The notes under the pieces: model-generated
What the model saw: only the letters and a program-made list of their open reading frames with translations
What the model was told of the DNA's origin: nothing
The model's database searches: none
Made by a program: the position numbers and the translations under genes
NCBI GenBank assembly: GCA_004144175.1
Contig: SEFT01000009.1
Span: 1-64,000, forward strand
From: Sphingobacteriales bacterium
Lineage (GTDB): Bacteria > Bacteroidota > Bacteroidia > Chitinophagales > Chitinophagaceae
Length of the DNA: 64,000 nucleotides
Reading direction: 5' to 3'
In this document: piece after piece, positions 1 through 64,000 of the stretch
How positions within the stretch are numbered: the stretch's first letter is position 1
Layout of the letters: each line of letters opens with the position of its first letter

Positions 1-27
1 CCCCCTTTTTTGACGCTCAATTTTGTA

Positions 28-43
28 CTGTAACAAATTACAG
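28..43. promoter_or_regulatory. Inverted repeat upstream of the HTH gene (candidate operator)
   Basis: A perfect inverted repeat with arms CTGTAA and TTACAG and a CAAA loop ends four bases before the ATG of the small HTH gene at 48. Its position suggests a self-regulatory operator or a site bound by the HTH protein itself. The role is inferred from position only. Confidence 0.4.
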
Positions 44-47
44 ACAG

Positions 48-380
48 ATGAGCAATCTCACATTTGAACAAGTACCTGAAGCGTTAAGTCGGGTATTAAT
101 CGAATTATCGGAGCTAAGAAGAATTCTAACACATCAGCAACATCCCCAACTACAGCAGGATGAATTGCTGACCATCCAGCAAGCCTCATCCTTACTCAAT
201 CTTTCTGTCGCTACGATCTACGGCTTGGTTAGCCGGGCAGACATTCCACATAGCAAAAAAGGGAAAAGGCTGTATTTCAGTAAGCAAGAGCTATTGGCGT
301 GGGTATACACTGGCCGAAGAAAAACCAGTGTAGATGTGCAGGCAGAGGCAGACAAATACCTAAACAATAAACGCAGGTAG
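48..380 (+). CDS. Helix-turn-helix (excisionase/MerR-like, HTH_17) DNA-binding protein
   Basis: This 110-residue protein has a helix-turn-helix of the excisionase type at about residues 42-92: a 'LLTIQQASSLLNLS' recognition unit, then 'HSKKGKRLYFSKQELLAWV', the usual winged end of HTH_17 proteins. Residues 10-35 are helical and may dimerise. Such proteins sit next to replication or integration genes of Bacteroidota mobile elements and act as excisionase or as regulator of the Rep gene. Its stop codon directly abuts the ATG of the Rep gene, so the two are one transcript. ATG at 48 is the only plausible start. The family is clear; the exact role (excision or copy control) is inferred. Confidence 0.8.
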   Translation: MSNLTFEQVPEALSRVLIELSELRRILTHQQHPQLQQDELLTIQQASSLLNLSVATIYGLVSRADIPHSKKGKRLYFSKQELLAWVYTGRRKTSVDVQAEADKYLNNKRR

Positions 381-1442
381 ATGATGCAGTCTAATAGTTC
401 TGCCCCACACGGGCGGGGGGGTATCTATACATTAGTACAAAACGGGACAGTCATACATGAGAAACCTGCTACAATCCTGCGAGGTCAAGGCTCAGAGATA
501 AGTAGTGACAAGGTGCTAAAAGGGAGAGGTAAACGAAAACTAATCTCGCAGAAAATGTCCCTGTCTTTGGCGGATATAGCACGCGAAAAAGAAAACGATG
601 ATTGGATGAAATCGTTTTACAATACCTACCACTGCCAAAATAGGATATACAGCTTTGAAGGTCGTCTGTATGGTAACTATTGTAAGAATAGACACTGCAC
701 CCTATGCAGCAGCATCCGAAAAGCAGAAATCATAAACAGGTACTATCCCGTCCTTAGCGAGTGGAAGGAGCCCTATTTTGTTACCCTTACGATAAAGGCA
801 TGTAATTCAAAAAAGCTAAAGGATGTAATGAGAAGCGTGCTTCTTGGCTTTCAGCGAATAGTGAGCAAGTATAGAAAACGAAATCAAAGAGATAAGGGCA
901 GTCTTAGACTAGTGGGTATAAAGTCTCTGGAATGTAACTTCAATCCTCAAAGGAAAACATACAACCCGCACCTTCACCTGATAGTACAAAACAAGGAAGT
1001 AGCCGAAGTATTAGTGGCTGAATGGCTTAGCACGTCCAACAAAGGACATACATCTCCGAAAGCTCAGAACATACGGAAAGTTGATGACCTGGAGCACGAC
1101 TTAATAGAAACTATAAAATACGGCAGTAAGATATTTACCGAGCCAGATGTCGAAAAAAAGGCAAAAATTAAAAATAGCGGTGAAATTTACGCTAGAGCGC
1201 TCTACAACATTTTCAATGCCATGAAGGGACTCAGGATATTTGATCGGTTTGGCTTTGATTTACCTAAAACGAAACATAAAATGCGATTCCCTAAAGTTGT
1301 TGTTGATTATGCCGAATGGGTATTTGACCCAACTTATCAGGATTGGCTCAATACAGAAAACGAGTTAAATCTCACCGCATTTCATGCCGATCCAGCCCTA
1401 TTATACTTGTTGGAAAACAAAGTTGACAAACACCTGGAATAA
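381..1442 (+). CDS. Rolling-circle replication initiator (HUH endonuclease) Rep protein
   Basis: This 353-residue protein shows the three motifs of HUH rolling-circle Rep proteins: a 'FVTLTI' strand (about 133-138), the metal-binding 'HLHL' HUH motif (H197, H199) and a tyrosine in 'KYGSK' (Y247) suited to be the nicking residue. A Cys cluster at 101-109 ('YCKNRHCTLC') resembles the zinc-binding region of such Reps. The protein would nick one strand at an origin and drive replication or mobilisation. It starts directly after the HTH gene. The first ~45 residues include a run of seven G bases (415-421) and look poorly conserved, so a later start is possible. No relaxase, coupling protein or integrase is visible, so this may be the end of an integrated small replicon whose remainder lies to the left. 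Confidence 0.82.
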   Translation: MMQSNSSAPHGRGGIYTLVQNGTVIHEKPATILRGQGSEISSDKVLKGRGKRKLISQKMSLSLADIAREKENDDWMKSFYNTYHCQNRIYSFEGRLYGNYCKNRHCTLCSSIRKAEIINRYYPVLSEWKEPYFVTLTIKACNSKKLKDVMRSVLLGFQRIVSKYRKRNQRDKGSLRLVGIKSLECNFNPQRKTYNPHLHLIVQNKEVAEVLVAEWLSTSNKGHTSPKAQNIRKVDDLEHDLIETIKYGSKIFTEPDVEKKAKIKNSGEIYARALYNIFNAMKGLRIFDRFGFDLPKTKHKMRFPKVVVDYAEWVFDPTYQDWLNTENELNLTAFHADPALLYLLENKVDKHLE

Positions 1443-1600
1443 ATCCGTCTTTCTCTCCAGTCTATGATTCCCTATACTTTTTCACGACAACACTTCTGCC
1501 CCTTTATCTGCCTCCCTACCCCCGCCCAAACACGGATACCTTCATCCAAAACAGTATATTACCTTTATAGTCTACAATCAATTGACTACTACCGGTATAT

Positions 1601-3181
1601 ATGGCGAAGGCAAAGAAAGAAGTGGCCGAAGAAGCGCTCGAGAAGAAACTCTGGAAGGCGGCCGACAAGCTGCGCAAGAATATGGACGCTGCTGAGTACA
1701 AGCACGTAGTCCTCGGCCTCATATTCCTCAAGTATATATCCGACGCATTTGAAGAGCTGTACGATAAGCTGAAGGAAGGCAAAGGACAATACGAAGGTGC
1801 CGACCCCGAAGACAAGAACGAATACATAGCCGAAAAGGTGTTCTACGTACCACCCTCGGCACGCTGGAAGTGGATACAGGGCCGCGCCAAGCTGCCCACC
1901 ATAGGCAAGGACGTAGACGATGCGATGGATGCCATCGAGAAGGACAATACCTCGCTCCGCGGTGTGCTGCCCAAGGTATATGCACAGGAGAAGCTCGATA
2001 AGCAAAGCCTGGGCGGACTCATTGACATGGTGAGCACCTCCACCCTGGGCACCAAAGAAGCACAAAGCAAAGACCTCCTGGGGCAGGTATTCGAGTACTT
2101 CCTCGGCGAGTTTGCGCTGGCAGAGGGCAAGAAGGGCGGACAGTTCTATACCCCCGCCTGCGTGGTGCGCCTGCTGGTAGAGATGCTGGAGCCTTACGAG
2201 GGCCGCGTCTTCGACCCCTGCTGCGGCTCGGGTGGTATGTTTGTGCAGAGCGAGAAGTTTATCGAAGCCCACCAGGACCATTACAAAAAGCAGAAAGGCG
2301 CAAAGCTCAACATCGACCCCAAAGACCGCATATCCATATACGGGCAGGAAAGCAACCAGACCACCTGGCGCCTTGCCCGCATGAACCTGGCAATACGCGG
2401 TATAGATGCCAGCAATGTAAAATGGAACAACGAGGGCAGCTTCCTCAACGATGCGCATAAAGACCTGAAGGCCGACTATATCATTGCCAACCCTCCCTTT
2501 AACGACAGCGACTGGAGCGGCGACCTGCTGCAGGGCGATGCCCGCTGGAGTGTATTGGGCAATAAGCTGGTGCCGCCTGCGGGCAATGCCAACTATGCCT
2601 GGATACAGCACTTCCTCTACCACCTGTCGCCTACGGGCATGGCGGGCTTTGTACTGGCCAAGGGCTCCCTTACTACCAAAACTAATAATGAAGGCGAGAT
2701 ACGCAAGGCGCTGATAGAGAAAGACCTGATAGACTGTATTGTGAACCTGCCCACCAAGCTATTCCTAAATACGCAGATACCTGCATGCCTGTGGTTTATG
2801 CGCCGCAGCAAACAGCAGCGCAGGGGCGAGATGCTGTTTATAGATGCCCGCAACCACGGCTACCTGCTCAACCGCAAGAACCGCGACCTCTCTGACGACG
2901 ACATAAACCTGATAGCCGGCACCTACCACAACTGGCGCACCGGCGAAGGCGAGTATAATGACATACAGGGCTTCTGCAAATCTGCCACCATAGAAGAGGT
3001 GCGCAACCTGGGCTATGCCCTTACACCGGGCCGTTATATTGGCCTGGCTGACGATGAGGATGATTTCAATTTTGCAGAGCGCCTTGCAGCTTTGAAGACG
3101 CAGTTGGAAGAGCAGATGGCTGAGGAGGAGGTATTGAATAAAAGCATCAGGGAAAACTTAGCGAAAGTTCAACTACAATAA
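1601..3181 (+). CDS. hsdM: Type I restriction-modification DNA methyltransferase subunit HsdM
   Basis: This is the N6-adenine methyltransferase subunit of a type I restriction-modification enzyme (526 aa, normal length). An N-terminal HsdM helical domain (about 10-150) precedes the catalytic domain, with SAM-binding motif I 'DPCCGSGG' (205-212) and catalytic motif 'NPPF' (297-300). The C-terminal ~50 residues form a coiled coil that would contact HsdS. It is the first gene of an operon continuing through hsdS to hsdR. A 158-base spacer separates it from rep; a TACCTTTA sequence near 1560 resembles a Bacteroidota -7 box. Codon use is GC-rich, unlike the next four genes. Identity is certain. 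Confidence 0.96.
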
Positions 3182-3197
3182 CTAAAGACAAGAACCT

Positions 3198-4151
3198 ATG
3201 CCTTATATCTTTTTAAGAATTGCTTGGATGAAGCACTATCAGGGAGTGACTGAGGACGACATTCCCTCTGGTGCTGGTTCATATGTAGAAGTGAATAAGG
3301 ACGGAAGGGAAGTTTATAACTTTTTTCCTATTCAGGGAAAATACTACGGCTATGCGAGAATCCAAGATGGCCGAAGTTTGCACATCGAACGGATTGGCGC
3401 GAAACCCGCAGTTCCATTTATTGACAATGTAACGGTAGTTGTTTTTGCGAAGAATCCCGAAACCGGTGGCCAGTATATTGTAGGCTGGTATAAAAATGCC
3501 AAGCTCAATCGCCAGGTTCAGAAGCTAGCACATAGTACCTTTCCAAAAGGTAAAAACTATCAAATCATTGCTGATATAGCAAATAGCCACCTTATACCCG
3601 CGGATGACAGGATATATACAGTAGAAGGACCTGGTCAAACGAATGCTTGGTATGCCGAAGAATATGAAGATGCTGCTTATTTCCAAAGGCTGGAAGATTA
3701 CATGGCAGACCCTGAAGGATATATAATAAGGAAGGCACGAAAAATAGCTATTGGTCGTGCGTGGCAGCCCAATGTAGAGTTGCGGAAAAAGATTGAAGAA
3801 AAGGCGATGGAATTTGTAGAAAGCTACTATAAGGTACGCGACTACGAAGTCGATGTAGTTCACAAGGAAAACTATGGCTGGGATTTGGAGGCGACTTTGA
3901 ACAGCAAAACCTTGTTGTTAGAAGTAAAAGGTCTATCAGGGCCATTTAACGGAATAGAGTTGACGCCAAACGAATACACTAATAGTAAAACCAATAGAAA
4001 GCACTATAGAATATGTGTGGTATCGTATGCGCTCGACGACAATAAGAGGAAGCTGGAAATATTCTATTGGAGCCAAAATGAATGGATCAATAATGCCGGC
4101 AATGTATTAAAAGTAGATGAAATTACTTCAGCACGGTTTACGAAGAAATAA
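3198..4151 (+). CDS. DUF3883 domain protein (PD-(D/E)xK nuclease-like) inside the type I RM operon
   Basis: This 317-residue protein has a C-terminal DUF3883 domain (about 200-300), recognisable from 'GWDLEA' (D229) and 'LEVKG' (E242, K244). That is the D...ExK arrangement of PD-(D/E)xK nucleases, followed by the typical 'ELTPNEY'. The N-terminal ~120 residues form a separate beta-rich domain ('YIVGWYKNAKLNRQ') that I do not recognise. DUF3883 domains occur widely in restriction and defence proteins. The gene begins 16 bases after hsdM and ends 6 bases before the next gene, so it is in the operon. It is clearly more AT-rich than hsdM, which suggests it joined the operon separately. A DNA-cleaving or DNA-binding role is inferred from the motif only. 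Confidence 0.78.
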   Translation: MPYIFLRIAWMKHYQGVTEDDIPSGAGSYVEVNKDGREVYNFFPIQGKYYGYARIQDGRSLHIERIGAKPAVPFIDNVTVVVFAKNPETGGQYIVGWYKNAKLNRQVQKLAHSTFPKGKNYQIIADIANSHLIPADDRIYTVEGPGQTNAWYAEEYEDAAYFQRLEDYMADPEGYIIRKARKIAIGRAWQPNVELRKKIEEKAMEFVESYYKVRDYEVDVVHKENYGWDLEATLNSKTLLLEVKGLSGPFNGIELTPNEYTNSKTNRKHYRICVVSYALDDNKRKLEIFYWSQNEWINNAGNVLKVDEITSARFTKK

Positions 4152-4157
4152 CCCACT

Positions 4158-4427
4158 ATGGCAGAAATACATCGCAGCAGAACAATCCGTCCGTCAACAA
4201 GAGCGAAACAGTCAAGCAGTTATAAAGTGGATGTACGTTCTGTCATGGCTACTGATTCGCTGATCGTAACGATAAAACATACTAATCCTATGCAGAGAAC
4301 AAAGAAATTTTGCTTTGATGGTGCGCAACCTGTTGGACGGGACAGTATACACTTTAAAGTAAATGAATTTGGCAGCGGTTACGAAATTATATGGTACAGC
4401 GATTTAACACCACACGAAATCTGTTAA
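4158..4427 (+). CDS. Small uncharacterised protein in the type I RM operon
   Basis: This 89-residue protein matches no family I recognise. The first ~22 residues are rich in Arg/Ser/Thr and probably disordered; the rest looks like a small beta fold ('VRSVMATDSLIVTIKH', 'HFKVNEFGSGYEIIWY'). It is translated in tight sequence: 6 bases after the DUF3883 gene, and its TAA is immediately followed by the next ATG. The packing argues that it is real and made together with its neighbours, perhaps as a partner of the downstream GIY-YIG-like protein. Base composition is AT-rich like the other inserted genes. No function can be given. Confidence 0.6.
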   Translation: MAEIHRSRTIRPSTRAKQSSSYKVDVRSVMATDSLIVTIKHTNPMQRTKKFCFDGAQPVGRDSIHFKVNEFGSGYEIIWYSDLTPHEIC

Positions 4428-4952
4428 ATGCCAGCTTGGAAGAACTATAATAAACTGGAGATAAGCGGCAGCATGCTGGTGCCGGGGTTCTCTATATACC
4501 TGATGGAAGTGCAAAGGGGCGATGAACTGCCCTACTATTATGTAGGCATGACTGGCGACCCGCACTATCCTTCTGCGCGTGCCGCTTTTCATCGTATTGC
4601 CGGGCACCTGGAGCTGAGAGAAGCCTCCACACAGAACCAGCTTCATAAGGCTATGCGCGACAAGATGAATGTAACAGATGAAGACATAGCGAACTTAAGA
4701 ATAACGATGCATCATTTCCCTGTAGATGGGTTTGAAAAGTACCAGGGTGATTTGGGAACGATCAACAAAACCTGCGATGCTTACACAAGCTATAAAGCAA
4801 AGCAGCAAAAAGTAAGCAGGCTGGAAGACACTATCATATACCGGCTAAAGCAAAAGTTGGGAGCAAGAGCTCTGAATAAAACGGAAGGAGCAGACTATGA
4901 CCTGAATGGCTACCAGCAAATATTGGATGATGTTTTAAAGATTGTAAAATGA
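4428..4952 (+). CDS. GIY-YIG-like putative nuclease in the type I RM operon
   Basis: This 174-residue protein carries a plausible GIY-YIG nuclease signature. A 'SIYLMEV' strand (GIY equivalent, about 22-28) is followed by 'YYYVGMTGD' (YIG equivalent, 36-44), then Arg/His positions 'ARAAFHRIAGH' (50-60), and a late 'RLEDTII' (E133) followed by 'ALN' (N150), where the family places its catalytic Glu and Asn. It starts directly after the stop of the small gene and overlaps hsdS by four bases (ATGA), so its translation is coupled to the specificity subunit. A GIY-YIG protein within a type I RM operon is not the standard layout. The assignment is by motif reading; a structural comparison would settle it. 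Confidence 0.6.
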   Translation: MPAWKNYNKLEISGSMLVPGFSIYLMEVQRGDELPYYYVGMTGDPHYPSARAAFHRIAGHLELREASTQNQLHKAMRDKMNVTDEDIANLRITMHHFPVDGFEKYQGDLGTINKTCDAYTSYKAKQQKVSRLEDTIIYRLKQKLGARALNKTEGADYDLNGYQQILDDVLKIVK

Positions 4953-6142
4953 TTGGGTGGAAAGAGTATAAGTTAAAAGATTTAGTTACCCGCATAACGA
5001 AAGGAACCACACCTTCTACCCTTGGAGGGAGATTTCTTGACAACGGAATAAACTTTATAAAGTCCGAAGCCGTAAGTTATGATGGACGAATTGATAAATC
5101 ATGTTTTGTATTTATAGATGAGGAGACACATCAAAAGCTAAAACGGTCACAACTTGAAAAGGATGACATACTTTTCTCTATGGCGGGCATCTTCTTAGGT
5201 AAGAATGCTCTTGTTACAGAAGATCTGCTGCCTGCGAACACAAACCAAGCATTGGCAATCATTAGGCTAAATCAACAAAAAGCATTACCAAAGTATGTTC
5301 ACTACTTCTTAAGACAACCTTCGGTTATTGATTTGGTCAATAATATGTCAGGACAATCCGCTCAACCGAATATTAATATGGAGGAAATCGGAAGTATAGA
5401 TGTTCGATTGCCATCTCCAGCCGAACAGCAAGCCATAGCCTCCATACTCTCCAGCCTTGATGATAAAATAGACCTGCTGCACCGGCAGAACAAAACACTA
5501 GAGCAACTCGCCGAAACGCTTTTCAGGCGGTGGTTTGTAGAGGAGGCGGAGGAGGGATGGGAGGAGAAAAGCCTGTACGATGCAATAAAATTAGTCGGCG
5601 GCGGCACTCCAAAAACATCGATTCCAGAGTATTGGGACGGAAACATAAATTGGCTGGCAGGTGGAGATATTGCTACTAATCACAAGAGCTTTATAATAAC
5701 CGCACAAAAGAATATTACAGAAGAGGGGTTAAGTAGCAGCTCTGCTAAATTACTACCCAAGTATGCAACTGTCATTTCAGCCAGAGGGACGGTAGGCAAG
5801 TATTGTCTACTATCTCAGCCTATGGCTTTTAGCCAATCAAATTATGGGATATTGCCGACGTATAAAAACTGTTACTTCTTTACATATTTATTAGTAGCCC
5901 ATTCTGTTGACGAACTACAAGCTGCGGCATACGGAAGCGTATTCGACACCATTACAACAGACACGTTTAAGGAACAGAAGGTGCGGTTACCATCGGAAGA
6001 AGTAATTCTGAACTTTGAACATACAGTTGCAATTTACTTTCATAAAATGCTTCACAATCAAAACCAAATCCGCACCCTCACCCAATTACGCGATACGTTG
6101 CTGCCCAAGCTGATGAGCGGAGAGGTGCGGGTGAAAATGTAA
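4949..6142 (+). CDS. hsdS: Type I restriction-modification specificity subunit HsdS
   Basis: HsdS (397 aa) recognises the bipartite target of the enzyme. Two target-recognition domains (about 1-150 and 208-340) are each followed by a conserved helical spacer: 'LPSPAEQQAIASILSSLDD' with the 'KIDLLHRQNKTLEQLAETLF' helix after the first, and 'QIRTLTQLRDTLLPKLMSG' at the end. The recognition domains are AT-rich whereas the spacers are GC-rich like hsdM and hsdR, as expected if TRDs are exchanged by recombination at conserved spacers. The start codon overlaps the preceding stop (ATGA). Both half-subunits appear complete. The target sequence cannot be predicted by eye. Confidence 0.95.
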   Translation: MIGWKEYKLKDLVTRITKGTTPSTLGGRFLDNGINFIKSEAVSYDGRIDKSCFVFIDEETHQKLKRSQLEKDDILFSMAGIFLGKNALVTEDLLPANTNQALAIIRLNQQKALPKYVHYFLRQPSVIDLVNNMSGQSAQPNINMEEIGSIDVRLPSPAEQQAIASILSSLDDKIDLLHRQNKTLEQLAETLFRRWFVEEAEEGWEEKSLYDAIKLVGGGTPKTSIPEYWDGNINWLAGGDIATNHKSFIITAQKNITEEGLSSSSAKLLPKYATVISARGTVGKYCLLSQPMAFSQSNYGILPTYKNCYFFTYLLVAHSVDELQAAAYGSVFDTITTDTFKEQKVRLPSEEVILNFEHTVAIYFHKMLHNQNQIRTLTQLRDTLLPKLMSGEVRVKM

Positions 6143-6152
6143 AAACAAAACT

Positions 6153-6935
6153 ATGCGATCCATATGTGAGAGAATGAAATTCGAAACGATGGCTTTCTGG
6201 TATTACCTATCTGACGTTTTCAAGTACAGAATAAATGCGTCCGAGATAGGTATCACAAACCATCTAGTTTACGTAATAACCTCGTTTTATGGAGGCCGGC
6301 TACCCGGCCTAGAAGTATACGCATGGAACGCTCCGTATGAACCCACACGTGGTGCTGATATCGATCTATTTATTCAACTTCCCAATGGTCGGTATCGATG
6401 GTTTATGCTGCAGGCGAAAGTTTTGGACTACAATGGGAAGTATAAAGATATTGAACACTGGGCTCCTGATGCACAGTACCGGAAGCTTATTACGTGGGCA
6501 TCGGCCGTCGCCGCAACACCGTATTACCTTTTATATAACGGCTACACAATAAATAGCGGCACTGGCAGCGATGATTTGGGTTTATCCTGCGTTCACGCCC
6601 GAAGAATTGAACGCCTCCGCCACCAACAAAGTCGGATGGCCGTTATTCCTCACGGAATGTCTATTCTTACATTTGATATGTTGTTCAGGGAAAACATGTT
6701 TCCTTTTTACTATCTTTTTTGTAGGACGCCTTCACGTTTTTTCCATTCCATAAGAATGGAACTAGATGGAACTGATATTTATCGCGGCTACCCGTATATC
6801 AGAGTCGACGGTTCGGAAGAACCACCAACCGACGATGGCGGTGCAAAGCCTTCATCGGATGTTAATGACAGTGGAATTTATTCGAGGTATCGCATATTAG
6901 TCCCTTTCGACAAAAACTCAAATCTTAATTCATGA
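6153..6935 (+). CDS. DUF6615-like putative PD-(D/E)xK nuclease
   Basis: This 260-residue protein resembles DUF6615 in its N-terminal half: an early acidic helix ('SEIGITNHLVY', E31), 'RGADIDLFI' (D69/D71) and 'FMLQAKVL' (Q87-A-K89). This is the spacing of a PD-(D/E)xK core with Gln in place of the usual Glu. The C-terminal ~60 residues are polar and probably flexible. It lies 10 bases after hsdS and overlaps the P-loop gene by four bases (ATGA), so the two are probably a functional pair. ATGs at codons 8 and 13 are alternative starts. Composition is AT-rich. The DUF6615 match is from memory of its motif; the biochemical role is unknown. Confidence 0.55.
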   Translation: MRSICERMKFETMAFWYYLSDVFKYRINASEIGITNHLVYVITSFYGGRLPGLEVYAWNAPYEPTRGADIDLFIQLPNGRYRWFMLQAKVLDYNGKYKDIEHWAPDAQYRKLITWASAVAATPYYLLYNGYTINSGTGSDDLGLSCVHARRIERLRHQQSRMAVIPHGMSILTFDMLFRENMFPFYYLFCRTPSRFFHSIRMELDGTDIYRGYPYIRVDGSEEPPTDDGGAKPSSDVNDSGIYSRYRILVPFDKNSNLNS

Positions 6936-7342
6936 AAGTTATAGGACTAAGCGGAAGGGCGGGTTGCGGAAAGACTCTGACTTTGAACATAGTATACCAC
7001 GAATTGAAGAAAAGGGGCTATGAACCAGTTTCTGGTATGTTGGCAGATCTTAACAATGGTGACTTCCTTGATATTTTATATAATGGAATACAGACTATCG
7101 GTATCGTAACGCAAGGCGACTGGCCAGCTGGACCTTACAGTCTGCATGGATATCTGGAAAGGCTCAGAGCAAATGGATGCTTTAAGGCAATCTGCGCTTG
7201 CAGAACCAAGGGCGGTACCAAGAACTCTGTCAAACAGTATCCTGACCATACTATTCTGCGAAAAACGATTGTAGAAGGTACTGTTGAAGATGAAAATATT
7301 GCAAACCGTCACGACTTAAGTTTAATTTTGGAAAAGGCCTGA
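6932..7342 (+). CDS. Small P-loop NTPase-like protein in the type I RM operon
   Basis: This 136-residue protein opens with a clear nucleotide-binding P-loop, 'GRAGCGKT' (residues 8-15), after a hydrophobic strand. That arrangement is found in nucleoside/nucleotide kinases and small ATPases. A later strand 'TIGIVTQGDW' could supply a Walker-B-like Asp. It is shorter than standard kinases and no lid region is obvious. It overlaps the DUF6615-like gene (ATGA) and ends five bases before hsdR, so it is the last inserted gene before the motor subunit. It may be an NTP-dependent switch or partner of the preceding putative nuclease; that is inference. Confidence 0.6.
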   Translation: MKVIGLSGRAGCGKTLTLNIVYHELKKRGYEPVSGMLADLNNGDFLDILYNGIQTIGIVTQGDWPAGPYSLHGYLERLRANGCFKAICACRTKGGTKNSVKQYPDHTILRKTIVEGTVEDENIANRHDLSLILEKA

Positions 7343-7347
7343 CTTTT

Positions 7348-10300
7348 ATGCGTCCAATTACCGAATCCCATATTGAAGAATTAGCCATCAACCTGCTGGA
7401 GGGCCTCGGCTGGCAATATCTGCATGGTGCTGTCATTGCACCTGGTGCAGAGGCGCAGGAGCGCGAGAGCTATGAGGAGGTACTGCTGACGGGCAGGTTG
7501 CGCAGGGCAGTCGCCGCCATCAATCCCCATATACCGCAGGATGCACAGGAGCAGGCCATACAAAAGGTACTGCGCATCTATTCGCCTGAGCTGCTCTACA
7601 ACAATGAGCAGTTCCACGAGCTGCTGATAGAGAAGGTGCCGATGCCTTATCACGATAACGGATACGAGCGGGCGCACGAAGTCAGTCTGATGGATTTTGA
7701 GCACCCCGAGCTGAACGAGTTCCTGGTAGTGAACCAATACACCATAATAGAGAATGGCCAAAACAAAAGGCCCGATCTGCTGCTCTTCGTCAACGGCATA
7801 CCGCTGGTGGTCATCGAGCTAAAGAATGCAGCCAATGAACACGCCACCCTGCGCAAAGCCTACGAGCAGCTACAGACCTACAAGCACAGCATTAAGTCGC
7901 TGTTTACCTACAATGCCATCTGCATCATCAGCGATGGCCACGAGTGCCGCGCAGGTAGCATATCGGCAGGCTTCAGCCGCTTCATGACCTGGAAGTCGGC
8001 CGACGGCGAACGTGAAGCATCGCGCTTCGTACCCCAGCTCGAGACCATGATAAAAGGCATGCTGCCACCCACCATCCTGCTCGACCTGGTGCGCAACTTC
8101 ATCGTATTTGAAAAGACCAAGAAAGAAGACGATAAAGGGCTCACACAAATAGAGACGGTAAAAAAGCTGGCCGCCTACCACCAGTACTACGCGGTCAATA
8201 AGGCCATACAAAGCACGCTGAAAGCAGCCGACAAGGGCGGCGACCGAAAAGGCGGTGTGGTATGGCATACACAGGGCAGCGGCAAGTCGCTATCGATGGT
8301 GTTCTACACCGGTAAGCTGGTGCAGCGGCTCAATAATCCTACCGTAGTAGTCATCACCGACCGCAACGACCTCGACGAGCAGCTCTTCGACACCTTTGCT
8401 TCCTCGCGCAGCTTATTAAGGCAAGACCCCATACAGGCCCGCGACCGCGACCACCTGAAAGAGCTGTTGAAAGTGGCCAGCGGGGGAATCGTATTTACCA
8501 CCATACAGAAGTTTGTACCCGATGGCGGCAAGAACATCTACGATCAGCTATCCGATAGAACGAACATCGTTGTAATAGCCGACGAGGCCCACCGTACCCA
8601 ATACGGCTTCGAGGCGAAGCTGATAGACGAAAAAGACAAAGAGACCAAAGAAGTAATAGGCAAGCGCATAGCCTACGGTTTTGCCAAGTACATGCGCGAT
8701 GCCCTGCCCAATGCAACCTACATAGGCTTCACAGGCACGCCCATAGAAAGCACCGACGCCAGCACGCCGCAGGTATTCGGCCAGTATGTAGACGTGTACG
8801 ATATAAGCCAAGCGGTAGCCGATGGCGCCACCGTACGCATCTACTACGAAAGCAGGCTGGCAAAAGTAAACCTGACCGAAGAAGGCAGGCAGCTGATAGA
8901 AGAATTTGACAAAGAGCTGGAGGCCGACGAAGAGGTAACAGAGAAGCAAAGAGCCAAAGCCAAGTGGAGCAAGTTGGAAGCCATCATAGGCCACCCCGAG
9001 CGGCTTGAGAATCTTGCACGAGACATCGTGAACCACTTTGAAGCGAGACAGCAGGTATTTGAAGGCAAGGTAATGATCGTAGCCATGAGTCGCAGGATAG
9101 CCGCCGAGCTATACAAGCACATCATAACCCTGAGGCCCGAATGGCACAGCGATGAGCTGGGTAAGGGCACTATAAAAGTGGTAATGACCACCAGCAGCGA
9201 CGATGGCCCTGCCATGCAAAAGCACCATACTACGAAGCAGCAGCGCAAGATGCTGGCCGAGCGTATGAAAGACGATGCTGACGCCCTAAAGCTGGTAATA
9301 GTACGCGACATGTGGCTCACAGGCTTCGATGCGCCCAGCATGCATACGCTGTATGTAGATAAGCCTATGCGCGGCCACAACCTGATGCAGGCGATAGCAA
9401 GGGTGAACCGTGTATTTAAAGACAAAACGGGCGGACTGGTAGTAGACTACCTGGGCATTGCCACCGACCTGAAAAAAGCACTATCCTTCTACTCCGACGC
9501 AGGCGGCAAAGGCGACCCGACAGAAAAGCTGGAGCAGGCAGTAGAAGCAATGGTAGAAAAGCTGGAAGTAGTACGCCAGTTCTTCTGCGAAGAAAGCAAG
9601 ACAAGAACCGAGATACTGGCTGCCGAGCCGGAGGCATACTACAGCAATGAAGACCTGCTGAAGTTTAATTACAGGCGTTTCTTCCGGGTAAGTCCGCAGG
9701 AGAAGCTATCAATCATACTACAGACAGAAGAACATATATTGGGGCTGGACGATGGTAAGAACAGGTTTATTCGTGAAGTCACTTTATTGAGTCAGGCATT
9801 TGCGTTGGTCATTCCGCACGAGTCGGCGATGGAGATAAAAGATGAAGTGGCATTCTTCCAGGCCGTTAAAGCAAGACTGTCGAAGTTTGAGAGCAATGGC
9901 AATGGACGGACGGACGAAGAAATAGAAACAGCCATCAAGCGGCTGGTAGACCAGGCCGTCACCAGCGATAAAGTAATAGACATCTTCGACGCAGCGGGCA
10001 TTAAGAAGCCCGATATCTCGATCCTATCCGACGAATTCTTGTTGGAGGTAAAAGGCATGAAGCACCAGAATTTGGCGCTGGAACTACTTAAGAAAATACT
10101 GAACGATGAAATAAAGATCCGGTCGAAAACGAATATCGTAAAAGGCAAGGCGCTATTGGCCATGCTGGAATCATCTATCAAGAAATATCAGAACAATCTA
10201 CTAAGTACAGCCGAGATCATACAAGAGCTTATCAATCTTGCCAAAGACGTAAAAGACGCCGACCGTCGTGGTGCTGCCTTAGGTCTTACCGAAGACGAAC

Positions 10301-10572
10301 TGGCATTCTACGATGCGCTGGAAGTAAACGACAGCGCCGTGCAAGTACTCGGCGACGATCAGCTAAGAGAAATAGCCCGTGAGATAGCAGGGAAGGTTAA
10401 AACAAATGCTACTATCGACTGGACGATTCGCGAGAGTGCGCGTGCCCGCCTGATGGTCATCGTGCGTCGTACGCTATCCAAATACGGCTATCCACCCGAC
10501 AAGCAGCCCAAAGCGATTGAGACCGTATTGAAACAAGCAGAGGCTCTGGCTGACTTTTGGGTAAGCGTCTAA
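7348..10572 (+). CDS. hsdR: Type I restriction enzyme motor/endonuclease subunit HsdR
   Basis: HsdR (1074 aa, normal length) translocates and cleaves DNA. The N-terminal nuclease domain contains 'RPDLLLF' (141-147) and 'VIELK' (E157, K159), the PD-ExK residues. The SF2 helicase motor follows with Walker A 'HTQGSGKS' (307-314), DEAH box (412-415), 'GFTGTP' motif III near 460 and later motifs up to about 690. The C-terminal ~300 residues are the helical HsdM/HsdS-binding part. It starts five bases after the P-loop gene. Composition is GC-rich like hsdM. No frameshift or lost catalytic motif is seen, so the restriction enzyme should be active. Confidence 0.96.
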
Positions 10573-10745
10573 CGATATCTAAAAGCACAGTCTTTCTAAC
10601 TGTGTATAATTGAACTTGAACTACTTAGTAACTGGGTAAACGATATAGGTGATACGGCATCGAGAATTCATAGGCCTGCCGAATACTGATGATTTGTTCC
10701 TTATTTGTACCTGAAATGCATAAAACCCTTATCAATAAAGGAAAG

Positions 10746-10768
10746 TTACTTTCTGTATCGGGAAGTAG
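10746..10768. repeat. Imperfect copy of the TTACTTTC palindromic motif
   Basis: The sequence begins TTACTTTC, continues TGTATCG and ends GGAAGTAG. It matches the perfect palindrome at 21300-21322 in its first 15 bases and in part of the right arm. The two copies bracket the peptide-export locus. Confidence 0.6.
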
Positions 10769-11012
10769 CCGTATTACTAAAATACACGATTCTACAGCAT
10801 TGGCGCGGCTTTTAGCGGATCTTCATTTGCCGATAGCCCATCGATTATTGCCGTTATTTGCCGTTTTTTAGTTCCTATGTTGGTTACTATTAAAAAAGTA
10901 GGGGACTTTATGGTTACAAGGTGAGATAACCACGCAAAGATGATGGTAGATAATGGAAGATGATGCTAAATGATGGGAAACTCACTTTCTGTACATCAAA
11001 ACTCAAACCAAC

Positions 11013-11114
11013 ATGAGCAGCAATTTGCGAATCCCCAAAGTATGCCAATTTTGTAAGATAAACTGCAGTTTATCCCACTTCATTAACGTGGACATATCGG
11101 TTACTATTTATTGA
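11013..11114 (+). pseudogene. Truncated start of a mobile-element zinc-ribbon/HTH gene
   Basis: ATG at 11013 opens 33 codons beginning 'MSSNLRIPKVCQFCK'. This looks like the N-terminus, with its CxxC knuckle, of a small DNA-binding protein family that accompanies tyrosine recombinases in Bacteroidota mobile elements. After about 18 residues the resemblance is lost and the frame stops, so only the 5' end of the gene remains. A half copy of the TTACTTTC motif lies about 30 bases upstream. The family recognition is from memory of the N-terminal motif. Confidence 0.45.
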
Positions 11115-11292
11115 GCTTTTAAACCATTTGCGATAATGGCCCTTGTCTATGTACAGGTATATCTAGAGAAGATTTCAGGCTGTCTGCTCTTTCGGGCACA
11201 AACAATATTGAACCCTGTTGCTGATTGCCCGTTTGGAATCATCAGCCGTATCCGAAGTGTGCGGAGTTACCTCTGCTCAATAGCATCATAGG

Positions 11293-11493
11293 TCACAATA
11301 CCGCTTTATACCTTCCTGTATGCTCCCAGCAAGCATTTTTCGCCGGATAAAGCTGAAAGTTACTTGCACCATCAATACCCAGCAGATTGTCCTTCCTCAG
11401 CGTTGTACCTCTTTCTGTGAAATGTTTTACGTTCATTTCACCCTTTACAGATAACACTAAGCTTAATGTGCCGTCGTCCTGCCAGCTGTAACA
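11293..11493 (-). pseudogene. Possible coding fragment of unknown family
   Basis: On the minus strand an open stretch of ~66 codons without a credible start reads like protein ('SWQDDGTLSLVLSVKGEMNV', later 'NFQLYPAKNACWEHTG') and ends at TGA (11293-11295). An in-frame stop lies just upstream at 11494-11496. It may be the 3' remnant of a decayed gene; I do not recognise the family. Confidence 0.25.
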
Positions 11494-11663
11494 TTAGACG
11501 ATTCATTTTTGAAGCAGATACGTCTCTGCCTGTAACAAGACTTATCGGGACTCAAGAACTACTTGCAGACTACAGAGGACTACCCAAGGTTATAGGGTGG
11601 ATGACGGGGCTGATTAACTTCTGCCAAACACAATAATCATCAGGAGTATAGTTATTACAAGAG

Positions 11664-12974
11664 CTAATTATTTAACACTCCTTTAATTGGCATAACCAAC
11701 CTTTCAAGAAGGGTCATATCTTCTGTGACAATATCTGCTATTCCTACCATTTCTGGCCTTAACGTAATTTGCTTTCCTGGTATTAGGTCAATCTTCTTAA
11801 ACTCTACTTTAATTTTATACATGCTATTTTCGGGAATAAGACTTATAGACTTCACTGTTCCTGTAAGTTGCCCATATTCTCGATATGGATAATTATCAAG
11901 TTTGATTTTCACTGTTTGTCCTAACTGCACCTTTCCAAACCCATTTGCCGGCGCTGACATTATGCCAATGAAACTACTATCCCGTGGAACTATTGCAACG
12001 AGCGCTTCTTCAGCTTTTATATACTTGTCAATATGTATATCACCAAGGTAAATTACCCTCCCGTTTCTAGGCGCGATGATAACCTGCCCATCTTCCCAAT
12101 GCCGAAGCTCATTCTCCAACTTCTGAATACTAGCATTAATTTCATTACTGAGCTGACGCTCCTGACTTAACCTAGAATGCTTTATCTCAGCAATATCCTT
12201 AGATATCATGCATATGTCACCTCTATGTTGGGTTAGCAATTTTCGTAGATTACTAACTTCCATTTGCTTTTGATAGAACAAATCCTCTTCATGTAGATAT
12301 TCGAATTTTGAAATTACCTTATCAAGATAAAGTTTGTGATTAGCCTCAAATCTCATTTTTGCGTTCACCTCTTCATTTTTAGCTATAGCCAGTTGACTGT
12401 TAGCTATTTCAATAAGCTCACCAAGATATTTCTTACGATTCTCAAGTTCGTCCTCTTGCATATAAATAGCATTATCCTTTCTATTGTTTAATAGAATCTG
12501 ACAGTTTCTAATTAGGTCATTGTATGTTGGTTGCATACTACCCAATAAAATTGTGTCATTGAAACTAAGGTTTGAACCAATACCACTTTCACCTAGAACC
12601 AATCCTCTTGCCTCTGCCACGACACTTTTAAGAATACCAAGTTGAACTCTTTCGTGGGTGGGATTAATACGCATTAGGACTTCATCTGAATTAACAATCG
12701 AGTAGTCTTTCTTGAAAATTGTCTTAATTCTTCCGTTTATTGGCGAAATGATCTTAAGCAAAGGCTTTTCAGTTGTTATTACGATTGACCCTGTGCTACT
12801 GTCTGGATACTTAATTAAACTTGCCAAAAGCAAGAAGCCAACAAAGATGGACAACAGCAATGTTATACCCCAACGAGTAGTCCAAGAAGGTATCTTTCCA
12901 AGAATATCCCGAACATGCTCGCTATGTTCTTCTCTTGCTTGTTCGTATTCTATAGATCTAGTTTCCAAGTTCAA
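11664..12974 (-). CDS. HlyD-family periplasmic adaptor of a bacteriocin-type exporter
   Basis: This 436-residue membrane-fusion protein links the inner-membrane exporter to an outer-membrane channel. It has a short cytoplasmic tail ending 'LGKIPSWTTRWG', one membrane segment (about 36-55), a first half-lipoyl motif ('IISPINGRIKTIF'), a long periplasmic coiled coil (about 150-290), the second half-lipoyl motif ('VIIAPRNGRVIYLGD') and a beta-barrel domain. The start is taken as TTG at 12974 because no ATG lies near the N-terminus and an in-frame stop lies just upstream; this gives a 17-base overlap with the exporter gene. It is the last gene of the minus-strand unit. No TolC-like outer-membrane gene is in the window. 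Confidence 0.92.
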   Translation of the reverse strand: MNLETRSIEYEQAREEHSEHVRDILGKIPSWTTRWGITLLLSIFVGFLLLASLIKYPDSSTGSIVITTEKPLLKIISPINGRIKTIFKKDYSIVNSDEVLMRINPTHERVQLGILKSVVAEARGLVLGESGIGSNLSFNDTILLGSMQPTYNDLIRNCQILLNNRKDNAIYMQEDELENRKKYLGELIEIANSQLAIAKNEEVNAKMRFEANHKLYLDKVISKFEYLHEEDLFYQKQMEVSNLRKLLTQHRGDICMISKDIAEIKHSRLSQERQLSNEINASIQKLENELRHWEDGQVIIAPRNGRVIYLGDIHIDKYIKAEEALVAIVPRDSSFIGIMSAPANGFGKVQLGQTVKIKLDNYPYREYGQLTGTVKSISLIPENSMYKIKVEFKKIDLIPGKQITLRPEMVGIADIVTEDMTLLERLVMPIKGVLNN

Positions 12975-15177
12975 GTTGATTTTTTATTAGTGAATAATAC
13001 AGCCCACGTTTGGGAATTAACTCTGAATGGGTACCTTCTTCAACTATCCGCCCATCATTCATAACTATAATATTATCTGCATTAACGACAGTACTAAGGC
13101 GATGGGCTACTACTACTACTGTCCTCTTTTCAGAAAACTGCGCCAAGTTGTTTATAATTGCTTTTTCATTATTGGCATCTAAGGCAGATGTAGCCTCATC
13201 AAGAAATAAATACGATGGATCTTTATACGCTGCACGCGCAATCAATATTCTCTGTTTCTGTCCAGTACTTAGATTGAGACCTGAAGCGCCAATTCGGGTT
13301 TGATAGCCTCTAGGCAAATCTGCAATAAGCTGACCTATATTGGCAATAGCTGCTGACTGGTGGACTCTATTCACGTCAATTAAGCCACTTTTTTCCGACT
13401 CTGATATATTCTTAATTATTGTGTCGGAAAAAATGTGGCCTTCTTGCATAACACATGCGCAGAGAGATCTCCATTGATCTGGATTTATTGTAGAAAGATT
13501 TAACTCTCCCACCTTTATTTCTCCTTGGCTAGGGTTATAGAAACGAAGTAATAATTTTAAAAGTGTAGTTTTTCCACATCCACTTGCACCAACAATTGCA
13601 GTTGTTTTACCCTCTTGTATCGTACATGTTATGTTTTTTAAAACTAGTGGACTTTTTTCTGTGCCATATCTAAATGAGACATTGTTTAGCCTAATTGATT
13701 TAGAGGAGGGGATTTCTTGCAATGGAACTTCATCTTGCCCATCTGATTCGGATCTTTTTTGATGTATTTCATGAATGCGTTTGAGACTTAAGTGAGCATC
13801 TTGTGCAACTTGGAAAAACGAAACCAACCCATTAATCGGCGAACTCAATTGTCCGATAATAAACTGGACTGACAACATAGTTCCCAAGCTTATTTGCCCG
13901 TCAATAACCATTTTAGCGGACATAAAGGTGATTATAGCATTCTTTATTTGATCAATAAACTCAGCTCCTTCGCCCTGTACTTGCGATATTGACAAACTTT
14001 TAGTTGATATCTTATATAACCGAGCCTGTAATGCCTCCCATTCCCATCTCCTACGTTTTGCAGAACCGTTAAGTTTTATTTCTTGAATACCAGTGATAAT
14101 TTGAATGAGGCTGTTTTGGTTTCCTGCAGCTTGGTCAAACATTTTAAAGTCTATTTCTGCTCGCTTTTTGAGGAAAAGAGCATTCCAAACGATATACAAT
14201 GCAGATGCTATTAAGAAAACTATTAAAATAGCTACGCTGTAATAGCATAATACAATACTAAATATCACAATATTTAGTATTGAGAATAATGCATTTAAAG
14301 AGCTTGTAGATATGAAATTTTGGATTCTATTATGATCTTGGATTCTTTGCATTAAATCACCAATATTCTTAGAATCAAAGTATCCAATAGGCAGCTTCAT
14401 CAATTTGATAATGAATACAGAAACCAGCTTTATATTAATCCTTGATGAAACAAACAGGAGTATCCAATTTCTTATAATGTCCACGCACAGTAAAGAAGCA
14501 TATAATGTCAGTTGAGCAAATAAAATTAGGTAGATGAAGTTAATATTACCATAATCGACACCTTTATCAACAATTGCTTGAGTCAAGAAGGGTAATATCA
14601 TCTGAACTAAACTGCCTATGAGAAGACCGCAAAGAATTTGAATAAAATATCTTTTATAAGGTCTCATATATGAGAGCAGACTTAGCAGAGTTACCTTGCT
14701 GCTTTCTGTGGTTTTGGCATCTATGTCATGAAATTCTGGAAGAGTTTCAATACCCATTACAATACCTTCCTGCTGGCTATCATACTTCAGCCCAAGCCAT
14801 CCATCTAAGAACTCCTTTTCACTGTATGTAATTAAACCATATCCCGGATCTGCTACTTTAACATAAGTCTTGTCGCGGCGACGAATAATGTCATATACAA
14901 TTATAAAATGCCTTTGCTTCCAATATATAATTGCAGGAAGTGGCACGTCATCTTTCAAAACTTGGAACTTGCATGAGAAAACAAGCGTCTGAAGACCGAA
15001 CGTTTCAGCCGCCTCTGCCAACCCGCCTAAACTTGTTCCAGTAACATTCAAATGGGCCCGTTCACTAATTATATCATGAGCTATTGTTTTACCATAGTGC
15101 TTACAGATCATTCTTAGACACGCAACACCGCAGTCCATTTGATCGTATTGTTTATAGAAAGGGAATGGTCTTTTCAT
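12958..15177 (-). CDS. Peptidase-containing ABC transporter (C39 peptidase, PCAT) for a double-glycine-leader peptide
   Basis: This 739-residue exporter removes the leader of a GG-type precursor and exports the core peptide. The N-terminal C39 peptidase (1-125) shows 'QMDCGVAC' (catalytic C16), H90 in 'QRHFIIVYD' and D110 in 'VADPGYG'. A six-helix transmembrane domain (about 165-440) is followed by the ATPase domain (about 500-735) with 'GASGCGKT', signature 'LSTGQKQR' and Walker B 'LFLDEATSALD'. All catalytic residues are present. It starts 11 bases after the TPR lipoprotein gene and overlaps the HlyD gene. The likely substrate is the GG-leader protein encoded at 19351 on the opposite strand of this locus. 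Confidence 0.95.
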   Translation of the reverse strand: MKRPFPFYKQYDQMDCGVACLRMICKHYGKTIAHDIISERAHLNVTGTSLGGLAEAAETFGLQTLVFSCKFQVLKDDVPLPAIIYWKQRHFIIVYDIIRRRDKTYVKVADPGYGLITYSEKEFLDGWLGLKYDSQQEGIVMGIETLPEFHDIDAKTTESSKVTLLSLLSYMRPYKRYFIQILCGLLIGSLVQMILPFLTQAIVDKGVDYGNINFIYLILFAQLTLYASLLCVDIIRNWILLFVSSRINIKLVSVFIIKLMKLPIGYFDSKNIGDLMQRIQDHNRIQNFISTSSLNALFSILNIVIFSIVLCYYSVAILIVFLIASALYIVWNALFLKKRAEIDFKMFDQAAGNQNSLIQIITGIQEIKLNGSAKRRRWEWEALQARLYKISTKSLSISQVQGEGAEFIDQIKNAIITFMSAKMVIDGQISLGTMLSVQFIIGQLSSPINGLVSFFQVAQDAHLSLKRIHEIHQKRSESDGQDEVPLQEIPSSKSIRLNNVSFRYGTEKSPLVLKNITCTIQEGKTTAIVGASGCGKTTLLKLLLRFYNPSQGEIKVGELNLSTINPDQWRSLCACVMQEGHIFSDTIIKNISESEKSGLIDVNRVHQSAAIANIGQLIADLPRGYQTRIGASGLNLSTGQKQRILIARAAYKDPSYLFLDEATSALDANNEKAIINNLAQFSEKRTVVVVAHRLSTVVNADNIIVMNDGRIVEEGTHSELIPKRGLYYSLIKNQLELGN

Positions 15178-15188
15178 GGGACATGCAT

Positions 15189-16022
15189 TTAATCGCTGTT
15201 GGCTACTTCAAGCATATATTTGTTTATTTGGTAAGGATATACTTCATAAAACGAATTGTCTTCATTTATTGTATAACCTTTTTTCAGATCTCCCCTAGCT
15301 TCACTCATAAGCCTTGCAAACTCAATTACCCGTCCCAATCTCATATTGGCTAGAGCTGAGTAATACTTGGCATCTGAGAACTGCTTATACTTATTTAATA
15401 CTTTCTGGAAAACCTGGAGGCATTTCGTATATTCTTTCTTTTCGTATAAGGTTATACCGAGATAGAATAAATCTAGATGGTGTACCCAGTCTTCACCCAA
15501 TTGCTTCTGCCGTGATGAAATCGAGCTGTCCAAGTAACATTGCGCATTGTCAAACTCGTTTAACTGGAGGTAGCATAAGCCTAGATAAAAATCATAAGTA
15601 TGGTCCATTTCGGTAACGGTATTACCATTGATTTGTTTTGCCTGTTTAAAATCTTCAATTGCTGATCTGTAAGTTTTCGCAAAGATGCATTTGATAAACG
15701 CACGATAAGGTAAATAACGCTTTCTATCATATAGAACAGCATTGTCTAGATATTTCATACCTAACTCATATTTGCGCTGCTTGAAAAGTGGCATTGCGCG
15801 TTGCTGCCATAAAGCAGCATTTCGAGGTGTCAGAGCAATCGCAGAATCAATGTACGCACCCCATTCAGGTGAAAAAATAGAATGTTGCCATGCTCCATTT
15901 ACCAAGTATTTGTCTATAACCGAATCTTCATAAGACATCGGTTTAGATGAATTAGACATTTGCCCAGAGCAGCTCAAGAAAGCTATTGTAACTGTAATTG
16001 CTATACTCATTTTTTTAAACAT
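15189..16022 (-). CDS. TPR-repeat lipoprotein in the peptide-export operon
   Basis: This 277-residue protein has a lipoprotein signal peptide ending 'IAFLSC' (C18) and is then built of TPR-like helical pairs: 'AALWQQRAMPLFKQRKYELG', 'AIEDFKQAKQ', 'YLGLCYLQLNEFDNAQCYL', 'YLGITLYEKKEYTKCLQVF'. It would sit in an outer or inner membrane leaflet facing the periplasm. Its ATG lies inside the end of the upstream gene (8-base overlap) and it ends 11 bases before the PCAT gene, so it is made with the exporter. In this context it could be an immunity protein or a chaperone of the exported peptide; the sequence alone does not decide. Confidence 0.75.
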   Translation of the reverse strand: MFKKMSIAITVTIAFLSCSGQMSNSSKPMSYEDSVIDKYLVNGAWQHSIFSPEWGAYIDSAIALTPRNAALWQQRAMPLFKQRKYELGMKYLDNAVLYDRKRYLPYRAFIKCIFAKTYRSAIEDFKQAKQINGNTVTEMDHTYDFYLGLCYLQLNEFDNAQCYLDSSISSRQKQLGEDWVHHLDLFYLGITLYEKKEYTKCLQVFQKVLNKYKQFSDAKYYSALANMRLGRVIEFARLMSEARGDLKKGYTINEDNSFYEVYPYQINKYMLEVANSD

Positions 16023-17211
16023 ACTGTGGATTCATTTTTCGAAAGATAGAACAAGTGAAGTTATACGGCTGATCATCCATGTTTAAACTTTTTACTAAAC
16101 CATTGTATTTGTTATAAGCAACCATATAGCTATTGGCCATTTCAGAAATAAAGTATGCGCCGATTTCTGTAAAAACTCCGTTTTGTATTTTATGTTCGTC
16201 ATTAAATTTTCCAACAACTTCTAAATCCATTCCAAACTTGACTAAATAAAACTTTATACGCCCTAAGGCTTCATGTTGTTGTTTGCTCGTGAAAACATTT
16301 GCATCTAAACAAGCAGAGAGGCAAGTAAAAATGCAGTGATAAGTATACAAAGCATGTAAAACTATATACAGAGTCCGTCGTTCGTGGATTTCATCATTTG
16401 TACCTATCTCCTGTACCACTGTTTCTCCGTCTATATTAAAAAATGCTGACTTGTTGTACGATATACAGTTGAAAATAATGTGGCCCGTCTGGTGAGCTAT
16501 ATCATCAATAAAGTGTACTTCGTCGTAGTCTGTCTGGTATGCGTTAAAGAATGCTGCACCTTGTGCAGATAAAGTGGCAAAAGAGTTCCTTAAGTATGTG
16601 TCAACATTAAAAATCAAAAAGCGATCAACAGTTGATCTGATCAGACTATAATGTTCTGGGGTACATTGTTTAATCAATGCAATTGCCCGACTTAATTTAT
16701 CGCTGAATTTATTACATACATTATCAATCTCCACATCGACTACATTGCCATCAACATCGAAGAAGAACTTTTTCATAGTTGGGAGAGAATACCGAACAAG
16801 CTCTATCCCATCAGCTACATAATGAGGCTTTTCAAAACTATATTCAATATTATCATTTAATGAAATTCTATCATCTGCATAAGTTATTTCGAGGTCGCGA
16901 TTGGGTTGGTCAGTCTTAAGCCATCCATACTTATTGAAGTAAAATCTCCCTAGCTGATCTGTTGTAATTTTAAATGTTCTCTTTTCCTTAATATTCATGT
17001 ATGGTAAGAGTATCGAGTCCAGAGGCAATCGATCTATGTCGTTATTGAAGAAGCTGAACAACAAAGAATCCTGATAAATTCTATCGTCATCGAAATCAAT
17101 TACATCATAGACTGAGGGATTTTCCTTGTAGAGTAATAACTTGATCCATTCAGACATCTCATTAGCTCCTTCACTAACCATAGAGCGCTGAAATTCAAAA
17201 AAGGTTTTCAT
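16015..17211 (-). CDS. Putative HExxH-type peptide-modification protein (motif here is HQxxH)
   Basis: This 398-residue protein resembles the 'HEXXH motif-containing putative peptide modification' family found next to peptide exporters. The region 'DDIAHQTGHIIFNCI' (H240, H244) is at the position of the metal motif, followed by 'AFFNIDGETVVQEI' and a helical block 'TLYIVLHALYTYHCIFTCL', the family's usual order. Gln replaces the catalytic Glu, so it may bind metal without classic hydrolase chemistry, or it may have lost activity. The N-terminal half (1-230) is mixed alpha/beta and not recognised. It starts 12 bases after the AraC gene and overlaps the TPR lipoprotein gene. The proposed role is maturation of the precursor encoded at 19351. 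Confidence 0.55.
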   Translation of the reverse strand: MKTFFEFQRSMVSEGANEMSEWIKLLLYKENPSVYDVIDFDDDRIYQDSLLFSFFNNDIDRLPLDSILLPYMNIKEKRTFKITTDQLGRFYFNKYGWLKTDQPNRDLEITYADDRISLNDNIEYSFEKPHYVADGIELVRYSLPTMKKFFFDVDGNVVDVEIDNVCNKFSDKLSRAIALIKQCTPEHYSLIRSTVDRFLIFNVDTYLRNSFATLSAQGAAFFNAYQTDYDEVHFIDDIAHQTGHIIFNCISYNKSAFFNIDGETVVQEIGTNDEIHERRTLYIVLHALYTYHCIFTCLSACLDANVFTSKQQHEALGRIKFYLVKFGMDLEVVGKFNDEHKIQNGVFTEIGAYFISEMANSYMVAYNKYNGLVKSLNMDDQPYNFTCSIFRKMNPQYV

Positions 17212-17223
17212 AATTTAAATGGT

Positions 17224-17949
17224 TTATGCTGTTAGAAAATTATATCTGATCTCAGTCGGCGACACGCCAACTGTAGACTTTACGAATCGACTAAAATTTG
17301 AAATATCATTGAATCCAAGCATCGAGGAGATTTCATTAATTGTATCGAACGAAGAAACAATCATGTAAATCGACCTGTTTACCATGTGATATCTTACTAT
17401 CTGTTTTGCGGTAAGTCCAAACAACATCAAGCACGCCCTATTTATGGTCCGCTCGCTGTTTCCATTTATTGCTGCGTATTGTGCCATACTTATGTTGGCA
17501 TATACATATCCCTGTGTATGTATATAAGATAAAAAATCACCTACAAGTTCCACGTAAGTCTGCATCACCCGTGGACAGCTTTTCAAATAGGCTATACCAT
17601 CTGAGAGTAAATACTGCGGCATTACATTTCTGATAAACAAACTGTCGTTACGAACAGCTAATTGTGTCTGGAAAACATCAATAGCAACAATGCTTTCAAT
17701 GGGAGTATTCTTATACTTAGTCCTATACAAGATGTATTTAGACAAAGTATCTAATTCAACTTCATCAATTGATACTATATGAAAATCCGTTTGCTCTACT
17801 TCCATATAATAGAAATGCCACTTCGGTATAATATATACTACTCCTAAATCTATTTCATGCTTCACAAAATCAATCCATATACTCCCCTTATTTCTATAAA
17901 ATATGATCAGCTTTGTTTCAGCTGCAAGTTCAATTTTCTGACATGGCAT
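17224..17949 (-). CDS. AraC-family transcriptional regulator
   Basis: The C-terminal third carries an AraC/XylS double helix-turn-helix: 'INRACLMLFGLTAKQIVRYH' and then 'INEISSMLGFNDISNFSRFV', closed by 'GVSPTEIRYN'. The N-terminal ~140 residues are a beta-rich sensing domain. I place the start at the ATG at 17949 (241 aa). A longer frame begins with TTG at 17994, but a good -7 promoter box lies between the two. The gene heads the minus-strand unit with the putative modification protein, TPR lipoprotein and exporter, and is divergent from the LuxR-type regulator. It probably controls one or both units; its inducer is unknown. Confidence 0.85.
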   Translation of the reverse strand: MPCQKIELAAETKLIIFYRNKGSIWIDFVKHEIDLGVVYIIPKWHFYYMEVEQTDFHIVSIDEVELDTLSKYILYRTKYKNTPIESIVAIDVFQTQLAVRNDSLFIRNVMPQYLLSDGIAYLKSCPRVMQTYVELVGDFLSYIHTQGYVYANISMAQYAAINGNSERTINRACLMLFGLTAKQIVRYHMVNRSIYMIVSSFDTINEISSMLGFNDISNFSRFVKSTVGVSPTEIRYNFLTA

Positions 17950-17968
17950 AATCGATAGTGTATACCAA

Positions 17969-17976
17969 CAAATGTA
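17969..17976 (-). promoter_or_regulatory. -7 promoter box (TACATTTG) for the AraC/exporter operon
   Basis: On the minus strand TACATTTG matches the Bacteroidota TAnnTTTG -7 consensus. Transcription would begin about 14 bases before the ATG at 17949. A TTTG lies upstream but the spacing (15) is shorter than usual, so the -33 element is uncertain. Confidence 0.45.
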
Positions 17977-18196
17977 CTTTGGCAACCTACTCAATACTAT
18001 CCTACATTTACTGGTTTTTAATGCGCTTAATTAGGGGCATTATCGGGAACAAGAATCTTGTTTTCCTCCCTTTTTCAAGGCGTGTTCGCTATTATAAGTT
18101 TTAGGCTAATTTCCATTTTTACTATTCAAACAGGGAACTTTATGCTATTGCTAAATACTTAGAAACTATTTATATTAGCATATAACCTGTCACCAC

Positions 18197-18883
18197 ATGA
18201 ACACCCAATCTAATCCCACGAACGTGGCGGTACTAGATGGTAACCGCCTATTCCTAGAATTTTTAGTAACCGCTATTTCTGGATGGAGAGAATACCAGAT
18301 TTGCATTCAAGCATCTGATCAAATTGACTTCCTCTCTCAATTAGAAAACCTGAATGATAGCTTTCCTGACGTCTTGATCCTAGATATACTATTAGAAAAG
18401 ACAAACACCTATAAACTGATAAAAAAAATAAAGGACAATTGGCCGTATTTAAAGGTGCTAGTATTATCCACTTGTGTACATGAAATGACAATCCGGGAAA
18501 TGCAGGTTTTGGGAGTAAATGGTTTTCTTGATAAGAATCTGACTAGCAGTTTAGAACTACGTCGGGCACTTACAAACATCAGCTATCATGGGCACTATCT
18601 TTCCAATTTGTATTCTGTGGTGAAAAGTCAGCAACGGAAGTCAATAAAGTCTGTTCTCATGACTATTCCTCCAAGAGAAATCGAGTTCCTGAAACTATGC
18701 TTAAACGACTATACTTACGATGAAATTGCATCAACAATGAGTGTAAGCAGACATACAGTAGAAACTTATAGAGACAATTTGTTTGCTCGCTTCGCTGTAC
18801 ATTCTAAAACAGCTCTCCTGGTATATGCTATTCGAACAGGAATTGTCAATTTAAATTTAAATCAGAGGTCCGAGATTAACTAG
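18197..18883 (+). CDS. LuxR/NarL-type response regulator
   Basis: This 228-residue response regulator has a receiver domain (about 8-130) with phosphoacceptor D63 in 'DVLILDILLEK' and a conserved 'LVLST...GVNGFLDKN' end, and a C-terminal GerE/LuxR helix-turn-helix (about 158-220): 'IPPREIEFLKLCLNDYTYDE' followed by 'SVSRHTVETYRDNLFARF'. It is divergent from the AraC gene across a 250-base intergenic region and points toward the precursor gene 467 bases downstream. No partner histidine kinase is adjacent, so its input comes from elsewhere. A role in switching on the precursor is inferred from position. Confidence 0.9.
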   Translation: MNTQSNPTNVAVLDGNRLFLEFLVTAISGWREYQICIQASDQIDFLSQLENLNDSFPDVLILDILLEKTNTYKLIKKIKDNWPYLKVLVLSTCVHEMTIREMQVLGVNGFLDKNLTSSLELRRALTNISYHGHYLSNLYSVVKSQQRKSIKSVLMTIPPREIEFLKLCLNDYTYDEIASTMSVSRHTVETYRDNLFARFAVHSKTALLVYAIRTGIVNLNLNQRSEIN

Positions 18884-19027
18884 AAATGAGCCCCATTATT
18901 AGTGACTCAAACACGCGTGTCGTTCATAAGAAATCAATACTAGCTTGAATTAATGTAAAACACTTCAGGCTTAGTGGTATTACCTGATTCTCATCATTGC
19001 TACTTTAAAAAGGAGACTAGACTGCTT

Positions 19028-19071
19028 CTATACAATTTGGTCCATTCTATATGGTCCCCAATATTGTATAG
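19028..19071. promoter_or_regulatory. 44-base imperfect palindrome upstream of the precursor gene
   Basis: Outer arms CTATACAAT (19028-19036) and ATTGTATAG (19063-19071) are perfectly complementary. Inner arms GGTCCAT and ATGGTCC differ at one pair, around the loop TCTAT. It may be a long regulator-binding site or an RNA hairpin; no T-run typical of a terminator follows directly. Confidence 0.45.
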
Positions 19072-19285
19072 TTTGTTTTAGCGGTATAGTGCAAGCTTTT
19101 CAAGTACGTGGAACAATAAATAGTTGCGGCTTTAATTGGCATAGATTACATAGCTAAACTTTTAGCTCCTTGATCCAATCTTGCATCATCTGGAATATAT
19201 TCCTCTAACTACTCCAGAATATCTGCTGGCTTAAAAAGACAACATATTGTCATTGTAGGATAACGAAAATAAAATTGCCCGAAAA

Positions 19286-19316
19286 TACTTTTGTAATCGT
19301 TCAAGTTGGCCAACTT
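19286..19316 (+). promoter_or_regulatory. -7 box with overlapping operator for the precursor gene
   Basis: TACTTTTG (19286-19293) fits the TAnnTTTG -7 consensus and places the transcript start near 19299. Immediately downstream is the perfect palindrome AAGTTGGCCAACTT (19303-19316). A protein bound there would block the first bases of the transcript, giving a 5' leader of about 50 bases before the ATG at 19351. No clear -33 TTTG is seen. Confidence 0.5.
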
Positions 19317-19350
19317 AAACTACACATTCTAAACCTTCTAAAAAAAATTT

Positions 19351-19632
19351 ATGAAAACAGAAAGATTAAGCTTATCCGCATTAAAAGCTAAAGCTGAAAT
19401 AACAGATAAAAACGATGCGGTTGAAATGATTCAAGGAGGTGCAATCGGTGATTGCCACGGAATCACAGGCGCACATGGTAAGGTTCAGGCAGGCAGGTTA
19501 AAAGCTATGTATGACTTTGCTGATGCTATCAATAGGCTCTTTGGCTGGCGGGTTGTATCGACAGGTGGCCCGGGAGCAACTGATGGCATTGCTTCCAGCA
19601 TGGTAGCAAAAAGGGTTAGAATAACTGCCTAA
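19351..19632 (+). CDS. Double-glycine-leader precursor protein (candidate bacteriocin/RiPP-like peptide)
   Basis: This 93-residue protein begins with a leader typical of Bacteroidota peptides exported by C39 transporters: 'LSLSALKAKAEI' (6-17), a charged stretch, then 'MIQGG' with the cleavage site after G30. The 63-residue core starts 'AIGDCHGITGAHGK' and is glycine-rich. It has one Cys (C35), two His (H36, H42) and a central helix with Tyr/Trp/Phe, and ends 'VAKRVRITA'. A single Cys rules out an internal disulfide. It lies in the only C39-exporter locus of the window, behind a promoter with palindromes, and 45 bases before a T9SS protein gene. Antibacterial activity is inferred; another secreted-signal role is possible. 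Confidence 0.7.
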   Translation: MKTERLSLSALKAKAEITDKNDAVEMIQGGAIGDCHGITGAHGKVQAGRLKAMYDFADAINRLFGWRVVSTGGPGATDGIASSMVAKRVRITA

Positions 19633-19677
19633 AACAAAACCATAAATAGGTTTAACATCTCATTAAACAATATTCTT

Positions 19678-21072
19678 ATGAAACTTAACAAAACTCTTAC
19701 TCTGACTTTTAGTTACTTATTAGCCTCTCTCACTATGGTAACTGCTCAGAATCGCTCGCCAATTCCAGACGCTGGCCCTATAGGCTCAATGAAATGGCTA
19801 CCGTTGGCTGAAATAAGAAAGCAAATTTTTATTCCGGAAAAAAGAAATGGAAGCGTTCCATTGTCTCTCTTGAATAGAACAAACTCTTCAAATAAGACAA
19901 CGTCAGGATCCAGAATTACTGACATAATTACATCTGATTTTGAATTTCCAGATAGTATTCGGAGAGATTCTATCCACTATACATTTTCAGGTTCCAATGG
20001 TGGAAACTGGGATGAGAAATTTCTTCCATTCGATAATTCTGTACAGTTTGAATTTGGTGCCCTAAAATACGAAATAGACCAAGCATTAACTGGCGGTCAT
20101 CCCACCGAACAAATTTTAAAAGAATGGGATCCCATCGGATCAGAATGGCTAAACTCTATTAGATACACCAATACTTGGTCAAGCGGACGAGTGACCGAAA
20201 TTACTTGGGCAGATTGGAATGGAAGCAACTGGGAGGATTTCAGCAAAACGTCTTATTCTTATACAGCTGGGAGACTATCAACTATTACGGAAAGCTTGTG
20301 GAAAGGGAGTTGGGTAAACTATAAAATGTACTCCTATAGCTATAGTAGCTCCCTCTTAACAGAGGTATTAGTTCAAGATTGGAATGGAACGGGATGGGTA
20401 AACAATTACAGAAACGTATTCACATATTCGGGTACTTTGCAAACTACTGACAAGATTCAAGAATATAACCAAGCGACAAATTCTTGGCAAAATGCGGATT
20501 TAATTGAATACACCTTATACGATGGACAACTTCTACTAGAAAGCACTCATTCACTATGGAATAATACCTCTAATCTTTATGATTATGAATCGAAAAGCAC
20601 ATATGAATACACTGACTTCGGAGCCCCATCGGATGTTATTCAAAAGGACTGGAATGGAAGCACTTTTGTAACCGCTTTAAGAAGCACTCTTAGCTACAAT
20701 GCCGTTAACCAACCTGTTCTAGTAGAATACTATATTCCCAACGGTGCATCATGGGAGAAGTTCACTAATACAGTCTACCAGTATGAGTCTTATATGAAAG
20801 GGACGAACGTTGGCTCTATGTCCACAGACAACCGGTCAGTAACTATCTCGCCAAATCCAGCAAGCAATTACGTGATCATCAACACTCCAGTAATAACGGG
20901 CAACCCTGTTGTAACTATATATGATGTTCAGGGACGTATACACCCTTCTGTTTTGTCAATCGAAGGTGGACTACAAAAACTAAACGTATCAAGCGTGCCT
21001 GCAGGTTTGTATTTTGTTGCAACTGAAATCGAAGGTGTAAGACACATAAATAAACTTGAAGTAATTAAATAA
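19678..21072 (+). CDS. Secreted T9SS (type A) protein with W-N-G repeats, next to the precursor gene
   Basis: This 464-residue protein has an N-terminal signal peptide (cleavage near 'TMVTAQN', about 24) and a type A T9SS sorting domain (about 385-464: 'ISPNPASNYVIINTP', 'VTIYDVQGRI', 'GLYFVATEI'). Between them are about seven degenerate ~29-residue repeats with the pattern D-W-N-G-x-x-W ... Y-x-Y (about 145-380), a beta-repeat surface scaffold. It follows the precursor gene by 45 bases with no terminator between, so co-transcription is likely. A strong terminator follows it. It would be exported to the cell surface; a receptor, immunity or adhesion role in the peptide system is possible but not shown. 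Confidence 0.85.
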   Translation: MKLNKTLTLTFSYLLASLTMVTAQNRSPIPDAGPIGSMKWLPLAEIRKQIFIPEKRNGSVPLSLLNRTNSSNKTTSGSRITDIITSDFEFPDSIRRDSIHYTFSGSNGGNWDEKFLPFDNSVQFEFGALKYEIDQALTGGHPTEQILKEWDPIGSEWLNSIRYTNTWSSGRVTEITWADWNGSNWEDFSKTSYSYTAGRLSTITESLWKGSWVNYKMYSYSYSSSLLTEVLVQDWNGTGWVNNYRNVFTYSGTLQTTDKIQEYNQATNSWQNADLIEYTLYDGQLLLESTHSLWNNTSNLYDYESKSTYEYTDFGAPSDVIQKDWNGSTFVTALRSTLSYNAVNQPVLVEYYIPNGASWEKFTNTVYQYESYMKGTNVGSMSTDNRSVTISPNPASNYVIINTPVITGNPVVTIYDVQGRIHPSVLSIEGGLQKLNVSSVPAGLYFVATEIEGVRHINKLEVIK

Positions 21073-21096
21073 CCATATATACTTACAAGTTTGACA

Positions 21097-21125
21097 AGCC
21101 CTCAGCTTTTGCTGGGGGCTTTGTA
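21097..21125 (+). terminator. Rho-independent terminator after the T9SS repeat protein
   Basis: AGCCCTCAGC pairs with GCTGGGGGCT (one T-G wobble) around a TTTT loop, followed by TTTGTATTT. It ends the precursor/T9SS transcript. Confidence 0.8.
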
Positions 21126-21299
21126 TTTATTCCACAAACCTCTTACTGAGACGTATAACAACCATCCATACGATCACTCAATTTCACAACTTAACCTTAT
21201 TTAAAATCTAAGATTTTTAAGAAAGTCTTATCTGTTTATCCCAGAAGCTTTCACTATTCTGTTACAAAAACTTTTGAAAGCTGCATCAATCAAGCGGAA

Positions 21300-21322
21300 T
21301 TACTTTCTGTATCGGAAAGTAA
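21300..21322. repeat. Perfect palindromic motif TTACTTTC-N7-GAAAGTAA
   Basis: The arms TTACTTTC (21300-21307) and GAAAGTAA (21315-21322) are exactly complementary around TGTATCG. The imperfect copy at 10746 shares the left arm and the loop. It lies in a 400-base stretch (21073-21473) that otherwise holds only the upstream terminator and no gene. It could be a regulator site or the footprint of an insertion; see findings. Confidence 0.6.
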
Positions 21323-21473
21323 GTTAATGGGTTTCTCATAAGTATTTGATAATCCCACTGCTTTCATCCTATGCAAATGCACCCGCCAGGATTTATCGCC
21401 ATGCCTACAACAGGTTTCATTTTTATTATGCTGCGGATCACTCCAACGGCATGGTTATGCTTTAGTTAAGCAT

Positions 21474-21947
21474 ATGAAACAATTTATCGCAATTTTACTG
21501 ATAGCCGTAACGGCAGCATCGTGCAACAGTGCCACAAGCAAGGAAGACAAAGCTGTCATACTAGCACAGCAAATAGCACACCAACGTTCTCTTGACTCTA
21601 TGGAAACGGCAATGACCACACAACGCGTGGTAGACTCTATGAACGCGGTTACAGCAACAGCCAAGACCAAAGATGCGAATAAGCCAATGCGCCTACAAAC
21701 ACGCACTGTATATGTAAATAACAACAGTGAGCCTGCTAGCAACAATACGCAGCCAGTGGCTACAGCCAATGAGAAGAAAGGGTGGAGTGCCAAAGCTAAA
21801 GGAGCAGTAATAGGCGCAGGTGTAGGCGCAGTTACAGGTGCTATGGTAAGCGAGAAAAAAGGTAAAGGTGCTATAATAGGTGGTGTATTAGGCGCGGGTG
21901 CAGGCGTAGGCGTAGGTGCAGTCATAGATAATAAACAAGGTCGATAA
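21474..21947 (+). CDS. Glycine-zipper lipoprotein
   Basis: This 157-residue protein has a lipoprotein signal peptide ('AVTAASC', C17), a polar middle part of about 80 residues with Gln/Ser/Thr, and two C-terminal glycine-zipper segments ('GAVIGAGVGAVTGAMV' and 'GAIIGGVLGAGAGVGVGAVI'), the pattern of YMGG/Gly-zipper outer-membrane proteins. It should be a cell-envelope protein, perhaps a structural or stress-related lipoprotein. It stands alone between two terminators. Identity as a Gly-zipper lipoprotein is clear; the function is unknown. Confidence 0.8.
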   Translation: MKQFIAILLIAVTAASCNSATSKEDKAVILAQQIAHQRSLDSMETAMTTQRVVDSMNAVTATAKTKDANKPMRLQTRTVYVNNNSEPASNNTQPVATANEKKGWSAKAKGAVIGAGVGAVTGAMVSEKKGKGAIIGGVLGAGAGVGVGAVIDNKQGR

Positions 21948-21963
21948 GGATCCTAAATAATTA

Positions 21964-21994
21964 AAAAACCTCCTGGGAAAACCGGGAGGTTTTT
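21964..21994 (+). terminator. Rho-independent terminator after the Gly-zipper gene
   Basis: AAAAACCTCCTGG pairs with CCGGGAGGTTTTT (one wobble) around GAAAA. The symmetric A- and T-runs allow it to work in both directions. Confidence 0.85.
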
Positions 21995-22151
21995 ACTGCG
22001 TTCAAGTTGTTTTGTAGCATCCCATCTTCCACCCATGTAGTCTCTCAGACGATCAGCTGCTTTGAAGGATGAACGACACTGATCATACTAATAATTTCAC
22101 AGCATCATTTTGAGATGGTGTATATGTAACCTCTTCTAATTTTAAATAACT

Positions 22152-22721
22152 ATGTTTTTTTCAGCCGTGTTGTCCAGGTGCTTACTCTGTTCTCTTCTTT
22201 TTTCAGCTTGCATTAGTGCACGGACAACTGACCGGAGAGAAGCAAGATCTATAAGAGAAAGCAAAAAAGAAAGAGGTGTTGTAGACACTATAGAAGCCAG
22301 GTCAGCCACAATCAATGTTACCGACCAGAAGTTCGTAACAGTAGTTATCAACGACATTGATTGGCTGATCGTATGGGTGCGGGCAGCTTTGACCCAAAGT
22401 AAAGATGACCAGCTCAAGGCGCATGCCCAGGTAATGCTGTTGAACTACGAAGTACTGCTATCCAAATTTTCGGAATATGCTTTTAGAGCAGGATATGGCA
22501 TTCAGAAGGTAAACACTGCCAATGAAGCCGATATCAGGAGGGGCTTTGGCAAAGATTGGGATAAAGACTGGATAACGGCCATGGCCGAAAGGCAGTCAAA
22601 GCTCATAATGAAACTTGAAGGCATCAAGGATCATAATGAAACTGCGGAACTGAACAAGCTAATGGATCAGGCACTGCCGGTTCTCCGCGCTCACCTGGAG
22701 CTAACAAAAAACCTGAAGTAA
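22152..22721 (+). CDS. DUF4142-like secreted protein
   Basis: This 189-residue protein begins with a hydrophobic signal ('LLCSLLFSAC', possible lipid-attachment Cys near 20). It then forms a helical bundle with 'ALTQSKDDQLKAHAQVMLLN' and the ending 'ALPVLRAHLELTKNL', a pattern like DUF4142 periplasmic ferritin-like helical proteins. It lies 36 bases before the GAF-protein gene and may share its transcript. The family call is moderate because the diagnostic histidines are only partly visible. Confidence 0.55.
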   Translation: MFFSAVLSRCLLCSLLFSACISARTTDRREARSIRESKKERGVVDTIEARSATINVTDQKFVTVVINDIDWLIVWVRAALTQSKDDQLKAHAQVMLLNYEVLLSKFSEYAFRAGYGIQKVNTANEADIRRGFGKDWDKDWITAMAERQSKLIMKLEGIKDHNETAELNKLMDQALPVLRAHLELTKNLK

Positions 22722-22757
22722 CCAGATGCATTTGCATGTTTAATTACCCTTACCATC

Positions 22758-25079
22758 ATGAGAACTGAAATACTTAACCTGGACCTTGTTGATAAAAGGC
22801 TGATGCCCGCAAAGTCAGAACTTTCTTTTAAACCTTTTATTTCCTACCTGGAAAACCTGATTAGGGATCAGCCGCTGAAGAAGGCTATGTTTGAAACCAT
22901 GATCGTCAAGTTTAAAAGCGATCTTTCAGGCCGGGAACATGTTAAAATAGAGGAAGCTGCTGTATTTAAAGACCTGTTAGAACTGGTCTATATTTTACTA
23001 AATCCACTGATTACCCATGCAGCAAAACACGTATGGGCATTGAGCACCCCTGTTCCCGGTGAGATCTTCTATAGCACAGATGCATTTTACAATTTCCATA
23101 CTAGTGAAAACTTCAGCGTATTAGCAGGAGATTTCGAGACAAAGAACATCCTGTCAGGCAAAGAGAAAGGATTCATATACCAGCTAATCTTACGCCGGTT
23201 CTACAATATCGACTTTAGTGTTTGTAGCGATAGTCATATCCAGGGATTGAATCCTAAGACCAGGAATCCTGTATTTTACAAAATCGAAATCGATACCCGC
23301 TTTTTAGAGGTCTCCTACACAGAGCAGTTACCGGACCTGGACATTGCACTAGTGGAGAGCTGGTTGCTTGACTCAAAAGGTGAAAAATATCTGGAAACAT
23401 TATTACCCCTCTCCAACTTTCAGATCAGGGGATTTTCCATCCTTCAATTTACAGATGTTACCGAAGAACATGCTATAGAAAAACTACAGAACATCATTGA
23501 GGACCATGAAAAAGATGTACTTGCTGAAGGAATAAATGAAACGCTTCAATCTCTTGCAGGAAGCCGGAATCTGAGGTTCGGTATCTTGCCTTTCATTAAG
23601 CTAAACAGCCGGGCAATATATCTTGACGAAAGCAGCACAAATAGCTTATTGATGGCTGCGGCCCTGAAATACAGAGTTAAGCAAGATGTCTACAACAGTT
23701 TGATAGAACAATACGAGAAGCATCCTGAGGTACGGGTTCACAACAATATATCTATTAATATATTTGGAGCTCAACCGCTTCAGCGAATTTTGAAAAATGC
23801 CGGTATAGAGTCTTTTGCACTATTACCTGTTGTCTACCTTAAAAAGGTAGTTGGCGTTTTGGAAGTATACTCCAACGAGAAGGTTTTTATCGACCAAAAA
23901 TTGCTTTCCCGATTGCAGGCAGCCATTCCATATATCGGCCTCCTATTTAAACATATCTCCGAAGAATTTGCTGATTCAATAGAACAAGCTGTTAGAGATG
24001 ATTATACTTCCATTAAATCATCTGTCAAATGGAAATTCAATGAGGTAGTCTGGGCGCACTCTAAGAAATCACGCGATATATCTACAGTAAAAATAGGCAA
24101 GGTTAGTTTTGATAAGCTATACCCCTTTTATGGAGCGGTAGATATCAGGCAATCAAGTATGGAAAGAAATAACGCTGTGCTTGAAGATATCACTTTGCAG
24201 ATCAAGATGCTCGAGCAGGTACTAAAAGTATTACCTTCTATTCTGGATTACCCATTTACAGTAGTCATGGCCATGAATGAGCAAAAATGGCTTAATTGCT
24301 TTGAAGCATACGAAGCAACTGGCGATGAAATAACATTTAACCAACTGGTACAAGAGGAAATTGAACCATTTCTTTTGCAAGCTGCAGAAGCGTCAATTGA
24401 GATTGAAGAACTTGTAAGGCCATATCTTAATTCGGTTCTGGAAGCCGATGGAATTGTTCATAAAAATCGCCGGGAACTGGAAAGGTCCAGACAGATGGTA
24501 AATAGCAGTATCAACCGATATCTCACCCACCATCAGAAAGAGCTGCAGAAAATATTTCCTCACTACTTCGACCGTTTCCGTACTGATGGAGTGGAATATG
24601 ATATCTATCTCGGACAGTCTATTGCACCGCATAAAATATTTACCATGGAGCATGTTAAACACATGCGGCTATGGCAGTTAAAAAGCATGGCCGAAATCGG
24701 ATTGATCATCCGAAATCTTCAACCTCAGCTTTCCAAACCGCTGCAAACTACGCAGCTTATTTTTGTCCATTCATCCCCAATCTCCATTAGCTACCGCAAT
24801 GACGAGAAACGTTTTGATGTAGAAGGGGCATATAGTGTCCGCTATGAGATTATAAAGAAGCGTATCGATAAGATATCATTAAAGAATAAAGATGAACGTT
24901 TGACTCAACCTGACAAAATCGCATTAGTGTATCTTAGTCAATCCGAGGAGGAAGAATACATGGAATACATCTCTGTGCTTCAGCGTGAGGGCTTTCTAAA
25001 AGATGATGTGGAATTTCTGGAGCTAGAGGAATTACAAGGGGTATATGGCATGAAAGCAATCCGGGTAGGTATAGGATAA
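22758..25079 (+). CDS. Large GAF-domain-containing protein
   Basis: This 773-residue cytoplasmic protein has no signal peptide or membrane segment. A GAF-like fold is visible around 290-400 ('SFALLPVVYLKKVVGVLEVY', then 'LLSRLQAAIPYIGLLFKHI'). The ~360 following residues are helical and include 'FDRFRTDGVEYDIYLGQSIA', a block I associate with the same Bacteroidota family. No kinase, cyclase or DNA-binding domain is apparent, so it probably acts as a signal-sensing scaffold. The ligand is unknown. It follows the DUF4142-like gene by 36 bases and is followed by repeat-rich DNA. Confidence 0.7.
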   Translation: MRTEILNLDLVDKRLMPAKSELSFKPFISYLENLIRDQPLKKAMFETMIVKFKSDLSGREHVKIEEAAVFKDLLELVYILLNPLITHAAKHVWALSTPVPGEIFYSTDAFYNFHTSENFSVLAGDFETKNILSGKEKGFIYQLILRRFYNIDFSVCSDSHIQGLNPKTRNPVFYKIEIDTRFLEVSYTEQLPDLDIALVESWLLDSKGEKYLETLLPLSNFQIRGFSILQFTDVTEEHAIEKLQNIIEDHEKDVLAEGINETLQSLAGSRNLRFGILPFIKLNSRAIYLDESSTNSLLMAAALKYRVKQDVYNSLIEQYEKHPEVRVHNNISINIFGAQPLQRILKNAGIESFALLPVVYLKKVVGVLEVYSNEKVFIDQKLLSRLQAAIPYIGLLFKHISEEFADSIEQAVRDDYTSIKSSVKWKFNEVVWAHSKKSRDISTVKIGKVSFDKLYPFYGAVDIRQSSMERNNAVLEDITLQIKMLEQVLKVLPSILDYPFTVVMAMNEQKWLNCFEAYEATGDEITFNQLVQEEIEPFLLQAAEASIEIEELVRPYLNSVLEADGIVHKNRRELERSRQMVNSSINRYLTHHQKELQKIFPHYFDRFRTDGVEYDIYLGQSIAPHKIFTMEHVKHMRLWQLKSMAEIGLIIRNLQPQLSKPLQTTQLIFVHSSPISISYRNDEKRFDVEGAYSVRYEIIKKRIDKISLKNKDERLTQPDKIALVYLSQSEEEEYMEYISVLQREGFLKDDVEFLELEELQGVYGMKAIRVGIG

Positions 25080-25152
25080 TCGTTCACTCTTAGCGCTCCG
25101 TAGTACTTCATCAAATTACTTGTCCCAGCTGTCCGTAGCGTTCCATTAAAGT

Positions 25153-25300
25153 AGCTGTCCTTAGTTTGCAACTAAGGACTTGTTGACGTATGGTAGTAGC
25201 CTAATAGTACTTCGGCAGTAATATAAGGCTGCGCTAGAGTTCCATCACACAACTACAGATCTAAACTCAGCATGTCCTTAGTTGCAAACTAAGGACAGCT
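25153..25300. repeat. MITE-like element, family A (inverted pair of 27-base palindromic ends)
   Basis: The 27 bases at 25153-25179 (core GTCCTTAGTTTGCAACTAAG) are repeated as an exact reverse complement at 25274-25300, and each end is itself a near-palindrome. About 94 bases lie between. A second locus with the same layout is at 39132-39298, and partial copies occur at 25573-25622 and 26515-26562. No gene is present inside. The 582-base gap 25080-25661 consists mainly of this and the family B fragment. Confidence 0.75.
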
Positions 25301-25478
25301 TAGGGGTTTGGTAAGGTGTGGGTACATGTTGCTATACAGTGACCGACCTACAAAGTTGCGATCATTTTAGCAATCACGTAGTATTGCACACCCTCTAATA
25401 ATTATAACAATTAAGGTAGCCATATGGCTACCTTAATTTGACAATGTGATGTTGTCCTATTTCATCTTTTAGCTTACC

Positions 25479-25541
25479 CCGTTGTTCGAGATGTTCCGCA
25501 GAGCATCTCGAACTATTGATTTAACGCCGTTCTCCGAACGG
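25479..25541. repeat. Partial copy of MITE-like family B
   Basis: This piece starts CCGTTGTTCGAGATGTTCCG, continues through a GAGATG/CATCTC hairpin and ends CCGTTCTCCGAACGG. It matches one half of the 177-base elements at 35415 and 36657 in inverted orientation. Confidence 0.7.
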
Positions 25542-25572
25542 AATTCAAAGTACTATAGTTAGGGAATATCCC

Positions 25573-25622
25573 CCGACTCTCCGTAGTGTTCATCAAAATA
25601 GCTATCCTTAGTTTGCAACTAT
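25573..25622. repeat. Partial copy of family A repeat
   Basis: CTCTCCGTAGTGTTCATCAA followed by a TATCCTTAGTTTGCAACTA end repeats the sequence seen at 25095-25175. It lies directly in front of the small membrane-protein gene at 25662. Another partial copy is at 26515-26562. Confidence 0.6.
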
Positions 25623-25661
25623 TTCAAAGCAATTGTATATTTCAAAAGACAACAGGATGAT

Positions 25662-26039
25662 ATGACAAGTGAATTTATAACCCATTCCATTTTTATACTG
25701 CTATTCTCACTCGTGTTTGTCGCGATAGCCTTGAAGATTGCTAAACGATATCGTGTAGGTGAGAAACTATCTGCAAATGATTTCAAATTTTTATTCCTAT
25801 TCCTACCACCGCTGGTGCTGTTCGATCTATATCTCCTACATGCCGTTTTCTCAATTGAAGATGCAATCCCTGGATTATTCTGCGTGTCGATTACTAGTAT
25901 GTTAGCTTGTGAAGTAAGCAGAGGTCTTGCCGCTAATAAAAGCTTATTCAAGCTATTTCAAGTCACATATTTCATATCCTCTGTATTTTTTGCCTTTGGC
26001 GCTTTCAGCTTTTTGGAGTTTATTATGCGTCCTGCATAA
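25662..26039 (+). CDS. Small membrane protein of unknown function
   Basis: This 125-residue protein has three or four hydrophobic helices: about 7-25 ('SIFILLFSLVFVAIALKI'), 43-60 ('FKFLFLFLPPLVLFDLYLL'), 68-85 and 100-120 ('VTYFISSVFFAFGAFSFLEF'). No catalytic motif or family is recognised. It stands alone between repeats, with a family A fragment ending about 40 bases before its ATG. Hydrophobic pattern and codon use support a real gene; its function is unknown. Confidence 0.55.
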   Translation: MTSEFITHSIFILLFSLVFVAIALKIAKRYRVGEKLSANDFKFLFLFLPPLVLFDLYLLHAVFSIEDAIPGLFCVSITSMLACEVSRGLAANKSLFKLFQVTYFISSVFFAFGAFSFLEFIMRPA

Positions 26040-26155
26040 TCCGGCTGTATGACTATTCATACGTCACCAAACATCAGATACAAAGCCGTTCTTTGAATGG
26101 AATGCCAACTACCACAGCCGAACAGATCGCCCACTTTCCGTAACTTCCTATCCCT

Positions 26156-26497
26156 ATTAAAGCAATATTTCTATTCACGCTTTTAATGCCGCATATTGCC
26201 GGGGCGCAAAAAAGTTCCATCAACTGTGCTACAGACACGGCGAGCATTATAAGCATTGCTAAAGCGAAGCATCTGTATAATGACAGCAATTCCAATGCTC
26301 CACCGCTACTCACTTATAATGCGCAAACAGACAAATGGATGGTAAAGACGGTAAGGTACCGCGCAACGAGAAAAGGCAAATGCGCAAAAGTAAATGGATG
26401 TACCATCTGTACTATCACCACCTTGACCATCGACTGCCATACAGGAAAGGTTGTGGACAGAAAAAAAGAAACCCGGAAGTTCAACAATTATGAATAG
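26156..26497 (+). CDS. Small secreted protein whose signal peptide begins at an ATT codon
   Basis: An ATG-based reading starts at 26186 inside what is clearly a signal peptide. The in-frame codons from 26156 read I/M-K-A-I-F-L-F-T-L-L-M-P-H-I-A-G-A-Q, a textbook signal sequence starting at an ATT codon, with an in-frame stop at 26141. Either ATT is used as a rare start or the ATG has mutated (G to T) and expression is damaged. The mature ~95 residues include 'NAQTDKWMVKTVRYRATRKG' and Cys pairs in 'GKCAKVNGCTICTITTLTIDC', probably a small disulfide-bonded periplasmic domain. The family is not recognised. Family A and B repeat fragments lie on both sides. Confidence 0.5.
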   Translation: MKAIFLFTLLMPHIAGAQKSSINCATDTASIISIAKAKHLYNDSNSNAPPLLTYNAQTDKWMVKTVRYRATRKGKCAKVNGCTICTITTLTIDCHTGKVVDRKKETRKFNNYE

Positions 26498-26615
26498 CCG
26501 GGTACACCCTCTGCTCTCCGTGCGCATCATCAAAGTACTTGTCCTTAATCTCAACTAATCGCTTCTAGTCCATAACCACCTAGCGGCCGCTGCCATAGGG
26601 GGGTTCATCCACCTG

Positions 26616-26787
26616 GCATGGTAGTTTTTACATACAGTTTGTGAGCGATTGTGAAAGTGAAGAAGTGAAAATTGGTTTGTGAGATTGGTATTGTGATTGA
26701 AGGATTTGTGTAAGAGAGAGCGAGAAAGTGTTGATTGGAATTCATGATCGAAAATAAAGGACTGCATAGCTGCAGTCCTTTATTCAT
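26616..26787 (+). ncRNA. Candidate small RNA, copy 1
   Basis: This ~170-base unit begins GGCATGGTAGTTTTTACATA, continues CAGTTTGTGAGCGATTGTGA, has a GA/GT-rich middle with repeated 'GAGATTGG/GTGATTGA' words, then a TTCATGATCGAAAA block, and ends in a perfect 11-bp terminator (AAAGGACTGCA/TGCAGTCCTTT, loop TAGC) with ATTCATT behind. It is paralogous to 29370-29545: the start, the TTCATGATCGAAAA block and the terminator position are conserved, but the terminator stem differs by compensating changes. It encodes no convincing protein. The surrounding gap 26498-27262 holds this unit plus repeats. A 3' UTR repeat is the main alternative. Confidence 0.5.
26756..26781 (+). terminator. Terminator of candidate small RNA copy 1
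   Basis: AAAGGACTGCA pairs perfectly with TGCAGTCCTTT around TAGC, followed by ATTCATT. Confidence 0.8.
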
Positions 26788-26886
26788 TATAGTTCGTCCT
26801 CTTCGTGTTGGTGATATTCCGAAGGGCAGTTGGAACGATGTAAATAATGGCTACAATGCAGCCAAATAGAAATTCGTCAGTACGAG

Positions 26887-27006
26887 CGAAGTGAAACGAA
26901 GCGTGGTAATCTCCCCAGCATTTGCAGTCCGTGCAATCAGGGCGCAGGTTACTCCGATGATGCCTTTTGCATAGGCTCAGGAGATACCTACGCTCGTTTC
27001 ACTTCG
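26887..27006. repeat. Inverted repeat with ~27-base arms
   Basis: CGAAGTGAAACGAAGCGTGG plus TAATCTCC (26887-26914) is nearly complementary to 26980-27006 (GGAGATACCTACGCTCGTTT plus CACTTCG), with a ~65-base spacer. A short palindrome CCTGCCTACCGGCAGGCAGG follows at 27007. Such GAAGTGAAACGAAGC arms are common in dispersed non-coding repeats of Bacteroidota. Confidence 0.6.
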
Positions 27007-27099
27007 CCTGCCTACCGGCAGGCAGGCTCGGTATGATGGCCTTGATAGAGCCAATCTCCCATTTGCGCAAGTGTTTTCGATTTGTTCATGCGTAATAAG

Positions 27100-27262
27100 T
27101 ACCACAGCATTCGGAACGATGAACGGTGCCAACGCCGTGAAAGATCCATAGTAGCACCCAAGCTTGCTGCAAAAACCTTCTACATACAATCACACAAAGG
27201 GGGTGTGCAAAAGCCCTTGCCGCCTGCCATTAACCCATCTTTGCATATAAACCCTGTCAACC
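27100..27262. repeat. Upstream module of the DUF4373 gene, repeated elsewhere
   Basis: The DNA before 27263 contains CGGAACGATGAACGGTGCCA, AAAGGGGGTGTGCAAAA and CATCTTTGCATATAAACCCT. Matching inverted copies occur at 35232-35395 and 36484-36606. CATCTTTGCA resembles a -7 box, so the module probably includes the DUF4373 promoter. Confidence 0.65.
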
Positions 27263-27916
27263 ATGCCCAGAGCAAAGATCCTCCGCCATTCCACCGACAC
27301 ACGCCACAATGAAAAGATAGCGGCCCTCGTGGGCGACCATGGCCCCGCAGGCTACGGCGCCTATTGGATGGTACTGGAAATATTGCATCGTGAACAAGAC
27401 ATGCGCATAGAACATAGCAAGGCACGAATGCTCAGGCTGGCAGGGCAGGTAGGTATGGTAGCCGATGCATTTGCCCGATTGCTGGACGACATGATAGAGC
27501 TATTTGAACTGCTCGAGATCGTTGACGGTCACCTTGTCTCGACCCTGAGCTACACCCGGCACAGCAAACCACGCCAGCCTGCTATAGAAGCACCTGAACC
27601 AACTATTGACGAAGCACCCGCAGAGCAAACATCCGCGCCCGAGCCTGACGATGAAGAGACTAAACGATACCTCAGCAAAGGATATGACAGAACCGGGATA
27701 GAAATGCATCAATGGCTGAAGCTCGTGATATCGAGGCATTCACCAGCTATGGAGCGATTCCTGATGTCCCCTCTTATTGACCAGAGCATCTATATCTGCA
27801 CCCACTACGATATCGAAGCCATACTATCAGCAATAGACGAGCTGCAAGATAACGCCGACCTGCGCGGGCGCTGCAGCACTACCTACGATGCCATCAGGCG
27901 GGTACTGGATAAATAG
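27263..27916 (+). CDS. DUF4373 (Lin1244/Lin1753-like, phage-replisome-organiser-type) protein
   Basis: The N-terminal ~95 residues fit the DUF4373/Lin1244-type domain: 'RHSTDTRHNEKIAALVGDHG' and 'GYGAYWMVLEILHRE', a winged-helix fold also found in phage replisome organisers. A Pro/Glu-rich linker (about 105-135) leads to a helical C-terminal domain (about 140-217, ending 'TTYDAIRRVLDK'). It would bind DNA, and its origin is probably a mobile element. The 5' flank and first codons (MPRAKI) are duplicated as a remnant at 36484-36606. It stands alone among repeats. Confidence 0.72.
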   Translation: MPRAKILRHSTDTRHNEKIAALVGDHGPAGYGAYWMVLEILHREQDMRIEHSKARMLRLAGQVGMVADAFARLLDDMIELFELLEIVDGHLVSTLSYTRHSKPRQPAIEAPEPTIDEAPAEQTSAPEPDDEETKRYLSKGYDRTGIEMHQWLKLVISRHSPAMERFLMSPLIDQSIYICTHYDIEAILSAIDELQDNADLRGRCSTTYDAIRRVLDK

Positions 27917-28120
27917 TAAACTTATAAGCATTGAACAAAAACCTATCTACCCCGCAAAGGCTGCCCCGAAGGACTCAGTCTGCATCTGCTTCCTATAAAA
28001 AAACTGTTAATGATAAAGGCATCATCAGCAACCACCCGTCAACCTGCCACAGGACCAATAAGATGTACTGTAAATATAGGAGAGGGCTACGCCCGCTTTA
28101 AAGCGGGATCCTACCTGTAT

Positions 28121-28253
28121 AAGGCTGCATTTTGCAGCAGCTATACATCCCCACAGCAGTGGCCTAACGGCAGCGTAAGAGCAGCACAACAGCAGCGTAG
28201 CGACAGCGCAACGACAGCACAGCAGCAGCACAACAGCACCTTTACAGCACCGT
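28121..28253. repeat. CAG/CAA-rich dispersed repeat, copy 1
   Basis: This begins AAGGCTGCATTTTGCAGCAG and continues with AGCAGCACAACAGCAGC-type words, ending CACCTTTACAGCAC. An inverted copy with about the same word order is at 34796-34924. Conceptual translation in one frame gives Gln/Ser/Thr-rich text, but there is no gene-like start. The 570-base gap 27917-28489 contains only this recognisable element. Confidence 0.7.
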
Positions 28254-28489
28254 GAACGACTATCGTCCCAGCCTCAACCCAACACCAAACAAGTAATGAA
28301 ACGCAAAAAGAATGAAATTTCTTCCGAGCCTGCCTAGCCATTACCCAACCCGGCCTTACGGGGCTTACAATAGCTACCAGGTCTTGCATCAAATGAAAGT
28401 AACTTCATCCGGTTCCGAAACTTGAGCATTACATCATCCTTCAGCGAGGGCATTATTTTAATAACATCACCCCTTGTAAATAACGAAGC

Positions 28490-29311
28490 ATGAGATTATC
28501 AAATATTACTACTGATACAAAGGGCTGGGTGAAGCGGCTGGCGAGGTTTGGGCTGGCAGCCAAGGGTATTGTGTACCTGCTTTCGGGGGTGCTGGCCTTG
28601 ATGGGCGCGCTATCTATTGGCAATCACCCCGGCAAGGACGCCGATAAGTCGGGCGTATTCAGCTTTGTGTACGAGCAACCAATGGGCAAAGCCCTGCTGG
28701 CGGCCATTGCCTTAGGCCTGCTCTGCTATGCCGCATGGCGCCTTATACAGGGCATCAGGGACACCGAAAGAAAGGGTACTGACTTCAAAGGATTAGCCAA
28801 ACGAGGATCGTACATTTTTCGCGGGCTGCTGTATCTGTCGGTAGCAATATATGCGGGTAAGATGTTGCTATACCACACAGCCAGCAAAGGCGATAGCAAC
28901 CAGAAGCTTGCAGGCGAGCTGATGGATAAGCCATTCGGTCAGGTGCTGGTAGGCGCTATAGCAATCGTTATGTTCATATCGGGTATCGTGCAGTTGTTCA
29001 ATGCGTTTTCTGGTAAGTATAAGAAGTATGTACAGGAAGCACACCATAAAAACCACATTACCTCCCTGCTCATCAGTGCCGGAAAGCTGGGTTATGCTGC
29101 ACGGGGTATTGTGTGGTTCATCATCGGCTGGCTGTTCCTGAAGGCCGCACTCAACGCATCGCCTGGCGAAGCAGGCGGCAGCGGCGATGTATTCGAATGG
29201 CTGCAAAGCTGGGACTACGGAGATGCATTGATGGCTATAGTTGCAGCGGGCCTGGTATGCTATGGCATCTTTATGTTCCTCCGCGCAAGGTACCAGCCTA
29301 TAAATGCATAG
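28490..29311 (+). CDS. DUF1206 membrane protein
   Basis: This 273-residue integral membrane protein consists of three tandem two-helix units, each opening with a motif like 'ARFGLAAKGIVYLLSGVLAL': around 17-42, around 103-128 ('RGSYIFRGLLYLSVAIYAG') and around 198-222 ('KLGYAARGIVWFIIGWLFL'). This internal triplication is the hallmark of DUF1206. Six transmembrane helices are expected; the role is unknown in the family. No neighbour suggests a pathway. It is followed by the second candidate small RNA. Confidence 0.9.
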   Translation: MRLSNITTDTKGWVKRLARFGLAAKGIVYLLSGVLALMGALSIGNHPGKDADKSGVFSFVYEQPMGKALLAAIALGLLCYAAWRLIQGIRDTERKGTDFKGLAKRGSYIFRGLLYLSVAIYAGKMLLYHTASKGDSNQKLAGELMDKPFGQVLVGAIAIVMFISGIVQLFNAFSGKYKKYVQEAHHKNHITSLLISAGKLGYAARGIVWFIIGWLFLKAALNASPGEAGGSGDVFEWLQSWDYGDALMAIVAAGLVCYGIFMFLRARYQPINA

Positions 29312-29369
29312 GTGCAGTAAGGGAATATAGCCGTGGTCGCTCCTCCGCTACCACCGCGGGTTACAGCCT

Positions 29370-29545
29370 TGGCACGGTAGTTTATACATACAGTTTGTGA
29401 GCGATTATGATCAGTGAGAAAGTAGATGTGAAGTTAGGTTTGTGATAGAGAGCGTGTGAGAGAAGGAATGTGAGATTGGAGTAGTGTGATGATTGGAAAT
29501 TCATGATCGAAAAAAGGACTGTAAGAAACTTACAGTCCTTTTTCA
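29370..29545 (+). ncRNA. Candidate small RNA, copy 2
   Basis: This is the paralogue of 26616-26787. It shares the start (GGCACGGTAGTTTATACATA, then CAGTTTGTGAGCGATTATGA), a GA/GT-rich middle, the TTCATGATCGAAAA block, and a terminator with a different stem (AAAGGACTGTAAG/CTTACAGTCCTTT) but the same position. Conservation of the ends and of pairing, with drift in the middle, favours a transcribed RNA over a random repeat. It lies about 60 bases after the DUF1206 gene in the same direction, so a 3' UTR element is an alternative. Confidence 0.5.
29513..29540 (+). terminator. Terminator of candidate small RNA copy 2
   Basis: AAAGGACTGTAAG pairs with CTTACAGTCCTTT around AAA/A, followed by T-rich sequence (TTTTTCATT). 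Confidence 0.8.
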
Positions 29546-29609
29546 TTGCCGGCATTGTGTGGTTTTAATACAGGCAGTTCTTTTATATCTTTCGTCAGCT
29601 TTATAAGAA

Positions 29610-29923
29610 ATGCAGGCAGTCGTTCATTATTTCCTTCATCTGGTATTCCCGGTTTTTATCGCCTTGCTGTTTTACAAGCACAGGTGGCAAAGGGTCTACC
29701 TCATGATGTTGGCCACCATAGCTATCGATCTCGATCACCTGCTGGCCAGCCCTATATTCGATGCCTGTAGGTGTAGCATAGCCATCCGCTGCATGGCTAT
29801 GTTGCCATATTTTGCTATTGCCTGTTGCTATGCTTCAGTAGCACCAGGCCAGTAGGTATCGGGCTGGTACTACACATGCTTACCGACGCACTCGACTGCT
29901 ATTTGAGTAGCCTGCGTTGCTAG
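29610..29923 (+). pseudogene. DUF6122 membrane protein gene, frameshifted
   Basis: From ATG 29610 the protein reads 'VVHYFLHLVFPVFIALLFYK' and 'TIAIDLDHLLASPIFDACRC', which is DUF6122. After 'CSIA' (29781) the frame goes wrong and stops at 29855. From 29783 another frame continues the family exactly: 'HPLHGYVAIFCYCLLLCF', then 'GIGLVLHMLTDALDCYL', ending at TAG 29921-29923. About four bases (coding G-F between I and H) appear to be missing at 29781-29782. The intact product would be a small membrane protein of ~105 residues. It is either a genuine pseudogene or a sequence error. Confidence 0.75.
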
Positions 29924-29934
29924 AGGTGGTAGGG

Positions 29935-31263
29935 TTATTTTTTCTTGCCGCGAGTCTTGGGCTTGCCATATTTCTGCATCATCTTATCGGCATGGCGCAC
30001 CTTTTTGTTCACCTTCATATTCTTCGCCTTCTTCTCATGAAAGGCACCACCACCCTCTTCGCGCTTGGGCAGCTTCACCGATAGCTCCTTCATATGTACC
30101 TTGGGCAGCTCATCCTCGGTAAGCAAAGTGGAGATCTCCAGGTCTTCGGGCAGTTCTTTGACAGGTATGGCATACTGCATCAGCGCCTCTATTTTATCCT
30201 GCCTTGGCTTTTCTTTTTCGGTGATGAAGACGATAGCGTTACCCTGCTTATCGGCACGACCCGTGCGGCCTATGCGGTGTATGTAGTCTTCGGGTAGTTC
30301 AGGTGTATCCAGGTTAATGACATGTGTTACCTCGTTTACATCCAGGCCACGCGCTATCAGATCGGTGGCTATGAGTATACGGTAGGTGCCTTCTTTAAAA
30401 GTAGCCACTGTGCGTATACGGTTGTTCTGTTCTTTGTTAGAATGTATTACACCTACCTTCCCGGGATACTCCGGCTCCAGCAGCTCGTATAGCTGGTTGG
30501 CCATTTGCTTGGTAGCGGTAAATACCAGCACCTTGGTCATCTGGCTATCGTGCTGCAGCAGGTGTCTCAGCAGGTTTACCTTGGTATTGAAGTTGGGCAC
30601 CATGTAGGCCGTCTGCTGTATGTTGCTTAGCGGCGTACCTGTGGGCGCTGCCTCTATGCGTACCACATGCTCAAAGAAGCTGTTCATCAGCGTCTCTACC
30701 TCGGGCACCATCGTAGCGCTAAAGAGAATGTTCTGTCGCTTGGGTGGTAGCAGATCAAATACATCTTCGAGCTGCCGGCGGAAACCAAGATTAAATATCT
30801 CGTCCACCTCATCGATCACCAGTCGCTTAATATTCTTCAAACGAAGTGATCCTTGATAAGCAAGATCAAGCAAACGCCCCGGCGTGGCCACCAGTATGTC
30901 CACGCCCTCATTTACTGCCGCTACATTCCTGCTCATTGACACTCCACCATATACGCCCAATACAACAAGGCTGGTATATTTCAACAGCTGTCTTGCTGCT
31001 TCTACGGTTTGGTCTACCAGCTCGCGCGTGGGCACCAGCACCAGCATCTGTGGCATACGGTCTTTGGCGTACTTCATTTGCCTTGCAGTAGGCAGCAGAT
31101 AGGCGAACGTCTTACCAGTACCTGTTTGTGCTATGCCACATACATCTGCTCCTGACATGATCACCGGAAAGGCGCGATGCTGAATAGTGGTAGGTTCTTT
31201 AAAGCCAAGTTCGGCCAATGCATCGGCCAGCGGCTTGCTGAGATTTAATTCTTCAAAGGTCAT
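29935..31263 (-). CDS. DEAD-box family ATP-dependent RNA helicase
   Basis: This 442-residue RNA helicase starts 'MTFEELNLSKPLADALAELG' at 31263; a longer frame to 31305 adds 14 residues that do not fit the family. Motifs in order: Q motif ('EPTTIQ'), Walker A 'AQTGTGKT', 'PTRELVDQ', 'TPGRLL', motif II 'DEVD' instead of DEAD, 'SAT', 'ARGLDV' and 'HRIGRTGR'. The C-terminal tail (about 395-442) is very basic ('KKAKNMKVNKKVRHADKMMQ') and would bind RNA. It likely acts in ribosome assembly or RNA turnover, in particular at low temperature. It converges on the broken DUF6122 gene with a 12-base gap. Confidence 0.94.
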   Translation of the reverse strand: MTFEELNLSKPLADALAELGFKEPTTIQHRAFPVIMSGADVCGIAQTGTGKTFAYLLPTARQMKYAKDRMPQMLVLVPTRELVDQTVEAARQLLKYTSLVVLGVYGGVSMSRNVAAVNEGVDILVATPGRLLDLAYQGSLRLKNIKRLVIDEVDEIFNLGFRRQLEDVFDLLPPKRQNILFSATMVPEVETLMNSFFEHVVRIEAAPTGTPLSNIQQTAYMVPNFNTKVNLLRHLLQHDSQMTKVLVFTATKQMANQLYELLEPEYPGKVGVIHSNKEQNNRIRTVATFKEGTYRILIATDLIARGLDVNEVTHVINLDTPELPEDYIHRIGRTGRADKQGNAIVFITEKEKPRQDKIEALMQYAIPVKELPEDLEISTLLTEDELPKVHMKELSVKLPKREEGGGAFHEKKAKNMKVNKKVRHADKMMQKYGKPKTRGKKK

Positions 31264-31325
31264 TACCTGCAAAAATACTGCATTGCATCCACTATGGCCT
31301 TGCAAGTATCTTTCACCGCGAATTC

Positions 31326-31778
31326 CTAGTCCCAGTTATCGATTTTCAGATCGTGCGGTGTGGGCTGGCCTTTGCCTGCTTCTACATACGAGCGCAGGCT
31401 TAGCAGGAACACAGCCCACTTCATGCTGCAATGCGCCATAAATTCTACTTCTTCCTCCCAGTTGCGATGGCTGAATAAGAGGGTCGTTTGCCCGTCCTGT
31501 TTATAGAGATTAAAGACGAGGTCTGTGCCTATCCATTCAGCAGGGCCGTCGATGCAGTGCCAGCTTACGCGTTTGTCTTTATCAAGTTCTTTCACTTGCA
31601 TCACCATCTTGCCCTTCACCTCACCAGTTTGCGATGCGAATGTAAATTCGATGTGCCCACCCAACTGCTCATTACCCTTCACGTCATCTGTCCACCAGTT
31701 AGCCAGACCGTCCATTTGTTGCCAATACACTTTCGCTGAAGATGCCCTAATACCTATGCGATGAATGATATTTGCCAT
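31326..31778 (-). CDS. SRPBCC (START-like) domain protein
   Basis: This 150-residue protein is a single SRPBCC/AHSA1-like fold: N-terminal strand 'IIHRIGIRASSAKVYWQQM', 'LANWWTDDVKG', central strands 'RVSWHCIDGPAEWIGTDLVF' and a long C-terminal helix 'MKWAVFLLSLRSYVEAGKG'. Such proteins bind hydrophobic ligands in a cavity; the ligand is unknown. It sits 62 bases upstream of the helicase gene on the same strand and may be co-transcribed with it. The fold is clear, the function open. Confidence 0.85.
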   Translation of the reverse strand: MANIIHRIGIRASSAKVYWQQMDGLANWWTDDVKGNEQLGGHIEFTFASQTGEVKGKMVMQVKELDKDKRVSWHCIDGPAEWIGTDLVFNLYKQDGQTTLLFSHRNWEEEVEFMAHCSMKWAVFLLSLRSYVEAGKGQPTPHDLKIDNWD

Positions 31779-32041
31779 AAAAAAACTAAGCTTTTAGAAT
31801 GGTGTCAGGCTTTTATTTGCTAAATGATGCAAAGCCGAATTTAAACTGTTTACATTCAAACCTTTGTTTATAATCCTAGCAACCACTCGCTTGGATTCAG
31901 GTGTTGGTTGCCGCCATGACACGGTGCTGAGTATGGTACACCACGGCTATTACCTCATTCGTCCCAAATCTTTTATGTTATACCATGAGCCTTATACATT
32001 TGATATTATCCAACAGAAGCAATCCTAATTAATACTTTTAT

Positions 32042-32239
32042 ATGCGCACTTTCAGGGTATCGATCATAGGCAACGAAGTTGTATCGTGTGTAGAAGACTT
32101 CAGCCTGAAAGCATATACGGATGTATTCGTGCAAAACGATAAAGCCGGCAATCCGGTCTTCGCTGTTATCAGAACGGCCTCTCTGCTTAACGCCGTTCAG
32201 ATGGCTGAAGAGCTGTTGGAAAAAGGGAAATCGGACTAG
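32042..32239 (+). CDS. Small uncharacterised protein
   Basis: This 65-residue protein reads 'MRTFRVSIIGNEVVSCVEDF', then 'VQNDKAGNPVFAVIRTASLL', ending in an acidic/basic helix. A TACATTTG -7 box at 31995-32002, with a TTTT 20 bases before it, would start a transcript ~35 bases before the ATG, which supports expression. No family is recognised. An overlapping frame exists on the other strand but lacks such a promoter. Confidence 0.5.
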   Translation: MRTFRVSIIGNEVVSCVEDFSLKAYTDVFVQNDKAGNPVFAVIRTASLLNAVQMAEELLEKGKSD

Positions 32240-32308
32240 TCTTCTTAATTCCGTTTCACTGCTGATAAAGGCTAAGAAGAATATCCGATGACCCCTTTTT
32301 ATCAAGTT

Positions 32309-32809
32309 TTAGTTTTTAGCACGCAACAGGTATGCATCCAACTGATCGAACGTACCTGCAAATCCTTGCTGCATATTGTCTTTAATAGATTGATAGGTAG
32401 CTTTCTGCGCCGCAGTAGCATTTACCGGATGGCCTTGTAACGTCATTGTAGTAATGCCATTACTTTCTTCCAGTCTTATTTCATTAAAGATCTCCAGTGG
32501 AAAGTCCATCGGGAACGGAGATGAACAAATGTTGCCTTCTTCGTCGGAGAAAGAATTTACAAATTGAATGAGGTTGGATTGCTTTATTTTCTCAAACTTA
32601 AAAAGCCCCCACATAACCTGCCCGTTACCTTCCATCTTGTAGTGCACCGTACCACCCGGTCTGAAGTCAAATGATTTAACCGTGACAGGCATTCCTGTCG
32701 GTCCCCACCACGCTGCAAAGGCTTCGGCCGTTGCAAAAGCGCCGAATACCAAATCTATCGGCGCATCAAATTCGCGGACTATTTTCAGTCCTTCTTGAGT
32801 CTGTATCAT
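32309..32809 (-). CDS. AHSA1/SRPBCC domain protein paired with an ArsR regulator
   Basis: This 166-residue AHSA1-type SRPBCC protein has the typical opening 'VREFDAPIDLVFGAFATAEA', 'FAAWWGPTGMPVTVKSFDFR' and 'PGGTVHYKM', and the C-terminal 'AQKATYQSIKDNMQQGFAGT'. Its start overlaps the stop of the ArsR gene (ATGA), the usual ArsR-AHSA1 pair of Bacteroidota. Such proteins bind hydrophobic ligands; their physiological role is mostly unknown. Regulation is through the operator upstream of the ArsR gene. Confidence 0.92.
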   Translation of the reverse strand: MIQTQEGLKIVREFDAPIDLVFGAFATAEAFAAWWGPTGMPVTVKSFDFRPGGTVHYKMEGNGQVMWGLFKFEKIKQSNLIQFVNSFSDEEGNICSSPFPMDFPLEIFNEIRLEESNGITTMTLQGHPVNATAAQKATYQSIKDNMQQGFAGTFDQLDAYLLRAKN

Positions 32810-33156
32810 TTTCTTGTTTTAGGTTTTTTACTTGTTTTTTGGATCTTTTGCAGGTATTTATCCAATGAGTCCAGCTTTTCGCTCCATAGCTGCTTATACT
32901 GCTCTACCCATGTAGCTACCTCGCCCAGTGCTTCCAGTTTTGCCTCGCAATAGCGTTCGCGGCCTTCTTGCCGTATAATCACAATGCCACACTCTGTAAG
33001 GATCTTTATATGCTGCGATATGGCAGGCCGGCTCATATCAAAGTTGCTTGCAATCGCATTTAGGTTCATTGGTTGCCTGGCTATCAAATTTATGATGTGC
33101 CGGCGTGTAGGGTCGGCTATTGCCTGAAATACATCTCTTCTAGCTTCAAATGACAT
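32806..33156 (-). CDS. ArsR-family winged-helix repressor
   Basis: This 116-residue regulator has a winged-helix domain of the ArsR/SmtB type: 'IADPTRRHIINLIARQPMNL' and 'IASNFDMSRPAISQHIKILT', with the 'CGIVIIRQEGRERYCEAKLE' wing. No metal-binding CxC cluster is seen, in line with the non-metal ArsR type that regulates AHSA1 genes. The C-terminus is Lys-rich. It is first in the two-gene unit, and its own promoter holds a matching palindrome, so autoregulation is likely. Confidence 0.93.
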   Translation of the reverse strand: MSFEARRDVFQAIADPTRRHIINLIARQPMNLNAIASNFDMSRPAISQHIKILTECGIVIIRQEGRERYCEAKLEALGEVATWVEQYKQLWSEKLDSLDKYLQKIQKTSKKPKTRK

Positions 33157-33176
33157 TGTGTAACCATTTACTTACA

Positions 33177-33208
33177 CGAAAGTATATGTAAGTATTTACT
33201 TACACAAA
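33177..33208 (-). promoter_or_regulatory. Promoter with operator between -33 and -7 boxes of the ArsR/AHSA1 unit
   Basis: On the minus strand a TTTG (plus 33205-33208) and TACTTTCG (plus 33177-33184) form a Bacteroidota -33/-7 pair with a 20-base spacer. The spacer is filled by the perfect palindrome TGTAAGTA-TT-TACTTACA (33187-33204). A further half site ATTTACTTACA lies at 33166-33176, after the -7 box. Binding by the ArsR protein would exclude RNA polymerase. Confidence 0.7.
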
Positions 33209-33225
33209 TTTATTTTTGCTAAAAA

Positions 33226-33249
33226 GGAGCGCAAATTAATCTGCGCTCC
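33226..33249 (-). terminator. Terminator after the T9SS gene at 33274
   Basis: GGAGCGCA pairs with TGCGCTCC around eight bases. On the minus strand the hairpin is followed by TTTTT, fitting the gene that ends at 33274. Confidence 0.8.
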
Positions 33250-33273
33250 ATTTTACATCTAAATGGTAGTAGG

Positions 33274-34611
33274 CTATTCTTTTGTAAACTTGCCGCGGCT
33301 TGTACTGCCATCTTGCCTTACCTCGTAGAGGTATATGCCCGGTTGCCAGTTTTGTAACGGTATAGATAGCAGCTGTTGTTGCGCAGCTGTTGCGCTGTAC
33401 ACCACAGTGCCTGCCATGTTGGTTATCGTAACCTTGGCGTTTGTTGCACTACCCACCGATACTTGCAGTACATCCCTGGCAGGGTTAGGGTAGATGGCCA
33501 CGGTGCTGTTGCTGTTCACATCATGCACGTTGGTGCTCTTTCCTTTTTTTATTGCCATCTTGTCGACATAAAGCGTGCTGCTATCGGCCATAAATCCGCC
33601 CGATGAAGAGTGGATATTGATGTACAGCTTTGACGCACCGATGGTATTTACTAATGGCAAAGAAAAGTAAGTATAGCTTGCAGCCGGTAGCAGGTTGTAG
33701 GTAACCGCTTGCGGCGGCGTATTCGGGTCGCCATCCCACATCGCAGCAGCGATCTGCCCATAGTCGGTAGTGGCGGGGGATGCAAACTTGTAGTAGCCTA
33801 CGAGTGTATCTACATACTGGCTGCTCATGGACTGCTCCATACTAAACAGCGATGCCCGCTCCAGCACACCACTTGCATCAGAGCTCATCAGGCGCACGGC
33901 GTACGTCCCTGAATACTTATCGGTAGTTTTAGTGACGTCTCCCATCGAGAACCAGGCGTCAGCTTCTTCTTCTGTTACAGTGGGCCAGTTATCAAAGTCG
34001 CCATTGGGTATATTATAGCTGCCGGTACCATTGGTTAGCTCTATATAATCAAGCTCCAGATACTTCGATGCGCGTGATGCGCCGCTCCAGGCAGACGCTC
34101 CGCCGAATGCAGCGAAGATAATAGTATCGGGTGCGGAAGACATCGGCGATAAGGGCATATTGAATGTGGTATAGCTGCCTTGGCTGCCCTTTACAAAAAA
34201 GCTATCGAAGGTCATCACAAAGCCATTCTTCTTCAGTATTACATACATCCTGGCCGAGTCGCCTGTCGCGATGTCGTACTTGTAAGCCCCTTTTAAATGG
34301 GTGGGTATGCCCATAGTAGTGGTTAGCGCGCCGCCGCCCCTTGCCGTCAGGTAGTTGCCATTGCTGTTCATGATAGAACCGGGATCAGGCGAAAAGGTGC
34401 TTTCGGAAATGAGCCGTATCCCAACTCCACCACCGACGTTGGTTTTCAGCACCGATATGGACGTGACCGGCAGGTGTATATTGTTTGTAAGCCAGCCGTC
34501 GGGAACTTCATGGGTGGAGCTGATCCATTTTTCAAAATCGAGGTTGGGCGCCTGTGCGTTCGCCCCCTGCGAACATGCGAGCAGCAACGATGCGAGTATA
34601 ATTTTTCTCAT
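33274..34611 (-). CDS. Secreted T9SS (type A) protein with two PCMD-like beta-sandwich domains
   Basis: This 445-residue protein has a signal peptide ('ILASLLLACSQGANAQAPN', cleavage near 20) and two related domains: about 22-190 starting 'LDFEKWISSTHEVPDGW', and about 198-350 starting 'PNGDFDNWPTVTEEEADAW'. Each has a 'GDSARMYV' or 'TTDYGQIAAAMW' strand, a pattern like PCMD/carbohydrate-binding-type beta-sandwiches. A type A sorting domain follows (about 370-445: 'VAIYPNPARDVLQVSVG', 'IYLYEVRQDGSTSRGKF'). It would be anchored to or released from the cell surface. The ligand is unknown. It is transcribed alone and ends at a terminator. Confidence 0.85.
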   Translation of the reverse strand: MRKIILASLLLACSQGANAQAPNLDFEKWISSTHEVPDGWLTNNIHLPVTSISVLKTNVGGGVGIRLISESTFSPDPGSIMNSNGNYLTARGGGALTTTMGIPTHLKGAYKYDIATGDSARMYVILKKNGFVMTFDSFFVKGSQGSYTTFNMPLSPMSSAPDTIIFAAFGGASAWSGASRASKYLELDYIELTNGTGSYNIPNGDFDNWPTVTEEEADAWFSMGDVTKTTDKYSGTYAVRLMSSDASGVLERASLFSMEQSMSSQYVDTLVGYYKFASPATTDYGQIAAAMWDGDPNTPPQAVTYNLLPAASYTYFSLPLVNTIGASKLYINIHSSSGGFMADSSTLYVDKMAIKKGKSTNVHDVNSNSTVAIYPNPARDVLQVSVGSATNAKVTITNMAGTVVYSATAAQQQLLSIPLQNWQPGIYLYEVRQDGSTSRGKFTKE

Positions 34612-34795
34612 GTACCTTTTATTTTATAGTTACAAATCGCTATAAATATCTAACGCATTGTTTACAAAACGATAATATGCAGGTCAATTCATTGTCATTA
34701 TTGCTGCTTCGGCACTGACTACAACACCGGCGATGCAAAACGATCGTTCAATGGTTGCATCATACGCGTATGATATAGGAACGATAGCTGCCTGC

Positions 34796-34924
34796 GCTGC
34801 TGTAATGCTGCTGTAAAGGTGCTGTTGTGCTGCTGCTGTGGTGCTGTTACGTTGTTGTTGCGCTGCTCTTATGCTGCTGTTGTGCTGTTGTTGAGGTGAT
34901 GCATAGCTGCAGCAAAATGCAGCT
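34796..34924. repeat. CAG/CAA-rich dispersed repeat, copy 2 (inverted)
   Basis: Read on the minus strand this follows the copy at 28121-28253: GCTGCATTTTGCTGCAGCTA, then CAACAGCACAACAGCAGC-type words and CACCTTTACAGCAGC. Both copies start with the GCATTTTGC hairpin. Confidence 0.7.
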
Positions 34925-35231
34925 ACGCCACGTCTTGAAATTACTTTGCAATTGGCTGCTATAGTCCTGGCTTTCATTTACAGTAGCTTTTATTAGTATT
35001 GATTGGTGCTGACGGCTGGTTAGTTACTACATGTTCCTATCATATTCGCCTTATGGTAAGTTTTGCAGATCGCATTCTTGCTGTGCAGTTCTGTTAGGGG
35101 GTTGAATATGTTCTTCTATAGTTGCTTTATTGGTATCCTATATACGCACGACGACTGCTAACTCTAGTTGCGGCGTACGTCTGCCATATAGCTTATGGTT
35201 CTGTGTTCGGGCACAGTGCAACAGGCGTATA

Positions 35232-35395
35232 TATGCAAAGATGAGCCAATAGCAGACGGCAAAGGGTTTTCCACACCCCCTTTATGCGGTGTATTTGGAA
35301 GACCGTTGCAGCGGGCTTAGTTGTTGCTATAAAGCTTCAACGGCGCCTGCCTGCCGGTAGGCAGGATGGCACCGTTCGTCGTTCGGAAGGCTATT
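35232..35395. repeat. Inverted copy of the DUF4373 upstream module
   Basis: On the minus strand this contains CCGAACGACGAACGGTGCCA, then AAAGGGGGTGTGGAAAA and CTCATCTTTGCATATA, in the same order as 27100-27262. No DUF4373 coding sequence follows it, so it is a promoter-side remnant. The palindrome CCTGCCTGCCGGTAGGCAGG (35344) is also shared with 27007. Confidence 0.65.
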
Positions 35396-35414
35396 ATATA
35401 TTGATTATAAGCGT

Positions 35415-35591
35415 TGTTCCGGATGTTCCGTAGGGCATCCTGAATACAAGATATACAGCCATTCTCCGAATGGACTTTACTGCTGCTATAGCCGATAGAA
35501 GAAACGCTTAGCTGAATGCCCTTGAGTACCGTTCGGAGAACGGCTTCCTATCAATAGTTCGAGATGCCCTGCGGAACATCTGGAACAACGG
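35415..35591. repeat. MITE-like element, family B, copy 1 (~177 bp)
   Basis: The ends form imperfect terminal inverted repeats: left GTTCCGGATGTTCCGTAGGG, right, read inverted, CCGTTGTTCCAGATGTTCCG. Inside are the hairpins CCATTCTCCGAATGG and CCGTTCGGAGAACGG. A near-identical copy is at 36657-36832 and a half copy at 25479. It encodes no protein. Confidence 0.8.
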
Positions 35592-35610
35592 GGTACAGTT
35601 CTTATAGCCT

Positions 35611-35630
35611 ATTAGAGTATCAACTCTAAT
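35611..35630. promoter_or_regulatory. Palindrome ATTAGAGT-ATCA-ACTCTAAT before the DUF4136-like gene
   Basis: A perfect 8-bp inverted repeat ends 12 bases before the ATG at 35643. It may be an operator or an RNA hairpin that hides the translation start. Confidence 0.45.
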
Positions 35631-35642
35631 ACCTATACTACT

Positions 35643-36299
35643 ATGAAATATCTTTCAGCAGCTGTAGCTGCCCTACTCATGATGTTAATAGGCTGCGGCA
35701 CAGCAAGCGAGATTACAAACACCTGGGTAAAGCCCCAGGCAGGCACAGCAGGCATTTCACGTATCATGGTTCTTGCTTTGGTGGGAGAAAACAGGGAACT
35801 TCGTCAACAGATGGAAAATAGCCTCGCCTCAAATCTACAGGCCGCAGGGTTCAGTGCTTTTTCATCTTTGGCTGAGTATGGCCCTCAGATGTTTGATGCA
35901 AGTAATGAAGAAAGCGCTGTTGAACAAATGAAAAATAAGAATGTCGATGCGGTGCTAACCGTTGTTCTGCTTGATGAAAAAAGCGAGCAGCACTATGTAC
36001 CCGGAACCGTACAATATACCCCTTATGCCATCCAATACAATCGGTTCTGGGGCTACTACTCAACCGTATACAATCGCACTTACATTCCGGGGTACTATAG
36101 TACATCCACTAATTACTTTTGGGAAAGCAATCTGTATAATGTTCAATCAGAAGAATTGCTCTACTCCGCTCAGACCCGTTCATTCAACCCTAACTCACCC
36201 AAAAGCCTCGCTAAGGACTACGGCAAATTGATTGCTAATGACTTACGAAGAAACAGGATTACTCCCCAATCAACAGCTTCACCAACAAATACACGATAG
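35643..36299 (+). CDS. DUF4136-like lipoprotein
   Basis: This 218-residue lipoprotein has lipobox 'LIGC' (C18). The mature part reads 'ITNTWVKPQAGTAGISRIMV', 'MENSLASNLQAAGFSAFSSL' and 'KNKNVDAVLTVVLLDEKSEQ', similar to DUF4136-type envelope lipoproteins that combine a GNA1162-like alpha/beta fold with a Tyr-rich loop (about 125-165: 'YNRFWGYYSTVYNRTYIPGY'). The role is unknown but lies in the envelope. It is enclosed by two family B elements, and a palindrome lies in front of its start. Confidence 0.7.
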   Translation: MKYLSAAVAALLMMLIGCGTASEITNTWVKPQAGTAGISRIMVLALVGENRELRQQMENSLASNLQAAGFSAFSSLAEYGPQMFDASNEESAVEQMKNKNVDAVLTVVLLDEKSEQHYVPGTVQYTPYAIQYNRFWGYYSTVYNRTYIPGYYSTSTNYFWESNLYNVQSEELLYSAQTRSFNPNSPKSLAKDYGKLIANDLRRNRITPQSTASPTNTR

Positions 36300-36483
36300 A
36301 CAAAGCAGACCGTGCTTCATTCAAATTTGTATTGTCCATCCTCAATAGTCTACTAATTAAGCTCAAGGCGATTAGGAGACTTATCAGTAATACATGATAA
36401 CAGAAAAACTAGTGTATTGAATTTGCAGAAGTTTAGCAGAAACGGGGCAAAATTGACCCCAAATGAACTAAAAGGAAAGAGCG

Positions 36484-36606
36484 TGGATCTTTGCTCTGGG
36501 CATGGTCGACAGGGTTTGTATGCAAAGATGCGCCAATGATGATTGATGATCGGTTTTGCACACCCCCTTTTGTTTGCGGATTTCGCCAATCTGGAGATTG
36601 GCTGCC
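36484..36606. repeat. Inverted remnant of the DUF4373 promoter and start codon region
   Basis: On the minus strand this contains CAAAAGGGGGTGTGCAAAAC, CGCATCTTTGCATACAAACC and an ATG (plus 36501-36503) followed by codons for M-P-R-A-K-I. These are the same 5' flank and first codons as the gene at 27263, after which similarity ends. CCAATCTGGAGATTGG (36589-36604) is a further palindrome. It is a broken copy of the DUF4373 locus. The 590-base gap 36300-36892 also holds a family B copy. Confidence 0.7.
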
Positions 36607-36656
36607 GAAAGGGCGGTAGTCGGAGACTACACCCGACGGATATTTCTACTTACGAT

Positions 36657-36832
36657 GTCCCGGAGGTTCCGAAGGGCATCCTGAATACAAGATATACAGC
36701 CATTCTCCGAATGGACTTCACTGCCGCTATAGCCGATAGAAGAAACGCTTAGCTGAATACCCTTAAATACCGTTCGGAGAACGGCTTTGAATCTGTTGTT
36801 CGAGATGCCCTGTAGAGCATCTAGAACAACGG
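36657..36832. repeat. MITE-like element, family B, copy 2
   Basis: This follows copy 1 (35415) over its whole length with scattered substitutions, including the GAATACAAGATATACAGCCA and GATAGAAGAAACGCTTAGCT blocks, and ends GTAGAGCATCTAGAACAACGG. Both copies have the same orientation and flank the lipoprotein gene. Confidence 0.8.
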
Positions 36833-36841
36833 ACGAGCATA

Positions 36842-36877
36842 AAAATAGGGTCCCGCAAAAGCAGAGACCCCTATTTT
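36842..36877. terminator. Terminator (bidirectional) after the T9SS gene at 36893
   Basis: AAAATAGGGTC pairs with GACCCCTATTTT (one bulged C) around a 13-base loop. A- and T-runs on both sides suit either strand; the minus-strand T9SS gene ends 15 bases away. Confidence 0.7.
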
Positions 36878-36892
36878 AAAAAAGGTGAGTTG

Positions 36893-38911
36893 CTATTTAT
36901 CAGTCTCTATATTTAGCCTCATTGTCATAGCCTTTTCTAAGGCTTCTATGCGTACTATATATATGCCCCGGGCCAATTGTGTGTCTACACGGATAGTACC
37001 ATTAGATGCGTACAAAGTGCCATTGTAAACTACCTGGCCAAGCGTATTCATTATCTGCACATTTGCAGTTGCCGACTCAACCCCTGCAATGGTAAATGAT
37101 CCGTTATTAGGGTTCGGGAACAGTGCCAGCTCCTGTTTGCCTCCTTTCGCAATACCGGCAGGGAATTGCATCCACACGGTGTCAGATGCATTCTTGTTCT
37201 GTGCGCAAGGGTCTTCGCTAATGATGTCCACATGTACCATGTCGCCAAACGAAAGCCCGGAAGTGGCCCATGTTGCATAGATGGCACCTGTCTGTAGCAC
37301 GCCGTTTTTATACCATTGGTATTTGGGAGTGGTTCCGCCGTGTAGCGTATTAGCAGTAAAGGTGACAAGGGTGGAAAGATTGACATTTAGTCCTGGGTTA
37401 GCACTAATATCTACTTGTGGCACGGTAACGATCGGCAGTACAGTCATGTTAAATGTATCGGTACTTGGTCCTGCCCCGGATCCGGCGCAGGTACCGCTTG
37501 TGGTAAGAATACAATGCACTTCATCACCGGAATTGAGCCCTGCGGCAGTATATGTCGCAGTTGCAGCAGACGGTACGGGTACGCCGTTAAGATACCACTG
37601 GAATGTGGCGCTGCTGTTTGGTATAGTTGGGAAGGCAACAAATGTAGCTGTAGAGCCAAGGCATATGGTATCGTTAGGGCTTACATAAGCCTTGATGCCA
37701 GGTGCGGGGGTTACAACAACATTTACTGTTTGCGGTGCAGACGTGCATCCTCCGGATGAGGCCCGAACGGTATACGCTCCTGCGTTCACAGGTTGCACAG
37801 ATGCTATTGATGGGTTCTGAAGTGTTGAGCTAAAACTTGCCGGCCCTGCCCACGTGTAAGTTGCACCTGCAACCGATGATGCAGTAAGGCTAAGTGTGCT
37901 ATGCTGGCATGCAGGGCTGTTGGACGAAGCTGTAACGGAAATAGTCTTTACCCTGATATTTTTACTACTGGCTACCGACTCATCAAATGGATTGCTTACC
38001 CTAATACGCACACGGTAACCATTGCCAGCTGGTGTATTGAACGGAACAAAGCCCTTCATGGAACCTGAAGTAGATGTACCTGCTATGCTTGCAATTACAG
38101 TAGGCGCAGCAAAGCTACCCGTTGCATTCGACAGTTCTAATGAGAAAACAGAAGAAGATGTAAACGGTGCTCCCGACTCGATTGCGTAGCTTACACTAAT
38201 GCTGTCTCCACCGCAAACCAAAGTATCGGTTTGTAGTATCTGAATACGTGGGGCAAGTTTAATGACTATGGAATCAACATAGTAATATGTTGTACTTCCA
38301 TATAAAGCAAATGGCTGACTTGGTGTTGTTGCATTGGGTAAAAAGTTGCCTATAACTATATTGTCATAGTTCGAGTCGGCGACATAGAGCTCAGATATCC
38401 TCGTCCAGCTTGTCTTATCCATGATCTTGCCAGCTGAAGTAAAAGTTAACTGAGGTGTCCGCGGTATGTCAACGTCGGTATTAACGAAAGATGGGCCATT
38501 GTCAAAGAAAAAGACGCTTGGGGCGAAAGTCCCCTGATCTGAGTCTTCTGCAAGTGATACTGACATAGAAAACTCATATCTGCCACCTTTCTGTAGAGGA
38601 GTGATAGCTGTAGTTAAATATTCACGATAGTCAGAAGTATAGTAAGTCAGTAATCCCATGTACGCAGAGCCATGCGCAGGTGTCTGCGTACCAATAAAGT
38701 TATTCGGTACCCCTACATGTATTCCTGTATGGCAAACATTAAAATAGTCGGGTGTACCGGTTGAATAATTGGCCCAGCCCAGGCAGTCGCCGACCATACC
38801 ATACATAATAGGGCAATTGGTGTATGTTTCAAAGCTGCCGTTTGACACATGGTTAACCTGGGCGAAATTGGTAATAGGCAAAAATAGAAAGAATAGAAAA
38901 AGATTTCTCAT
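36893..38911 (-). CDS. Large secreted T9SS (type A) protein with Ig-like domains
   Basis: I place the start at 38911, which gives a perfect signal peptide ('MRNLFLFFLFLPITNFAQ') and 672 residues; a longer frame to 39037 adds an unlikely hydrophobic prefix. The N-terminal domain (about 20-230: 'VSNGSFETYTNCP', 'GSAYMGLLTYY', 'YYVDSIVI') is the unit found at the start of many Chitinophagaceae surface proteins. Several Ig/PKD-like beta domains follow (about 240-570; 'CQHSTLSLTASSVAGATYTW', 'GDEVHCILTTSGTCAG'). The C-terminus is a type A sorting domain ('LALFPNPNNGSFTIAGV', 'IYIVRIEALEKAMTMRLN'). It is a cell-surface adhesin-type protein with no catalytic domain seen. Confidence 0.85.
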   Translation of the reverse strand: MRNLFLFFLFLPITNFAQVNHVSNGSFETYTNCPIMYGMVGDCLGWANYSTGTPDYFNVCHTGIHVGVPNNFIGTQTPAHGSAYMGLLTYYTSDYREYLTTAITPLQKGGRYEFSMSVSLAEDSDQGTFAPSVFFFDNGPSFVNTDVDIPRTPQLTFTSAGKIMDKTSWTRISELYVADSNYDNIVIGNFLPNATTPSQPFALYGSTTYYYVDSIVIKLAPRIQILQTDTLVCGGDSISVSYAIESGAPFTSSSVFSLELSNATGSFAAPTVIASIAGTSTSGSMKGFVPFNTPAGNGYRVRIRVSNPFDESVASSKNIRVKTISVTASSNSPACQHSTLSLTASSVAGATYTWAGPASFSSTLQNPSIASVQPVNAGAYTVRASSGGCTSAPQTVNVVVTPAPGIKAYVSPNDTICLGSTATFVAFPTIPNSSATFQWYLNGVPVPSAATATYTAAGLNSGDEVHCILTTSGTCAGSGAGPSTDTFNMTVLPIVTVPQVDISANPGLNVNLSTLVTFTANTLHGGTTPKYQWYKNGVLQTGAIYATWATSGLSFGDMVHVDIISEDPCAQNKNASDTVWMQFPAGIAKGGKQELALFPNPNNGSFTIAGVESATANVQIMNTLGQVVYNGTLYASNGTIRVDTQLARGIYIVRIEALEKAMTMRLNIETDK

Positions 38912-39131
38912 GCGTGAAAGATAGAAAAAGTATACAAAATAGTCTAGCCTAAAATAGTGATAAATAGCTATTTGGAAAGCTTTTTTGTGCATGGCGAGTA
39001 TAAATAAATGGTGTGGCCTGGCAAGGTCGGCAAACAATACTGTGAGTGCTACTAAGCACCGTAGACTAAAGTGGAATAAATACTACGCTGCATGTACCAA
39101 CCTCTGCGTAGTATTTTAAAGGAAAAGAATA

Positions 39132-39298
39132 AGCTGTCCTCAGTCCGCAACTAAGGACTTGCTTGTTTATATTGATGGAGATAAATGATAGGTTCCAAGG
39201 TTGTAAAAATAGCGTAGGAAAAGACTGTTGTCGCTAAAAGTTAGTTACCAGCTGTCGGTCTAATTCATAAAGTCCTTAGTTGCAAATTAAGGATAGCT
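39132..39298. repeat. MITE-like element, family A, copy 2
   Basis: The left end (39132-39158, AGCTGTCCTCAGTCCGCAAC...) and the right end (39272-39298, GTCCTTAGTTGCAAATTAAG...) are inverted versions of each other and match the ends of the element at 25153-25300. The ~113-base interior differs. GCGGAGCGCTA follows, as inverted near 25090. It occupies most of the 510-base gap 38912-39421. Confidence 0.75.
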
Positions 39299-39384
39299 GC
39301 GGAGCGCTATGCATGAGACCCCCACTGGTTGACGCGAGTCGTTTCGACCCTACAATTAATAAGCATCCGCTAATATTAAAACAT

Positions 39385-39426
39385 AGTAAACAGAAAAGCC
39401 GCCATACGGCGGCTTTTCTGTTTACT
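39385..39426 (-). terminator. Long terminator hairpin after the XRE gene
   Basis: A 19-base stem (core CAGAAAAGCCGCC/GGCGGCTTTTCTG, loop ATAC) reaches into the last codons of the XRE gene on the minus strand. TTTT stretches on both arms make it usable in either direction. Confidence 0.8.
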
Positions 39427-39850
39427 TCTTATCGAGTAGTTTTTGTAGCAGGTCTACTTTCTCGCGCTCGGCCTGTAACAGTCGCTCGTATAGTTTCTTG
39501 TTTTCCTCAAGGGCTTCCAGCCATTTTTCGCCCGTATTGATATTGAATGTGCCATAGTTGCCCATAGCGCCTTGACTAGAGCTGTTGTCGTTAAACGTGT
39601 TGGATATAATATTCACTACATCATCGTCGTCAAGGTTTTCGATAGCACTCACAGGTATCTTTAAGGCATGGGCTACTTTTTGCAGCAGGTCGGCTTCTAT
39701 CTCCTCCTTACCTTCCAGCAACGATACCTTCTTCTGCGTCCAATCTTCGCCCAGGTCCGCCGCCAGTGTATCCTGCTTGATGCCCTGCACCTCGCGTAGC
39801 CTTTTTATATTCCTTCCGTGGTGAATCTTTTTGTCCATAGATTTTGTCAT
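39422..39850 (-). CDS. XRE-family transcriptional regulator with C-terminal coiled coil
   Basis: This 142-residue protein has an HTH_XRE domain (about 10-70): 'GRNIKRLREVQGIKQDTLAA', 'WTQKKVSLLEGKEEIEADLL'. A Ser/Asn-rich linker with 'FNDNSSSQGAMGNYGTFNIN' and a C-terminal heptad helix ('LEENKKLYERLLQAEREKVD', about 110-142) likely form a dimer or oligomer. This architecture is common in Bacteroidota. Its DNA target is unknown; the divergent small gene at 39989 and receiver at 40252 are candidates. Confidence 0.88.
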   Translation of the reverse strand: MTKSMDKKIHHGRNIKRLREVQGIKQDTLAADLGEDWTQKKVSLLEGKEEIEADLLQKVAHALKIPVSAIENLDDDDVVNIISNTFNDNSSSQGAMGNYGTFNINTGEKWLEALEENKKLYERLLQAEREKVDLLQKLLDKK

Positions 39851-39988
39851 CAGTGATGAGCCAAAGATAATATTTATCGTCAGCTATATGCCAGCCCACC
39901 TACATAAAAAATACCGTCTAGCGGCATAAACTATGCATTTGGCGTACAGGGTATGCAGAATGCTCTCGCTTAATTTGCTACACTATTA

Positions 39989-40237
39989 ATGCGCATCACC
40001 ATGCACCACCTTACCATGACCATTACAGACATGTATTACCCCGGCTTTGCCCACTCGGCAGGCGAGCTATCGGCCTACATCCATAGCCTGGGCATCTTCA
40101 TTATATCGCTACGCAGCGGCCGGGTAGTAAGCCATACGCCTGCCGATGCCGCCGACTTCCACCTCTGGCTGGCTGCCCACCACATCCGCGATATAGCTAA
40201 AGACGATGGCATACGCCGTAGCAGGAAATACTACTAA
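39989..40237 (+). CDS. Small uncharacterised protein upstream of a receiver gene
   Basis: This 82-residue protein has two possible starts (39989 and 40001). The sequence 'TDMYYPGFAHSAGELSAYIH', 'LGIFIISLRSGRVVSHTPAD' and 'FHLWLAAHHIRDIAKDDGIR' looks like a compact alpha/beta domain. It ends 14 bases before a single-domain response regulator and is probably co-expressed with it. No family is recognised. GC content and codon use agree with neighbouring genes. Confidence 0.6.
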   Translation: MRITMHHLTMTITDMYYPGFAHSAGELSAYIHSLGIFIISLRSGRVVSHTPADAADFHLWLAAHHIRDIAKDDGIRRSRKYY

Positions 40238-40251
40238 CTACTATTATCACT

Positions 40252-40641
40252 ATGAACGATACCGCACCACCCATAACCATAGCCATTGCCGACGACTACG
40301 CACCGCTACTACGTGAGCTAAGCCGTATGCTTACAGCACTAGGCTTTACCGTAACCATACAGGCCATACACGGGCAGGACTTGCTGGCGCAACTGGGGGT
40401 TGCTGCGCCGCACCTGCCCGCCCTGTGCCTGCTCGATATAAATATGCCTGTACTGGATGGTTACGATACCGCACGCTGCCTGCGGGAGCAATACCCGCAA
40501 ATACGCATACTGGCCACCTCCTTTGCCAGGCAGCCCGCCGAGATAGCAGAGATACTAAAGGCAGGCGCACACGCCTTCCTCTTCAAAGACAGCGCACCCG
40601 AAGCGTATAAGCAAAAGCTACTGGAACTATGTGATGCATAA
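40252..40641 (+). CDS. Single-domain response regulator (receiver)
   Basis: This 129-residue protein is one receiver domain: acidic pair in 'IAIADDYAPLLRELSRML', phosphoacceptor D62 in 'LLDINMPVLDGYD', conserved 'ILATSFA' and Lys in 'HAFLFKDSAPE'. There is no output domain, so it works like CheY/Spo0F by protein contact. It follows a small unknown gene by 14 bases. The partner kinase is not in the immediate vicinity. Confidence 0.9.
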   Translation: MNDTAPPITIAIADDYAPLLRELSRMLTALGFTVTIQAIHGQDLLAQLGVAAPHLPALCLLDINMPVLDGYDTARCLREQYPQIRILATSFARQPAEIAEILKAGAHAFLFKDSAPEAYKQKLLELCDA

Positions 40642-40819
40642 CCATACTTCGACGCGGGAGGAACAAGCCTTTGCAGCTTTGGCCTGAGCAATAAGGGACC
40701 AGCTTTTATGTTTTCGGTTTATGCCTTCTGAAAGAAGACCTGGATCGAAATGTCCCCTGGGCTGAAACAATGAGTCTATATAAACACCTATATTTACTGT
40801 ACTCCACAACCCCACTGTT

Positions 40820-42253
40820 ATGAAGAAATGCTTCGTTGGTCTATCGCTGCTGTTTAGCCTCCAGTCTTTCGCCCAGTCAACTATTACATGGCTGGCACCG
40901 GTACCGGTTGCTGCTGCCAGCTATGGGCATATGCATCCGCGCATAGTGCTCAATGGAAGCAACGATCCCGTGATCTTATGGGGCAGTTCGGCAGCTGGCG
41001 GCAGCAATATGCTGTCGGTGTGGAATGGCAGCGGATTTACTACACCTGTTACACTGAACCCTTCTACGCTGCCTGTGTTTACCGCATCGTGGGGCGGGTC
41101 TGATATGGCCGCCAAAGGCGATACCGTGTATGTAGTAATGAAGAACCTGCCCGAAGAAACAGGAAAGGTATATATCACAAGGTCTTTCGATGGCGGCAAG
41201 TCGTGGTCGTCGCCTGTTGGCCTGCCTGCGTCCGATACCAGCCGGCTACCTGCAATTACTACCAACGATGCGGGCCAGCCCATGGTATCTTATATGCGGT
41301 TTGGCAGCGCAGGGCACCAGTGGGTAGCAGCCAGGTCCACTAACTATGGCGGTACGTTCTCACCGGCAGTACTGGCCAGCAATGTAGATGGCGAGGTTTG
41401 TGATTGCTGCCCCGGCTCGCTGGTGCGCAGTGGTAATACTGTCGTGTCGCTATACCGCAATGCAAAAGCTAACGTCCGTACCATATGGGCGCGCATCTCG
41501 AAAGATGGCGGCGCTACTTTTAGCGACAGCCTGGAAGTAGATAATACCAACTGGCAGGTAATGTCTTGCCCGTCGAGCGGGCCCGATGCTATTTTGGTAG
41601 ATGGTGAGTTGTACACCGTTTTCAGAAGTTCGGTATTAGGTACACGCATATACCTGAGTAAGGCTTCGCTCAGTAGCCCGCAGCTTCACAGTGTCGACCA
41701 ATACGGATCAACCTTCAGCGGCTTTTCGCAGCAAGACTATCCGCGTATAGCCCATGCAGGTCATAATGCGGCCATGGTATGGAAGCAAGTAGTTAATAAC
41801 AAGTCTAAACTCTGCTTTACATTTGCTGACCATATAATGCACGGCTTCCCTGCCAACTATGATACGCTGGCTACCACAGGCACCAACAATGCCGACATTG
41901 CGATGTCGCCGGGCGTCATCCATGTTGTGTGGGAAGATGCACTCACAGGATCGGTTATGTATCGAAAGGGGCTATATGCTCCTGTGTCTGTAAAGGACGT
42001 GCCTGTAATGAGCAGGTCTATTGATGTCTATCCTAATCCCGCTGGCAGCTATTTTACTATTTCATCAGCTCATATAACGGATGTCAAAACATGCCTGCTG
42101 ATCGATAACATGGGTAAGAGCTTCCTTTTGCACGCAAAAAAAGCGGACAATGGATATTCATTTCCGCTCATGGGAGTCCCGAAAGGACTTTATACTGTTC
42201 AACTCACAAATGCTGTGGGTAATGTGTATCAAGCTAAGCTTTCGGTAAATTGA
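40820..42253 (+). CDS. Secreted T9SS (type A) protein with sialidase/BNR-like beta-propeller
   Basis: This 477-residue protein has a signal peptide ('LSLLFSLQSFAQSTITW', cleavage near 19) and a beta-propeller with Asp-box motifs 'SFDGGKSWSSP' (about 115-125) and 'SKDGGATFSDS' (about 228-238), as in sialidase/BNR proteins. The catalytic Arg triad of true sialidases cannot be confirmed by eye, so 'exo-alpha-sialidase-like' is as far as I go. A type A sorting domain closes it (about 400-477: 'IDVYPNPAGSYFTISSA', 'GLYTVQLTNAVGNVYQAKLS'). It would act at the cell surface. Confidence 0.82.
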   Translation: MKKCFVGLSLLFSLQSFAQSTITWLAPVPVAAASYGHMHPRIVLNGSNDPVILWGSSAAGGSNMLSVWNGSGFTTPVTLNPSTLPVFTASWGGSDMAAKGDTVYVVMKNLPEETGKVYITRSFDGGKSWSSPVGLPASDTSRLPAITTNDAGQPMVSYMRFGSAGHQWVAARSTNYGGTFSPAVLASNVDGEVCDCCPGSLVRSGNTVVSLYRNAKANVRTIWARISKDGGATFSDSLEVDNTNWQVMSCPSSGPDAILVDGELYTVFRSSVLGTRIYLSKASLSSPQLHSVDQYGSTFSGFSQQDYPRIAHAGHNAAMVWKQVVNNKSKLCFTFADHIMHGFPANYDTLATTGTNNADIAMSPGVIHVVWEDALTGSVMYRKGLYAPVSVKDVPVMSRSIDVYPNPAGSYFTISSAHITDVKTCLLIDNMGKSFLLHAKKADNGYSFPLMGVPKGLYTVQLTNAVGNVYQAKLSVN

Positions 42254-42255
42254 TA

Positions 42256-42486
42256 TTATCGGCGACGGCTTTGCCGGTCTGTTATATATTCCTCTATCAG
42301 CTTACGGTTGTTACCTACCGCCGATATAGCTTCTTCTACCATAAACCTTGGCACACTGTGCTTTCTTGCCAGGTAATTTATCTCATACTCTTGTCCGCCT
42401 GCCACGCGCAGCCGGTCTTGCTGATGTCCTCTGCTGCCCCTGTTTTCCTGCTCTCTCATAACATTCATTTTTCTACCTAAAGTCAT
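42256..42486 (-). CDS. DUF3606 small protein
   Basis: This protein of up to 76 residues has the DUF3606 pattern in its C-terminal half: 'EYEINYLARKHSVPRFMVEE', 'AISAVGNNRKLIEEYI'. It is a small helical domain of unknown function often found in stress-linked loci. Met7 or Met10 may be the true start, which would shorten it to about 67-70 residues. It converges on the sialidase-like gene with a two-base gap. Confidence 0.75.
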   Translation of the reverse strand: MTLGRKMNVMREQENRGSRGHQQDRLRVAGGQEYEINYLARKHSVPRFMVEEAISAVGNNRKLIEEYITDRQSRRR

Positions 42487-42559
42487 TAAAAACCAATGCC
42501 TTGGCCTAGGTGATTAACCTTATCAATTGTTAAGAAATGGAAGAATGTCGCACAAAAAA

Positions 42560-42583
42560 AAGGAGTACAGAAGTACTCCTTTA
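42560..42583 (-). terminator. Terminator after the SprB-repeat gene
   Basis: AAAGGAGTAC pairs perfectly with GTACTCCTTT around AGAA. On the minus strand it is followed by an unbroken T-run. Confidence 0.85.
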
Positions 42584-42606
42584 CTAAACTTATACACTAT
42601 AAAATC

Positions 42607-45600
42607 TTATCTGATGAGTATCACATCTCCTTTCATTTCAAGTTCGCGTTCGGCGCCCAGGCCGCAGGTTGCCTTCAGGTAATAGAAATAGGTGCCGAGG
42701 TCTTGCTGTGTGCCGTTCAGTACGCCATCCCACCCCTTGTTCATATCCGTAGTTTCAAATACCATTTGCCCAAACCTGTTGAACACTTTAAACACGATCA
42801 GTTTCATATCTCCTTTCGACATCACCCGGAACACATCATTACGGCCATCACCATTCGGGGTAAAGGCATTGGGCACATACGGGGTGCAGCAATCCTCGTA
42901 CACAATATCTGATACCAGCGAATCGCGGCAGCCGTTGGCATCTATTATCCGGGTAAAGTAGCTGCCGTTGGGCAGGCTTGTGGCCATGTTGGTATTTAGC
43001 TTAGCATTATTGCTCCAGGTATAACTGTAAGGCTTGGTACCGCCCAATACAGTCAGCTCAACACGGCCTGCGGTATCCTTACCATAGCAGTTGTTGTTCA
43101 CAACCCTGGCTTCAGTAGTAAGCAGCTCGGGCTGCACCAGCGGTATAATGGTTTGGTAAGTACAGCCCAGCGCATCTTTTATTGCCAGCGTATAGCTGCC
43201 GGGCTTATGTCCGCTAAAGATCATGGCATCCTGGTAGGCAGTATTATTGAGCGCGGCCTTGTAAGGGGCTACGCCGCCGTTGGGCACTACCGTAATGCGT
43301 CCATCAGCCAGGCCATAACAGCTTATGTCTTTTTGTTGCACATCGGCGCCTACCTGTATCGAGTCGGTGAGCACGATAGTGGTATCTACGATACAGTTTG
43401 CGCTGTCTTTGATGCTTACATTGTGGACACCCGCACCCAAGGTCCTTATTACCCTACTGAAAGCATAGTTACCGTCGCCAAAGGAATAGGTATAGGGCTT
43501 CTTACCACCTACAGGTGTAAGCGTGATGGTACCATTTGCTATGGTATTGCAGGTTGGTTGTGTTGCAGTAGCCTGTATATAAAAAGGCGGCGGCGGCACC
43601 AGCGGTACAGATGTATCCCGGATGCAGTTATTCGCGTCCTTAATGTGTATGACATGGGCGCTATCGCCAAGGTTTGTAAACACATTTGCGTCATCGAACA
43701 TACCCCCATTCAGTGCATAGGTAAAAGGCGGCACTCCGCCGGCAGCTGTAAACGAAATACGGCCATTAGTAGAATCGAAACACTGCGGGTGTATCACTTT
43801 GAGCAATGTAAGATTTATCTGTGCAGGTTGCGTTATTGTGATTACTTCCGACCTGATACACCCATTCAGATCTTTTACGCTTATGGTGTAAGTTCCGATC
43901 TTCAGGTTCTTAAAGCTATCGCTGCGACTGAATGCTCCTCCGTTGAAACTATACTCGTAAGGCTTTACACCGCCTGCAGGTACTTCGGTAATAGAACCGG
44001 AGGAATAGCCGTAGCAATGCACGTTCACTACATTGCTCGTCGGGACCAACACCGGTGGCTGCACTACGGTGATGATTGTATCCTTGAAGCAGCCCAGTGC
44101 ATCCTGCGCGCGGATAAGATAATTAGCAGGGGGCAGGTTTGTAAAGCCGCCTTTTGTTAGCAATGTACCAGCATCCAGGCTGTATTTATAGGGCGCACCT
44201 ACGCCGGCCGATGCAGTTACGGAGATGCTGGCGTCATCATCGCCATTACAGGTGATGGGCTTAAGCGTATAGCTTGCGTTTACATGCACCGAATCGTTGA
44301 GCGCTACCAGCGTATCTTTTGTGCAGCCTATATTGTCGCGTACCCGTACCAGGTAGGTTCCTGCGGGTAGCGAGGCAAAGTTATTTGCCGAAGCAAAATT
44401 GGCGGTACCAATAGCATACTGGTAAGGCCCGGTACTGTTGTAGCCTGTTACTGATATAGATCCATCGGCAAGGGCATTACAGGTAGGGCGGTCAAGCGAC
44501 AAATCTGCCTGTACTGTCGATGGGTTTACAAATGTCACATTGATATCTTTATAGCACTTGCTGGTGTTGGTAGTGCGTATGGTATAGGTGCCGGGTATTA
44601 TACTATCAGTAACCATACCTGTGATGCCGATGTTGCTGTCTACTGCTGTAGTGCCGTTTAGCACCCTTACACTCCAGGGGCTGCCAATGCCCGGCGTTAC
44701 GGTGTAAACCGCTTTCTTAAAACAGGTAGCAGGCGACACCAGGTTGAATACCGCCGTTGGGTCGGGCAGCACTACTATGGTATAGGCCTGTGTTTGTGTG
44801 CTCGATAGCGGGCAGCCGTTATCGGTATAGGTAAGGAAGAAGTTGTAGGTACCCGCTGCCACAGTGCTCACATTCCAGCTGAATGTACCGGCAGGAGTGG
44901 TCGTTCCGTTATTTGCTATACTGAACGTAGCGCCTGCAGGTACACCCGATGACGTAACCGTTATCGTATTACCATCAGGATCGGCAGGATTGATATTGAA
45001 ATTGACAGGACCGATACTCTGGCAAACTTTGATGGTCGTTGTATCTACTACGGTGGCGCCGGTTACACCGGTCATACCGCCAGATGGGGCGCTGTTATTG
45101 CAGTTGTTGAGCACTACAAAGGTCATTTCCCTCATGCTGGTACCGATCAGTACCCCGCCGCGGTATTCGGATACCTTATATACCACCAGCGAACGCTGTG
45201 CTATATTGGGTGTAAACGAAAGCTGCCCTGTGGAAGTATTAAAGCCGAAAGTACCGCTGCTTGCTGACAATGGCGATGCACCTGAGTATGGAAAGGCATA
45301 GCTAACCGTTCCTGTAGTTGCGTCCAAACCATTTACCAGGCTGTATACCAGGCTATCGCCGTTAGCATCTACCGAGCCAAGGTTGTAACCTGCTGCCTTA
45401 TTGATACAGAAGAATGGCGTAGGCAGATTGGTAAATTCCGGCGAAGTGTTATTTACATTCAGGTTGTTCAGTGTTGCTTCCAGCATCATAACGCTGCCGC
45501 TGTTGGGTGGAGCGAACGATATATTTGTAATACTATTACTACGCCCCGCAGATGAGGTAGCGCTCATGTTGCCCGTAAACTGGAATTTCCAGTTGGCCGA

Positions 45601-46002
45601 CCTTGGCTTAACCGAAAACGTGGTCATATAAGTAAACTTCTTTACGCCCGGCACGGTCCCCGACGGGTTCACACAGTTGGTATTGCCCAACTGAGATGCA
45701 CATACCGGGGTGATCTCTGTACCATTAACGGGTGCTTGTATCGTAAGGTTGCGGGTCTGTACGGCAAATGGCCCGTTAAACAAGGTGACTTGCGGGCTGG
45801 CGCTCGACAACGTGCTAAAGATGCTTCCGCCGCAGTCGCCATAGATGATCAGCTTTACTTGGTAGGTAGAGTCGTTAATATGCGTATAAGACAGGTCGGC
45901 TCCGTATATGTGAGATGCCTGTAGCCTTGCGACCGATAGCAGCATGATAGCAACTACAGATGCAATCTTATATGCGAGGCTTCTATTATTAAAAGATTTC
46001 AT
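42607..46002 (-). CDS. Giant SprB-repeat surface protein with gliding-motility-type (T9SS type B) C-terminal domain
   Basis: This 1131-residue secreted protein has a signal peptide (about 1-30), an N-terminal domain with 'SHIYGADLSYTHINDSTYQV', cadherin/Ig-like parts up to about 480, and about eight SprB-type repeats of roughly 75 residues each ('G-x-I-x-V...GG..PY.YS/ALN...F.NL..G.Y.i.v.D..GC'). The C-terminus is the CHU_C/gliding-motility-associated domain beginning 'YVPNAFTPNGDGRNDVF'. Such proteins are exported by T9SS and carried on the surface as adhesins for gliding. It is transcribed alone and ends in a strong terminator. The nearby signalling pair is not obviously linked. Confidence 0.92.
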   Translation of the reverse strand: MKSFNNRSLAYKIASVVAIMLLSVARLQASHIYGADLSYTHINDSTYQVKLIIYGDCGGSIFSTLSSASPQVTLFNGPFAVQTRNLTIQAPVNGTEITPVCASQLGNTNCVNPSGTVPGVKKFTYMTTFSVKPRSANWKFQFTGNMSATSSAGRSNSITNISFAPPNSGSVMMLEATLNNLNVNNTSPEFTNLPTPFFCINKAAGYNLGSVDANGDSLVYSLVNGLDATTGTVSYAFPYSGASPLSASSGTFGFNTSTGQLSFTPNIAQRSLVVYKVSEYRGGVLIGTSMREMTFVVLNNCNNSAPSGGMTGVTGATVVDTTTIKVCQSIGPVNFNINPADPDGNTITVTSSGVPAGATFSIANNGTTTPAGTFSWNVSTVAAGTYNFFLTYTDNGCPLSSTQTQAYTIVVLPDPTAVFNLVSPATCFKKAVYTVTPGIGSPWSVRVLNGTTAVDSNIGITGMVTDSIIPGTYTIRTTNTSKCYKDINVTFVNPSTVQADLSLDRPTCNALADGSISVTGYNSTGPYQYAIGTANFASANNFASLPAGTYLVRVRDNIGCTKDTLVALNDSVHVNASYTLKPITCNGDDDASISVTASAGVGAPYKYSLDAGTLLTKGGFTNLPPANYLIRAQDALGCFKDTIITVVQPPVLVPTSNVVNVHCYGYSSGSITEVPAGGVKPYEYSFNGGAFSRSDSFKNLKIGTYTISVKDLNGCIRSEVITITQPAQINLTLLKVIHPQCFDSTNGRISFTAAGGVPPFTYALNGGMFDDANVFTNLGDSAHVIHIKDANNCIRDTSVPLVPPPPFYIQATATQPTCNTIANGTITLTPVGGKKPYTYSFGDGNYAFSRVIRTLGAGVHNVSIKDSANCIVDTTIVLTDSIQVGADVQQKDISCYGLADGRITVVPNGGVAPYKAALNNTAYQDAMIFSGHKPGSYTLAIKDALGCTYQTIIPLVQPELLTTEARVVNNNCYGKDTAGRVELTVLGGTKPYSYTWSNNAKLNTNMATSLPNGSYFTRIIDANGCRDSLVSDIVYEDCCTPYVPNAFTPNGDGRNDVFRVMSKGDMKLIVFKVFNRFGQMVFETTDMNKGWDGVLNGTQQDLGTYFYYLKATCGLGAERELEMKGDVILIR

Positions 46003-46357
46003 GCGGTATTGTACTCTTATATTTTATCAGACACGCTGGCCTTGTTATAAAGCGCCGGTTATGCACATTACAACAAAGTTGAGACATCTATATTGTAATT
46101 TGTAATAATATTGTCAATTTCTACTTTTTTAATTTGCTGGTTTATATACCATGATATATAGCCCACACCAGCCCGACGTGGATTTATATCACAAAAAACG
46201 CTTCTTTGTTTATAAACCCCTACTGAGCGCGATCTTATTTAGATTGAAAATACATGCAATTATGACATGTAAAAAATTGATGTGGCGTAAGGCTGTAGAG
46301 TTGTAGTATTTGTATCAGGGAGCGGGCAACATATACATTTCTATGACCGATGCATAG
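46003..46357. other. 355-base AT-rich gap between the SprB-repeat gene and the LytTR gene
   Basis: This contains the promoter region of the minus-strand SprB-repeat gene. Apart from AT-rich stretches around 46080-46160 I see no gene, repeat or strong hairpin. Confidence 0.5.
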
Positions 46358-47049
46358 TTATTTCCTGAATATTTGCTCGACCTGCTGCAAGAAGCTGCGG
46401 CCTACGGGAAATGTCCGGTCGCCTGCAAACAGCGTTTTGTCTTTATAGTAATCTACAATCTTTACCGGGATGATAACGACCTGTGTACGCGTATGAATAC
46501 GTCGGCAGGCAGTTTCTCTTCCATAGCCTTCATGCTCATTCTTACTACAATGGGGTCGCCATTCTTCAGAACTATCTTCAGGTTGTTGTCCAGCCCTTCT
46601 ATATACCGTATGTTGTCTATGTATATCTTTCGCAGGCTGTAGTCTACCCGCAGTAAAATGTAAGAGGGATCATTTGTGTTACTATCGGTACGGTATTCAA
46701 AAAGGTCTTTCGCTTTTATGACTGCCTGCTCAAATCGGTCGAAGGCAAATGGCTTTAGCAGATAGTCGATGGCGTTGAGGTTAAAGCCCTCCACCGCGTA
46801 TTCAGTATAGGCAGTGGTAAATATCACCATTACTTCCTTATCTGTATACCTGGCAAATTCGAGGCCCGACATAGCGGGCATTTTCACATCGAGAAAAATC
46901 AGGTCGACCTGATTTTCGGAAAGGTATTTAATGGCTTCGGCCGGCTCGGTAAAGGTACCTCGCAGGTCAATGACATCCATCCTTTGGCAAAATGACTCGA
47001 CGACGACAAGCGCCAGTGGCTCATCATCTACCGCGATAGTCTTTATCAT
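46358..47049 (-). pseudogene. LytTR-type response regulator, frameshifted in its DNA-binding domain
   Basis: The receiver domain is intact (D54 in 'DLIFLDVKMPAMSG', Lys in 'AIDYLLKPF'). The LytTR domain begins normally ('RYIEGLDNNLKIVLKNG') but after 'FIRVHRS' the frame runs into a stop at 46462. One base is missing at 46475-46476: restoring a Tyr codon gives 'RVHRSYIIPVKIVDYYKDKT' and then 'FPVGRSFLQQVEQIFRK', the correct family ending, with a stop at 46358-46360. The truncated 195-residue product lacks the last strands of the DNA-binding fold and probably cannot bind DNA. It overlaps the kinase gene by four bases. It is either a true mutation or a sequence error. Confidence 0.8.
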
Positions 47050-48110
47050 TTCAGGTCAATTGAAAGACGGACAGTGAATTCTTCGGAGCCGTCTTTAATA
47101 TCGAGGCGGTGGTGGTCAGGATACATATACTTCAACCGCTTCACAGTATTGTCGATACCGAGGCCGGAGTTGATGGCATCGTCCTTCTCCACATACACCT
47201 TATTGTTGCTCACCTGCATATCCAGCTTGCCATTGGCTATAGAAATGGAAATATATATGCGGGAATTTTCCTGCGAATTAACACCGTATTTAAAGGCATT
47301 CTCTATAAATGGTATCAGTGCAAAGGGAATGATCTCGTAGCCCAGCGGGTCGCCTGTTGTCACATACTTCAGGTCTACCTTATCGCTCAGCCTCAGTTTT
47401 TGCAGCGATATATAGTCGGAGATGTATTTCAGTTCTTTTTCCAGCGACACGAAATTCTTACATGCATCGGTAACATTGTACCGGAAGAGCGAGGATAGCT
47501 TTACGATCGCATCCGGCGTTTTGTCTGACCTTGTGATGGACAGTGAATATATGCTATTGAGTGTATTGAAAAGAAAATGCGGATTGATCTGGGTCTTCAG
47601 GAACAGTATCTCATCGGCCAGCCGCTCCTGCTCCATCTTGCGCATATTGGCGTAAAAGCTGAGCATGAACGAAAAGGCAATCACGATGATAAGCATGAAC
47701 AGGTTGTGCGAAGGCCCGAACATGGTAAATGCGGCGTTCCTGCCGCCAAAACCTGCAGGATGCATCAGGTAATTGAGCAGCGTAAACAGGATAATGCTCC
47801 CTACAAGTGATGCTATCAGCAGCCAGTAGTTGCGCCTGCGTTGATATTGTGGTATGATGAAAAGGTAGTTGACATAAAAGATCACGATAAACAGCAACCC
47901 ATTTGCCAGTCGCGGAGGCAGCAATATATCCTGTATTACGCCTTGGCGTTCATCAGGATCATCAAAATGCGATTTAATATGGTGTTGTCCCGATATTTCG
48001 GAATGTGGCTTGTCGAAATGTTTATGATCGGGCTTGAAAAGATACGGCACAGAAAGAAACGCAAACCATGCGACACAATGCAACAAAATAACCAATGCTC
48101 TCTTTTTCAT
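47046..48110 (-). CDS. LytS/YehU-type sensor histidine kinase
   Basis: This 354-residue kinase starts at ATG 48110; one codon upstream is a TTG. It has four membrane segments in the first ~160 residues ('ALVILLHCVAWFAFLSVPYL', 'NGLLFIVIFYVNYLFII', 'WLLIASLVGSIILFTLLNYL', 'LFMLIIVIAFSFMLSFYAN'). The His_kinase domain follows with the phosphorylated His in 'QINPHFLFNTLNSIYSL', the N-box 'ALIPFIENAFKYG' and the ATP-binding 'GLGIDNTVKRL'. Its stop overlaps the start of the LytTR regulator, the standard pair of the phylum. Its partner is frameshifted, so the pathway may be cut. Confidence 0.93.
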   Translation of the reverse strand: MKKRALVILLHCVAWFAFLSVPYLFKPDHKHFDKPHSEISGQHHIKSHFDDPDERQGVIQDILLPPRLANGLLFIVIFYVNYLFIIPQYQRRRNYWLLIASLVGSIILFTLLNYLMHPAGFGGRNAAFTMFGPSHNLFMLIIVIAFSFMLSFYANMRKMEQERLADEILFLKTQINPHFLFNTLNSIYSLSITRSDKTPDAIVKLSSLFRYNVTDACKNFVSLEKELKYISDYISLQKLRLSDKVDLKYVTTGDPLGYEIIPFALIPFIENAFKYGVNSQENSRIYISISIANGKLDMQVSNNKVYVEKDDAINSGLGIDNTVKRLKYMYPDHHRLDIKDGSEEFTVRLSIDLK

Positions 48111-48433
48111 CAATTCGTTCCAGTAGATCCGTATTTCGCCGTGAAAATATGTTATTATTTAAATAAGTGAAGCTGCTAACACTAACTCAAGCCGGCCATT
48201 TACATCTCTTATATTTTAAACACAACATTTATCGTCTTGTCTTCATCCGGAAACGCTGCTCTGCTTCGCTTGTAGTTGTTACAAAGTATAGCTATCACCT
48301 TCGAGTGCGAATGTAGGTGCCGAAGAAAAGCTGAAAAAATAATTGAGGTTAACTATTAGAATGTTGTCGTGAATTGACCTTATGGTTTGATAGGTTTTTT
48401 GCCATTCGTAAACACAGTTGGTTCGGACCATAC
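48111..48433. other. 320-base gap upstream of the kinase gene
   Basis: AT-rich DNA with no reading frame, repeat or hairpin that I can support. It contains the promoter of the minus-strand kinase/regulator unit and the end of the FG-GAP gene transcript. Confidence 0.45.
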
Positions 48434-50911
48434 CTATCTAATTAATGCCCTATGTATCTGTATCTCTTCCGCGTCTTTTGTACCATTAAATCTTATCAGG
48501 TATGGTTCTTTGCCTTGGTATGGGATAAATTGAGTGCCCTCATATCCCACATAGCCCGACACCATGCCCAGGTCGTTAAAGTCGAAAGCATAGAGGAAAT
48601 GATCGCCGCGGTAGTTGGATAGGTAGGTTTTGCTGCCGTACCAGTTGCTGCCATCTTTACCTGTAGATACCGCTGTAAAATCGGCGAAGCCATCGCCATT
48701 CCAATCATTTACTATAAGCTGTTCGGTATAAGAAGGCCATTTGCCGTAAGCCTTCTGTTCAAAGCCATTGCCGGTACTGTGATATAGCCTATATCCATCC
48801 CATCGGTTGCCAGGGTTCTCACTGTTTGCCGTTGCCAATATATCATCCTTACCATCGCCGTTAAAGTCGCCGACATATAGCCGGCAGTTCGGGAAGGGGC
48901 TTATTGCATAAAATGTTTCTTTGAAACCATTACCTGTAGCGGTAAGTATTTTGTAACCAGTCCATGCGCCTGTCGCATCAGCGGTAAGTAGCAGGTCATC
49001 CCTGCCATCGCCGTTAAAATCGCCGGTATAGACTTTTGAATACTTAGTGTTGAGTACACCCCCTGCCGCAGGCTTATAGATATGCTCAGCGGTGTACAAT
49101 ACCCAATAATCGCTCATCAGCAAAAAGTCATCGTAGCCGTCACCATCAAAATCGCCAATAAAATAGTCTCCCACATCGGCGGTAGTATCGGCCCGGTGAA
49201 AGCTGTACATACTATCCTGCTTCAGGTACATGCGCCAGCCTTTCCAGTATTGCCCCTTTGAGGTATCTGCGGTCTCCAGTATATCGGGCTGCCTGTCGCC
49301 GTTAAAGTCGCCAAAGTAGCATTTGCCTTTAGGCGTTTTTTCTGTGTTGTAGTAGGCTATAGTAGCAAAGGCCTGGGGCCAGCGGTTGTAGTATTTGTGT
49401 GTTTCGGGTTTGCCAGTTTCGTTGCCATCCCAAAGGTTTTTGATAATAGCGGCATCCTTAAAACCATCGTCGCAATTGTAGGCATGGTACCAATAGTACT
49501 GCGCACCCGGCCCTACACGATAGGGGCGTTTAGCAGCAAACTGTATATAGCCTGCACTATCCAGGCTCCGCACCCGGTGATAGGCATATACCATAAACTG
49601 GCGACGATAGGCTTCGGACTGCTGCACCAGCCAGGTCGTCTCGTCCCATGCCCAGGGCGCCCATGCCTGCCAAGCCTTATTGTCGCGCTGTGGCGGGTTG
49701 GTGCCGCCAAGGTAGCCGCCAAAGCAGTCCATCTCTACCAGGAAGGGGTTAGCACGTGTATCCCAGCCCATTGGGTGCCTGCCGCCCAGGCTATGATTAT
49801 ACATCAGTATATCGTGGCTGTGCAGCGCTATCTGCGATTCGTAGTCGGTGCCGTTGCCGAGGCCATTACCTTTTGCCAACCTGCCGCCTATTATAGAACT
49901 GCCGGGCTGCGTGAAGCCGCTCTGCGGTGTAGATGTATCTGTAGGCTGTATACCAATAGGGCCTACATGCATATCAAGTAATAACTGCCGCTTTGCTGGG
50001 TCGCCAACAAATAAGCCCTGCGTCTGTGAGTTGATGAGCACAAAACCCCTTCTCGCTTTTTGCTTCGCATAGTTTCGGAGTTTTGTAAAAAGGTAGTTGG
50101 TCCAGTAAAGGTTTCTATCGGCTGATACTTTGGGTATGCGGTCATTTTCGGCAGTGCGGTTTATCTGGCAAAACTTCAATGCTTCGTAGCCGAAGTCGAT
50201 ATACATAGTAGCCAGGTAGTAATACCAGGCTAGCGACATAGGTTTTGTTATATCGATAAATACATCGATCTCCTGATCTTTATCCTTATGCGGAAAGAGC
50301 ATTTTCTCGCGGTCGAAGAATTGCTCGTTTTTCAACTCCGGCAATTCAGGCAATCCCGTTTTTACCCAGTCGGGTATCTTCACCTCTGATTCGCCTTTGC
50401 GGTAGTGGCGGGGCATAAACTCGATCATAGATGCCTCGCAGATGATCTGTGAGTCAACAGTATTATGGATGGCATCCACGGCTCTTTTGAACTGGCCTAT
50501 AGCCCCCTTATCCGGAGGGAAGAACAGGTGATCGCAAACCCCATTGAACTTCCAGGAAACATCCAGCTCCAGCCCGGCCAGTTGTACATACTTCGGCCGC
50601 ACGTATCGGGCAAACTCCATCCAGCAGGCAAATTCTTCGCCGGTATTGCCATGTCCGCAGTACGACGGGTATGGAGCCTGGTCGGCTACCTGCATAGCCA
50701 CTGCCCGTTTCAGGTAGCGGTACAGCATGGCTTCCGAGAGGTGGCCGTTCTCGATGTGATAGTCGCGCGGGTCAAGTGTTGTCCGCGGCAAGGTGTCTGG
50801 TATCGGCTGTAGTCCAATTATGTCAACAGGGTTTGCTGCCTGCCCATAGGATGGACTAATCCACATAAGCAGCACTACGGCGATACCCAGTCCTAAAAGC
50901 GTAGGGTTCAT
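48434..50911 (-). CDS. Secreted FG-GAP/VCBS-repeat protein with a large unassigned N-terminal domain
   Basis: I start it at ATG 50911, which gives a good signal peptide ('GLGIAVVLLMWISPSYGQA') and 825 residues; a longer frame begins with GTG. Residues ~40-500 form a large globular domain with many Trp/Tyr ('GNTGEEFACWMEFARYVRPK', 'YYYLATMYIDFGYEALKFCQ', 'HDILMYNHSLGGRHPMGWDT') that looks like a catalytic or carbohydrate-active fold but matches no family I know. Five FG-GAP-type calcium-loop repeats follow (such as 'GDFNGDRQPDIL', 'GDFDGDGYDDFLL', 'GDFNGDGKDDILA'). There is no T9SS sorting domain. It is transcribed alone. Confidence 0.78.
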   Translation of the reverse strand: MNPTLLGLGIAVVLLMWISPSYGQAANPVDIIGLQPIPDTLPRTTLDPRDYHIENGHLSEAMLYRYLKRAVAMQVADQAPYPSYCGHGNTGEEFACWMEFARYVRPKYVQLAGLELDVSWKFNGVCDHLFFPPDKGAIGQFKRAVDAIHNTVDSQIICEASMIEFMPRHYRKGESEVKIPDWVKTGLPELPELKNEQFFDREKMLFPHKDKDQEIDVFIDITKPMSLAWYYYLATMYIDFGYEALKFCQINRTAENDRIPKVSADRNLYWTNYLFTKLRNYAKQKARRGFVLINSQTQGLFVGDPAKRQLLLDMHVGPIGIQPTDTSTPQSGFTQPGSSIIGGRLAKGNGLGNGTDYESQIALHSHDILMYNHSLGGRHPMGWDTRANPFLVEMDCFGGYLGGTNPPQRDNKAWQAWAPWAWDETTWLVQQSEAYRRQFMVYAYHRVRSLDSAGYIQFAAKRPYRVGPGAQYYWYHAYNCDDGFKDAAIIKNLWDGNETGKPETHKYYNRWPQAFATIAYYNTEKTPKGKCYFGDFNGDRQPDILETADTSKGQYWKGWRMYLKQDSMYSFHRADTTADVGDYFIGDFDGDGYDDFLLMSDYWVLYTAEHIYKPAAGGVLNTKYSKVYTGDFNGDGRDDLLLTADATGAWTGYKILTATGNGFKETFYAISPFPNCRLYVGDFNGDGKDDILATANSENPGNRWDGYRLYHSTGNGFEQKAYGKWPSYTEQLIVNDWNGDGFADFTAVSTGKDGSNWYGSKTYLSNYRGDHFLYAFDFNDLGMVSGYVGYEGTQFIPYQGKEPYLIRFNGTKDAEEIQIHRALIR

Positions 50912-51162
50912 TATTCGACGGTTCGTTATATCAGGCATATTTCCGGCAAACGATAAAGACACAAAACGGATACCAAACTAAGCGCACCCCCTGTAAATTA
51001 AGCATTAGCAATAGTGAACTGATACAGAATACCGGGACCGCTTCATCTAATTTAGCGCCGCCTTATTGCAGTCTACGGATGCTTCACCGATAGATTTCAG
51101 CTTTTCACCGACAATCGCGTCCGTTTAACCGAAATACCATATATGAAATTTAATTGCCCGTA

Positions 51163-51170
51163 TACTTTTG
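51163..51170 (+). promoter_or_regulatory. -7 promoter box (TACTTTTG) for the TonB receptor gene
   Basis: TACTTTTG followed by CACC fits the TAnnTTTG -7 element and would start the transcript near 51176. This lies after the upstream ATG at 51143, so the ATG at 51200 is the better start. The 288-base gap 50912-51199 shows nothing else. Confidence 0.5.
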
Positions 51171-51199
51171 CACCATCATCCAGAAAGACAAAAAATCAT

Positions 51200-53395
51200 A
51201 TGACCTCATTTTTACCTGCCAAAACAACTACACGCTTCAAAATAGCCATGCTGCTGCCGGTCTTTGTACTGGCGGCAGTAGCAGGCTGGGCGCAGGCCGT
51301 CATCAGCGGCAAGATAACCGATGACAAAGGCAAGCCGGTATCGGGCGCTAGCATATACCTCGATAACACGCTGGATGGCGGCACCAGCGACAGCAGCGGT
51401 GCGTTTCGCTTTACCACAACCGAAACAGGTAGTCAGACATTGGTAGCTTCCGGCGTAGGTTACGAAAACGCGGGACTGCCCGTAACAGTAGCCGGCAATG
51501 TGGACAACCTGCAACTGAAAATGAAAGCTGCCGCCCGCCAGCTGAGCGAAGTAACCGTTACCGCAGGCTCCTTTGAAGCGGGTAATGGTGAGAAGACCGT
51601 ATTGAAACCGCTGGACATTGTAACCACTGCCGGTACGCAGGCCGATGTAGTACGCGCTATACAAACACTGCCCGGCACCCAGCAGCAAGGTACGCAGGCG
51701 GGCCTGTTCGTACGCGGGGGCGACGCCAGTGAGGCTGCCTTTATAGTAGACGGCCTGATAGCGCAGAACGCGTTCCTTACTACAGCACCGGGTGTGGCTG
51801 CACGTAGCCGTTTCGGAGCATTTCAGTTTAAGGGTGTAGCGTTTAGCAGCGGTGGATATAGTGCACGTTACGGACAGGCGCTATCATCGGTACTGGAACT
51901 GAACAGCAATGATATGCCCGATAAAAGTACGGTGAACCTGGGTGTGAATATGGCAGGTGTATATGCTTCGGCATCGAAGCTGAACAAGAAGACTAGCATT
52001 GAGGGTTCTGCCTATTATAATAACCTGGCTCCATTCTATGAGGTTGCAAAAGCTAACGTAGACTACTACAAGGTGCCGGTTGGCGGCGGCGGATCGGCCA
52101 AGTTTGTGTACATGCCTAATAAGGATGGCATACTGAAGGCGATGGTCAACTACTCGCAGTTCCAGAGCGGCACGCGCGTACCAAACCCCGAGCAGGGACA
52201 GGAAGGCAAAGACCTGACATTTGATATTACCAACCGTACGGTATTTGGCAATGTATCTTATAAGCAAATGTTGAAGAGCAAATGGAACCTGTTTACTGCT
52301 GCATCGTACAGCTACAACCAGGATGACATCAACTGGAACGGCAGCCCGGTAAATAATGACGACGACCGCATACAGCTGCGCGCCGAAGCCAAACACTACA
52401 CCACCACACGCTTCAGCGTGCTGGCAGGTACCGAGGTGCAGCGATTCAGCTACAGCCGCAACTGGATGGGCACTTACGCCTCGCTTAGCAGCTTTGAAGA
52501 AACACAAGTGGCAGGCTACCTCGAGGCCGACTGGGCACCCAAAAGCTGGGTAACTTTTAAGCCGGGCGTACGCGTGGAGCATAGCGCACTTATTAAACAA
52601 ACTGCCATTGCTCCAAGGTTTGCTATGGCCGTGAAGTCGGGTATGAACGGGCAGTTCTCTGTGGCCAGTGGTATCTTTTACCAAACGGTGGACCCGGTGT
52701 ATTTCCTTAATGGCTACCGCCCCGACTTCCAGCAGTCGATACACTATATAGCCAACTACCAATACATGAAGAACGACCGTACGCTGCGCATAGAAGGATA
52801 TTATAAAGACTACAACCAGCTGGTGCGCGAGAAAACGGCCTTATTCGACCCGAATAGCTATCGTCTCCCGTATGGTGTTATCGATAACTCAGGATACGGC
52901 TATGCTACCGGTGCCGAGCTTTTCTGGCGCGACCGCAAGACGGTGAAGAATGCCGACTACTGGATATCGTACAGCTATATAGACACACGCCGCCTGTACA
53001 AGAACTTTGTTGCCGAAGCGCAGCCTGACTTCATCGCCAACCACAACCTGAATATCGTTACCAAGTATTTCATCAATAAGCTGCAAACGCAGATTAATAT
53101 GACCTACAACTACTCGAGCGGCAGGCCATATTACAACCCTACCAACCCGGTATTCTACGGCGAGCGCACACCTGACTTCCACAACCTGTCGCTTACGGTA
53201 AACTACCTGACCAGCATTAAGAAATGGTTTACCGTCGTGTATGCGGGTGTCGATAACATTACCAATGCAAAGAACGTATTTGGCTACCGCTATGCTGCCG
53301 ATGGTACCCGCTACGCCAGCCGCCCTGCCCTGTACCGCTCTGTATTTGTAGGTATCAACTTCTCGCTTACCGAGTTCGATAAGGACGAATTATAA
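51200..53395 (+). CDS. TonB-dependent outer-membrane receptor with carboxypeptidase-regulatory domain
   Basis: This 731-residue outer-membrane receptor has a signal peptide ('MLLPVFVLAAVAGWAQA'), an N-terminal carboxypeptidase-regulatory-like domain ('ISGKITDDKGKPVSGASIYL', about 35-115), a plug domain ('LPGTQQQGTQAGLFVRGGDA', 'YSARYGQALSSVLEL') and a 22-strand barrel to the end ('YRSVFVGINFSLTEFDKDEL'). Substrate specificity cannot be read; without a SusD partner it is more likely an iron or cofactor receptor than a glycan importer. The start at 51200 follows from the -7 box; an ATG at 51143 would add 19 residues. The TPR-like secreted protein gene follows by 41 bases. Confidence 0.93.
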   Translation: MTSFLPAKTTTRFKIAMLLPVFVLAAVAGWAQAVISGKITDDKGKPVSGASIYLDNTLDGGTSDSSGAFRFTTTETGSQTLVASGVGYENAGLPVTVAGNVDNLQLKMKAAARQLSEVTVTAGSFEAGNGEKTVLKPLDIVTTAGTQADVVRAIQTLPGTQQQGTQAGLFVRGGDASEAAFIVDGLIAQNAFLTTAPGVAARSRFGAFQFKGVAFSSGGYSARYGQALSSVLELNSNDMPDKSTVNLGVNMAGVYASASKLNKKTSIEGSAYYNNLAPFYEVAKANVDYYKVPVGGGGSAKFVYMPNKDGILKAMVNYSQFQSGTRVPNPEQGQEGKDLTFDITNRTVFGNVSYKQMLKSKWNLFTAASYSYNQDDINWNGSPVNNDDDRIQLRAEAKHYTTTRFSVLAGTEVQRFSYSRNWMGTYASLSSFEETQVAGYLEADWAPKSWVTFKPGVRVEHSALIKQTAIAPRFAMAVKSGMNGQFSVASGIFYQTVDPVYFLNGYRPDFQQSIHYIANYQYMKNDRTLRIEGYYKDYNQLVREKTALFDPNSYRLPYGVIDNSGYGYATGAELFWRDRKTVKNADYWISYSYIDTRRLYKNFVAEAQPDFIANHNLNIVTKYFINKLQTQINMTYNYSSGRPYYNPTNPVFYGERTPDFHNLSLTVNYLTSIKKWFTVVYAGVDNITNAKNVFGYRYAADGTRYASRPALYRSVFVGINFSLTEFDKDEL

Positions 53396-53436
53396 TCATT
53401 CACTCATATATTCTTAAACACAAATATCCTGATACA

Positions 53437-54093
53437 ATGACACGTTACATTTTACTCACTGCGGTTTCAGCCTTCACTTATGTAAACTGCTGCCAGGCCC
53501 AGCAAGATTATCAGCAAACACTCCGCAACACTTTCCTTGCGTACGATACTACGCAGAACATGGAGACCAAAGTAGCCCAAAGCAACAAGCTGGGTATGAT
53601 CGCCAAAAAGTGGAACAACGAGTGGACTGCGCACTACTACAATGCCTATGCTAAAGCACAGCTATCGTACATGGAGAAAGACGAGGCAAAACGCGATGCC
53701 TATGTGGATGAGGCAGAAAAGGAACTGGACGAGACCATAGGCCTGGTAAAAGAAAATGACGAAACGCATGTATTGGGCGCGATGATCGCCAATGCACGTA
53801 TGGCCGTAAAGCCGCAGGCACGCTGGCAGAAATACGGTAAGGTATTCAGCGACAACCTGGAGAAAGCAAAGGAAATAAACCCTAAGAATCCGCGCATATA
53901 CTACCTGCAGGGCACCAGCAAATTCTTTACGCCGAAGATGTTTGGAGGCGGTAAGAAGGCAGCATTGCCCTACTTCGAGAAAGCGGCGGAGTACTATGCA
54001 CAGGAGTCGGATGCCGATATGGCCAAGCCATTCTGGGGTAAGATACCTACCCAGTACTTCCTGAAAGAAAGCAAAGGAGAAGACAAGGACTAA
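53437..54093 (+). CDS. Secreted TPR-like protein downstream of a TonB receptor
   Basis: This 218-residue protein has a signal peptide ('ILLTAVSAFTYVNCCQAQ'). The mature part is helical with TPR-like pairs ('MIAKKWNNEWTAHYYNAYAK', 'YVDEAEKELDETIGLVKEND', 'NPKNPRIYYLQGTSKFFTPK') and a conserved-looking 'MFGGGKKAALPYFEKAAEYY'. It lies 41 bases behind the receptor gene, before a shared terminator, so both form a transcript. It may support the receptor in the periplasm; this is inferred from position only. Confidence 0.75.
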   Translation: MTRYILLTAVSAFTYVNCCQAQQDYQQTLRNTFLAYDTTQNMETKVAQSNKLGMIAKKWNNEWTAHYYNAYAKAQLSYMEKDEAKRDAYVDEAEKELDETIGLVKENDETHVLGAMIANARMAVKPQARWQKYGKVFSDNLEKAKEINPKNPRIYYLQGTSKFFTPKMFGGGKKAALPYFEKAAEYYAQESDADMAKPFWGKIPTQYFLKESKGEDKD

Positions 54094-54116
54094 GTATAAT
54101 TATAGTTTTTACAGAA

Positions 54117-54142
54117 AGCCCGGTTGTGTCTACAACCGGGCT
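54117..54142 (+). terminator. Terminator after the TonB receptor/TPR unit
   Basis: AGCCCGGTTGT pairs perfectly with ACAACCGGGCT around GTCT, followed by AATTTTTT. Confidence 0.9.
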
Positions 54143-54257
54143 AATTTTTTAAGGGTTAGATGAGTCAGCTTGTTATTAACATTTTTTTGTTTCATACTGG
54201 CATAAAGTTGTAACTTACAGATTGCGAGATAGTTAGTAACAAAAAAATGTGTGTGAT

Positions 54258-54476
54258 ATGAAACAGTTTTTTAGGTGGAAGGGGTTCGTGATACTATTTA
54301 TGATCACTGCGGCAATAGCCCTGATGTCCTTCTATTCGTGCAAAAAAGGCAACCAGGGACATACTGATCCTTTTGCGGAGCCTAAGAAAACCAATGTGAC
54401 CCTGAGAGAGCTTAGCGATACAAGCATTCATACAGGCGATACTCAAGTACTCGACAACCTTACCGAACAGCGATAG
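54258..54476 (+). CDS. Small membrane-anchored protein
   Basis: This 72-residue protein starts at ATG 54258; a GTG nine bases upstream is in frame. It has one hydrophobic segment ('GFVILFMITAAIALMSFYSC') with a Cys at its end that could be lipidated, and a short polar tail ('GDTQVLDNLTEQR'). No family is recognised. It is flanked by terminators on both sides and has its own AT-rich promoter region. Confidence 0.55.
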   Translation: MKQFFRWKGFVILFMITAAIALMSFYSCKKGNQGHTDPFAEPKKTNVTLRELSDTSIHTGDTQVLDNLTEQR

Positions 54477-54535
54477 CTGCGTGAGGATCGAAGCAAAGAA
54501 ATTTTCATCTACACTTTCATATCCACTCAATTCCA

Positions 54536-54574
54536 AATGCAGAGGCGGCCAAGAGGCTGCTTCTGCATTATTTT
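54536..54574. terminator. Bidirectional terminator between convergent genes
   Basis: AATGCAGAGGCGGCC pairs with GGCTGCTTCTGCATT (two G-T pairs) around AAGA, followed by ATTTTT. It serves the small gene on plus, and possibly the TonB receptor gene on minus. Confidence 0.75.
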
Positions 54575-57003
54575 TAGAATTCCAGTATGAAGCCTATGGT
54601 CGGCAGCACTGTAGCTTCCGGTTTATCTAATATCAGCGGTACAGCGTTACTGCCATCCTGCTGAAGCTGTCCGCCATCTGTCGTTTGGAAGGCAGTATTA
54701 TCAGCGGTACGCTTAAAGGTATACTTAGGATACTCAGGCTGTACACTGGCGTATATGTTGGAGATATCTATATATACGTCAAGGCTCCATTTGCGGAAGT
54801 TCCATTTTTTGTCCAAGCGTACGTCCATTGAGTTGAACGAACCTAGCCTGAGGTCGTTGAAGCGGCTGTAGTCGTATATGCCTGTACCTAGCGCTACATA
54901 ATTCTGTTGCGATGCTGCCAGGTCGAAAGGTGAATAAGGCGCTCCGCCCTGGTAACGGAATTTCACGCCCAGCTCATAGTTACGCTTGAATTTGTATCCT
55001 CCAATAAACGAAAGCAAGTGCCTGTTATCCCACGAGGCCGGTTCATAGCTGCCTGTGGCATTTGTAAATTCGCTTCTGTAATAGGTATAAGACAGTATGG
55101 CGAAGATGTTTTTTGTCAGCTTTTGCTGTAGCTGCAGCTCCAGGCCGTAGCTGCGGCCTTTGCCGTTTGTATTCACCGGCTCATTACCCAACACCGAAAA
55201 ATCACCGCCTTTATTTGCAAGTGATATGCCATCTATCCGCGATACCGGGTAGTTATTGTACAGCTTATAAAAACCTTCCAGCGTTACCCGCCTGCCTTGT
55301 GCAGGTATATATTCCAAGCCCGCTACCAGGTGGTCGCTTTGTATGTATTTGCTGTTCCTGTTCACATAGCTGCCGTTGCTTTGGAAGCCGAGTATGGTAT
55401 AAGATGGAATCTTAAAATATCTACCTGCTGATGCATTGAACTTAAGGTTGTCTATAAGCAGAAGTGATGCTGCCAACCTTGGCGATATCGTTTTAGCAAT
55501 GTTATTTCCATCATATGTAAATGTATTACCGTCGGTACGGAGGCCAAGTGAAAGGGTTAGTTTTTCTTTGAAGAAGTTGCCTGCTACTTGTCCGAACGCT
55601 CCATATCTCCATAAGTCAAGCGCGGTATTGCCTCGTATGGTAACTGCGGGTTGGAGGATCACCCCGGTATTGCTCCTCACCTCATTCCTTACCCTGCTGA
55701 ATATCTCATTATTGAATTTATCGTACTGCGCCATTACACCCCAGCTGTAGCTCCAGCGGTTATAATAATTATTGTATTCAAAGCGCATTTTATTCTCTAT
55801 CTCCTGCGACCGTATTTTCAGCGTCCTTTGTGCTTCTATGGGGTTTTGGTTATCTTCAAATTTATCCAGTTTATTATTCAGCATATTCCTGCTAAAGGTG
55901 AGGTTCCAGTAGCCTTTGTTCATCAGTCCTTTCAGGCCATAGCCATTCGTATAGTTCCGTTGGTTGATGAGGGGATTGCTTCTGAGCGTGTAGATATTCT
56001 CCGGAGTTTGCTCATCGGGCACCAGGAAACTGAAATTGTCTATGGCGCCTACGCCCAGCGTATAGAAGGAAAGGTTTTTACTGATCTTATAATCGAGCTT
56101 ATACTGAAAGTCCCAATATGATGGCTGTATGGGTACCTGCAATGCCTTGAACAAAAATTCGAGGTACGATTTACGTGCCGATGCCAGGAAGGATAAGCGT
56201 TTGTTGATCGGCCCATCGGCTGTGTAGGCAACTTCCGTGGCGCTGAGCCTTACGTTGTGTTGTATCTTATCGGGGTTGGCCTTACGTTGCTTTAGCTGAA
56301 GCACGCCCGAAAGCGGGTTATCGTATTTTGCAGGAAATGCGGAGGTATACAGGTTCACATCCTCGATGAACGATACGTTGATGATACCCGTTGGTCCACC
56401 CGCACTACCTTGTGTGGCAAAGTGATTGATGACCGGCACCTCAATACCATCCAGGTAATACACGTTCTCATTCGGCGCACCGCCGCGGATAATGAGGTCA
56501 TTGCGATAGCCACCCACCGAACCGGAAGTACCACCCACACCGGGGAAAGCCTGTATCACCCTCGATACGTCGAAGTTGCCACCGGGGTTGCTTTTTATCT
56601 CCTGTGCTGAGAGTGTTTGCAACGATAGCGGGGTTTCGGCTGGCTTCTGGAATGGATTGGCTTTTACCGTCACTTCCGTTAGCCCTACGGTATTTGCTTC
56701 CATATCTATTGCTATTACCTGCACGTTGCCCGACGTGATAACCACGTTATAAACCACCTGCGGCTTGTAGTCAAGCGACTGGGCTTTGATATTATACGTA
56801 TTAACAGGAATATCGGCAATGCGGAAGTTTCCGTTGTCATCGGATACGGCGCCCAGCGTTGTTCCTTCTATACCGACGGTAATGCCCGAAAGGGCAGCCT
56901 GCGTTTGCTTGTCTCTTACCGAGCCGCTTAATACGCCGGTCGACTGTGCATGGGCTGCCAGAAATGACAGGCATGTAAGTAAAGTTAGTAATGTGAGCCT
57001 CAT
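54574..57003 (-). CDS. TonB-dependent outer-membrane receptor with carboxypeptidase-regulatory domain
   Basis: This 809-residue receptor starts at ATG 57003 with signal peptide 'MRLTLLTLLTCLSFLAAHAQ'; a TTG 27 bases upstream is in frame but unnecessary. The carboxypeptidase-regulatory domain (about 22-105: 'GVLSGSVRDKQTQAALSGIT') is followed by the plug ('RVIQAFPGVGGTSGSVGGYR', 'IIRGGAPNENVYYLDGIEVP') and the beta-barrel ending 'ATVLPTIGFILEF' with the terminal Phe of outer-membrane barrels. No SusD gene is adjacent. The ligand is unknown. It is divergent from dgt with 110 bases between. Confidence 0.93.
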   Translation of the reverse strand: MRLTLLTLLTCLSFLAAHAQSTGVLSGSVRDKQTQAALSGITVGIEGTTLGAVSDDNGNFRIADIPVNTYNIKAQSLDYKPQVVYNVVITSGNVQVIAIDMEANTVGLTEVTVKANPFQKPAETPLSLQTLSAQEIKSNPGGNFDVSRVIQAFPGVGGTSGSVGGYRNDLIIRGGAPNENVYYLDGIEVPVINHFATQGSAGGPTGIINVSFIEDVNLYTSAFPAKYDNPLSGVLQLKQRKANPDKIQHNVRLSATEVAYTADGPINKRLSFLASARKSYLEFLFKALQVPIQPSYWDFQYKLDYKISKNLSFYTLGVGAIDNFSFLVPDEQTPENIYTLRSNPLINQRNYTNGYGLKGLMNKGYWNLTFSRNMLNNKLDKFEDNQNPIEAQRTLKIRSQEIENKMRFEYNNYYNRWSYSWGVMAQYDKFNNEIFSRVRNEVRSNTGVILQPAVTIRGNTALDLWRYGAFGQVAGNFFKEKLTLSLGLRTDGNTFTYDGNNIAKTISPRLAASLLLIDNLKFNASAGRYFKIPSYTILGFQSNGSYVNRNSKYIQSDHLVAGLEYIPAQGRRVTLEGFYKLYNNYPVSRIDGISLANKGGDFSVLGNEPVNTNGKGRSYGLELQLQQKLTKNIFAILSYTYYRSEFTNATGSYEPASWDNRHLLSFIGGYKFKRNYELGVKFRYQGGAPYSPFDLAASQQNYVALGTGIYDYSRFNDLRLGSFNSMDVRLDKKWNFRKWSLDVYIDISNIYASVQPEYPKYTFKRTADNTAFQTTDGGQLQQDGSNAVPLILDKPEATVLPTIGFILEF

Positions 57004-57113
57004 TATTTTGCGTGTGTACAATGTCAACAAAACAACAATAAAATTGTTGGATCAATATTACGTATAGATATATAATCCTTTACCGTTCGTAAAGTTTATC
57101 GCATTTTTACAGC

Positions 57114-58508
57114 ATGAATTGGTCCGGCTTATATAGCGCGAAACGTACAGGTGATCGTAAAGACAAGAGTCCCAATCCCGATCAGATCCGCAACTCGTTC
57201 CTGCGGGATTACGACCGTATCATATTTTCATCTGCCTTCCGCAGGCTGCAAAATAAGACACAGGTTTTCCCGCTGCCGGGTGCAGTATTCGTACACAACC
57301 GCCTTACACATAGCCTGGAGGTAGCCTCGGTAGGCCGTTCGCTGGGCAAGTGGATAGGCGATGAGATAGCTGCTAAATACGGTGCGGGTGAAGACCCATA
57401 CTTCAGTGAGTTCTATAAATATGAGCTGCCATCGGTAATTGCTGCGGCTTGCCTGTCGCACGATATAGGCAATCCTCCTTTCGGGCATTCGGGCGAAGAT
57501 GCCATACGCACTTACTTTAAAGAAGTATCGGGAGATACACAACAGAAATTGCTGGATAACCTGAGTGGCAACCAGCTAAAAGATTTCGAGCGGTTTGAGG
57601 GTAATTCTAACGCCCTGCGCATACTTACGCATAGCTTTAACGAGCCGGAGCCGGGCGGGTACAGGCTTACGTATGCCACGCTGGCATCTATTGTAAAATA
57701 CCCTTGCAGTTCCATAGAAGGTTTCGATAAAAAGACAGGACTGATCGCGACCAAGAAGTCAGGCTTCTTCGATAGTGAGTTGGGCATCTACAGGGATATT
57801 GCGGCAACGATGGATATCCCTAAGAAGGATGGGTATAACGATGTATATGCCCGCCATCCTTTTGTCTTCCTTACCGAGGCAGCTGATGATATATGCTACC
57901 GTGTAATAGATCTGGAAGATGCACACCGCCTGCACATCGTATCGTTCGATAAGATAAAGGAGCTGTTCTACCCCTTCTTTGCCAAGGAAAGCGGCTATAA
58001 CGGGCTGGAATACGTAGAGCGAAAGATCGCCAACATCAACGACGATAACCAGAAGGTGCAGTTCATTCGTGCCAAATGGATAGGGCTGATGGTAGAGAAG
58101 CTCTCAAAGGTATTCCTGGAAAACGAAGCCGCCATACTGAGTGGTACGCTGGACCAAGACCTGATGAAGTGCCTGCCCAAAGAAGACTTCGAGCTGATAG
58201 AGGCCATAAATAAGTTTTCGGTCAAGTATATATACAACTACAAGTCGGTAGTGGAGATAGAGATAGCCGGTTATAATGTAATAGGTGGACTGCTGCGCGA
58301 GTTTATAGATGCGGTGCTGCATCCTACGCATACTAAGTCGGATAAGATACTGAAGCTGGTATCGAGCCAGTTCCCAATCAGCCGCGACGGAAAAAACCTT
58401 TACAGCAATATACAGTCGGTGGTGGATTTTATATCGGGCATGACCGATCTGTATGCGATTGACCTTTACAGAAAGATAACCGGCATTACTATACCCGAGA
58501 TAAGATAA
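57114..58508 (+). CDS. dgt: dGTP triphosphohydrolase
   Basis: This 464-residue HD-domain hydrolase cleaves dGTP (or other dNTPs) to nucleoside and triphosphate. The early motif 'DYDRIIFSSAFRRLQNKTQV' with 'FVHNRLTHSLEVASVGRSLG' (H66) and the HD pair 'CLSHDIGNPPFGHSGEDAI' (H116, D117) mark the family. The length is normal. It keeps dNTP pools balanced and can limit phage replication. The queA gene follows after only six bases, so the two are likely co-transcribed. Confidence 0.93.
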   Translation: MNWSGLYSAKRTGDRKDKSPNPDQIRNSFLRDYDRIIFSSAFRRLQNKTQVFPLPGAVFVHNRLTHSLEVASVGRSLGKWIGDEIAAKYGAGEDPYFSEFYKYELPSVIAAACLSHDIGNPPFGHSGEDAIRTYFKEVSGDTQQKLLDNLSGNQLKDFERFEGNSNALRILTHSFNEPEPGGYRLTYATLASIVKYPCSSIEGFDKKTGLIATKKSGFFDSELGIYRDIAATMDIPKKDGYNDVYARHPFVFLTEAADDICYRVIDLEDAHRLHIVSFDKIKELFYPFFAKESGYNGLEYVERKIANINDDNQKVQFIRAKWIGLMVEKLSKVFLENEAAILSGTLDQDLMKCLPKEDFELIEAINKFSVKYIYNYKSVVEIEIAGYNVIGGLLREFIDAVLHPTHTKSDKILKLVSSQFPISRDGKNLYSNIQSVVDFISGMTDLYAIDLYRKITGITIPEIR

Positions 58509-58514
58509 GTGCAG

Positions 58515-59738
58515 ATGGAACATCCACGGAATCTAAGAATAGAAGACTATACCTACCGGCTGCCCGATGAGCGGATAGCTACCCACCCACTGGAAGAGCG
58601 CGATGCATCGAAGCTGCTGGTATATAAGGACGCCGCTATAAGCGAAGACCAATACCGGAATATTGCTGCACATATACCCGAGGGGGCACTGCTGGTATTT
58701 AACCAGACCAAAGTAGTGCATGCCCGGCTGCTCTTTAAAAAAGAGAGCGGCGGCACGATAGAGGTCTTTTGCCTGGAGCCGCACGAGCAGTATGCCGATA
58801 TACAAACGGCCATGCTACAGCGCGGCAAGGTATGGTGGAAGTGCATGATAGGCGGCGCCAGCAAATGGAAGCATGGCATGGTGCTGAGCCTGCAACATAC
58901 TAGTCCCGATTTTACACTCAGCGCGTCTATCATCGAAAGGCAAACGGGATCGTTTGTACTGGAACTGACCTGGGATACGGAGATGACCTTTGCTGAGGTA
59001 TTGCATTATGCAGGACATGTGCCCCTACCGCCTTACCTGAATCGCGAAGCTGCCGTAGAAGACGAAGCAAGATACCAAACGATATATGCCAAAGAAGAAG
59101 GCAGCGTTGCTGCACCTACTGCGGGGCTGCATTTTACAGATGGCATTATGCAATCGCTGCAGGATAGGCATATCAATACAGCTTTCCTTACGCTGCATGT
59201 GGGCGCAGGCACCTTCAAACCAGTAAAGGCCGATACCATGGCCGAGCATGAGATGCATGCTGAGTGGATAGAGATAGAGGTGGACACCATACAACAACTG
59301 ATAAAAAACCTGAATAGCGGTATAGTGGCAGTAGGCACTACTTCCCTGCGCACGCTGGAGAGCCTGTACTGGATAGGAGCTAAACTGCTGCAACATATAG
59401 TCCCCGATTTTTCAGGCATTGCCGTAGCGCAGTGGGACCCATATGAATTTAAAACCGATGCTTCTCCGTCACATGCGTTACAGACGATAGTGGATTGGCT
59501 GCTGCGTAATGAGCAGACAAAACTCGTTACACGTACCCAGATATTGATCGCGCCGAGTTATCAGTTCAAGGTCATTAAAGGAATCGTTACTAATTTCCAT
59601 CAGCCGCAGTCTACCCTATTATTATTGGTGGCAGCTATCACCGGCAAAGATTGGAGAAAGATTTATGACTATGCGTTACAGCATGATTTCCGTTTCCTTA
59701 GCTATGGCGACGGCAGCCTGCTCTGGCTTCATCAGTAA
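58515..59738 (+). CDS. queA: tRNA preQ1(34) S-adenosylmethionine ribosyltransferase-isomerase
   Basis: QueA transfers and isomerises the ribosyl part of SAM onto preQ1 in the tRNA wobble position to make epoxyqueuosine. The 407-residue protein shows the family blocks: 'YRLPDERIATHPLEERDASK', 'LLVFNQTKVVHARL', 'AAPTAGLHFT', 'LHVGAGTFKPV', 'VGTTSLRTLES' and 'TNFHQPQSTLLLLV'. I start at ATG 58515 (MEHPRN...); a GTG two codons upstream is in frame. It is a little longer than many QueA proteins but without an obvious extra domain. It lies six bases after dgt. Confidence 0.94.
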   Translation: MEHPRNLRIEDYTYRLPDERIATHPLEERDASKLLVYKDAAISEDQYRNIAAHIPEGALLVFNQTKVVHARLLFKKESGGTIEVFCLEPHEQYADIQTAMLQRGKVWWKCMIGGASKWKHGMVLSLQHTSPDFTLSASIIERQTGSFVLELTWDTEMTFAEVLHYAGHVPLPPYLNREAAVEDEARYQTIYAKEEGSVAAPTAGLHFTDGIMQSLQDRHINTAFLTLHVGAGTFKPVKADTMAEHEMHAEWIEIEVDTIQQLIKNLNSGIVAVGTTSLRTLESLYWIGAKLLQHIVPDFSGIAVAQWDPYEFKTDASPSHALQTIVDWLLRNEQTKLVTRTQILIAPSYQFKVIKGIVTNFHQPQSTLLLLVAAITGKDWRKIYDYALQHDFRFLSYGDGSLLWLHQ

Positions 59739-59766
59739 TTATTATTATCGTCCATCAGGTATTTGT

Positions 59767-59774
59767 TAGCTTTG
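59767..59774 (+). promoter_or_regulatory. -7 promoter box (TAGCTTTG) for nadC
   Basis: TAGCTTTG followed by CGGC fits TAnnTTTG. The transcript would begin near 59780, so the in-frame TTG at 59763 cannot be the start and the GTG at 59793 is favoured. Confidence 0.55.
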
Positions 59775-59792
59775 CGGCATAACAGCACCGCA

Positions 59793-60632
59793 GTGACTAC
59801 AAAAGAATTTATTGCCGCCGCATTACAGGAAGACATCGGTATCGGAGACCATTCAACACTTGCATCTATCGATGCCGATGCGAAAGGAAAAGCCGTACTG
59901 AAGATAAAGGAGAACGGAATACTGGCCGGGGTTGAACTGGCACAGGATATATTCCACTACCTGGAACCGGAGGCGGAATTCACCTTGTACAAGCGCGATG
60001 GTGATAAGGCCATAAAAGGCGAAACTGCCTTTGAAGTATCGGCAAAGGTGCATACCATACTACAGGCAGAGCGTCTTACCCTTAACTGCATGCAGCGGAT
60101 GAGCGGTATTGCCACCATCACCAGCCAGTATGTAGATAAGATAAAGGGCTATAATACTAAGATACTCGATACCCGCAAGACCACTCCACTCTTCCGCGCT
60201 TATGAAAAGCAGGCAGTGAAGATCGGTGGCGGCTATAATCACCGTATGGGCTTGTATGATATGATCATGCTGAAGGATAACCATATCGACTTCTGCGGCG
60301 GTATCGAAAAAGCGATTGAGCGTACCAACCAGTACATCCGCACCAATGGCTTCCAGCTAAAGATAGAGGTAGAGACCCGCACGATAGACGACGTAAAGCG
60401 TGTGCTTGCCGTAGGCGGTGTGCATCGCATTATGCTCGACAACTATACACCCGACCAGCTGGAAGAAGCCGTAAAACTCATAAACGGAAAATACGAAACA
60501 GAAGCATCGGGCGGTATCCAGATAGATAATATCGTGTCTTATGCGCGTACAGGTGTTGACTATATTTCGGTGGGGGCCATTATACACCATGCGGTAAGTA
60601 TGGACCTGAGCCTGAAAGCTCATTTATTGTAG
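59793..60632 (+). CDS. nadC: Nicotinate-nucleotide pyrophosphorylase (carboxylating)
   Basis: NadC (quinolinate phosphoribosyltransferase) makes nicotinate mononucleotide from quinolinate and PRPP in NAD synthesis. The 279-residue protein shows the family motifs: 'QEDIGIGDHST', 'LNCMQRMSGIAT', 'ILDTRKTTPLFR', 'GGGYNHRMGLYDMIMLKDNH', 'IEVETRT' and 'IMLDNYTP'. I choose GTG 59793 as start (VTTKEF...), because a promoter box overlaps the earlier TTG. The gene converges with the acyltransferase gene and overlaps its 3' end by nine bases. Confidence 0.95.
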   Translation: MTTKEFIAAALQEDIGIGDHSTLASIDADAKGKAVLKIKENGILAGVELAQDIFHYLEPEAEFTLYKRDGDKAIKGETAFEVSAKVHTILQAERLTLNCMQRMSGIATITSQYVDKIKGYNTKILDTRKTTPLFRAYEKQAVKIGGGYNHRMGLYDMIMLKDNHIDFCGGIEKAIERTNQYIRTNGFQLKIEVETRTIDDVKRVLAVGGVHRIMLDNYTPDQLEEAVKLINGKYETEASGGIQIDNIVSYARTGVDYISVGAIIHHAVSMDLSLKAHLL

Positions 60633-61484
60633 ATCGTTGCGTTTGTATTTCCACCTGTTGTGGGTCCACATCCAGTTTTCAGGTTGATTCCTTACCTGGC
60701 GTTCCATGAATGTTACATACTGCTGTAGTATGGTGTTTTGCGGTAGCAACGACGCGTCGTCTGTTATGTGTTCAAGCTTTACGTCGTAGTAGCCACGCTT
60801 TACTCTATGGATGCCTGCAAATACTACCGCAGCTTTGTTACGTGATGCCAGTAGCTCCGTGCCTTTAAAGAAGGGCGCTTCCCTATTCATAAAATCAGTC
60901 CAATAAACATTGTTCAGGTTCGATGGGTTTTGGTCAGCTATCAAGCCCATAATGTATCGTACCTGTTGCAGCCTCGCCATACCTTTTTTAGCGTGCATCG
61001 ATATAAGCCACGCACCGCTGCGGGTGCGTATCTTTTGCAGCAACCTGTCAAATGCTTTATCCGTCGCCGGCAGGTACACACCTGCAAACTGCTGCTGTGC
61101 ATTCAGCTGGCATACCACATTGGCCCATTCCCAGTTGAAGGTATGGCCGAGCAAAGCGTAGGTATTTTTTTCTGCGCTATTCAGCCGGGCAAATACTTCC
61201 CAGTTGCCCGTCATGCGGCGGTTCAGTTCTTTGTCAGATATGCTCAGCAGCTTTACTGTTTCCAGCCACTGGTCGCAAAAGTTGTGGTAGCATCTCTTCC
61301 TTATCTGCTCCAGCTCACCCGCATTCTTTTCAGGAAAGGCATACAGGAGGCTTTCTGCCACCAGTTCTTTCCTATACCCTATCATGTAATAGAGCAGGAA
61401 ATAGACAAAGTCCGATAGCAGATATAGCGCCGGAAACGGAAGTAATGAAATAGGATAAAATATTGCGAGCAGCAGGTAATACAT
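60624..61484 (-). CDS. LpxL/HtrB-type lysophospholipid (lipid A) acyltransferase
   Basis: This 286-residue membrane-associated acyltransferase has an N-terminal hydrophobic anchor ('YYLLLAIFYPISLLPFPALY') and the catalytic HxxxxE pair in 'GHTFNWEWANV', followed by 'GVYLPATDKAFDRLLQKIRT', 'GLIADQNPSNLNNVYWTDFM', and 'NWMWTHNRWKY' at the end, all typical of lipid A secondary acyltransferases. It would add an acyl chain to lipid A at the inner membrane. It shares nine bases with the end of the convergent nadC gene. Confidence 0.9.
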   Translation of the reverse strand: MYYLLLAIFYPISLLPFPALYLLSDFVYFLLYYMIGYRKELVAESLLYAFPEKNAGELEQIRKRCYHNFCDQWLETVKLLSISDKELNRRMTGNWEVFARLNSAEKNTYALLGHTFNWEWANVVCQLNAQQQFAGVYLPATDKAFDRLLQKIRTRSGAWLISMHAKKGMARLQQVRYIMGLIADQNPSNLNNVYWTDFMNREAPFFKGTELLASRNKAAVVFAGIHRVKRGYYDVKLEHITDDASLLPQNTILQQYVTFMERQVRNQPENWMWTHNRWKYKRNDLQ

Positions 61485-61514
61485 GCTGCTGCAAGATACG
61501 CATTATGCCTGCAA

Positions 61515-62174
61515 CTACTTGTTTAAGTGATTAGCCAGCTCGCCCGTCAGGTCGTATATCTTTTGTATCTTGTGCAGGGTTTCTACAAAGTCGATGTTCA
61601 GGTCTTTTAGTAGGCCGGTCTCCAGATCGAACACCCAGCCATGTACCGTAGGGTAGTTATTGGCTATGTAAGATTTCTGTACCACAGCTGTCTTAATAAT
61701 GTTCACACATTGTTCCTGCACATTCAGCTCTACCAACCTGTCGTAGCGCTTATGCTCATCTGTAATGGCATCCAGTTCGGCCTGATGAAGCCTGTATACA
61801 TCCCTTATATTACGCAGCCATGGGTTCAGGATGCCCATGTCTTTGGGTGTCATGGCGGCCTTTACACCGCCGCAGCTATAATGGCCGCATACTACTATGT
61901 GTTTCACCTTCAGGTGCTCCACCGCATAGTTTATTACCGACATTACATTCAGGTCTATATTATTCACCAGGTTGGCTACGTTGCGGTGCACGAACACCTC
62001 GCCCGGCTCCAGCCCCATTATTTCGTTAGCAGGCACGCGGCTATCCGAGCAGCCAATGTAGAGATAATCAGGATGCTGGTCGCGCGACAGCTTCTTCAGA
62101 AAATCGGCATCCTCACCTATCTTCTCAGCGAGCCATTTTTTATTATTCTCGAATATCTGTGCGTATGTAGTCAT
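61515..62174 (-). CDS. Beta-class carbonic anhydrase
   Basis: This is a 219-residue beta-carbonic anhydrase when started at ATG 62174 ('MTTYAQIFENNKKWLAEKIG'); a longer frame to 62231 adds 19 residues not found in the family. The zinc ligands are C42, H98 and C101 ('GCSDSRVP', 'VVCGHYSCGGVKAA') with the catalytic D44-R46 dyad. It interconverts CO2 and bicarbonate. It lies 30 bases upstream of the acyltransferase gene on the same strand and is divergent from the FAH gene. Confidence 0.95.
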   Translation of the reverse strand: MTTYAQIFENNKKWLAEKIGEDADFLKKLSRDQHPDYLYIGCSDSRVPANEIMGLEPGEVFVHRNVANLVNNIDLNVMSVINYAVEHLKVKHIVVCGHYSCGGVKAAMTPKDMGILNPWLRNIRDVYRLHQAELDAITDEHKRYDRLVELNVQEQCVNIIKTAVVQKSYIANNYPTVHGWVFDLETGLLKDLNIDFVETLHKIQKIYDLTGELANHLNK

Positions 62175-62287
62175 CCTGCGGTATTTGCTGCAATAATAGA
62201 ATAAATGCCCAAATCGCCGCTGCTGAGACATAAAGATTTCTAATACCGTTTTATCGGCTTAATTTTACCGCCCAAAACAGATACTAA

Positions 62288-63292
62288 ATGAAACTTGTTA
62301 CCTACTCCAAACAAGGCAAAGAGCAACTTGCCTTCCTGGTAAACAATAATCTATACGATACCAACCTAGTGAACCCGCGCCTGCCCGGCACTATGATGGA
62401 ACTGCTCAACAGCTGGGAACAGACCATTGATACCATGCGCAGGAGCGAAGATGATATAAAATCGGGCAAATGGAGTAATCCGGGCCTGGCGTTCGATGGG
62501 GCTGATATTATGGCACCTGTGCCGCACCCTACCTCTTGCCGCGATGGTTATGCATTTCGCCAGCACGTGGCTGCTGCCCGGCGCAACCGCAAGGTAGATA
62601 TGATACCGGAGTTCGATCAGTATCCTATCTTCTACTTTACCAACCACAATGCGATACAAGGCCCCGGCGCTATACCCTGTATGCCCGACCACTTCCAAAG
62701 GCTGGATTTTGAGCTGGAAGCTTCGGTAGTGCTGTGCAAAAAAGGCAGGAACATCAAGGCAGAAGATGCTGATAAGTACATAGCCGGCTACATGATCATG
62801 AATGACATGAGCGCACGTACCCTGCAAATGGAAGAAATGCTGCTGAACCTGGGCCCTGCAAAAGGAAAGGACTTCAGCACTGTGATAGGCCCTATGCTGG
62901 TAACGCCTGATGAGTTGGAGCAATACCGCATACCTGCCAAACCAAACCACGCCGGTAATAACTACAACCTGAAAATGACCTGCCGTGTAAATGGCATCGA
63001 AGTAAGCCAGGGCAATATGGGCGATATGGACTGGACCTTTGCAGAGATCATCGAGCGCTGTGCTTATGGTGTAGATGTACTGCCGGGCGATGTAATAGGC
63101 AGTGGTACCGTAGGTACAGGGTGTTTCCTGGAGCTGAACGGCACCGGTAAGCTGAATGACGCCAACTACAAAGAGCAATGGCTGCAACCGGGCGATGTGG
63201 TAGAAATGGAGATAGATGGCCTGGGGCTGCTGACCAATACCATCGTAGCAGAAGAAACAGATTTCAGCCTGCTGAAACTAAAAAAGAAATAA
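62288..63292 (+). CDS. Fumarylacetoacetate hydrolase (FAH) family protein
   Basis: This 334-residue member of the FAH superfamily has a metal-binding acidic motif 'DFELEASVVL' (about 140-150), 'GYMIMNDMSARTLQ' (about 166-180), and a late 'GVDVLPGDVIGSGTVGTG', all diagnostic of the FAH fold. The extended N-terminal part ('LVTYSKQGKEQLAFLVNNNL') agrees with the longer type often seen in aromatic or amino-acid breakdown. A C-C bond hydrolase or decarboxylase activity is expected; the exact substrate (fumarylacetoacetate or other) is not clear. A terminator follows. Confidence 0.92.
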   Translation: MKLVTYSKQGKEQLAFLVNNNLYDTNLVNPRLPGTMMELLNSWEQTIDTMRRSEDDIKSGKWSNPGLAFDGADIMAPVPHPTSCRDGYAFRQHVAAARRNRKVDMIPEFDQYPIFYFTNHNAIQGPGAIPCMPDHFQRLDFELEASVVLCKKGRNIKAEDADKYIAGYMIMNDMSARTLQMEEMLLNLGPAKGKDFSTVIGPMLVTPDELEQYRIPAKPNHAGNNYNLKMTCRVNGIEVSQGNMGDMDWTFAEIIERCAYGVDVLPGDVIGSGTVGTGCFLELNGTGKLNDANYKEQWLQPGDVVEMEIDGLGLLTNTIVAEETDFSLLKLKKK

Positions 63293-63307
63293 TAAGCCAG
63301 ATAGAAG

Positions 63308-63332
63308 AAGGAGCCGGATGGCTCCTTTTTTT
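63308..63332 (+). terminator. Terminator after the FAH gene
   Basis: AAGGAGCC pairs perfectly with GGCTCCTT around GGAT, followed by a T-run to 63332. Confidence 0.9.
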
Positions 63333-63378
63333 CTTTGCAGGAATACTAATTTTACGTCCTCATAAATTTTTACGACAG

Positions 63379-64000
63379 ATGTTTTCTAAAGACTCAATAA
63401 TAGGTGTGATCGGTTCGGGTGCTATGGGCTCAGGTATAGCGCAGGTGGCTGCTATGGCAGGGCATAAGGTAGTGTTGTATGATAATAACAGCGCAGCGTT
63501 GGAAAAAGCACAAGCCAGCCTGAAACAGACCTTAGCGAAGCTACAGGAGAAAGGAAAAGTTGCCAGCGCCGATGAAGTAATGGGCCGTTTCCGGTTTGCG
63601 AGCGAGCTGACTGCCTTTGCCGATTGCGGACTAATTATAGAGGCTATTATCGAGAACCTGGATGTAAAGAAAAAACTGTTTGATATAGTAGAGCAGGCGG
63701 TGAGCGAAACTTGCGTACTGGCCAGTAATACCTCATCGCTATCTATCACCTCTATTGCTGCTGCTTGTAAAAAGCCGGAGCGTGTAATGGGGCTGCACTT
63801 CTTTAACCCCGCACCGTTGATGGCACTCGTAGAGGTAATACCGGCTGTGCAAAGCGATGCTGCACTTATAGACGATGCTATGAAGCTGATGAAAGAATGG
63901 GGTAAGGTACCGGTGCTGGCTAAGGATACCCCGGGCTTTATTGTAAACCGCGTAGCAAGGCCTTTCTATAGCGAGGCGATACGCATATACGAAGAGGGCA
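63379..64000 (+). CDS. 3-hydroxyacyl-CoA (3-hydroxybutyryl-CoA) dehydrogenase, cut by the window end
   Basis: An open frame from ATG 63379 runs off the end of the window (207 codons seen). It begins 'MFSKDSIIGVIGSGAMGSGI' with the NAD-binding GxGxMG motif, then 'LASNTSSLSITSI', 'GLHFFNPAPLMALVEVI' and 'DTPGFIVNRVARPFYSEAI'. These are the catalytic His/Glu-region and domain-junction motifs of 3-hydroxyacyl-CoA dehydrogenases. It oxidises 3-hydroxyacyl-CoA in fatty-acid or butanoate metabolism. It is 86 bases after the FAH gene, across a terminator. Whether a second catalytic domain follows is not visible. Confidence 0.93.
   Translation, partial: MFSKDSIIGVIGSGAMGSGIAQVAAMAGHKVVLYDNNSAALEKAQASLKQTLAKLQEKGKVASADEVMGRFRFASELTAFADCGLIIEAIIENLDVKKKLFDIVEQAVSETCVLASNTSSLSITSIAAACKKPERVMGLHFFNPAPLMALVEVIPAVQSDAALIDDAMKLMKEWGKVPVLAKDTPGFIVNRVARPFYSEAIRIYEEG

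Follow-up and report, generated by a model that had tools for sequence, protein, structure and literature searches.

Organisation of the locus

The window, i.e. the whole stretch of 64,000 nucleotides that was analysed, carries a type I restriction-modification operon between positions 1601 and 10572. Eight intact open reading frames, all on the forward strand, follow each other in the order hsdM-NOV_C-u89-GIY-hsdS-DUF6615-Ploop-hsdR, and two further genes lie immediately upstream. The hsdM/hsdS junction (M/S) is designated slot 1, the hsdS/hsdR junction (S/R) slot 2, and the genes found there cargo.

48 to 380, forward strand: excisionase-like HTH gene (HTH_17, Pfam 9.6e-14; TIGR01764, NCBIfam excise, 33.3 bits against a cut-off of 28.8)
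381 to 1442, forward strand: Rep_1 replication protein gene (Pfam Rep_1, 39.8 bits against a cut-off of 33.2)
1601 to 3181, forward strand: hsdM, adenine methyltransferase (Pfam HsdM_N and N6_Mtase, 4.8e-105; NPPF motif)
3198 to 4151, forward strand: NOV_C/DUF3883 gene, slot 1 cargo, N-terminal reader-like domain and NOV_C PD-(D/E)XK domain (Pfam NOV_C, 2.6e-10)
4158 to 4427, forward strand: u89, 89-aa protein, slot 1 cargo (one probable homologue, 88 aa, at locus L058)
4428 to 4952, forward strand: GIY-YIG-like nuclease gene, slot 1 cargo (motif residues conserved in six relatives)
4949 to 6142, forward strand: hsdS, specificity subunit with two target-recognition domains (Pfam Methylase_S, 7.5e-37, two stretches; PADLOC 9.9e-105)
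6153 to 6935, forward strand: DUF6615 gene, slot 2 cargo (Pfam DUF6615, 2.7e-6; D-x(17)-QAK)
6932 to 7342, forward strand: small P-loop NTPase gene, 136 aa, slot 2 cargo (GRAGCGKT; relatives recur next to hsdR and, once, next to a type ISP gene)
7348 to 10572, forward strand: hsdR, restriction/translocation subunit (Pfam HSDR_N, SWI2_SNF2 and T1RH-like_C)

The three subunit genes hsdM, hsdS and hsdR occur together and are intact, and HsdR has the motifs GSGKS, DEAH and D-x(13)-ELK. From hsdM to hsdR, the successive spacers measure 16, 6, 0, -4, 10, -4 and 5 bases (range -4 to 16). The coordinates and spacers bear out the original prediction that five accessory genes are tightly packed among the intact hsd genes. 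Judged from this spacing, all eight genes may share a single transcript and would then be made in step. The prediction had also recognised three nuclease-like motifs and one P-loop among the extra proteins, which is right at the motif level because the motif residues could be located in the NOV_C, DUF6615, GIY-like and P-loop proteins. The operon is a GC mosaic, with hsdS belonging to the variable part: the GC content is 0.54 in hsdM and 0.52 in hsdR (GC3 0.70 and 0.64) but drops to 0.40-0.46 (GC3 0.34-0.51) in hsdS and the five accessory genes. The upstream excisionase-like HTH gene is probably part of the mobile element carrying the operon. The Rep_1 gene is present as a single copy genome-wide, and its product is presumably of the HUH type.

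Cargo of related operons

For comparison, 26 HsdR loci were fetched and 10 were left out, which gave 16 usable type I operons; seven weaker HsdR matches with an assigned locus lie outside the fetched sample. Left out were L059/L114 (contig start inside the cargo, Schlafen-type gene before hsdR), L070 (no hsdM-like gene), L071, L075, L076, L077, L116 and L117 (cut by contig ends) as well as L118 and L119 (HsdR only 28-29% identical); in the last of these, a 158-aa gene also separates S from R. The loci L060, L073 and L115 were retained despite a contig-end cut in hsdM or hsdR, as was L072 despite a short hsdM.

The relatives keep hsdM, hsdS and hsdR together with other cargo. Slot 1 is occupied in 12 and slot 2 in 15 of the 16 usable operons, mostly by different genes, and the genes at both junctions of the window are absent or different in the sibling operons. 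Where a slot is empty, M and S overlap by 7-8 bases (L063, L069, L086) and S and R by 4 (L074), so the cargo sits exactly at the junctions. The 52 cargo proteins of 19 relatives and the five of the window, 57 in all, fell into 35 phmmer clusters. They include YhcG, Fic, RhuM, PIN, Schlafen AlbA_2, Abi_C, GmrSD, HepT-like proteins, an ImmA-like peptidase, PtuB with an AAA protein and a PsyrA-like protein with a helicase; thus, Septu-like, PsyrTA-like and GmrSD genes occupy the same slots in relatives. Slot 1 of L064 holds a piece of HsdS fused to the tail of HsdM, which is a recombination scar.

The identities of HsdM and HsdR are correlated across 15 operons (rho 0.75, 105 pairs). No cargo is common to L063/L065, L065/L067 and L063/L081 despite 82-88% HsdR identity, and some is common to L063/L067 and L061/L087 at 90-93%. 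The relation between cargo sharing and HsdR identity is weak (rho 0.25, p 0.011). Because close operons do share cargo, and 32 of the 105 pairs have some in common, the cargo is not freely swapped.

Proteins of slot 1

The NOV_C protein has the conserved nuclease motif D229-x(12)-E242-V-K244, i.e. the PD-(D/E)XK residues of the nuclease domain of a type IV enzyme, and the C-domain of its predicted model appears to be Hjc-like (Hjc 1gef, probability 1.00, E 0.035). The modelled N-domain may weakly resemble EVE/YTH base readers, the fold matches being 2p5d (0.41), 1wmm (0.33) and YTH entries (at most 0.23 probability), none with an E value below 0.001; elsewhere, this domain is joined to HNH and other C-domains. 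Pfam did not recognise an EVE domain at the N-end. An EVE domain suspected by eye at the N-end of the L105 protein was dropped as well, since Pfam found none. The NOV_C protein is probably a self-contained, modification-dependent type IV restriction enzyme, as predicted from these features. According to the available excerpt, type IV EVE-PD(D/E)XK and EVE-HNH enzymes likewise combine a reader domain with exchangeable nuclease domains, and some are encoded near type I operons (PMC7641849); the NOV_C N-domain differs in that Pfam does not call it EVE and the fold likeness is weak.

The GIY-like protein contains YVGMT, corresponding to the Y-x-G-x-T second motif of GIY-YIG nucleases, and R56, H60 and E133, all of which are common to the six aligned relatives and point to a GIY-YIG-type protein. 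Neither this protein nor the 89-aa and P-loop proteins scored above the Pfam cut-off. GIY genes lie within type I operons at three of seven loci.

For u89, the 88-aa protein in the same slot of the sibling operon L058 is a probable homologue because it agrees in position and size. This counterpart was first spotted by eye. The BLASTP E value is 9e-5, a score equalled by 1 of 5000 shuffles; the L058 protein ranks first among about 2,480 like-sized ORFs, across which a chance match is possible. On this counterpart, the view of u89 as a unique or spurious gene was rejected. A profile search with the two sequences recovered its own members alone and was uninformative, and neither protein had plasmid matches.

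Proteins of slot 2

In the DUF6615 protein, the residues D69, Q87, A88 and K89 of the motif D69-x(17)-Q87-A-K89 are invariant in all four sequences (4/4), and they conform to the PD-(D/E)XK pattern D ... (D/E/Q)-x-K of a putative nuclease. We take this to be an Mrr-like variant of the motif. A PF20320 search across 296 genomes of the phylum gave one match; it is insensitive because it missed the DUF6615 gene of the window itself. Viral contigs yielded no matches to DUF6615, u89 or the P-loop protein. PDB sequence searches with four of the five extra proteins (u89 excluded) gave none or chance matches, the PHROGs search had no useful outcome, and PADLOC 2.0.0 lacks a model for four of the five.

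The 136-aa protein with the motif GRAGCGKT has no model in four libraries and no matches in plasmids and phages. It is assigned no further than the P-loop fold because Foldseek gave no match with an E value below 0.001 (best E 0.019, probability 0.25). Of 11 loci with members of its family, six have the gene at the hsdS/hsdR junction, and one, L085, has it immediately upstream of a type ISP gene, with 12 bases separating the two. These positions suggest that the family is a restriction-linked nucleotide sensor. As a single, tentative proposal that is possible rather than probable, the protein may found a new family of small nucleotide sensors that serve only restriction enzymes with DNA translocation. 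These sensors would read the nucleotide state of the infected cell and gate the HsdR/type ISP motor or a cotranscribed nuclease, would be common to both kinds of system, type I and type ISP, and would be inherited as a slot 2 cassette. The likeness to type ISP enzymes of the LlaGI kind (PMC4666363) lies in the one P-loop relative adjoining such a gene; in contrast, the enzyme of the window is a three-subunit type I enzyme.

Two probable receptacles for separate defence genes

We consider it likely that the locus is a type I operon with two receptacles, hsdM/hsdS and hsdS/hsdR, where individual defence genes are acquired and exchanged, and, as part of the same reading, that HsdM-HsdS-HsdR would form a complete, conventional type I enzyme. 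The extra genes would have no promoters of their own and be expressed from the operon, and they may provide further layers of defence when a phage evades cleavage by the type I enzyme. Slot 1 would contribute the probable modification-dependent (type IV) nuclease, the GIY-YIG-like nuclease and the 89-aa protein, and slot 2 the DUF6615 nuclease-like protein and the small P-loop protein immediately before hsdR. Each gene, or neighbouring pair, may work alone and not as one five-part machine. Against this reading, the P-loop (6/11) and GIY (3/7) genes are too often inside type I operons to be mere passengers, the operon L082 carries both, and u89 has its probable homologue in the corresponding slot of L058, which argues for some link to the operon.

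A rather unlikely alternative is a guard like that of PrrC/EcoprrI, in which the cargo would encode one or more toxic nucleases. Either the P-loop protein or the type I enzyme would restrain them, and they would be freed once an inhibitor from a phage blocks the type I enzyme. According to the excerpts of PMC3874165 and PMC12707154, this is how PrrC acts, whose gene is embedded in a type IC operon; sibling operons often carry toxin-like genes (Fic, PIN, HepT-like, Abi_C), and the P-loop gene adjoins hsdR. However, Pfam, PADLOC and NCBIfam found no PrrC/HEPN-like domain or ABC-HEPN anticodon nuclease among the five proteins. Moreover, relatives of two of them persist away from type I genes, which were absent around NOV_C relatives at 5/5 opened plasmid and 15/15 viral-contig loci and around DUF6615 relatives at 3/3 opened loci; among the loci opened, both were seen outside type I operons only. 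These relatives are therefore tolerated without a type I enzyme.

It is improbable that the cargo is a mosaic of passengers that recombination has gathered at a mobile element, without a selected defence role and in part perhaps inactive. The five proteins are rare and patchy in the survey of 297 other genomes of the order, excisionase-like and Rep_1 genes lie next to the operon, and L064 shows the fusion described above; yet the five frames are open, retain their motif residues and leave hardly any spacer DNA, and recognised defence genes fill the sibling slots.

The least probable reading, a single machine in which the type I enzyme acts together with all five accessory proteins, fits the tight packing of all eight genes and the recurrence of P-loop and GIY genes in type I operons (both in L082), but the full set was found in none of 20 related operons and is seen in this genome only, none of the 297 genomes had matches to two or more of the five (the handles differing in each search), and the opened NOV_C and DUF6615 relatives stand without type I genes. 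Thus, defence-like genes in a complete type I operon, three of them with nuclease motifs, survive from the original prediction, and its joint five-gene system was rejected for want of recurrence: as it had itself foreseen for that outcome, homologues of NOV_C and DUF6615 are scattered. The P-loop and GIY genes are partial exceptions: they often lie inside type I operons, but without other members of the set except in L082.

Relation to known embedded systems

The two-receptacle operon is an unusually loaded case of a known embedding, because defence genes embedded in type I operons have already been published (PrrC, DarTG2, 'guilt-by-embedding'). In the excerpt of PMC3710099, PrrC is one gene with an ABC-HEPN toxin. 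As in EcoprrI, extra genes inside the hsdMSR operon would add a second defence layer; in contrast to PrrC, the window has two occupied junctions with five genes in all, and Pfam finds nothing HEPN-like among them. For the coli system with RptR, the authors describe the site, in the excerpt of PMC12255303, as a possible hotspot for the recombination of defence systems. The S/R receptacle is common to both, whereas theirs holds a toxin-antitoxin pair with an upstream repressor, and that excerpt describes no M/S cargo. The candidates of the preprint by Payne et al. 2024, as cited in parts of PMC12255303 and PMC12988326, are similarly genes for defence that lie within another defence system.

One family of Bacteroidota type I operons thus has two fixed receptacles with as many as eight additional genes, among them Septu-like, PsyrTA-like and GmrSD genes. 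Because recognisable defence genes occupy these slots, u89, the P-loop family, DUF6615 and the NOV_C reader-nuclease are concrete defence candidates, and the pairing of the P-loop protein with a translocase provides a specific hypothesis.

The operon and its genomic setting

Re-examination of the window confirmed the eight-gene layout of the original prediction, which had placed five accessory genes between the three genes of a type I restriction-modification (RM) operon. The region is organised as follows:

1601-10572, + strand: type I RM operon, in the order hsdM, NOV_C gene, gene for an 89-aa protein, GIY-like gene, hsdS, DUF6615 gene, P-loop gene, hsdR
10573-11663: intervening stretch of about 1.1 kb between the operon and the next genes, free of long ORFs, which may contain an element border
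11664-15177, - strand: two adjoining genes whose translations, judged by eye, resemble an adaptor of the HlyD type and a bacteriocin ABC exporter with a C39 peptidase

The contig comprises 172,875 bases of a 4.34 Mb genome and begins at window position 1. It carries a single copy of hsdS, and no further Methylase_S match was found anywhere in the genome. Since an excisionase-like HTH gene and a Rep_1 gene adjoin the operon upstream, the operon is probably carried by a mobile element. Moreover, the GC-rich hsdM (0.54) and hsdR (0.52) contrast with hsdS and all five extra genes (0.40-0.46), which points to a backbone that is stable and an interior that has been exchanged.

A family of operons with two cargo slots

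For comparison, 26 HsdR loci (designated by L numbers) were fetched, 16 of which have hsdM, hsdS and hsdR in order on a single contig. Extra genes, or cargo, are present at the hsdM/hsdS junction (slot 1) in 12 of these 16 operons and at the hsdS/hsdR junction (slot 2) in 15. Four operons recruited by a P-loop search (L081, L082, L084 and L086) extend the set to 20 relatives. The original prediction had considered that the five genes and the RM enzyme might form one composite defence system; however, the five genes do not recur together in these relatives. NOV_C-type and DUF6615-type genes are present in 0/20 operons, a GIY-type gene in one (L082) and a probable relative of the 89-aa protein in another (L058). 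The P-loop gene occurs in 5/20, four of which were recruited by that very gene, and in 1/16 of the unbiased set. Even the nearest backbones, L058 and L082 (HsdM 79% and HsdR 73% identity to the window), have in common with the window only the probable relative of the 89-aa protein (L058) and the P-loop and GIY genes (L082).

The cargo of the relatives is varied. Slot 2 of L081 contains seven ORFs, including the P-loop gene and two pairs: a PtuB-like protein (PADLOC 2.8e-104) behind an AAA ATPase and a PsyrA-like protein (PADLOC 1.6e-80) behind a helicase. We tentatively take these pairs to be Septu-like and PsyrTA-like on the PADLOC matches of their PtuB-like and PsyrA-like members. In L082, YhcG occupies slot 1, and slot 2 contains the P-loop gene together with Abi_C, GIY, GmrSD and ImmA-like genes; GmrSD-type genes are also present in slot 2 of L069 and before hsdR in L077. 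L065 (4647-6785) and L082 (13749-16176) have a common slot-2 pair, a RelE-like protein (by eye; 112 and 113 aa) and an ImmA-like peptidase (363 and 362 aa), and thus some cargo moves as small cassettes. In slot 1 of L064 (10175-10843), a single reading frame joins half of an HsdS to a second copy of the C-terminal tail of HsdM, an arrangement that is likely a scar of recombination at this junction. In L084 (9345-9968), the position of DUF6615 in the window is taken by a 207-aa protein: its gene follows hsdS and precedes the P-loop gene, it contains a D...ELK motif, and a Pfam search gave no match for it.

Distribution of the five extra genes

Tblastn-like searches of 298 genomes of the order, the window's own included, yielded matches to DUF6615 in two genomes, to the P-loop protein in four, to the GIY-like protein in three, to NOV_C in three and to the 89-aa protein in one. 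No genome besides the window's own was listed for more than one of the five genes in this survey. HsdR relatives are widespread (97/198 genomes).

The P-loop gene was found at 11 distinct loci, the window and ten from a further search, of which four to five are contigs already matched by the P-loop protein in the 298-genome search; L083, L085 and L087 belong to one genome. It lies between hsdS and hsdR at 6/11 loci (window, L081, L082, L084, L086 and L087) and immediately precedes hsdR in four, with spacers of 5 (window), 10 (L084), 66 (L086) and -4 bases (L087). In L085, it is followed after 12 bases by a gene for a 1644-aa protein that combines Mrr_cat_2, helicase, ISP_coupler, methylase and Type_ISP_C domains. 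A DUF900 hydrolase accompanies it in L083 (10 bases apart) and L079 (by eye). No restriction gene was seen nearby in L078 and L080 (beside a transposase), and three neighbours of each gave no PADLOC match. An alignment of ten members revealed 18 invariant positions, including G8, G13, K14, the G62-D63 pair, C83 and C88. The predicted structure is of good quality (pLDDT 91.2, pTM 0.87) but has no close match in the PDB. Pfam, PADLOC, NCBIfam and PHROGs offered no fitting model beyond weak E-values of 0.024-0.051, and nothing of this kind was found among the titles listed in a literature search.

The NOV_C protein matches 21 plasmid records, six with at least 80% coverage. No type I genes were found near it in the five of the 21 records that were opened, nor by mapping the window's Hsd proteins; one opened locus adjoins type II genes and one is near HamA. 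HsdM/S/R-like genes are likewise absent at 15/15 viral-contig loci. Elsewhere, the N-domain is joined to an HNH domain (L092, Pfam 1.1e-6; L106, by eye) or to another nuclease-like C-domain (L109 and L110, by eye; L109 without a Pfam match), or it lacks a nuclease-like C-domain and precedes a Macro-domain gene (L107) or a helicase gene (L108). In the predicted structure (mean pLDDT 83.7, pTM 0.56; relative domain placement uncertain), one part matches Hjc resolvases with a probability of up to 1.00, and weak matches to YTH domains, PH1033 and MJECL36 were obtained, the latter two being EVE domains. DUF3883 has been described as a novel REase domain (PMC3710099).

The DUF6615 protein retains D69, Q87 and K89 in 4/4 sequences; the three relatives opened (L018, L093 and L113) all lie apart from type I genes, and no mention by name was found in the literature searched. 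Of seven distinct GIY-like loci, three are inside type I operons: the window, L082 and L094, the last being a Thioclava plasmid on which the order is hsdM-hsdS-GIY-hsdR. The others are near Fic/HTH genes (L024), near TOTE-type genes (L025), in a prophage (L122) or near a gene whose 563-aa product has a sub-threshold HSDR_N_2 match (L096; L097 has the same left part).

On the viral contigs L099, L100, L104 and L111, NOV_C-type nuclease genes immediately precede genes for the tail tape measure (L100 and L104 match Pfam TMP_3; L099 has a sub-threshold tail match), and the GIY relative in L122 adjoins a tape-measure-like gene (by eye). This neighbourhood may be a hotspot at which prophages carry defence genes.

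Possible function and relation to known systems

From the protein families, we infer that the cargo would cover blind spots of the type I enzyme, which would cut DNA without its own methyl mark: a type IV-like nuclease would cleave phage DNA that carries modifications, and the remaining cargo may serve as separate nucleases or guards. The same argument has been made for EVE proteins next to HsdR/M/S operons (PMC7641849). The embedded genes are the same kind of thing as PrrC (EcoprrI), as DarTG2 between hsdS and hsdR (PMC12255303) and as guilt-by-embedding candidates (via the citing papers PMC12255303 and PMC12988326), and the coupling of immunity and toxin genes is the same kind of arrangement (PMC3506569). 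To these, the present analysis adds a detailed two-slot picture of this operon family as well as the P-loop and NOV_C candidates.
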